Source: a virus
DNA length: 27,673 nt
Strand: one strand, 5' to 3'
IMG/VR virus record: IMGVR_UViG_3300043411_000887
Span: 1 to 27,673 of that record
Within the stretch, counting starts at the first letter, position 1. Every line of letters starts with the position of its first letter. The translations under genes and the position numbers were made by a program. The notes under the pieces were generated by a model. The model had not been told where the DNA came from. It saw only the letters and a program-made list of their open reading frames with translations, and ran no database searches. This document shows positions 1 to 27,673 of this stretch, piece by piece.

Positions 1-232
1 CGCGGCTGATCGCGTGCGCGGCGAGGGCGCGCGCAGCGTCCCCGACGTCCTGCGCCGCGGCGGTCAGCTCCTCGACGGGCGTGTGCGCGCCGAAGTCGTC
101 CTCGGTCGCGTCGAGGTCGCCGATCACGTGCGGCCCCGGGCGCGTCACTTCGCGCGCGTGGTCGACGTGGCGCGGCGACGGCGGATCGTCGCCACCGCGG
201 CGGAACCGGCCCGAGGGGGGATCGCTGGCCAT
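1..232 (-). CDS. Unknown protein, N-terminal part, cut by left window edge
   Basis: An open frame begins with ATG at 232 and runs without a stop to the left edge, giving 77 codons. The start lies one base after the TGA stop (234-236) of the upstream gene, the usual close spacing in this operon. The visible protein begins MASDPPSGRFRRGGDD. It is hydrophilic and rich in Asp, Arg and Pro, then becomes Ala-rich and probably helical (VEELTAAAQDVGDAARALAA). No signal peptide or recognisable domain is visible. By position it is another late gene after the tail proteins, so a structural or lysis role is possible, but I do not recognise it. Confidence 0.6.
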   Translation of the reverse strand, partial: MASDPPSGRFRRGGDDPPSPRHVDHAREVTRPGPHVIGDLDATEDDFGAHTPVEELTAAAQDVGDAARALAAHAISR

Positions 233-233
233 G

Positions 234-1136
234 TCAGCCCCCCGCCCTCTCGAGCTGGTCTTGCAGCACAGCCAAGAACGTGAACCGATACGACCAGAAG
301 TTCAGCGCGGCGGTGCCCTCGAAGACGATCAGCGGCAGGCCGAGCGCGCCGGTCTGATTGCCTTGGCGTACGCCGTAGCGGTGCTGGCCGACGATGAACG
401 GATCGGGCGACGTCAGATCACCCGTGCCCGTCGCGCTCGCCGCGGCGCACGCGGCCACGCCGTACTGCGCGCCGCCGAGGCCCGCCGCGAGCTGTGCCGC
501 CCGCTCGTCGGTGCGGAGCGCGCAGGTCATCCACGAGGTCTTGGCATTCGGGTTGTTGCCCAGCGACATCATCCGCCACCGCCCGTCGGCGGCGTCGTAC
601 GACTCCCACACGGTGTCGGTGTTGTGGTGCCCGGCGTCGCCGTGCATCAAGAAACCAAACCCGCCGTCGCCGTTGCTCGACGGCCCCCACCCGCGATTCG
701 CGCCGTAGTAGGTCGCGGTCGGGTAATACGGGTCCTCGGAGTTCGGCCCGACGGCGTTGCTCATCACGAGCCCGCCGTCGGCGATCCCGTCGTATCGCCA
801 CGGGTAGAGGATCGCCCACGCCTGTGAGGCGAAGTTGAACGCGGCCAACGACTGCGCGCGCCACAGCTGCGTCGCCAGGTCGAGCGTCTCCATCGTGGTG
901 TGGACGAACCCCGCCGCCTGCCCGATCGTCGAGCGCCCCGCCACCGCTTGCGGCCCCTCGCTGATCAGGTCCCACGGGTCGGCGCGGTTGAGGTCGAACG
1001 CCACGCCGCCGCGGATCGACGTGAGCGCGTGCGACGGCGTGAGGTCGATCGACGTGCCAGCCCCCGCAGCGGCCTGCATGACGCGCCCGATCTCCGCTAG
1101 GGAGAACGAGCGTAGCAGCGGGGGCAGCGCGGCCAC
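234..1136 (-). CDS. Unknown virion-associated protein, 300 aa
   Basis: The chosen start is GTG at 1136, one base after the TAG stop (1138-1140) of the previous gene; the frame stays open a little further upstream but that part is arginine-rich shadow. The protein begins MAALPPLLRSFSLAEIGRVM. The middle is rich in Trp, Tyr, Gly and Asn (for example WAILYPWRYDG, YGANRGWGPSSNGDGG), a composition typical of compact beta-rich extracellular or virion proteins. The C-terminal part carries LIVFEGTAALNFWSYRFTF. There are no membrane segments or catalytic motifs I can name. Its place at the end of the tail and ejection block suggests a tail or surface component; that is inference from context only. Confidence 0.72.
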   Translation of the reverse strand: MAALPPLLRSFSLAEIGRVMQAAAGAGTSIDLTPSHALTSIRGGVAFDLNRADPWDLISEGPQAVAGRSTIGQAAGFVHTTMETLDLATQLWRAQSLAAFNFASQAWAILYPWRYDGIADGGLVMSNAVGPNSEDPYYPTATYYGANRGWGPSSNGDGGFGFLMHGDAGHHNTDTVWESYDAADGRWRMMSLGNNPNAKTSWMTCALRTDERAAQLAAGLGGAQYGVAACAAASATGTGDLTSPDPFIVGQHRYGVRQGNQTGALGLPLIVFEGTAALNFWSYRFTFLAVLQDQLERAGG

Positions 1137-1137
1137 G

Positions 1138-2073
1138 CTACGCCTCCCAGCCCAGCCCCTGCGAGACGGTCTGTGCCTTCGTCGCGCCAGCAGCCTCGGC
1201 GCCGATCGCGCAGAAGCCACCCTGGGCCCACGCGCCGCCGTTGTACATCGGCGTCGCGGCCGGAATCGGTCCGAACCCGAACTCCTGCCCCGTCGTCGAC
1301 AGCGTGCCGAGGCCCGTGCAGGTCGTCGACGTTGCGGCGATCAGCACGCCGCCGCGCGAGACACGTACCCGCGCCACTGGCTCCGCGCCACTGCGATCGA
1401 GCTGGACCACGACGTCGACGGGCGGGCCGCCAACCGCCAGCGCGCCGGCCGCACAGGTCACGTCCTTGGTGTGGGCGATGTTCCCGTCACCGACCCACAG
1501 ATTCACGTCCCCCGCGTCGGTGACGTAGACCTGCCACCCCCAGACCGTCGAGCCCGTGTACTTCGCGCGGCCGAGCAACGCGTGGCCGGTGCCGGACGGG
1601 TCCGACGCGAACCCCACGCGCCCGCCGGCGATGAACGACGACGCGGCCGGGTCGAGCACGTCGGCCGAGAGCGAGTCTCCCGTGGCGGAATCGAAGTGGA
1701 TCCCGCGGAGGCTCTTGCCGTCGGGGCCGACCAGCTCGGCGCCGAACGTCGGCGACCCCAAGGTGGCCAACGTCGCCGTGACGTCGCCCAGCGAGGCGAG
1801 GTTGCCGGTCGCGATCATCCGATCGAGCCGCCACCACGCCGCCGAGGTCAGGCCGGTAGCCGCCTCGAACTCGGCGTTCGTGTTCGGCAGCGGCGGCAGC
1901 AGCCGTACCCCGTTGAGGGTGACGTTGTCGGCGACGACGTCACCGTAGTGCGTGCCGGTCGTGTCGCCGGTGAGCGGGCCGACGAACGCCGTCGCGGTGA
2001 CGGTGCCGGTTACCGTGACCGAGTCAGCGCGGATAGCGCCCGACCCTGCGAAGTTGTGGCTGAAGTTGGTCAT
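1138..2073 (-). CDS. Tail fiber-like protein with LamG/concanavalin-like domain, 311 aa
   Basis: ATG at 2073 overlaps the TGA of the preceding gene as ATGA. Residues 1-60 carry a Gly/Thr/Val repeat style usual in phage fibers (SVTVTGTVTATAFVGPLTGD). From about residue 75 to 290 the pattern resembles a LamG/concanavalin-like jelly-roll: HFDSATGDSLSAD, then SFIAGGRVGF, HALLGRA, WGWQVYVTDAGDVNLWVGDG, then VDVVVQLDRSG and RVRVSRGGVLI. Such domains bind glycans, so a receptor-binding or surface-attachment role is likely. The domain call is by eye. It lies between a small beta-rich protein and the 300-residue protein at the end of the tail block. Confidence 0.72.
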   Translation of the reverse strand: MTNFSHNFAGSGAIRADSVTVTGTVTATAFVGPLTGDTTGTHYGDVVADNVTLNGVRLLPPLPNTNAEFEAATGLTSAAWWRLDRMIATGNLASLGDVTATLATLGSPTFGAELVGPDGKSLRGIHFDSATGDSLSADVLDPAASSFIAGGRVGFASDPSGTGHALLGRAKYTGSTVWGWQVYVTDAGDVNLWVGDGNIAHTKDVTCAAGALAVGGPPVDVVVQLDRSGAEPVARVRVSRGGVLIAATSTTCTGLGTLSTTGQEFGFGPIPAATPMYNGGAWAQGGFCAIGAEAAGATKAQTVSQGLGWEA

Positions 2074-2483
2074 CGCGCACCCCGTGCCTTGCTGTGCTCG
2101 GTGCCGCGCAGTGTCCCGCCGGTCGTCACGTCGATCTTGGCGCGCAGCCGCTTGGACATCATGTCGGCATAGTGCGCGACCGTCTCGCCGGCGCTCGCGG
2201 CCGGGCTGACCGTGGTCGCACTGGTCGTCGCCCAGCCGCTGCCGACCGCGGCGTACGATGACACCGCGAACGGGCCGTCGCTCGGACGGTTGCTCGCCTC
2301 GACCGTGATCGCCGCGACGAGCGCCGCGTTGTACTCCCAATGCACCGAGAGCCCGACTCGATCGGGGATGTCGTCCATGAACTCGGCGTAGTAGACGGTC
2401 GCATCGGCAAGCGTGAACGTTCCCGCATCGTTTGGGGTCTGCTCGACGCCGGCAGCGGTGTACAGCTTGATCAGGAGTCGCAT
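2070..2483 (-). CDS. Small beta-rich virion structural protein, 137 aa
   Basis: ATG at 2483 lies five bases after the stop of the 993-residue ejection protein, and its own TGA overlaps the next start (ATGA, 2070-2073). The protein begins MRLLIKLYTAAGVEQ and has a beta-sandwich-like alternation, with LSVHWEYNAALVAAITVEAS, VSSYAAVGSGW, and a C-terminal segment RLRAKIDVTTGGTLRGTEH. This arrangement (an 'Ala-Ala-Ile-Thr-Val' strand pair followed by a 'Ser-Lys-Arg-Leu-Arg' strand and a basic tail) is common in small phage decoration or minor tail proteins. No catalytic motif is seen. Function is inferred from fold style and position. Confidence 0.75.
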   Translation of the reverse strand: MRLLIKLYTAAGVEQTPNDAGTFTLADATVYYAEFMDDIPDRVGLSVHWEYNAALVAAITVEASNRPSDGPFAVSSYAAVGSGWATTSATTVSPAASAGETVAHYADMMSKRLRAKIDVTTGGTLRGTEHSKARGAR

Positions 2484-2487
2484 GGGG

Positions 2488-5469
2488 CTACCTCGCTCGG
2501 CGGTCAGCGCCGGTCATGAACATGTCGGAGACGTTCGGCGCGCCACCGGGCGCCGGGGTCATCGCAGGTGCGGCAGGCGCGTTCGGCGCCGGCGCCATTG
2601 TCGGGCTGATCGCCTGGATCGCCGCGATCTGCGCCGGCTCCATCGACGAGATCAGCGGCACGTCGAACAGCGCCGACATCCGCACCACGAGCTGGTGCGG
2701 CAGCGCCTCGCGGACGTCCGGCGCCTTGAGCAGCAGGTGGGCGCGCGCCTCCTCGTAGAGCCGCGGGTACACCTCGCGCAGCGTGTCGACCGCCTCGGCC
2801 GTCACGACGCCGCGCGAGACGTCGTCGAGCACGCCGATCGGGTCGTTCGCAGCGCGCACGCGGCGGGCGAAGCGGTCGATCTCGGCCGGCGCGGGTCGCC
2901 ACTGCGCGCGCGACAGGGGTGCGGCGATCGGCGGCGTCGGGGCGTGCTTGGCCAGATAGGACAGCTTCCGCTGTGCCACGGCCGCCACCGCATCGACGAC
3001 GCCCGCCGACTGCACGCCGCGCAGGTTCGCGCGGATGGTCGCGGCGACGCCCGCCGGGTTGGCGGTCGCGGCGTCGAGCTCGGCGAGGCGCGCCCGCAGC
3101 GCGTCGACGTCCGACTTCGGCGCGGGGCGCTTCTGGCCGTCATCGTAGAGCCGCGCCCGCAGCGCCTCGGCCGCGCGCGGCAGCGTCGCGACAGCGCCCA
3201 TCCGCCCCGCGGCGGTGTTCGCGCGACCGGCCGCCTTGGCGCCACCGGCCAGCATCTTCTCGACGCTCTCGGCCACGCGGTCGCGCGCCCGGCTCGAGCC
3301 AGCCGCCACCGCCGCATCGCCGACGAGCGGCACGCGAAATCCGGCCTTCTTCGCGACCGTCAGCGCCGCCCGCAGCTTGAGGTAGGCCGATGCGATCGGG
3401 CCGATGACGGGGATGTTCTTGACGTCGAACGGCGTGTGAATGCCGACCGCCTGCAGCGCCTCGTTTGCGGCGCCGAGGTCCGCGAGCAGCCTCGCCTTGC
3501 CGCCGCCCGCCTTGGCCATCGCGGTCGCGCCTGGCAGCGAGACGAGCGACGCGGCCTTGAGCGGGTCGCCGCCGGCCGCCACCTGCGCCGCCTCGCCGGC
3601 CGCGTCGCGGACGATCGGCGCGGTCGCCTCGACGGCAGGCGTCGCGGCCACGGCGGGGGCGGTCGGCATGTCGTCGGCGATCTGCGCCATGCGCGCGATC
3701 CCATCGTCGGCGTGCGCGTCGACCGCGGCGGCGTGCTTGGCCGCCGTCTCGACGAGATCCGCCGGCGCGGCGGGGCCGAGTTGCTCCACGAGCGATGCCA
3801 TCGTCTGTTCGTACTCCGCGAGGTCCGCCGCCGCTCGATTCATGCTGTCGACGTCCGCGAAGTCGTCCGCGCTCATCGTCGCGCCGTCGAACCCCGGCGC
3901 CGTGCCGTCGGCGAAGTCGACCGCCAGATCGTCGGGCGCGGGGCCGATCGGCTCCATCTGCGCCCGATAGCTGGGGTCCTCGTACCAGTGGTTCTTGTTC
4001 TTGTACCACTTGTCGAACGTGGCCCGCCCCTCGACGACCTCCGTCAGCGCCTTGGCGCGCTCGGGGCCGATCGTCTCGAGGATCGCGGCTTTCTCGGCAT
4101 CGTTCGCGACGGTGTACGCCTGCTTCACGCGGCCGAGCGTCATGTCGGCCATCTCGGGGATCTCGACCCGGTGCGTCCCGTTGCGGTCGCGGATCGTGAA
4201 GCGCGATCGGATCTTCTCGGCCGCCGCCTCGTGAGCCTTCGCTGCGTTGACGATCGCCGCCGCCTCGGGGTCGATCTCGGCCATCGCCTCGTGGATCTCG
4301 TCGACAACGGGCTTGCGCTGCGCCATGCCGCCGAACGTCTCGCCCGCGTCCAGCTTGCTCTTGGTCGCGGCAAGCTGCGCCAGGAGGTCGTCGCCGCCAT
4401 CCGCCGCGGCCACGGGCGGCACGTCGGGCGCGGTCACCACGTCGACCTGCACGGGCTTGTCGGGCGCGGCGCTGGTCGGCAGCGGCTCGACGGGCGCGAG
4501 ATCGTCCGCGGCGGCGCCGGGCTTGCGGGTGCGCGGCGCCCGGGGCGGCGGATTCTTCGCGCGGTCCAGCTTGATCGCGTCGAGCTCGCGCTGCGTCGCC
4601 AGCTTCTGCTCGGCCTGCGCCGCCTCGGCCGCACGACGCTCGGCCACCTTCGCCTGTGCCGCCACGTCGAGATCCGCGCGCTGGAGTCGCAGCGCCTCGA
4701 GCTTGTCGCGGGCGGCCTGCTGCGCACGCTCCGTGCCGTCGAGGGCCTTGGTCAGCTCGGCGTCCACGTTGTCGGCGGCCTTCGCCAGCTCAGCCTTGCC
4801 GCCCAGGCTCTTGGGTACGAGCTTGCGCGCAGCGATGAAGCCCTGTTCCGCCGCGCCGAGGCCACCGCCGATCGCGCCGCCGAGGAGCGCGCCCTTGCCC
4901 GCCTCGGCCATGAACGCTTCCGCCGACAGGTCCCGATCGCCGAGCGCCACCGACGACAGGTACTGCCCGCCGGTCTGCATCGCACCCTCGGCGGCGCCGG
5001 CCTTCGCGAGCGCGCCGATCTTCCGCCACGCCGACGCACCCTCGCCGACCTGCGCGATCCGCTCGCCCATGAGCGCCGCGCGGCCCGCCGGCAGCGCCTT
5101 GAGCAGCGAGCCCTGACCGCCGGGGAGTAACGCCGGCGCGACGGCTCCGGCGATCTCGCTGATCGCGGTGGTCTTGGCGAAGTCCTGCTCGAGCGCCTTC
5201 TGCTCGTCGCGCCCAAAGCCTAGCCCCTCTTCGAGCACCTTCGATCCGCCGAACGTGGCGCCCGACATGAAGCCGTGCACCGCCGCGCCGACCTGATCGA
5301 GCGCACCACGGCCGGCCTGACGCTCGGCGAGGACGGCCTTGTCCGCGGCCTGCACGATGTCGCCGCCGCCCTCGGGCCGGAACCCTTGGCGCAGGTAGTA
5401 CTCGGCATCGGTCGGCGCGACCGTGACGGTCTGCCCCGTGTCACTGATCAGGCGCACGTCGTCAGGCAT
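2488..5469 (-). CDS. Large internal virion/ejection-type protein, 993 aa
   Basis: The frame can start at GTG 5472 or ATG 5469 (tandem GTGATG). ATG is preferred because an AGGGG element lies five bases before it. The protein is Ala-rich and mostly helical. Residues 100-210 contain several amphipathic or weakly hydrophobic stretches (ISEIAGAVAPALLPGG, GALLGGAIGGGLGAAEQGF); residues 235-310 form a probable coiled coil; a Pro-rich linker follows; a second hydrophobic stretch (NIPVIGPIASAYLKLRAAL) lies near residue 705. The C-terminus is Pro/Ala-rich. Size, composition and position after the tail nozzle match the large inner-core or DNA-ejection proteins of short-tailed phages. No transglycosylase or peptidase motif could be recognised, so the specific role is inferred. 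Confidence 0.75.
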   Translation of the reverse strand: MPDDVRLISDTGQTVTVAPTDAEYYLRQGFRPEGGGDIVQAADKAVLAERQAGRGALDQVGAAVHGFMSGATFGGSKVLEEGLGFGRDEQKALEQDFAKTTAISEIAGAVAPALLPGGQGSLLKALPAGRAALMGERIAQVGEGASAWRKIGALAKAGAAEGAMQTGGQYLSSVALGDRDLSAEAFMAEAGKGALLGGAIGGGLGAAEQGFIAARKLVPKSLGGKAELAKAADNVDAELTKALDGTERAQQAARDKLEALRLQRADLDVAAQAKVAERRAAEAAQAEQKLATQRELDAIKLDRAKNPPPRAPRTRKPGAAADDLAPVEPLPTSAAPDKPVQVDVVTAPDVPPVAAADGGDDLLAQLAATKSKLDAGETFGGMAQRKPVVDEIHEAMAEIDPEAAAIVNAAKAHEAAAEKIRSRFTIRDRNGTHRVEIPEMADMTLGRVKQAYTVANDAEKAAILETIGPERAKALTEVVEGRATFDKWYKNKNHWYEDPSYRAQMEPIGPAPDDLAVDFADGTAPGFDGATMSADDFADVDSMNRAAADLAEYEQTMASLVEQLGPAAPADLVETAAKHAAAVDAHADDGIARMAQIADDMPTAPAVAATPAVEATAPIVRDAAGEAAQVAAGGDPLKAASLVSLPGATAMAKAGGGKARLLADLGAANEALQAVGIHTPFDVKNIPVIGPIASAYLKLRAALTVAKKAGFRVPLVGDAAVAAGSSRARDRVAESVEKMLAGGAKAAGRANTAAGRMGAVATLPRAAEALRARLYDDGQKRPAPKSDVDALRARLAELDAATANPAGVAATIRANLRGVQSAGVVDAVAAVAQRKLSYLAKHAPTPPIAAPLSRAQWRPAPAEIDRFARRVRAANDPIGVLDDVSRGVVTAEAVDTLREVYPRLYEEARAHLLLKAPDVREALPHQLVVRMSALFDVPLISSMEPAQIAAIQAISPTMAPAPNAPAAPAMTPAPGGAPNVSDMFMTGADRRAR

Positions 5470-7850
5470 CACCGCCCCTTGCTGGCGAGAATCGCCTCGA
5501 GCTCACGCATCGCGATCTTCTTCGCCGTCGCATTGCCGCGGATCACGCCGAGGTCGACGTCGGCCGCATCGCCGCCGCGCGACAGCCTCTCGAGGCCCGC
5601 GATCGCCGCCTTGTCGCCCGCCCGCGCCCGGTCGGCCAGGAGCGTCAGCGGCGACGTGCCGCCCGCGATCGCCTTCTGCGCGGCGGCGGTCTTGGCGGTC
5701 TGCGCCACCGCGGCCCGTTCGGCGGCGGCGGCCTCCTGCGCGCTCAGCTCGCGCGCCCCGGACACCGGCGCCTTGCCGCCCTTCGCGGCCCCGGCGCGCG
5801 CCTCGGCCACGGAGGCGAGCGCCTGCTCGTCGCCGAGGTTCGCCAGCGTCTCGAGCGCGGCGGCGGCGACATCTTCGCGCGGTCCCGTGGCGAGGCCGAT
5901 CAGCGTCTGCTTGGCGCGCGCGGCCTCGGGCTTGTCAGTCTTGGCGACGGTCGCCAGTTCATCGATCGCGGTCCGCTGCGTCTTGGTCACGCGGTTCAGA
6001 CCGCCCTCGCCGACCTGCTCGACCTTCGCGATCGCGCCGCGCTCCTGGTTGGTGACGCGCCGGCCGCCGAACGAATCGCCATCGCCGACGACCTTGCCGG
6101 CCGCCGACCAGAACGCGCCCGGCTTCGCGCCGGCGAGGATCTGGTCAGGCGTCTTGTCGCCCTGGATGTCCTTGGCCAGCGTGTCGATCCGGTCCGTCGT
6201 GGCCTTGTCGGGCTCGGCGGGTGGCGACCATCGTTTGTACTCAGTACCGAGCAGGCGCATCGAGTTCGCGGTCGTATTGAACCGATCAGTCACGTTCTTG
6301 CGGAGCTGCTCGAGCCCGATTTCCGCACCATCCTGGTAGATCTTTCCGAGCACGACCTCGCCCCATCCGTCGCGCATCGGATCGCCGCCCATCAGCTTCC
6401 CCATCTGCTCGAGCGAACCCTTGTCGAGCGTGCCCATCTCGAACGCAGTGCGCAGCGAGTTCTGGATGTCGGCGACGTTGGCCTGCATCTTCTGCCACTC
6501 GCCTGACTTCAGCGCGGCGGCCTTGTTGCCGCTCGCCTTCTTCATGCGGATCAGTTCCGAGATCCGATCGTTAAGCGTCTGCGTTGCAGCAAACGACTTG
6601 GCGATCTTTGCGGCCTCCGTCTTATCGCGAGCCTGATATGGGGTCCCGTCAGCGTTGAACATGTCCGGGATGGCGCGCTCCGCGATCGCAAGATCGGTCG
6701 TTCCCTTGGCGGCAGCAATCGCCGCGTTGCGCGTTGCCTCCTTCTCGGCGATGTTCTGTGCCAGCGTCAGATCGAACTGCCGCGCATTCTCGGCGCGATC
6801 GGCGGCGCGCGACGCCGCCTGCCGCCGCGATTCACGCTCGGCCTGCTCGCGCGCGAGTCGCTGTGCGTCCTCGGCGTGCTGGTACTGCACGGCCTGGCCC
6901 AGCGCCTCCGCGCCCTTCGCCTGCACGTCGGCGGCGAACATGTGGACCGCGTCGCGCTTGAGCCCCGGCTGCATCTTGGCGGCGATAGCCTCGACTTCGC
7001 GCGCGGTCCGCGCCGTCACGCCCGCGACCGCGAGGTTCTTTGACGCGAGCGTGTTCTGCGCGGTGTCCTGCAGCACGCCGAGGCGGTCCTTGAGCATGCC
7101 GGCCTCTTGGCCAAGCGCCGCCTTCGCGCGGTACCCGTCCTCGACGTACTGATCGATCTGCCGCATCAGCAGGTCAAGCGCCGGGTTCTTGTCGCCCTGT
7201 CCCTTGACCGCCGACCCGAGGCCCGACAGCGCGACGCCGATCGCCGCGAGCGGGCTGACCTTGTACTTGTTGCGGTCGACCTTCGCGTCGGCGAACTCCT
7301 TGACCTTCGCCTCGTAGAGCGCGGTCGTGTCGCTGATCCGCTTCTGGTCGTCGGCCTCGCGCGCCTTGAACTCGTCCTCCTTGGCCGCGATCGCCGCGTT
7401 GCGATCCTCGATGGCCTTGGCCTCTTGCTCGGCCTGCTGCGCCTGTAGCTCGGCGGTGCCAGCGGCGGCCTTGACCTGCGCGCCCATCGCGGCCCGCTGC
7501 TCGCCGAGCACGTCGGCATAGGTCGCCGCGGACAGGTCGGGCACCGGCGCTTCGGCGGGCGCGGCCTGCGACGGTGGCGCGGCCTGCGGGTACGGGTCGA
7601 CCGGCGCGGGTGCGGCAGGCTGGTCGGCGGGCGTCGGCGCAAGCGACACTGGCGCGACGGGTGCGATCATCGGCGCGCCGCCCATCGGATCGGGCGGCGG
7701 CATCGCGAGCGCGCCGTCGGGCACCGGTGAGTCGGGCGGCGTGAACGACGGCGGCTCGAACCCGAGACGTCGGGCGTCGTCGGGCGAGACGAGCAGATCG
7801 CCCCCGGGACCGGGGATCGTGCCGTAGCCTGGAGTGAGTGGCGTGTACAT
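5469..7850 (-). CDS. Internal virion/ejection-type protein with coiled coils, 793 aa
   Basis: ATG at 7850 shares one base with the upstream stop (TGATG). Residues 1-105 are Pro/Ala-rich and probably disordered. Residues 115-195 and about 330-430 are Ala/Glu/Lys/Gln-rich with strong coiled-coil character. A short hydrophobic segment (SPLAAIGVALSGLGSAV) sits near residues 199-215. Near residue 660-700 there is a pair of HEAT-like helices (AAAALETLANLGDEQALASV). It is one of three consecutive helical proteins (281, 793 and 993 residues) between nozzle and left-end virion genes, the usual place for ejection proteins that leave the capsid with the DNA. No enzyme motif was seen. Confidence 0.75.
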   Translation of the reverse strand: MYTPLTPGYGTIPGPGGDLLVSPDDARRLGFEPPSFTPPDSPVPDGALAMPPPDPMGGAPMIAPVAPVSLAPTPADQPAAPAPVDPYPQAAPPSQAAPAEAPVPDLSAATYADVLGEQRAAMGAQVKAAAGTAELQAQQAEQEAKAIEDRNAAIAAKEDEFKAREADDQKRISDTTALYEAKVKEFADAKVDRNKYKVSPLAAIGVALSGLGSAVKGQGDKNPALDLLMRQIDQYVEDGYRAKAALGQEAGMLKDRLGVLQDTAQNTLASKNLAVAGVTARTAREVEAIAAKMQPGLKRDAVHMFAADVQAKGAEALGQAVQYQHAEDAQRLAREQAERESRRQAASRAADRAENARQFDLTLAQNIAEKEATRNAAIAAAKGTTDLAIAERAIPDMFNADGTPYQARDKTEAAKIAKSFAATQTLNDRISELIRMKKASGNKAAALKSGEWQKMQANVADIQNSLRTAFEMGTLDKGSLEQMGKLMGGDPMRDGWGEVVLGKIYQDGAEIGLEQLRKNVTDRFNTTANSMRLLGTEYKRWSPPAEPDKATTDRIDTLAKDIQGDKTPDQILAGAKPGAFWSAAGKVVGDGDSFGGRRVTNQERGAIAKVEQVGEGGLNRVTKTQRTAIDELATVAKTDKPEAARAKQTLIGLATGPREDVAAAALETLANLGDEQALASVAEARAGAAKGGKAPVSGARELSAQEAAAAERAAVAQTAKTAAAQKAIAGGTSPLTLLADRARAGDKAAIAGLERLSRGGDAADVDLGVIRGNATAKKIAMRELEAILASKGR

Positions 7851-8695
7851 CAGCCCCCCGGCCGGCCGGCGTAGGCGGTCAGCACCGCGCCGCCCGCTTG
7901 GAGGGCGTCGCCGAACAGCCCCCCGTCGGCGCCCTGCGCGCCGTACGCGGCCATGCGCCCCATCCGGGCGCGCAACTCGGCGTCGGACGCATTCAGGTAG
8001 TTGCCGAACATCCCCGACGAGTACGCGTCGTTCTGCTGGCGGTTCTGCAGCTCGGCGGCCTGGTTCGCGAGGTTCATCTGCTGCCCGAACTGCCCCTGCT
8101 GGAGCATGCGCTGTTGGTCAAGCTGCGCCTGCTGCGTCGCGAGGTCGAGATCCTGACCGCGCATGCCCGACAGCACGCCGCCGAGCTGACCGCGCGCGTT
8201 GGCCTGGTCCTGTAGCGCCGACTGCGACGCCATGCCGGCCGCGTTGGTGCCAAGGTCGCCGAGCTGGCGTGAGGCGGCCCGCGCCATGATCCCGGCGTTC
8301 GCGCCGCGCGCCATCCGGGCGGCGGCGAACTGCTGCGCCGCGGCCTGCTGTGCCTGGCGACCGACGGCGAGCTCGCCCGCGCCCTTCGACTGGCCGCTTG
8401 ACACCGAGGCCAGTTGGTCGGCGAGCGTCTGCATCTGGCCGCGCGCCTGGCCTTGCATGCCGGCGTCGATGCGCGTCGCCGGGCCGAGCTGCTGCGCCTG
8501 CGCTTGCGGCGTGGGCCGCCCCTGCGCGCCCATCATCTGCTGCTGCGCGTAGCCGCGGAGCATGTCGCCGCCCTCGAGACGGGTGTTCTGCTCGGCCATC
8601 GCGGCGTTGCGCGCGCGGTTGTCGCCGAACAGCACGCGCCCGGCCGACGAGCCGAAGTCCGAGATCGCGCCGCCGATGCCACTAAGGATGCCCAT
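7850..8695 (-). CDS. Gln/Ala-rich small ejection-type protein, 281 aa
   Basis: ATG at 8695 follows the nozzle stop (8699-8701) closely. The N-terminus MGILSGIGGAISDFGSSAG is a short Gly-rich amphipathic segment of the kind seen at the start of many phage internal or DNA-transfer proteins. The rest is dominated by Gln, Ala, Gly and Met (for example AQQQMMGAQGRP, QQAAAQQFAAARMARG, DQQRMLQQGQFGQQMNLAN) and is expected to be helical. It ends with a Gly/Ala segment (GGAVLTAYAGRPGG). It is the first of three helical proteins in a row, which supports membership of an ejection set comparable in number to those of short-tailed phages. Sequence family not recognised. Confidence 0.75.
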   Translation of the reverse strand: MGILSGIGGAISDFGSSAGRVLFGDNRARNAAMAEQNTRLEGGDMLRGYAQQQMMGAQGRPTPQAQAQQLGPATRIDAGMQGQARGQMQTLADQLASVSSGQSKGAGELAVGRQAQQAAAQQFAAARMARGANAGIMARAASRQLGDLGTNAAGMASQSALQDQANARGQLGGVLSGMRGQDLDLATQQAQLDQQRMLQQGQFGQQMNLANQAAELQNRQQNDAYSSGMFGNYLNASDAELRARMGRMAAYGAQGADGGLFGDALQAGGAVLTAYAGRPGG

Positions 8696-8698
8696 GGG

Positions 8699-11600
8699 TC
8701 ACCCCATCCTTGCTGCGGGTAGCTTGTTGCGGTTGCCCTTGACGCCGCCGGTGATCAGCAGCTCGGTCAGCTCCGCGCACGCCCCGAACTCGCCCGCGGG
8801 CTCGGGGAACGTGAAGCGGAACCGGATCGCCTCGCAGCGGCGGCCGACGTGCGCCGTCCACTCGTAGCGCGACGGCGCGTCACCGCCGTAGACGCCGGAC
8901 CCGTAGGACCCGTCGCCGTACACGCTGCCGTCGGTGGAAGTGGCGTCGAAGGACACGGGCTCGCTCCAGTTGCCTGGTTCGTCGTAGTCCGTTTGCCACT
9001 GCACCCGCAATTCATGTGCTGACTGGCGCTCGCCGAGGATCTGCGCGTGCCAGATGCGCTGCAGCCCCTGCCGTGCCTCGCCGAAGCGGATCCACGCCGT
9101 CTCGATCACCATCGGGATCTGCAGGTTGTCGTCGGCGTAGGTCGTCGCCTGCCGGAACACGCGGCCGTCGGTGCGCAGGTAGTGGTAGAGGCCGCGCGCG
9201 TTGATCGAGTCGATGCCCTCGTGGTTCGTGAACGTCGACCACTGGCCGAACAGGTAGTCGTAGAGCAGCGTCGAGCCGCTGTCCGTCAGAAAGCGGACCT
9301 GCGTCGTGTCCTCGACGAGCGTGGCCCGCACGATTCGCTGCGCGTTGTACGCCTCGACCGGCGCGCCGACGTAGGACACCTGCCGGCCGCGGTCGAGTTG
9401 GTAGATGCCCTTCGCGGACTGGAACACCAGCCCCGTCGGGATCGTCGCCAGCGACCGCTGATCGACGCAGCCGACGTCCGACGTGATGAGCGCCGGCGTG
9501 GACCACTCGCCGCCGGCCGCGGGGTTGGCGAGCGGGCCCGCGCCGGTGACCATGTAGATCGCGGACCGCTTGAAGATCATGACCGCGTCGTCCATGACCG
9601 CGATGCCGGTGACCTCGCCGCCGGCGGGCGGGACCTGCAGGCGCAGTTCGGGCGACGCCTCGATCGCGTACCCGTCGGCGCGCTCCTGCGAGTAGTAGAC
9701 GCCGCTCGGGTCGCTGGCGTCGGCCCAGAACACGCGGCCCTTGCCCTCCGCGATGACGCCCGACGCCGCGATCGGGTCGTTCGACGGAACGCCGCCGGTC
9801 GTGTAGTGCGGCTCGCGCGTGGCCAGCGTCGCGTCGCTGTAGTCGTCGATCACGGTCACCGTGTCGCCACCGCGCACGTTGGCCACGTAGCCATTCGCTG
9901 CGCCCGCCGTCGACGGGTCGAGCGACGTGATCCGGTAGTACGCCGACGCATCGCCGGCCAGCGACCGCGCCGCGCAGACGCGCAGCTCCTCGCGTCGGCC
10001 GAGGCCCCAGCAGGTGAGCCGCAGCGCCGGGACTGTGAACGTCACGCGGTCGTCAGATCCGCTGACGGTCACGCTGTAGGGCTTCGACGTCGGGCCGCGG
10101 ATGATCTCGCCGTTGGCCAGCGTCGCCTCGTACCAGAACAGGTACGAATAGGTCCCGTTCGCCATACCGCCGGTGCCCGCGGTGGAGTTCGTGTGCAGCG
10201 TTGCGCCCGTCTCCCAATCCGGCGCGTAGAACGGGGCCGCCTCGACAAACCCGACGCCATCGTAGGCGTACGTCACTGCGCCGCCGACGTAGAGCGTCCG
10301 CCCGACGTAGACGGCCTGGTGGCTGTCGCTCGCGTCGAAGTCCAGCGAGACGAGGCGCGGGCCGGCCTCGGCGAACACGTCGTCAGTGGTCACGCCGTCG
10401 TCGACGGGGAGCTGCGCGCGGTAGACGGCGCACCAGTCGTAGATGCGGTCCGAGTCGCCCGCTGTGACCCGCGGCAGCGTGTGGCCGGGCGGGAGGCCGG
10501 CGTTGCTCGGGATCGACTGTGCGACCGGCAGGCCGTCGTCGCGCACGGCAACGTACGTCGCGAACAGCGCCGCCGGGTGGAGCAGTGTCACGTAGGCGCG
10601 CGCGGTGCCGCCGTCCGGCTCGTCGACCCACCCGCACGACGCGAGGCAGGCGCCGGCGAATGAGTCGGGCACGCCATCGCTGGCCGTGCCGACGCCCGCC
10701 GTCACCGCGATGACCTGGTTGTAGACGCGCGAGTTACGCAACGTCGCGTTGCGCGCCTCGCTCCAGATGTTGAGCGTCCCCGACAGCGCGTTGCCGCGGA
10801 ACGCCAGCGCGACCCGATCGGCGCCGCTCGTGGCGGTCACCGTCTCGGCCATCTCGACCGTGATCGCCAGCGAGCCGAAGTCCGACTGCACGATCGCGCC
10901 GTAGGTGTCGCCCCCGCCCGCCCACGCGAGCGCCCAATCGTCGCCGGTCGTGAGCGACGGCGCGATCACGGGCCCGGTGGACAGCGGCAGCGCGGCCGGC
11001 GAGGGCGTGTGCGTCACGACCGACGGCCAGCCGGTACCGGGCGACCCGACCACGCCGGCCGGGATGAGCCAGCCCGCGCGGATCGTGTTGAGCGACGACA
11101 GCCAGACGATCGCCGCCGCATCTTCGCCGCTCGTGTTCGTGGCGTTGACGTACGCCGCGTCGAAGTTCGGAAGCGTCGTCGAGAGGTCGTCGACGATGAT
11201 CCGCGGGAACTGCGTCGCGTCGTAGGTGTGCGGCGCGGCCGGGTCGATCAGGATGCACTTGATCTGCCCGGACGACTGTTGCGCCCACAAGATCATCAGC
11301 CGATCGCCGGACCGGACGCACCGCGGGTTGGTGCCCGTCGAGCTGGCCAGCGTCGGCGGGATCGTGACCCGCTCGCCGTTCGTCTCGGTGACCGCGTACC
11401 AGACGCCGCCGCGCGAGTCGTTCCACGCGACGACGGCCACCCCGTTGCAACTCGCGTAGTCGCAGCCGGTCTGCGACGAGACGGTCTTGACCAGCGGGCG
11501 GTCACTCTGCCGGATCGACATCATCCCGTCGGCGACCTCCGACCACGCCGCGGCGCCCTCGACGTAGCTGTACGCCGCGGCCTCGGTGAACAGCACGAGC

Positions 11601-11827
11601 TCGTCACCGCGCGCCGCGAGGCCGCGAGGCAACGCGTAGGGCGTCGCGCTGCCAAGCACCGCCGTCCCGAGCGAGTCGTAGCCGTACCGCTTCGACAGGC
11701 TCACGGCCTTGGTGAACACGGCATTCTCGAGCGTCAGCAGGCGCGTCGTCGGGACGGCCTTGTGATCTTCCTTGGTGGACACGCCGCCGGCAAAGCGGAT
11801 CGGGTAGGCCATCTCCTGGAGCGCCAT
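8699..11827 (-). CDS. Large tail nozzle-like / tail hub structural protein, 1042 aa
   Basis: ATG at 11827 is preferred over GTG at 11830 because GGAGGGG lies a few bases upstream with correct spacing. The N-terminus (MALQEMAYPIRFAGGVSTKED, then LLTLENAVFTKAVSLSKRYGY) matches the style of phage nozzle proteins, which start with an 'FAGG...NA...KR.GY' segment. The body is repetitive beta structure with Trp/Gly/Asp loops, suggesting a beta-propeller. The segment near residues 800-860 (GLVFQSAKGIYQLDRGRQVSYVGAPVEAYN) is characteristic of this class. The C-terminal 120 residues look like a separate beta domain. The role, closing the tail and guiding DNA exit, is inferred from the class; P22 gp10/T7 gp12 are functional analogues, not proven homologues. 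Confidence 0.78.
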   Translation of the reverse strand: MALQEMAYPIRFAGGVSTKEDHKAVPTTRLLTLENAVFTKAVSLSKRYGYDSLGTAVLGSATPYALPRGLAARGDELVLFTEAAAYSYVEGAAAWSEVADGMMSIRQSDRPLVKTVSSQTGCDYASCNGVAVVAWNDSRGGVWYAVTETNGERVTIPPTLASSTGTNPRCVRSGDRLMILWAQQSSGQIKCILIDPAAPHTYDATQFPRIIVDDLSTTLPNFDAAYVNATNTSGEDAAAIVWLSSLNTIRAGWLIPAGVVGSPGTGWPSVVTHTPSPAALPLSTGPVIAPSLTTGDDWALAWAGGGDTYGAIVQSDFGSLAITVEMAETVTATSGADRVALAFRGNALSGTLNIWSEARNATLRNSRVYNQVIAVTAGVGTASDGVPDSFAGACLASCGWVDEPDGGTARAYVTLLHPAALFATYVAVRDDGLPVAQSIPSNAGLPPGHTLPRVTAGDSDRIYDWCAVYRAQLPVDDGVTTDDVFAEAGPRLVSLDFDASDSHQAVYVGRTLYVGGAVTYAYDGVGFVEAAPFYAPDWETGATLHTNSTAGTGGMANGTYSYLFWYEATLANGEIIRGPTSKPYSVTVSGSDDRVTFTVPALRLTCWGLGRREELRVCAARSLAGDASAYYRITSLDPSTAGAANGYVANVRGGDTVTVIDDYSDATLATREPHYTTGGVPSNDPIAASGVIAEGKGRVFWADASDPSGVYYSQERADGYAIEASPELRLQVPPAGGEVTGIAVMDDAVMIFKRSAIYMVTGAGPLANPAAGGEWSTPALITSDVGCVDQRSLATIPTGLVFQSAKGIYQLDRGRQVSYVGAPVEAYNAQRIVRATLVEDTTQVRFLTDSGSTLLYDYLFGQWSTFTNHEGIDSINARGLYHYLRTDGRVFRQATTYADDNLQIPMVIETAWIRFGEARQGLQRIWHAQILGERQSAHELRVQWQTDYDEPGNWSEPVSFDATSTDGSVYGDGSYGSGVYGGDAPSRYEWTAHVGRRCEAIRFRFTFPEPAGEFGACAELTELLITGGVKGNRNKLPAARMG

Positions 11828-11854
11828 CACGCCCCTCCGGTGCTACGGTGGGCC

Positions 11855-12001
11855 ATGGTCAACCCGAAGTGGCACGGGCCGATCGCAGGCGCGATCGCGG
11901 CGGCGGCGTCAGCGGTGTACACGCTCGGCATCGATCCGGGCTGGCACGTGCTCGACCGCATCGCGTGGGCCATGGGGCTCCTGTTCGTGATTCCGGGCTG
12001 A
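11855..12001 (+). CDS. Small two-helix membrane protein, holin candidate, 48 aa
   Basis: On the plus strand, ATG at 11855 opens a 48-codon frame ending TGA at 12001. Two hydrophobic stretches are visible: residues about 8-26 (GPIAGAIAAAASAVYTLGI) and about 35-47 (RIAWAMGLLFVIPG), joined by a short polar turn. This hairpin layout fits a small class II holin or another tiny inner-membrane protein. Third codon positions are mostly G or C as in neighbouring genes, and the gene occupies space that no credible minus-strand gene uses. The ribosome-binding site is weak (GGTGGG). It forms a pair with the downstream lipoprotein. Length is at the low end for holins, so function is tentative. Confidence 0.55.
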   Translation: MVNPKWHGPIAGAIAAAASAVYTLGIDPGWHVLDRIAWAMGLLFVIPG

Positions 12002-12072
12002 TACAGGCGCGGCATCACCCCGCAGCGGTGAGGCTTGACACCGCCCGGGATGCGTCCCCACGCTGAGGGGAG
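12002..12072 (+). promoter_or_regulatory. Intergenic leader before lipoprotein gene: hairpin and TTGACA
   Basis: This 71-base gap holds an inverted repeat TCACC (12015-12019) / GGTGA (12027-12031) with a 7-base GC-rich loop and no T run. It is followed by a perfect TTGACA at 12035-12040 on the plus strand. No good -10 hexamer lies 16-18 bases downstream, so a standard sigma-70 promoter is not demonstrated. A GAGGGGAG ribosome-binding element abuts the ATG at 12073. The hairpin could weakly block minus-strand transcription or shape the plus-strand mRNA. Confidence 0.3.
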
Positions 12073-12420
12073 ATGCGCACCCTGATCGCGTTCCTCGCCT
12101 TCCCTCTCGTAGTCTCGTGCTCGGAGCTTCCCGATCGCTGGGAACTCGATCTGATCGAGTCCTCGCGAGCCGGCGACGGCTGCTCTACGGGACCGGCATT
12201 GACCCTTCGCCTGACGATCGATGACCCGCTGAGCAAGCCGATCGTGGTCGGCGATGCCGGATGGATCTGCGTGGCCGACTCGGACCGTGCTGTCTGCAGC
12301 CGACCGCTTGGCGTTGACGTTGGAACGATCACGATGACGGCGCACGAGAACGCGGCCACGCTCGATATGGCAGGCTCGTGCCTGTACGTGTTCGGTCCGC
12401 GTGTTCATGGGCGGTCGTAG
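12073..12420 (+). CDS. Predicted lipoprotein, moron-like, 115 aa
   Basis: ATG at 12073 with GAGGGGAG directly upstream. The N-terminus is a textbook lipoprotein signal: R2, a hydrophobic core LIAFLAFPL, then lipobox VVSC with lipid-acceptor Cys16. The mature part of about 100 residues is beta-rich, with four further cysteines that could form two disulfides in the periplasm or outside. Position +2 is Ser, which would favour outer-membrane sorting in a Gram-negative host. Codons such as CTT, GTT, GAA and GGA are more frequent than in the neighbours, a hint of separate origin. The 3' end overlaps the minus-strand fiber gene tail-to-tail by 16 bases. Possible roles are superinfection exclusion, a lysogenic-conversion factor, or an outer spanin partner of the small membrane protein; none is proven. 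Confidence 0.72.
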   Translation: MRTLIAFLAFPLVVSCSELPDRWELDLIESSRAGDGCSTGPALTLRLTIDDPLSKPIVVGDAGWICVADSDRAVCSRPLGVDVGTITMTAHENAATLDMAGSCLYVFGPRVHGRS

Positions 12421-13583
12421 GTCGCGACGGCGGGGCCGACGCGGAGGTTGGTGGCGTTCGGCTGGTACTCGATGACAATCTGTTCACCCGTGGCCAACGT
12501 CGTGTCGGTCACGTTGATCGTGTTCGTGCCCCAGGTTGACCCTTGGTTAGTGTTACTCGCCGTGCCGATGACCGTGCGCGTGATCGAAGCACCCGACGGC
12601 GCCGAGTACAGGCAGACGTCGATCGTCACGTCCATCGCGCTATCGCCGTAGGTGAAGACGTCGACTGTCGTCAGGCGCTCGCCGACGTCGAACGGAATCG
12701 GCAGGTAGTAGGTGTTTGCCCCGGTGGACTGGACGTAGCCGGCCGCCAGCGTGTAGCCGCTACCCTGCCCTGCATGGGGCGACACGGTGCGGATGATGCT
12801 GCCGTGCTTGAAGCGGCCCGTGCCGCTGATGGTCACATCCTGGTTGGCGCTCGCCGTGAGGCCCGCACTTGCCGTGATCAAGCCGGTGACGCCCAGCGTG
12901 GTGCCGACCGTCAGCGATGCGCTCATTGCGACGGCATTCGCCACCGTATTGCTCGCCGTGATCGCCCCCGCGCTCGACACCTGCAGGATGCTCGTCGAGC
13001 CCGGCAGCGCCGCCGGCAGCGTCAGCGCGTAGCTCGCCGCCAGGCCCGTCGGGCTCGAGATGCGCACGCGGTTCGCGATGCCACTGGCGTGCTCGTACAG
13101 GTCGAGGTCGCCGCACTGGACGCGGCTCCACGAGTTCGGCGACGGCGCGGCCTCGAGGAAGCGGTACGCCTGCGCCGAGTCGTCGTAGTAGACCGCCGCC
13201 GCGCTGGCCGCGTAGTCACCGACGATGCCGCCAACGATCGCGATGTTGAGCGTGCCGCCCGAGGTCATCTTGACGTCGGTGCCGCTCGCGTTGCGCCAGT
13301 ACAGCTCGCCGTCGCTGGTCTTGACCCAGAGCGACTTGCTGACCGTGTAGCTGGCCTGGGTCGTGAACGCGAGCGCCTTGGCGTTGGTCAGCGCGCACGT
13401 CCCGTTCAGCGTCAGGTCCGTCGTGAGGTTGAGGCCGCCGGCCGGGATCTGGACGCCCGCGCCCGTCGTGTGGTTGTGGGTGTCGATCAGGTCCAGCGAC
13501 GCGTTGAGTTGGTCGTCCCACGTCGAGGAATCCCCGGCGAGGGTCGGCTTGCTCAAGCCCATGTTGGTGGTCGTGGTGCCCAT
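12405..13583 (-). CDS. Tail fiber-like protein, 392 aa
   Basis: ATG at 13583; GAGGGA, overlapping the upstream stop, serves as ribosome-binding site. The N-terminal 60 residues (MGTTTTNMGLSKPTLAGDS, then WDDQLNASLDLIDTHNHTTG, VQIPAGGLNL) are the standard attachment segment of many phage tail fibers, with the conserved 'LID.H.HT.G.GVQIP' pattern. A long Thr/Ala/Ser/Gly-rich shaft follows (residues about 60-270, including AAVYYDDSAQAYRF). The C-terminal 120 residues form a beta-rich domain (YYLPIPFDVGERLTTVDVF, EQIVIEYQPNATNLR) that could bind a receptor or mediate trimerisation. It is the last of four appendage genes between connector and nozzle. Confidence 0.82.
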   Translation of the reverse strand: MGTTTTNMGLSKPTLAGDSSTWDDQLNASLDLIDTHNHTTGAGVQIPAGGLNLTTDLTLNGTCALTNAKALAFTTQASYTVSKSLWVKTSDGELYWRNASGTDVKMTSGGTLNIAIVGGIVGDYAASAAAVYYDDSAQAYRFLEAAPSPNSWSRVQCGDLDLYEHASGIANRVRISSPTGLAASYALTLPAALPGSTSILQVSSAGAITASNTVANAVAMSASLTVGTTLGVTGLITASAGLTASANQDVTISGTGRFKHGSIIRTVSPHAGQGSGYTLAAGYVQSTGANTYYLPIPFDVGERLTTVDVFTYGDSAMDVTIDVCLYSAPSGASITRTVIGTASNTNQGSTWGTNTINVTDTTLATGEQIVIEYQPNATNLRVGPAVATYDRP

Positions 13584-13590
13584 GGGTCCC

Positions 13591-14259
13591 TCAGTAGTTG
13601 GCGGACTCGGTCCAGTCGATGCTGATCGCGGCCTGCCAGGTGCCCGTCGCCGGGACCGCCACCGACCGGATCGAGAACCCTTCGTTCTGCGCGAGCACCA
13701 GCGGGTGCCGGCCGTCGCCGATCTCGCCGCGGTACAGGATGGTTCCCGGAGCGATGATCTGGCCGTTGAGCGAGGCCGTGATCGGCCCCGGCGCGAGGAT
13801 CGTGGCCAGGCTCAGCGTCTCGAGCGTCTTGGTGCCGGCGCCGAGCGCGGCCGTAGTCGCGATGCGCGCGTCGCCGGACGACATCAGCGACGACGACATC
13901 GAGGTCCGCTTCTTGAGCAGTGCGGCCGGGCTAATCGCCGTGCCGAGCGTGCCGGCGACGGTCCAGCCGGTCGACTTGACCAGATCGATCTGGACCGGCA
14001 CGCCCGCGGCAAAGAACGTGGTCGTCACGCACGCCGAGATCTTGATCTCGTTGATGATGCAGACGCGGGTGGCGTCGGCCCAGCGGAACTGGAAGATCTC
14101 CGAGTTGGCGGCGAGCGCGGCCGGGATGATGCCGGTGAACCCGCCGTAGGTGTAGTGGCCGAAGCCGGTGGAGTCGGTCGGGCGCGCGACGTGCTTGACC
14201 GCCCCCGCCGCGTCGGTGTCGAGTTCGTATCCGGTGCTGCCGATGATCTCGATGGGCAT
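13591..14259 (-). CDS. Virion/tail appendage protein, 222 aa
   Basis: ATG at 14259 one base after the previous stop, with TGGAG five bases upstream, fixes the start; the frame extends upstream but that part is shadow. The protein begins MPIEIIGSTGYELDTDAAG and is beta-rich throughout. Distinct segments are RVCIINEIKISACVTTTFFA, then VPVQIDLVKSTGW, a Ser/Met stretch TSMSSSLMSS, and a C-terminal GFSIRSVAVPATGTWQAAIS followed by IDWTES. This pattern, a jelly-roll ending in a 'W.A.I.I.W.E' strand, recurs in phage tail or capsid surface proteins encoded beside fiber genes. No enzyme motif. Role inferred from fold style and position. Confidence 0.78.
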   Translation of the reverse strand: MPIEIIGSTGYELDTDAAGAVKHVARPTDSTGFGHYTYGGFTGIIPAALAANSEIFQFRWADATRVCIINEIKISACVTTTFFAAGVPVQIDLVKSTGWTVAGTLGTAISPAALLKKRTSMSSSLMSSGDARIATTAALGAGTKTLETLSLATILAPGPITASLNGQIIAPGTILYRGEIGDGRHPLVLAQNEGFSIRSVAVPATGTWQAAISIDWTESANY

Positions 14260-14260
14260 A

Positions 14261-15046
14261 TCAACTCCAGCGCCAGCCGACCGACCACCGGCCGTAGAGG
14301 CGCGCACGCTTGAAGGGACTGACGCGCGTGGGGATCACGTTGCTGCGCCCGCCCGCGTTGCGCTGGGCGATGAACAGCGGGGCCGGGCCGGGCCGGTCGG
14401 GCAAGAAGCCGTGGATCGTGAAGCCGACGCCCGCCGTCGGAGGCCCGGCGATGACCCGGATGCTCTCGACCAGGTGCTCATCGGCCGTGTGATCAGCGGT
14501 CGCCACCGGCACGATCCACGCCTCGGTTACCGACGCGCCAGCGATCGTCGCCTGTCCAGTCACAGCCACCGTCGCGTGCGCCGATCCTGGCCAGGCCCCG
14601 AAGTCCAACTCGACCGTTCCGCTTGTTCCGACGCCGGCGGCGCCCGTCGCACCATCGGCGCCGTCGCGGCCCGACACCATGCGCTCGCCCAGCGCGGTGT
14701 AGCGGTCCCATCCGGTACGCGACTCGAACCGCAGCGACTCGCCGGCGGCCAGCGAGACGGACTCGATCACGACGTCGGTGCCGCCGGTGTCGCGCTGGAC
14801 CCGTACCGTGTTCGCGCCGGCGCCCTCGTTGCGGATCGAGATGTCGGTCACCTCGCGATAGATTGACGAGGTCGACGGCGCCGCCACGATCGTCTTGGTG
14901 GTCGCCGAGCTGAACGTCGTGTCCGTCGTGCCGGGCGTGTAGGTCGTCGCGGCGGTCTTGTCGATGTCGGCCCACCCTGCGACTACGTGGATCGCGTCGG
15001 CCGTGGACGTCGCCAGCTCGAGCTTCTGGGTCGAGAGCAGCTTCAC
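14261..15046 (-). CDS. Virion protein sharing a domain with the decoration protein, 261 aa
   Basis: GTG at 15046 overlaps the upstream stop as GTGA (15043-15046). Residues 1-120 form a beta domain: VVAGWADID, a Thr-rich region, YREVTDISIRNEGAGANTVR, then SVSLAAGESLRFESRTGW. This closely parallels residues 10-115 of the 265-residue protein at 16437-17234 (VVVAYVDLG, VETISIRNRDVAS, VTLGAGAHLFYERNSAGW). A short collagen-like stretch (GRDGADGATGAAG) follows near residue 130, then a second beta region ending in the basic tail LYGRWSVGWRWS. The mix of a surface domain and collagen-like repeat suggests an exposed virion fiber or adaptor. Confidence 0.78.
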   Translation of the reverse strand: MKLLSTQKLELATSTADAIHVVAGWADIDKTAATTYTPGTTDTTFSSATTKTIVAAPSTSSIYREVTDISIRNEGAGANTVRVQRDTGGTDVVIESVSLAAGESLRFESRTGWDRYTALGERMVSGRDGADGATGAAGVGTSGTVELDFGAWPGSAHATVAVTGQATIAGASVTEAWIVPVATADHTADEHLVESIRVIAGPPTAGVGFTIHGFLPDRPGPAPLFIAQRNAGGRSNVIPTRVSPFKRARLYGRWSVGWRWS

Positions 15047-15687
15047 AGCATCGCCCCGATCGCCAGGATCTCGTCGACGCTGGCGGCCGATCCGCTCGCC
15101 GGCGCGGCCCACGTCCCATCGGCGCGGAGGAAGTTGGACGTCCCGCCGCCGGACGCCGGGGCTAGGCCCTTGAGCGCCGCCGTGAACGTGTCCAGGAGCG
15201 TCGTGGCCTGCGTCCCGGTCAGATCCTCGGGGTCGCCGGTGCCGGCCGTGACGCGGCCCTTGAGCGTTGAGGTCGCGACGTTGTCCAGCTTGGCGTTGGT
15301 CACCGAGTCGGCCGCCAGCTTGCCGGTGTCGACCGCGAGGGCGTCGATCGTCCACGTCGTGCCACCGGCGCTGACCGTGATGTCGCCCCGGTCGCCATCG
15401 GACAGGCCGCCACCGCCACCACTCGGCGTCGACCACGCCCCGGTGCCGTCGAGGTAGTGCGTCGGGTCGCCGTCGAGCTCGGGCATGAACCCGGCCGCCG
15501 TGGTCGTCGCGACCGCGTGCGCCGCGCCGCCCGCGCCGATGTGCGGCTCGAGCTTGTCGATCACGCGCTCCGTCGCCGCGGCCACCGAGTCGATCGCGCG
15601 GTCGACCTCGCTGGCGTTGTACGCCTCGGGCACGCCCGGCACGGCGGGCTTCGCGATGACGTCGCGAGTCCTCCGCTTGCCGCTCAC
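15043..15687 (-). CDS. Tail fiber-like protein, 214 aa
   Basis: GTG at 15687 overlaps the connector stop as GTGA, and its own stop overlaps the next start in the same way. The N-terminus is basic (MSGKRRTRDVIAKPAVPG) followed by a helix (NASEVDRAIDSVAAATERVIDKL). The rest holds familiar fiber-shaft motifs: THYLDGTGAWSTP, a Gly5 run, LSDGDRGDITVSAGGTTWTI, LAADSVTNAKLDNVATSTLK, GRVTAGTGDPEDL, and FLRADGTWAAP. These segments recur in many phage tail fibers and tail-collar proteins. The short length and early position suggest it links the connector to longer fibers. Family assignment is confident; exact role is not. Confidence 0.82.
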   Translation of the reverse strand: MSGKRRTRDVIAKPAVPGVPEAYNASEVDRAIDSVAAATERVIDKLEPHIGAGGAAHAVATTTAAGFMPELDGDPTHYLDGTGAWSTPSGGGGGLSDGDRGDITVSAGGTTWTIDALAVDTGKLAADSVTNAKLDNVATSTLKGRVTAGTGDPEDLTGTQATTLLDTFTAALKGLAPASGGGTSNFLRADGTWAAPASGSAASVDEILAIGAML

Positions 15688-16334
15688 CCGGGCCACGTCG
15701 AGCCCTCCCACGGCATCGGCAGGTACGCTGGTTCGGCGGTGTTGCGGTTCTGCGAGGCGCGGACGATGCGCGCCCGGTAGCGGTCGATCGCGGCCAGGCG
15801 GTCGCCGAGGGGCCGCTCCTCGCGCTCGTCGCAGCGCAACAGGATCGAGTGGACAATGAAGCCCTCCCATCCGTTCGGCACGTCGATCGAGTCGCCGTCC
15901 GCGGACAGCGCCGTCATCGCCGGCACGTAGCGCAGGCGGATCGTGTAGGCCGCGTCGGGCGTCGGGAACAGCTCGAGGTTGGTCCCGACGTGGAGGTACC
16001 CGACGGGGCGGCCGGTCGCCTGGTCGAAGCCCAGCGCCTGCGGGCCGGGCTGGAAGCGGCGCAGTTGCCGGTAGGTGCCGCCGTCGAGGATGTCGACGGC
16101 CCGCGCCTTGAGGAACGCGGCCGGCAGCGCGACGGTGGCGACGCTCGCCGTGGTCGTCACGGTGTCCGTCGTGTCGCGGTAGCCGTCGAAGTGCTCGTCG
16201 AGCAGGTCGAAGTAGTCGCCGATCGCCTCGTTCACCCACGGCGTCATCACCGCGTCGGTGAAGACCGTCGAGTTCTCGTAGTCGCCGAGCTGGCGAGCAC
16301 GCGTGCGAAGGGTGGCGAGGGTGATCGCGGTCAT
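15684..16334 (-). CDS. Head-tail connector / adaptor protein, 216 aa
   Basis: ATG at 16334. The N-terminal pattern (LATLRTRARQLGDYENSTVF, then MTPWVNEAIGDYFDLLDEHF) is typical of phage adaptor proteins of the gp4/gp11-like type: 'L..LR.R....D.E.S....D.....W.N.A..... DLL'. Later segments LELFPTPDAAYTIRLRYVPA and GWEGFIVHSILLRCDEREER fit the same family, which binds below the portal and joins the tail. Length of about 215 is normal. No Shine-Dalgarno sequence is visible; only 8-9 bases separate the start codon from the end of the tRNA-like gene upstream, so translation initiation here may be unusual. The stop overlaps the next gene as GTGA. Confidence 0.84.
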   Translation of the reverse strand: MTAITLATLRTRARQLGDYENSTVFTDAVMTPWVNEAIGDYFDLLDEHFDGYRDTTDTVTTTASVATVALPAAFLKARAVDILDGGTYRQLRRFQPGPQALGFDQATGRPVGYLHVGTNLELFPTPDAAYTIRLRYVPAMTALSADGDSIDVPNGWEGFIVHSILLRCDEREERPLGDRLAAIDRYRARIVRASQNRNTAEPAYLPMPWEGSTWPG

Positions 16335-16342
16335 GCTGTTCG

Positions 16343-16413
16343 TTGCGGGCCCGGGAATCGCACCCGGTTCTGCGGCGTATGAGGCCGCCGTGTTGCTGGC
16401 TCACTCGCCCGCG
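16343..16413 (-). tRNA. Initiator-type tRNA-Met(CAU)-like gene, degenerate
   Basis: Read on the minus strand, about 70 bases fold as a cloverleaf. The acceptor arms CGCGGGC and GCCCGCA form six GC pairs with an unpaired C1xA72, the hallmark of bacterial initiator tRNA, followed by A73; CCA is not encoded. The anticodon arm is perfect (GCGGC / GCCGC) with loop CTCATAC, giving anticodon CAU at 16381-16379. The T stem CCGGG / CCCGG is perfect. Departures from a normal tRNA: T loop TGCGATT instead of TTC-type, G8 instead of T8, a D stem of only three pairs (GTG/CAC), a D loop without the GG pair, and a four-base variable loop. It could be a functional odd tRNA, a decaying one, or a tRNA mimic. 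It sits between the decoration and connector genes on their coding strand. Confidence 0.72.
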
Positions 16414-16436
16414 GTGGCCCCTTGCGGGGCAGGGAC

Positions 16437-17234
16437 TCAGACGGTGCGGACGTACTCGAGGGTCGCGCCGGCCAGCGCGGTGATCGCCGAGGCGCCGACC
16501 TCGCTGGCGAACTGGATCGCCGCGGTGCCGTCCGCGGAGGGCTTGAAGAAGCCCTCGACCACCGCGACGTTGCCGGTGGTCAGCGACGAGGCGTTCGCGG
16601 CGGCCGGCTGCTGCAGCGCCGTGTAGTAGCCGAACGTCTCGGTCGAGGCGGTCAGCGGGTACCGGCTGGTGTAGCTGATGTGGGTCATCGCCGGGCCGTT
16701 GATCGTGAAGCGCGCGCCGGTCGTGGTCGCCGCCGCGGTGTACGGGACGACCGCGCGGAAGCGGTACACCTGCCCCGAGGTGACCGCGAACGACAGGCCG
16801 GTGATGTTGGCCAGCGTGTCGGCCGCCGAATTCGCGACGTCGGCCGCGGTGGTCAGCAACACGCCCGCGTTGAGCGTGGTGGTCGGCGTGACAGTCCAGC
16901 CCGCCGAGTTGCGCTCGTAGAACAGGTGGGCGCCGGCGCCGAGGGTCACCTTGTAGACCTCGGCCGTGGTCGAGTCGCCGTCGAACAGCTTGACCGTCAC
17001 GTCGCACGACGCGACGTCGCGGTTGCGGATCGAGATGGTCTCGACCTGCCGCCCGAGGACGGAGTTGGTCGGCCCGGTGCAGATGTTGGTGGTGGTCGCG
17101 GTGCTGATCAGCGTCGGGACGCTGGCCGGCTTCTGGTCGCGGTTCACGCCGAGGTCGACGTATGCGACGACGACATCGATGGTGACCGCCGCCGACGTGG
17201 TGAGCTTCAGGACGTACTTGGGATTGATGAACAT
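16437..17234 (-). CDS. Virion structural (decoration-type) protein, 265 aa
   Basis: ATG at 17234 with AAGGAG nine bases upstream, just after the major capsid stop. The protein is beta-rich and Thr/Ala/Val-rich. Residues about 10-115 (VTIDVVVAYVDLG, VETISIRNRDVASCDVTV, VTLGAGAHLFYERNSAGW) match the N-terminal domain of the 261-residue protein at 14261-15046. Residues about 125-260 form a second domain (LANITGLSFAVTSGQVYRFR, ARFTINGPAM, VEGFFKPSADGTAAIQFASE) of a type often seen in phage capsid or tail surface proteins. Position directly after the capsid gene suggests a head decoration or abundant minor virion protein. Function is inferred. Confidence 0.8.
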   Translation of the reverse strand: MFINPKYVLKLTTSAAVTIDVVVAYVDLGVNRDQKPASVPTLISTATTTNICTGPTNSVLGRQVETISIRNRDVASCDVTVKLFDGDSTTAEVYKVTLGAGAHLFYERNSAGWTVTPTTTLNAGVLLTTAADVANSAADTLANITGLSFAVTSGQVYRFRAVVPYTAAATTTGARFTINGPAMTHISYTSRYPLTASTETFGYYTALQQPAAANASSLTTGNVAVVEGFFKPSADGTAAIQFASEVGASAITALAGATLEYVRTV

Positions 17235-17252
17235 GATGCGTGGCTCCTTGGC

Positions 17253-18551
17253 TCAGGCGGTGGGCAGCTTGGCGACGCCGTTGCGGCCGGGCGCCTCGCA
17301 GCCGAGGTTGCAGAACGCCGCCAGCCACGCCTCGACCTCGGGGGCCGTGGAGCCGCTGGTGTCGAGGCGCATGATCGAACCCTCGATCTCCTCGGTGGCG
17401 AAGAACGGGACGCCGCCGCCGGTGTAGCGGAGGGTCCAGGTGGATGGCTCGAGCATGTACATGCGGTTGCTCGGGCAGTGCCGGGTCCCGATCACCTTCA
17501 TGCGGTACGGGCCGACCTGCGCGCTCATGCCCGAGGCGATCTCGCTGATCTTGAGGATCGAGCCGTCGGCCATCCGCTCCGACGCCGACACGGTGATCGG
17601 CGTGTAGGGGATGCGCGCGGCGAGCCAGATCTGCTGCAGCACGGTCAGCTGGTCGGTGGGCAGGATCCACAGCTCCGGCTTGGCGCCGTACTTGGACATG
17701 TCGCCGGCCAGCTTCAGCGCGATGTCGTTCAGGTCACCGCTGACCGCGGTGCCGTCGACATAGATGCCGCCGAGGCGGTTCGGGTCCTGCGAGCGGGTCA
17801 GGCCGTTGAACGACGCCGCCAGCTTGGCGGTACGGCTGTCGACGGGGAGCCAGTCCTCGAGCCCGTTGGGGCACGCGTCGTAGTCGCCGTCCTGGAAGAT
17901 GTAGTCGAGGACCGCGATCCCGGCCTCGGTGTTCATGTTCGCGCCGGCCGTGGTGACGGTGCCGGCCTGCTCGTCGACGGACAGCACGGTCAGGATGCCC
18001 GACAGCGTGCCGCCGGCGCGGACCGAGCCGCCGCCGTCCGCGGTGCTGAAGTTGATCTTGTCGCCGGGCTGGAAGTTGAACGCGTCGGCCTTGTCGGTCA
18101 GGATGATCGTGGTGCCGCTGACGGTGGTCGTCGACGCGACCTGCCCGATCTTGCCCGACTTGCCGCGGTACAGCCGGCGCTCGATCTTCGAGCCCAGCTC
18201 CTTCATGCCCTCGTCGAACTCCTTGGTGATCTGGTAGATCGACTCGCTGGACTTCTTCGCGGCGGTGAAGAGGTTGAGGTTGATCGCGACCCGCTGGTAC
18301 AGGTCGGCGCGCGAGATGTTCATCTTGAACATCTTCGAGGCGGTGTTGTTCGTCTTGGCCTTCGAGTAGGTCGCGCTGGACCCGCCCGGCGCGCGGGTGC
18401 GCACGGCCTGGACGAAGTAGTCGCCACCGCTCTGCTCCTTGCCGACGGTGGCGAGCAGAACGTTGTCGACGTAGGCGAGAGACTTGCGGTGATCCTCGCT
18501 GTAGATCTCCTTCAGCGAGGCATCGACGTCAGCGAATGCGGTTGCGGTCAT
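17253..18551 (-). CDS. Major capsid protein, 432 aa
   Basis: ATG at 18551, preceded by GGAGG and GAGGAG elements and a hairpin that ends at the start codon. The order portal, scaffold, this gene, decoration, connector marks it as the major capsid protein, and its sequence agrees: an N-terminal helix (SLKEIYSEDHRKSLAYVDN), a helical E-loop-like and spine region (ADLYQRVAINLNLFTAAKKS, SIYQITKEFDEGMKELGSKI), an inserted beta domain at about 140-215 (TIILTDKADAF, SGILTVLSVDEQAGTVT), and a late region LKLAGDMSKYGAKPELWILP. The length and layout suit an HK97-fold capsid protein. No N-terminal protease domain is fused. Expected to be the most abundant virion protein. Confidence 0.88.
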   Translation of the reverse strand: MTATAFADVDASLKEIYSEDHRKSLAYVDNVLLATVGKEQSGGDYFVQAVRTRAPGGSSATYSKAKTNNTASKMFKMNISRADLYQRVAINLNLFTAAKKSSESIYQITKEFDEGMKELGSKIERRLYRGKSGKIGQVASTTTVSGTTIILTDKADAFNFQPGDKINFSTADGGGSVRAGGTLSGILTVLSVDEQAGTVTTAGANMNTEAGIAVLDYIFQDGDYDACPNGLEDWLPVDSRTAKLAASFNGLTRSQDPNRLGGIYVDGTAVSGDLNDIALKLAGDMSKYGAKPELWILPTDQLTVLQQIWLAARIPYTPITVSASERMADGSILKISEIASGMSAQVGPYRMKVIGTRHCPSNRMYMLEPSTWTLRYTGGGVPFFATEEIEGSIMRLDTSGSTAPEVEAWLAAFCNLGCEAPGRNGVAKLPTA

Positions 18552-18571
18552 GGTGAGCGTTGCTCCTCACC
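18552..18571 (-). promoter_or_regulatory. Hairpin abutting the major capsid start codon
   Basis: On the minus strand GGTGAG and CTCACC form a perfect six-pair stem with an eight-base loop (GAGCAACG), ending immediately before the capsid ATG at 18551. The GAGGAG ribosome-binding element lies partly in the stem and partly in the loop, and a second element GGGGAGG runs into its 5' side. The structure could modulate capsid translation relative to scaffold. It is seen directly; its effect is inference. Confidence 0.45.
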
Positions 18572-18604
18572 TCCCCGCATCCGGTCCTGCGCCGCCGACG
18601 TGTG

Positions 18605-19807
18605 TCAGCCCTGCTGTCGCTTGGCGATCGCCGCAGCGATCCTCGCTGCGCGGTTCGCCGGGTCGTGCGGGTCAACGATGACCCGCGGCGATCCGTCCGA
18701 CGGGGCCTTGGCGCTCGGCGGGGCGGCGGCCTGGCGGGCGCTCAGTGTCGGGGGCGGTGCGCTGGCGGCCTTGGCCGGTGCCTTCGACGGGGTCTGCTTG
18801 AGCTGCCCGGGCTGCCCCGCTGGAGCGGAGGCTTTGGTCGGCGTGGTCGCCGGTGCCTGGGAGGTGTCAACGGGCCGGATCTTGGCGATCCTGTCGGCCC
18901 TGTGTTTGAAGTACGAATTGGCGAGTCGGAGTGCCTCGCGAGCGTTCGCGGCGTCGTCGTCGAGGTCTTTTACCCGCCCCTCTCGCCGCGCTGTGACCCA
19001 GAGGTCCAGTGCCACCGCAGCGGGGTCCAGCCCGTCAACGGTGGCAAGCGTTAGGTACGGGTGGTCGGCCTTGGTGGCGTCGATCACCGAGGAGACGAGT
19101 CGGACAGCGGCGGTCCGCTGCTCGGTGGCTCGCTGCGTCTCCTTGGAAGCTGCCTGGAGTTGCTGTCCGAGTCGCCAGCGGCGATCGGTGTGTTCCTGGC
19201 TGCGCTGAAGCTTCCTGTCGTCCGCCAGAGTATCAGCACCGATCGCGTCGATCAGCAACTCTTGGCGCAAGAAAGCCAGTTCGTCCGCGACTTCCTTGGC
19301 GTCCGGCTTCACGCCGAGGCGAGCCGCGATGAACCCGCGCACCGCGTCAAGCGGCTTGTCGACGTAGCCCAAGCGGTCGTCGTCCGTGACGGTGCCCGTG
19401 GCCTCGAGCTGCCGGCGCAAGAGCACCGCCTCGGCGCGAGCCGCCTCGAGCTCGGCGGCATGCACCGCCGCGGCGGCCGGGTCCGGCTTGGCCTCGTCGG
19501 TGGACTTGTCCTCGGGCGGCGCGTCGGGCTTGGCCTCGCCATCGGCCGGCGGATCCTCGGGCACTGCCTCGTCGGGCGGCGGCTCGTCCGGCTTCGACTC
19601 GGCGGGCTTCGCGTCGCCCTCCTTGCCGCGCGCCAGGATCGACGCGAGCCGGTCGCCGGTGGCGATGCGTGGCGCGGTGGCAGCGGTGCGCGCCTCGGCG
19701 TCGCTGCCCATGACGACTTCGACGATCGGCGCGCTGAAGGACGACGCAACGGCGGCATCGGTGCCGACGATCGCGCCTGGGACGGACGTTGCTCCTAGGT
19801 CACTCAC
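18605..19807 (-). CDS. Scaffold protein candidate, 400 aa
   Basis: GTG at 19807, six bases after the portal stop, with no strong ribosome-binding site. The protein is highly charged and helical. Residues about 65-110 are a Lys/Asp/Glu/Pro-rich disordered stretch, residues about 110-150 (AVHAAELEAARAEAVLLRRQ) and 195-255 have coiled-coil character, residues 320-375 are Pro/Ala/Lys-rich, and the C-terminus is a short basic amphipathic helix (ANRAARIAAAIAKRQQ). That layout, with a basic C-terminal helix that can dock to the capsid shell, fits a scaffold protein, and the place between portal and capsid genes agrees. An internal start at ATG about 33 codons in is possible but not favoured. Confidence 0.8.
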   Translation of the reverse strand: MSDLGATSVPGAIVGTDAAVASSFSAPIVEVVMGSDAEARTAATAPRIATGDRLASILARGKEGDAKPAESKPDEPPPDEAVPEDPPADGEAKPDAPPEDKSTDEAKPDPAAAAVHAAELEAARAEAVLLRRQLEATGTVTDDDRLGYVDKPLDAVRGFIAARLGVKPDAKEVADELAFLRQELLIDAIGADTLADDRKLQRSQEHTDRRWRLGQQLQAASKETQRATEQRTAAVRLVSSVIDATKADHPYLTLATVDGLDPAAVALDLWVTARREGRVKDLDDDAANAREALRLANSYFKHRADRIAKIRPVDTSQAPATTPTKASAPAGQPGQLKQTPSKAPAKAASAPPPTLSARQAAAPPSAKAPSDGSPRVIVDPHDPANRAARIAAAIAKRQQG

Positions 19808-19813
19808 GGTGGC

Positions 19814-21886
19814 TCACATTCCCGGCGGCATGCCGGCCGCCATCGGGTCGAGGCCGGGCGGCGCGCCCATCGGCGGCCCCGGCGGTTGCGGTGGCGCGGT
19901 CGGATCGACCGGCGGCGGCGCGGACTTGCCGCGATCGCGGATTAGCAGCGCCGCGTCGCCCAGGTCGCGGTAGCGCGCTTGGACTTCCTCGGGCGCGCGC
20001 TCGGCCTGCGCCCGGTTGTAGTACGCCTTGCAGTAGACGAGCAGCGCGTCGAGGTCGTGCCACTCCTCGGGGGTCGGCAGGTCCTGCGACGGGTCGCCGG
20101 CGATCTCGACCATGCGCTCGACGTTCTTCAGCGCCGCGAGCTGCACCCGGTTGGCGTGGGCCACGTCGGGCTCGTCGTAGAGCAGCGCCGCGGACGACGA
20201 CGGCATGACGCCCTTCCCGATCATCTCGGAGATCCACGCCAGCTTACCGGCGCGCGTCGATGGGATCGAACTGGTCGGCTCGATCTGCAGCCGGTACTGC
20301 TCCTCTTCCATCGCGACCGAGTCCCAATCGAAGCGGTGCATCCCGGTCTTGTCGAGCCACGCCGACGGCAGCGTGCGCTTGCGTGGTTTGGCAGTCGGCT
20401 CGGCCTTGTCGCTCATCTCGTCGTCCTCCGACTCGCCCGGCTCCTCTTCGCCCTCGGCCGCCTTCATGCGCATGGCGCACCGGCGGGCCGCGTCGATCAG
20501 GCACTGCGCGACGTCGACGACGAACTGCGAGCAGCCGCCCTCGAACACCGAGTGACGATCGGACAGCAGGTCTTCTTGCGTGTCGAGCGCGACACCCGAC
20601 GCACCGGCGCCGAGCGGGCTGCGGCCCTGCGAGAACCACTGCGCCGCGCCGGTGAGCTCGTGGGCCTTGCCGATGAACCGCTCGAGCAGGTCGAGCGTTG
20701 CCGGCGAGATCGGCGGCGGGTGGTAGAACTCGGTCCGGCCCTGCGCGCCCGCCGGCATCTCGAGGTGGAACGGTCGGTATCCGACGAGCTGCCCCGGCTG
20801 GATGCCCGGCGGCGTGATCCACACGCCCTTGCCGGTGACCGCGACGTTCATCCCGATGTCGTCGACCATCTGGTTGATGATCGCCTGCAGCGAGCGCAGC
20901 AGCTCGACGTCGCCGCGGCCCCAGAAGCCATCCTGCGGCGCGTACCGAGTGAGCCGCGCGAAGGGGAAGCGCGGCGTCGTCCAGTCCTCGTAGCACAGCG
21001 TCGCGCCCTCGATGCACGCGGCGCGGCGGCCGGTGCACGCGTCGTCCGCGTCGTCGCAGTCGTCGTCAGGCAGGTGCCACGCCTCGACGAAGTCCACCGT
21101 GTCGCGGGTGCCGAGCGCGCTCTCGGTCGCAAGCCAGTCCGCGGTCGACACCTCGGGCTCGATCGACATCGGCGCGCGGCGGATTGCGTCGGCGTGGTGC
21201 GGGAACCGGGCGATCAGGCTGTCGCGACTCACGGCGCGCACGCGATACATCGTCCGCACTGCCCCAGCGCCCTGCCGCGCCTCGTACGGGTCGACGAGCA
21301 GCTCGCGACGATGAACGCGCTCGATCAGGATGTCGTCGTCCGTCTCGTCGACGTAGACCACGCCGTCACCGCGCACCGAGGCATCGCGGATGATCGCGGG
21401 GTACAGCTTGTCGAAGCTGGCCTCGCGCAGCTTGCCGTGGAGCCACCGCTTGCAATCCTGCGCGCGCTGCTTCAGCGACCACTCGGCGTCATCGACGACG
21501 AACATCGGCATGGCCTTACGCTTGGCCATGCGGGCGACGAACGTGTCGACGATCGAGGTGGTCACGAACAGGCGCGTCGAGTCGAAGCCGGACAGATCGA
21601 GCTGGCGCAGGCCGGCCGCGCGGACCGAGCCGCCGCGGCGGGTCAGGCGGCGCGACTCGTAGATCGCGTCGTGCTCGCGGTCGGCGCGGGTCAGCTTCTT
21701 CCACGCGGTGCGCAGCCGCCCGGACCACTCGATCACCTTGCCGTGCACCGGGGTGGGCTTGCACGGGTCGTCGCCGACCGGCGCGTCCCAGAACTTCGCG
21801 TCGGTGGCGTCGCCGGTGCGCACGGTCGCGCCTTGGCGCTTGGCGCTGCCGATGTCCATCTCGGGCGGGTCGGTCATCTCGGCCAT
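19814..21886 (-). CDS. Portal protein, 690 aa
   Basis: ATG at 21886. The size and segment order fit the long portals of short-tailed phages. Residues 105-135 carry the entry helix (IVDTFVARMAKRKAMPMFVV), 165-230 the beta-rich region (RGDGVVYVDETDDDILIERV, RRELLVDPYEARQG, TMYRVRAVSRDSLIARFP), and 320-500 the stem and long helices (FWGRGDVELLRSLQAIINQM, VTGKGVWITPPGIQPGQLV, SVFEGGCSQFVVDVAQ). An acidic stretch near residue 470-490 (EGEEEPGESEDDE) and a Pro/Gly/Met-rich tail (PPGPPMGAPPG) end the protein. It forms the DNA channel and the docking site for terminase. Placement after terminase and before scaffold is canonical. Confidence 0.9.
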   Translation of the reverse strand: MAEMTDPPEMDIGSAKRQGATVRTGDATDAKFWDAPVGDDPCKPTPVHGKVIEWSGRLRTAWKKLTRADREHDAIYESRRLTRRGGSVRAAGLRQLDLSGFDSTRLFVTTSIVDTFVARMAKRKAMPMFVVDDAEWSLKQRAQDCKRWLHGKLREASFDKLYPAIIRDASVRGDGVVYVDETDDDILIERVHRRELLVDPYEARQGAGAVRTMYRVRAVSRDSLIARFPHHADAIRRAPMSIEPEVSTADWLATESALGTRDTVDFVEAWHLPDDDCDDADDACTGRRAACIEGATLCYEDWTTPRFPFARLTRYAPQDGFWGRGDVELLRSLQAIINQMVDDIGMNVAVTGKGVWITPPGIQPGQLVGYRPFHLEMPAGAQGRTEFYHPPPISPATLDLLERFIGKAHELTGAAQWFSQGRSPLGAGASGVALDTQEDLLSDRHSVFEGGCSQFVVDVAQCLIDAARRCAMRMKAAEGEEEPGESEDDEMSDKAEPTAKPRKRTLPSAWLDKTGMHRFDWDSVAMEEEQYRLQIEPTSSIPSTRAGKLAWISEMIGKGVMPSSSAALLYDEPDVAHANRVQLAALKNVERMVEIAGDPSQDLPTPEEWHDLDALLVYCKAYYNRAQAERAPEEVQARYRDLGDAALLIRDRGKSAPPPVDPTAPPQPPGPPMGAPPGLDPMAAGMPPGM

Positions 21887-21889
21887 GGG

Positions 21890-22129
21890 TCAGTCCTCGT
21901 AGCTGGGGTCGGAGGGCGTCGGCGCGCGGCGCCGCGGGAAGTCGTCGCAGACGCCGATCACCTGCACCGGGCCGACCTGGATCGACTGCGCCCGGTAGCC
22001 GTGGGCGCGCATCCACGCGAGCAGTTCCTGCGCGCCGGCGACGGCGGCGGCGGTGGCCTCGTCGCCGATCGGGCGCGGCTCGTAGGCCGACGGGTCGGGC
22101 TCGCTGACGAACTTGGGCGGGGCGCTCAT
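21890..22129 (-). CDS. Unknown small protein, 79 aa (MSAP-type N-terminus)
   Basis: ATG at 22129 overlaps the stop of the kinase-like gene as ATGA (22126-22129), and the portal starts four bases after its stop. It begins MSAPPKFVSEPDPSAYEPRP, then a helix AAAVAGAQELLAWMRAHGYR and two strands (SIQVGPVQVIGVCDDF), ending Pro/Arg-rich. The start region shares 19 identical bases and the MSAPxKF peptide with the gene at 26821-27165, and both proteins continue with a similar 'RA.G.R....VQV' segment, so they may be distant paralogues. No known domain recognised. The tight coupling suggests a role in packaging or head assembly, which is speculation. Confidence 0.75.
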   Translation of the reverse strand: MSAPPKFVSEPDPSAYEPRPIGDEATAAAVAGAQELLAWMRAHGYRAQSIQVGPVQVIGVCDDFPRRRAPTPSDPSYED

Positions 22130-22135
22130 GGCTTC
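22117..22135. repeat. 19-bp repeat spanning a start codon, copy 1
   Basis: The bases around the ATG at 22129 (six before, ten after) are identical to those around the ATG at 27165, and after two mismatches six more bases agree. The two copies lie about 5 kb apart in the same orientation. Confidence 0.8.
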
Positions 22136-22524
22136 TCGATCTCCACGCCGAGGCCCCGTAGGCGCGGCAGCAACTCGGCCAGCACGGTGTCGAGGCCGAG
22201 CGACATGCGCCGCTGGCCCTCGGATTGGTCTTTGCGCGGCGTCCCGAGGATGATCAGCCGGTCGATCGGCTTCACGTCGGGCCGCGCCTCGAGCATCTTG
22301 CGTAGCGCGCGCGGCACCTGGACGCCCTCGGCGACCCACGGCCCGGGGGTGCGCATCGCGTGGGCCAGCGCCTGCGAGGACTGCGACCATCCGAGCTCGA
22401 TGAAGTCGTCGCCGTGGATCAGTACCGCGTCGGGGTCAATGCCGCGATCCTTGCGATCGGCGACCATGTCCACCGCCAGCGTGGTCTTCCCGGTCTGCGG
22501 GCCGCCGGTGATCGCGATGCGCAT
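22126..22524 (-). CDS. Small P-loop kinase-like NTPase, 132 aa
   Basis: The frame can start at GTG 22527 or ATG 22524; ATG has GGAGGT five bases upstream and is preferred. A Walker A motif GGPQTGKT occupies residues 7-14 directly after a first beta strand (MRIAIT), as in nucleotide and polynucleotide kinases. Segments VLIHGDDFIEL, PGPWVAEGVQVPRALRKML and IDRLIILGTPRKDQSEGQR follow the order of a P-loop kinase: substrate-binding Asp pair, a hydrophobic strand with GVQV, and a final strand with a basic region that may act as the lid. Substrate is unknown. At 132 residues it is short for the class. Location between large terminase and portal is unusual for a metabolic kinase and suggests a role in DNA-end handling or packaging. 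Confidence 0.75.
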   Translation of the reverse strand: MRIAITGGPQTGKTTLAVDMVADRKDRGIDPDAVLIHGDDFIELGWSQSSQALAHAMRTPGPWVAEGVQVPRALRKMLEARPDVKPIDRLIILGTPRKDQSEGQRRMSLGLDTVLAELLPRLRGLGVEIEKP

Positions 22525-24200
22525 CACTCACCTCCGTACAGGTCGTCGCCCAGCGACGCTCGTTTCGTGCTCGCGTCGAGCCACCGCGCCACCTGCGCGC
22601 GCTCGGCCGCTTGCGGATCGGTCGGGGCCGTCGCGTGCTGCGTCTGCCGGCCGAGGATGTCGCGCAGCCCGTACAACCCCGCGTCGCTACAGTGGTTGCC
22701 GTGCTTGACGCCGTCGACGGTGCGCTCCTTCCACTCGACGCGCTTTCCGCTCGGCAACAGGCGCCACTGCAGCTCGCGCTGCTCGGTGAGGAGCGCCGAC
22801 CCGCGGCGGTAGTGGATGCGGCCCGAGTAGATCTCGCCGTTGAACAGCTCGATCGCCGTCTCCTTGAGGCCGGACTTGTCGGCGGGCTCGATCGGCAGCT
22901 TGATCACCTCTTCCCACTGCGCGATCGACGCGCTCGCCATCGCCCCGCCCGCGTCGCCGCGGATCGACACCAGCGCCTCCTTGCACTGCGTCCAGATCGC
23001 GTGCATGTGGTCGCGCATCTCGTCGGGCGTCAGCTCGGTGCGCTTCCACGCGCCCATCTCGTAGACGTCGTCGATCTGCGGCGACCATGCCCACAGCACC
23101 CACGCGAACGGGTCGGGGCGGTAGCCGAAGTCGGCGCCCATCGTGAAGTACCAGCGGATCGGCTCCTGGACGCCGCGCTCGTCGAGGAAGAACGGCGGCA
23201 GGTCGGCGACGGCCGCGCGGTGGTCGTAGGCGCCGGTCTTGGCGTCGACGCGGACTGCGCCGAACTCGGGCGGCGGCTTGGCGTGGACCGCGTAGACGTA
23301 GAGCGCGTCGCCGGTCGTCCACTTGCCGAGCCATTCGCGGATGAACTGCGGCGGCGGCGCGTCGAGGCTCCACCCCTTGCTGCGGAGCGTGGCGCCGGCG
23401 GTCGCCTCCCACCGCTCGTCGGCCGTCGCGCCGAAGTACGGGTTGTCGATGACAGCCCACTCGTGGACGTCCCAGCCCGCCTTGCGCGGCCCCTGCTCGG
23501 GCTCCTTGGTGATCTCGAAGAACAGCCCGGACAGTTGCCGCGAGGGGGTGCCGGTCAGCCACAGCTCGCCGGGGTCGACGCCCGCCGGCTTGGCCAACAT
23601 CGCCTCGGCCACGTTGTCGACGAAGTAGTCGAGTGCCGGGAACTGCTGGGCCTCGTCGACGATGACCAGATCTTTCTCGCCGCCGCGCAGCTTGTCGGCG
23701 TCCTCGGCACGGTCGGCGGCGAAAATGGCGAGCTGTGACCCGTTGCGGAACTCGATCGTCAGGTCGGATTCGTTGACGAGGCAGTCCGCGTCGGGCTTCG
23801 TCTCGAACTCGCGCCGCGTGCGCGCCACCTTGAGCCCCGACCGCTCGACGAGATCGCGCCAGCCGTCGCCGACGTCGCTGCGCCAGGCGATGCGCTCGGC
23901 CTCGGCGCGGGTCGCGTGGCAGTAGACGACGCGGTACCGGCCGCGCGTCAGGCAGCGGGCCAGCGACTCGCGGAGGATGCCGCGCGACTTGCCGGCGCGG
24001 CGGGTGCACTTCGCGGCGCGGCGCTTGGACCGCGCCTCGCAGAACGCGCCCTGCTTCGGGTGGTAGACGCGCAGCCCGGTCGCGACCGCAGCAAGGCGGG
24101 CCGCCTGGTCGGCGCTGGCACCGGCGGCGCGCGCCTGCCGCTGCGACTGCTCGGAGAGGAGCGCCGCGAGCGACAGCAGGACGGCGGCGGCGCGAGCCAT
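22524..24200 (-). CDS. Terminase large subunit, 558 aa
   Basis: ATG at 24200, two bases after the upstream TAG; the frame is open further upstream, but that part is arginine/alanine-rich shadow. Two domains are clear. ATPase: Walker A CTRRAGKSRG (residues 65-74, Lys71), Walker B DLVIVDEAQ (177-185, Asp182-Glu183), and a coupling motif LWLTGTPS (213-220). Nuclease of RNase H fold: acidic residues Asp357 (GADFGY), Asp416 (GDAGG) and Asp506 (CSDAGLYG). The protein drives DNA into the procapsid through the portal and cuts the concatemer. The first 17 residues are unusually hydrophobic for a cytoplasmic terminase, so a later start is possible. The stop overlaps the kinase-like gene. Confidence 0.92.
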   Translation of the reverse strand: MARAAAVLLSLAALLSEQSQRQARAAGASADQAARLAAVATGLRVYHPKQGAFCEARSKRRAAKCTRRAGKSRGILRESLARCLTRGRYRVVYCHATRAEAERIAWRSDVGDGWRDLVERSGLKVARTRREFETKPDADCLVNESDLTIEFRNGSQLAIFAADRAEDADKLRGGEKDLVIVDEAQQFPALDYFVDNVAEAMLAKPAGVDPGELWLTGTPSRQLSGLFFEITKEPEQGPRKAGWDVHEWAVIDNPYFGATADERWEATAGATLRSKGWSLDAPPPQFIREWLGKWTTGDALYVYAVHAKPPPEFGAVRVDAKTGAYDHRAAVADLPPFFLDERGVQEPIRWYFTMGADFGYRPDPFAWVLWAWSPQIDDVYEMGAWKRTELTPDEMRDHMHAIWTQCKEALVSIRGDAGGAMASASIAQWEEVIKLPIEPADKSGLKETAIELFNGEIYSGRIHYRRGSALLTEQRELQWRLLPSGKRVEWKERTVDGVKHGNHCSDAGLYGLRDILGRQTQHATAPTDPQAAERAQVARWLDASTKRASLGDDLYGGE

Positions 24201-24202
24201 CG

Positions 24203-24706
24203 CTACTCGTCGACCCAGCCCACGCTCGGTGGGGGCGGCGGGGGCGGCGCCATCCCGGCCGGGGTGCGGCGGCGCGAGGCGGTCGGAGGCGGGGCGACCG
24301 CGACTGGCGCAGGCGGCGGCTCCGGGGGCGGCGGGGGTTGCGCCTCGACCTTGCGCTGTGACTCGGCGGCCTTCGATCGCTCGACGCAGAGCTCGAAGGA
24401 CGGCGCTGACTCGGGCAGCTTCTCGCCGATGACCCACTGCCCCGCGTAGTGCACGACCACCTGGCTGTGCGGCACGAGCACGCCGAGCGCCACGCCGTCG
24501 GGACTCTCGCCGATCGCCGCCAGTTCGTCGCGCCCGCTCGTCGACAGTCCTGACGTGGCGCCGGGCGGGCCGCAGAACAGCCAACCGTCGGGCAGGCGGC
24601 GCGCGGTGTGGCCGTGGTTGCCCGCAGCAGCCGGCTCGAACACCAGCGTCGGCGCCTTGCCGGGGAGCTGGACGGGCGACAGGAAGACGAAACGGTGGAT
24701 GATCAC
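24203..24706 (-). CDS. Unknown protein with proline-rich C-terminus, 167 aa
   Basis: GTG at 24706 overlaps the upstream stop as GTGA (24703-24706); large terminase begins two bases after its TAG. The N-terminal 100 residues look like a small beta domain (IIHRFVFLSPVQLPG, LPDGWLFCGPPGATSG, LGVLVPHSQVVVHYAGQWVI). Then come a charged helix (ELCVERSKAAESQRKVEAQ) and a C-terminal 45 residues dominated by proline, with three runs of three to seven prolines broken by Ala, Val and a short basic patch (ASRRRTP), ending SVGWVDE. Polyproline tails often act as spacers or peptide-binding segments. Lying between terminase subunits, it may assist packaging, but I recognise no family. Confidence 0.72.
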   Translation of the reverse strand: MIIHRFVFLSPVQLPGKAPTLVFEPAAAGNHGHTARRLPDGWLFCGPPGATSGLSTSGRDELAAIGESPDGVALGVLVPHSQVVVHYAGQWVIGEKLPESAPSFELCVERSKAAESQRKVEAQPPPPPEPPPAPVAVAPPPTASRRRTPAGMAPPPPPPPSVGWVDE

Positions 24707-25269
24707 AACTGGCCCCCTCGCCGGTGGTGCATGAACTCCTCGATCGCGTGGTACCGGGCGACGATGCCGGCCCGCTGCGCCGCCTCGAGCAGCGACTCCT
24801 CGATCCCGGTGCCACGCTTGTCGTGGCGGTGGCTGCGCGCGGCCGGGCGGAACGTGTAGACCACCGCGTCGCGCACGCCGATCGCCGCGACCAACCGCGT
24901 GAACAGCCCGATCCGGCGCATCGGCGACTGGTCGGCGTGGCGCCGCGTCACCGCGTAGTGCAGCGTCGGGATCAGGCCCGGCGTGTGCGCGGCCCAGCAC
25001 CAGATCCGATCCGGCGCCGACGGGTCGCAGCCGATCGTGATCCGCGTGTCGTCGAGGGTCATCAGGCCGCCGCGCACCTCGTCGTCGAAGAGGCGCCGGT
25101 AGTCGCGGCCCCGCATCGCGTGGCACCGGTCGGCGAGGCGCCACGACTCGCGCCACGAGTGGGCGACGTAGGGCAGGTCCGTCGGCACGGCGTCGCGGAA
25201 CCAGATGCGGACGCGGCGGGGCTCAGTGGACGGGGCAAGCGGGGGCGGTGAGGTCGAGGCGGCGATCAC
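24703..25269 (-). CDS. GNAT acetyltransferase-like protein, 188 aa
   Basis: GTG at 25269 overlaps the upstream stop as GTGA. After a Pro/Ser leader the sequence RIWFRDAVPTDLPYVAHSWR has the 'R.A...DLP.V..SW' opening typical of GNAT-like proteins found beside phage terminases. It continues with RITIGCDPSAPDRIWCWAAH (central strands), TLHYAVTRRHADQSPMRRIG (where GNAT enzymes bind acetyl-CoA) and LFTRLVAAIGVRDAVVYTFR. The canonical R/Q-x-x-G-x-A/G loop is poorly preserved, so catalytic activity is doubtful. The C-terminal 45 residues are helical and basic. Placement between the small and large terminase is notable. Identity rests on pattern recognition; a fold-level search would settle it. Confidence 0.7.
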   Translation of the reverse strand: MIAASTSPPPLAPSTEPRRVRIWFRDAVPTDLPYVAHSWRESWRLADRCHAMRGRDYRRLFDDEVRGGLMTLDDTRITIGCDPSAPDRIWCWAAHTPGLIPTLHYAVTRRHADQSPMRRIGLFTRLVAAIGVRDAVVYTFRPAARSHRHDKRGTGIEESLLEAAQRAGIVARYHAIEEFMHHRRGGQL

Positions 25270-25787
25270 GAATCCCCCTTGCGCGCGAGCAGCGCCGCGA
25301 TCTCGTCGGGCGGCATCGCCTCGAGCTTGGCGCGGATGGCGGCGTCCAGTTGGGCCTGCAGTTCCTCGGGCGAGAGGGCGGCGGCTTGCTTGGAGTCGCT
25401 GGACTCCGACACGCCGCAGAACTTGCCGAGCTGCGTCGTCGCCTGGACGGCCGATCGGAAATCGCCGGCCTTCTCGGCGGCGCGGGCGAGGCGGCCCAGC
25501 TCCTCTTTGACCGTCGCCGCATAGAACGGGGTCATCTCTTCGATGGCCTCGCGGATCCGCGTGTTTACGACCCGCAGATCCTCGTAGGCGGTGCGGCGCG
25601 AGATGCCGAACTTGCCCATCAGCTCGCGGACTACCGCGGCAGGCCGCAGCCCGTCGCCCTCGAGCAATTCGAGCGCGAATTTGAACCGCACCTCCCGCGT
25701 TTCGGGCGGCGATCGGTCGGAGTCATCGTGCGACGGCGTGCGGCTCATGTCTGCGCTGGGCTGCCCGGCACTGACCGGGTGCGCCAT
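25266..25787 (-). CDS. Terminase small subunit candidate, 173 aa
   Basis: Three starts are possible: GTG 25802, ATG 25787 and ATG 25748. ATG 25787 has a GAAGG element close upstream and is chosen. After a polar leader, residues about 25-70 form a helix-turn-helix (RFKFALELLEGDGLRPAAVV, RELMGKFGISRRTAYEDLRV), and the middle is a helical segment of oligomerisation type (FYAATVKEELGRLARAAEKA, FRSAVQATTQLGKFCGV). The C-terminus is a charged helix (SPEELQAQLDAAIRAKLEAM). DNA-binding head plus helical oligomerisation and tail regions fit small terminases, and it stands first in the packaging operon. A transcription regulator remains possible. Confidence 0.75.
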   Translation of the reverse strand: MAHPVSAGQPSADMSRTPSHDDSDRSPPETREVRFKFALELLEGDGLRPAAVVRELMGKFGISRRTAYEDLRVVNTRIREAIEEMTPFYAATVKEELGRLARAAEKAGDFRSAVQATTQLGKFCGVSESSDSKQAAALSPEELQAQLDAAIRAKLEAMPPDEIAALLARKGDS

Positions 25788-25817
25788 CCACCCTTCGCAC
25801 ACCCGCGGAACGACAGT

Positions 25818-25868
25818 AACTCTTGTGCTGGAGAGCGACTGTTAGCAGCGAGATCCCGTCAAAGAGTT
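25818..25868. promoter_or_regulatory. Intergenic region with paired inverted repeats before packaging operon
   Basis: Between the sigma-like gene and the small terminase there are about 150 bases without a gene, the longest such gap in the minus-strand operon. A perfect 7-bp inverted repeat AACTCTT (25818-25824) / AAGAGTT (25862-25868) flanks a 37-base core, inside which CTGTTAGCAG (25839-25848) is a near-palindrome. On the minus strand TTGACG (25862-25857) could be a -35 box, but no convincing -10 lies at normal spacing. Another short palindrome-like element, TGGCACGCCA, lies at 25878-25887. This is the natural place for the late promoter and its operator; no T-rich terminator is visible. 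Confidence 0.4.
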
Positions 25869-25941
25869 GCGCTCCACTGGCACGCCATGCGCATTCTGGA
25901 TCACGAGCGAAGGTCCGGCACGACCTCGCCCGGACCCTGAC

Positions 25942-26424
25942 TCACCACCCGGACAGGAACTCCATCGCATCCGGGTCACGTCGCAGCTTCGCGACGATCT
26001 CATCGATCATCGTCTGCACCCGCTGCCGACTGATGCCCAGCACCTTGCCGAGCTCGACGCGGCTCATCCCGCCCTGCTCGGCGTAGTCCAGCGCGCACAG
26101 CGACGGCAGCCGCTCGGCCATCGCGACCACGGCATCGGCCATCTGGGTCGTGACGTCGGCGCCATCGCGCGCCAGGCCCCGCGCGGTGCGCTTGAGCGGC
26201 AGGCTGATCCCACGCGCGTTATGTCCCCGCGCCCCGACGACGATCGTTCCGCTCGTGGTGACGTGCATCGCAAGGTTGTACCTGCAGCGCAGCACCGGGC
26301 AGATGCCCTCGCCGCGGCACTGCGCGCGGCTCGCGGGCATGCGCGGCTCGCCTGGCGTCTCGTCGATCATCGGCAGCCGCAACGGCTCGCCGCACGATCG
26401 CCGCGGGCCGTCGCTGAGGCTCAC
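25942..26424 (-). CDS. Sigma-70 region 4-like HTH regulator, 160 aa
   Basis: GTG at 26424 overlaps the upstream stop as GTGA. The N-terminal part has Cys36, Cys42 and Cys47 in GICPVLRCRYNLAMHV, a 'CP...C.YNL' segment seen in small sigma-like or DNA-binding proteins of phages and some high-GC bacteria, possibly a metal site with Cys11. The C-terminal third (residues about 107-150: PSLCALDYAEQGGMSRVELG, KVLGISRQRVQTMIDEIVAK) is a clear helix-turn-helix of sigma region 4 type, with the recognition helix SRQRVQTMIDEI. There is no region 2, so it cannot be a full sigma factor. It lies just before the intergenic region of the late operon and may control it. Inference: regulator of late transcription. 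Confidence 0.72.
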   Translation of the reverse strand: MSLSDGPRRSCGEPLRLPMIDETPGEPRMPASRAQCRGEGICPVLRCRYNLAMHVTTSGTIVVGARGHNARGISLPLKRTARGLARDGADVTTQMADAVVAMAERLPSLCALDYAEQGGMSRVELGKVLGISRQRVQTMIDEIVAKLRRDPDAMEFLSGW

Positions 26425-26609
26425 GGCCCCACCACCGTCATCGGCGGCGCCTTCGCCGCGTCGTCCATCAGGGCGCGCACCGCCACACCGCCGCCGGTGC
26501 AGGCGATGCCGCGACGCCACTGGTGCTCCTCGACGATCTCGATCCCGGAGCGCATGATCGCGTTGGGGTACCGGCCGCACTGCGGGCAGAGGATGCGGGT
26601 CGGCCTCAT
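26421..26609 (-). CDS. Small zinc-knuckle protein, 62 aa
   Basis: ATG at 26609 overlaps the stop of the preceding gene as ATGA, and its stop overlaps the next start as GTGA, so it is tightly coupled on both sides. It begins MRPTRILCPQCGRYPNAIM, with a CPQC knuckle at residues 8-11 and a third cysteine at residue 37 (GIACTGGG). A fourth ligand could be His or absent. Small phage zinc-ribbon proteins of this kind may bind nucleic acid or protein partners. No specific function is assigned. Confidence 0.7.
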   Translation of the reverse strand: MRPTRILCPQCGRYPNAIMRSGIEIVEEHQWRRGIACTGGGVAVRALMDDAAKAPPMTVVGP

Positions 26610-26824
26610 GGTGCAACCTCCGTCGTCTCGACCCATCGGCCATCGACTATAACGAACCGCCGGCCACTGGGCGGATCGAAGGTCGCCCACGTAAACGACG
26701 GCATCGGCGGCAGTTCGATCGTGATCTCGTCATCGTTGACGCGGGCCCACCAGTGGCGCGATGAATCATCGAGCGCAGCAACCCACGCCGCGCACTCAGC
26801 CGCGCAGTCGCGCCACCACCTCAC
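26606..26824 (-). CDS. Trp-rich unknown small protein, 72 aa
   Basis: GTG at 26824 overlaps the previous stop as GTGA, and its TGA overlaps the next ATG; this coupling decides the start although the frame is open upstream. The protein has seven tryptophans in 72 residues (positions 3, 4, 14, 25, 26, 46, 64). It begins MRWWRDCAAECAAWVAALDD, followed by a short beta-rich part (DEITIELPPMPSFTWATFD, RRFVIVDGRWVET). No transmembrane segment is apparent. Family not recognised. Confidence 0.65.
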   Translation of the reverse strand: MRWWRDCAAECAAWVAALDDSSRHWWARVNDDEITIELPPMPSFTWATFDPPSGRRFVIVDGRWVETTEVAP

Positions 26825-27165
26825 GGCGCACCGCCGATCAGCGGCCGCCCGCACGCCCGGCAGCACTCGACCGGCGGCGCCGCGATCGCCGGTTCGGCGA
26901 GCGGTGGCAGCACCTCGACGGCCTGACTCAGTTCGGCGGCGATGTTGTGAGCGGCGGTGTAGTCGTGGGCCTCGCGATCTGCCGACGCCCACTGCGAGAT
27001 CAGTAGCGGCTGTCGATCATCGTCCGGCCTCGCCACCTTGCTTGGCTCGGCGGCCTGCACCAAGTCGATCTGCCACCCGTCGACCTGGACCCACCGACGG
27101 CAGGTGCCGGCGCGGTAGGCCGCGAGGGCGGTCGCGAGGTCGGTGAACTTCTGCGGGGCGCTCAT
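26821..27165 (-). CDS. Unknown protein with C-terminal Cys knuckle, 114 aa (MSAP-type N-terminus)
   Basis: ATG at 27165 overlaps the previous stop as ATGA; the frame is open further upstream but the extension is arginine-rich shadow. It begins MSAPQKFTDLATALAAYRAG, continues with WVQVDGWQIDLVQAAEPSK, a region that may bind a ligand, and LISQWASADREAHDYTAAHN, and ends with a CCRACGRPL knuckle (a single CxxC). The first residues and 19 bases around the start are shared with the 79-residue gene at 21890-22129. Function unknown. Confidence 0.7.
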   Translation of the reverse strand: MSAPQKFTDLATALAAYRAGTCRRWVQVDGWQIDLVQAAEPSKVARPDDDRQPLLISQWASADREAHDYTAAHNIAAELSQAVEVLPPLAEPAIAAPPVECCRACGRPLIGGAP

Positions 27166-27171
27166 GGCTTC
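27153..27171. repeat. 19-bp repeat spanning a start codon, copy 2
   Basis: Identical to the copy at 22117-22135, with the ATG at the same place in both. It covers six bases before and ten after the start codon. Confidence 0.8.
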
Positions 27172-27392
27172 AACCCCAGCGCCGATGACGTCGACTGCAC
27201 CGCGTTGGCGAGCACGAAGTCGGGGCCGAGCTTCGACGACGCGAGCTCGTATGAGCCGACGCCGCGAGAGCAAACGTTGACCTCGTCGACTGTCCGCTTG
27301 CGGGCCTCGACGAAAACGACCCCTTGGTCGCTGTAGATTTCCACGCGGCAGCCGCGCGCGACGGCATCCAAGATCGATTCGACTAGCGTCAT
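27162..27392 (-). CDS. Unknown small protein, 76 aa
   Basis: ATG at 27392 overlaps the stop of the RusA-type gene as ATGA (27389-27392), and its own TGA overlaps the next start (27162-27165). It begins MTLVESILDAVARGCRVEIY and shows an alpha-beta pattern: a helix, a strand pair (CRVEIYSDQGVVFVEARKR), then EVNVCSRGVGSYELAS. No recognised motif. Coupling between two expressed genes and natural amino-acid composition support it as real. Function unknown. Confidence 0.7.
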   Translation of the reverse strand: MTLVESILDAVARGCRVEIYSDQGVVFVEARKRTVDEVNVCSRGVGSYELASSKLGPDFVLANAVQSTSSALGLKP

Positions 27393-27673
27393 CGCTCGTC
27401 ACTCCTCGCCGACACCGGGCCGGCCGTTCGTGGGTACCGATAGACTTCGATCGACGCGCCGGGCTGGCCGTCGTTCGCGTAGAGCTTCGTGGGGTGCGGT
27501 GCGATCACCTGCGCGTCGTCGCGGTAGGCGATGCCGGTCAGCGCGTCGAGCGTGCAGCGGAGAAGCTTGTCGGCGTCCGGCTTGACCTCGGGGTACTCGC
27601 GCGTCACCGACTTGGGGCGCGGCACGTAGAAGGTGACATCGACGCCCACCGGCCCATCGAACGGCGGCCGACC
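27389..27673 (-). CDS. rusA: RusA-type Holliday-junction resolvase, C-terminal part, cut by right window edge
   Basis: The frame is open from the right edge; reading before the internal GTG at 27649 gives GRPPFDGPV, which joins naturally to GVDVTFYVPRPKS as in RusA proteins ('GPV.V.V.F..PRPKS'). The true start is therefore outside the window and the first part is missing. Family motifs are visible: PRPKS, KPDADKLLRCTLDALTG and AYRDDAQVI, supplying the acidic residues that coordinate Mg2+. RusA normally has Asn after the KPDxD motif, but here it is Lys (KPDADK). The enzyme resolves four-way DNA junctions, in phages usually before packaging. The end overlaps the next gene as ATGA. Confidence 0.88.
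   Translation of the reverse strand, partial: GRPPFDGPVGVDVTFYVPRPKSVTREYPEVKPDADKLLRCTLDALTGIAYRDDAQVIAPHPTKLYANDGQPGASIEVYRYPRTAGPVSARSDER

Follow-up and report, generated by a model that had tools for sequence, protein, structure and literature searches.

A candidate initiator-type tRNA(CAU) with an A18/G55 elbow encoded among the structural genes of an uncultured phage

Introduction

Formylation of methionyl-tRNA is directed by an unpaired C1-A72 together with A73 and the pairs G2-C71, C3-G70, and G4-C69 (PMC9976931), and the features of initiators also include purine 11 and G31-C39 (PMC8887418). A review of T loops (PMC7912444) takes the elbow contact between G18 and U55 to be universal, and a paper cited in PMC4810234 is reported to connect the 18-55 pair of the tRNA in the P site with fast translocation. 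A natural tRNA with replaced G18G19 (UU or CU) is the non-proteinogenic tRNA(Gly) of Staphylococcus aureus, which serves cell-wall synthesis (PMC4052509). Among viruses, phages are reported generally to avoid encoding tRNA-fMet, the target of VapC (PMC10264068).

Here we describe a tRNA(CAU) gene in an uncultured phage that resembles bacterial initiator tRNA(fMet) in its CAU anticodon, C1/A72, A73, G2-C71, C3-G70, G4-C69, G29-C41, and G30-C40, but differs from it in carrying A18/G55 instead of G18/U55, G8/G14 instead of U8/A14, U-A at 11-24, and C-G at 31-39, and in being phage-encoded inside structural genes. Unlike the S. aureus tRNA(Gly), which loses G19, it keeps G19-C56 and changes A18 together with G55. 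The same A18/G55 elbow is present in tRNA-Met genes of Brevundimonas phage Kikimora (ON529857) and Erwinia phage Cronus (MH059636), which belong to other phage groups, are annotated only as tRNA-Met, and have no adjoining head genes in the stretches read; the Cronus tRNA further differs in A1/C72 and U73. We found no description of the A18/G55 swap or of a phage initiator tRNA in full-text searches of open-access papers. The best reading of the element is an initiator-type tRNA, phage-encoded and with an alternative pair at the elbow, which may also act as an RNase P/Z cut point between messages.

Results and Discussion

The window, by which we mean the whole 27,673-base IMG/VR virus record analysed, encodes terminase, portal, and major head protein genes on its minus strand. 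The tRNA(CAU) gene (16413..16343, minus strand) lies in a 102-nt spacer with no other tRNA, between a 265-aa gene (17234..16437) and a 216-aa gene (16334..15684). The features of this region are as follows.

17253..18551, minus strand: major head protein gene (phrog_14242), the query for finding relatives
16437..17234, minus strand: preceding gene, 265 aa, no family (structural gene), common only to the window, L001, and L075
16417..16430, minus strand: GNRA hairpin GCCCC-GCAA-GGGGC, ending 3 nt ahead of tRNA nucleotide 1
16343..16413, minus strand: tRNA(CAU) gene with initiator-type acceptor and alternative elbow, 71 nt without CCA
16407..16413, minus strand: 5' strand of the acceptor stem, CGCGGGC, with C1 unpaired and G2, C3, and G4 as formylation determinants (PMC9976931)
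16394..16400, minus strand: D loop GCCAGCA, with A18 at 16397 and G19 at 16396 by alignment to the covariance model
16377..16383, minus strand: anticodon loop CTCATAC, anticodon CAU
16356..16362, minus strand: T loop TGCGATT, with G55 at 16361 and C56 at 16360
16343..16350, minus strand: 3' strand of the acceptor stem, GCCCGCA (ending in A72), then A73; CGA comes next, so CCA is not encoded
16335..16342, minus strand: 8-nt stretch from A73 to the next start codon, without a Shine-Dalgarno site
15684..16334, minus strand: next gene, 216 aa, head/tail connector-like (phrog_2941)

Divided by structural element, the tRNA reads CGCGGGC GA GTGA GCCAGCA ACAC G GCGGC CTCATAC GCCGC AGAA CCGGG TGCGATT CCCGG GCCCGCA A, a cloverleaf of four stems in which 19 of 20 stem pairs are formed. 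While G19-C56, G53-C61, U54-A58, and U33 are all present, the canonical U8, G18, and U55 are replaced by G8, A18, and G55; G8 stands opposite G14, and no Levitt pair 15-48 is evident. An earlier sequence-only reading of this DNA had given the position, strand, anticodon, C1xA72 mismatch, A73, G8, three-pair D stem, and T loop correctly.

ARAGORN in default mode called no tRNA at the element, and the Rfam tRNA model (RF00005) scored 27.6 bits, 1.4 below its gathering threshold of 29 (E = 1.5e-5 in the 27.7-kb record). With a relaxed threshold ARAGORN did find the element, a result that we set aside as evidence on its own, since chance matches were too many. Covariance models made from 29 phage tRNA(CAU) genes, the window not among them, matched exactly at 16413..16343 with 71.8 bits (G55 model, E = 4.6e-15 over 335 kb) and gave 64.2 bits for the element with the T55 set (E = 3e-13); because the DNA pattern that selected the model sequences had been drawn up from the window and its relatives, these scores, unlike the Rfam score, are partly favoured. 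A general blind spot of ARAGORN for G55 tRNAs was ruled out: it found 61 of 66, which indicates that such tRNAs are already annotated and only have not been recognised as a class. The folding energy of the element is ordinary (z = -0.78) and uninformative; the evidence for this tRNA is comparative.

Neither tblastn searches of cultured phages with the 265-aa, capsid, and terminase proteins nor a capsid profile search of bacterial genomes returned relatives. Relatives were recovered among viral contigs by head-protein and connector searches, with identities from 63% down to below 30%, and five of these uncultured phages carry a tRNA(CAU), in four cases at the same junction before the connector gene.

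L001, 10175-10246: tRNA(CAU) at the junction before the connector
L075, 4883-4965: tRNA(CAU) at the junction before the connector
L007, 5780-5853: tRNA(CAU) at the junction before the connector
L051, 8463-8534: tRNA(CAU) at the junction before the connector, with an HNH-like frame in between
L006, 9713-9782: tRNA(CAU) one gene further upstream

The window groups with L001 and L075 as a clade in the head-protein tree (98/100), and A18/G55 is present in all three; the relatives with an A18/G55 tRNA are also those that share the 265-aa gene. No tRNA was present at the junction in L002, L003, L055, L056, L008, L079, L080, and L083, and given that L002 and L003 are close to L051, the tRNA is dispensable in the wider group. 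Whole-record Rfam searches gave no confident tRNA in the 54.6-kb L001 record or the 58.8-kb L006 record, which leaves the initiator-type gene as the only evident tRNA in these two phages. No peptide deformylase was found in the related records.

Several further observations concern these contigs. In L075 the A18/G55 tRNA gene encodes its CCA and has an extended variable region containing a CCC-AACT-GGG hairpin, and in L051 (8463-8540) the HNH-like endonuclease frame, identified by eye, directly follows the tRNA. At the same junction, L002 (10407-10495) and L055 (8354-8430) have a large G+C-rich hairpin in place of a tRNA, followed in L002 by a T run that makes it terminator-like. The protein encoded at 13591-14307 of the window is 57% identical to one in L055, which is distant by head protein, but the search detected none in L001, the closest of the relatives; this is mosaic exchange of a tail-region gene.

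The spacer alignment across related phages that the sequence-only reading had called for revealed compensatory stem changes. With the six elements aligned to the covariance model, 94.8% of cells pair compared with 66.6% after shuffling, and both sides changed in 14 of 20 stem pairs (covariation score 0.73 vs. 0.17 shuffled), all these statistics being favoured by the fitting of the alignment to the cloverleaf. None of 500 shuffles reached the six-phage values, and controls slid along the sequence fell to 0.12 or less. When the window and L001 are aligned by hand, nine pairs show compensated differences and a further one has changed on one side only. This synteny and these compensated changes strongly support a selected rather than a decaying element, as had been proposed from the sequence alone, and the comparison shows a real tRNA gene with a conserved structure. 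A decaying tRNA gene acquired by chance could account for the sub-threshold Rfam score, G8, the loss of U8-A14 and U55, and the lack of an encoded CCA. We regard this as extremely unlikely in view of the nine compensated pairs, the strict association of A18 with G55 across the family, and the retention of the tRNA in all three members of the clade.

Acceptor-stem pairs 2-71 to 5-68 (GCGG/CCGC) and A73 are invariant in the six phages, so that the formylation determinants G2-C71, C3-G70, G4-C69, and A73 are present in 6/6, and the window tRNA, with C1/A72, carries all those listed. Pair 1-72 across the six phages is C/A, U.G, U/U, U/U, U.G, and U-A, never G-C: five have no Watson-Crick pair at this position, and L006 has a weak U-A. 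In the anticodon stem of the window tRNA, G29-C41 and G30-C40 are present, while 31-39 is C-G rather than G-C. Pair 11-24 is U-A in the window and purine-pyrimidine in the five relatives; the wider tRNA family is evenly split at this pair (38 vs. 37). Because purine 11 and G31-C39 are missing, we do not file the window element as a standard tRNA(fMet).

These features also bear on whether the gene might supplement decoding as an elongator tRNA(Met) or a tRNA(Ile2, CAU). The CAU anticodon fits such a role, and the U-A at 11-24 in the window is as in elongators. However, the 1-72 position, unpaired in the Watson-Crick sense in all but L006, and the GCGG/CCGC and A73 kept as in initiators speak against it, and a single Met tRNA would bring little codon benefit; we therefore consider an elongator improbable. 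The window tRNA has the build for formylation and most likely acts as an initiator, and of the three roles that the sequence-only reading had offered, an alternative initiator is the best supported, through formylation determinants kept in six phages and a 1-72 position that is weak or unpaired.

We thus think it probable that the gene yields an initiator-type tRNA(CAU) as follows. It would be transcribed within the late structural message and excised by host RNase P and the enzymes of 3' processing, after which CCA would be added and methionyl-tRNA synthetase would charge it. The charged tRNA would be formylated and start translation of phage messages. Its elbow would be closed by A18/G55 and G19-C56 instead of G18/pseudouridine55 and G19-C56, making the odd D and T loops a single coordinated tertiary change. 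The replacement of U8 by G8, the lack of an evident Levitt pair 15-48, the absence of the tRNA from L002 and L003, and the missing 11-24 and 31-39 marks count against the initiator reading. One thought is that a phage start tRNA might secure supply under host toxins, such as VapC, that attack the start tRNA.

The position of the gene suggests a second role. In the window, L001, L075, and L007, the tRNA lies next to the connector gene, which in 4/4 cases shows neither a Shine-Dalgarno site (-1.7 to -3.5 kcal/mol) nor overlap with the upstream gene, while in 12 relatives without a tRNA there the connector gene has a Shine-Dalgarno site in 8/12 and a stop-start junction in 4/12 (Fisher p = 0.0005, post hoc). 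In the same four phages a hairpin stops 3-4 nt short of the tRNA, its loop in L075 being UUCG. The tRNA might then serve mainly as punctuation, its excision leaving the head mRNA with a stable hairpin at its 3' end and the connector mRNA with a very short leader needing no Shine-Dalgarno site. As a main role we consider this possible but doubtful; it may coexist with the initiator role. Each hairpin is individually of weak significance (0.045 to 0.43 of shuffles as good), the leader left by excision would range from 3 to 35 nt, and the L006 tRNA sits elsewhere, before a gene with a normal Shine-Dalgarno site. Moreover, pure punctuation needs neither CAU, nor formylation determinants, nor a preserved 18-55 contact. 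The earlier proposal of an RNase P/Z cleavage site between mRNAs accordingly stands only as a possible added role.

Placement just ahead of a start codon without a Shine-Dalgarno site would also suit an unexcised tRNA-like regulator or mimic in the mRNA leader, for instance one controlling connector translation or binding a synthetase. The element has a weak Rfam match to the tymovirus tRNA-like element (RF00233; 20 bits, E = 0.09), which shares a T loop beginning UGC. However, this score is half the cut-off of 40, the tymovirus element is a 3' end structure of plant RNA viruses, and we see no sign of relation. Given that the same form exists as CCA-encoding tRNA genes in many phages and in the tRNA set of a bacterium, we judge an unexcised regulator or mimic very unlikely, and the mimic suggested from sequence alone found no support. 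An initiator-type tRNA with an altered elbow remains the preferred reading.

That elbow is not confined to the window. Scanning by pattern for tRNA(CAU) genes whose T loop reads TGCGA returned at least 120 viral and at least 118 bacterial stretches; a control pattern with TTCGA was also run on viral contigs, and the D loop lay outside the pattern. Among the matches listed, phage and bacterial cloverleaves with a 7-nt D loop combine G55 with A18-G19 in 75/76 cases and T55 with G18 in 57/57. The D and T loops, which had been called abnormal, are therefore not individually so and represent an A18/G55 form of tRNA(CAU) that is widespread; the D loop does lack GG, but as GCCAGCA it supplies the A18-G19 that goes with G55, and this is no sign of decay. 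The window, L001, and L075 all have A18 G19 and G55 C56 in a CAU cloverleaf with a weak or absent 1-72 pair, the D loops of the latter two being CCAGGA and AGAGCA. Bits from the G55 and T55 models favour G55 for the window (71.8/64.2), L001 (50.0/39.2), and L075 (29.0/21.4), and T55 for L051 (71.3/81.5), L007 (64.7/70.6), and L006 (26.6/31.1). Of the tRNAs in the set with a 7-nt D loop, the two others that carry G8 likewise have G14, a hint that G8/G14 may be a second paired change.

An independent sample gave the same association. In 94 genomes from the class to which a Gottesmanbacteria genome belongs (Patescibacteria, the class of G022), searched with a pattern open at position 55 and with the D loop free, initiator-type tRNAs with G55 all have A18-G19 (13/13) and those with T55 all have G18-G19 (31/31). 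The 18/55 states occur in at least two different sequence backgrounds, so positions 18 and 55 change together, and do so repeatedly. Within this one class, cellular initiator-type tRNA genes switch between G18/U55 and A18/G55 at least two times, always jointly (for example G053, G111, G084, and G068 vs. G055, G065, and G048). In the Gottesmanbacteria genome, which has 48 tRNAs, a 1.2-Mb contig carries no initiator-type CAU tRNA besides the one with A18/G55, the other CAU tRNA there having G1-C72, which suggests that this elbow can serve initiation in a cell; against this, a third, initiator-like CAU tRNA is on a separate 49-kb contig. The tRNA of Gottesmanbacteria and its kin is like that of the window in A18/G55, G19-C56, C1/A72, and CAU, but is cellular, has another D stem and variable loop, and shows no synteny.

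With a natural A18/G55 replacement that evolved repeatedly and is present in many initiator-type tRNAs, the G18/U55 rule becomes directly testable. The finding also raises the question of why some of these phages keep a start tRNA, their only evident tRNA gene, among head genes. A broader, speculative and rather unlikely proposal is that phages and Patescibacteria share a second, self-consistent elbow solution (A18/G55, sometimes with G8/G14) that bypasses pseudouridine 55 and lets a phage initiator evade a host factor that reads the elbow, for example a modification enzyme or a tRNA-targeting defence, while still working in the P site, and that in the clade of the window the gene also cuts the late transcript.

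The idea that A18/G55 is confined to initiators was ruled out, since other isotypes carry the swap in some tRNA arrays. Contigs L204, L302, L308, L310, and L315 hold arrays in which many isotypes have G55, often with A18-G19; these are one viral contig and Verrucomicrobia and Deltaproteobacteria contigs, and the arrays look like a mobile type. A Planctomycete and a Verrucomicrobium (G024 and G026) have tRNA(CAU)-like genes with an ordinary T loop, TTCAAAT, in addition to an A18/G55 tRNA(CAU).
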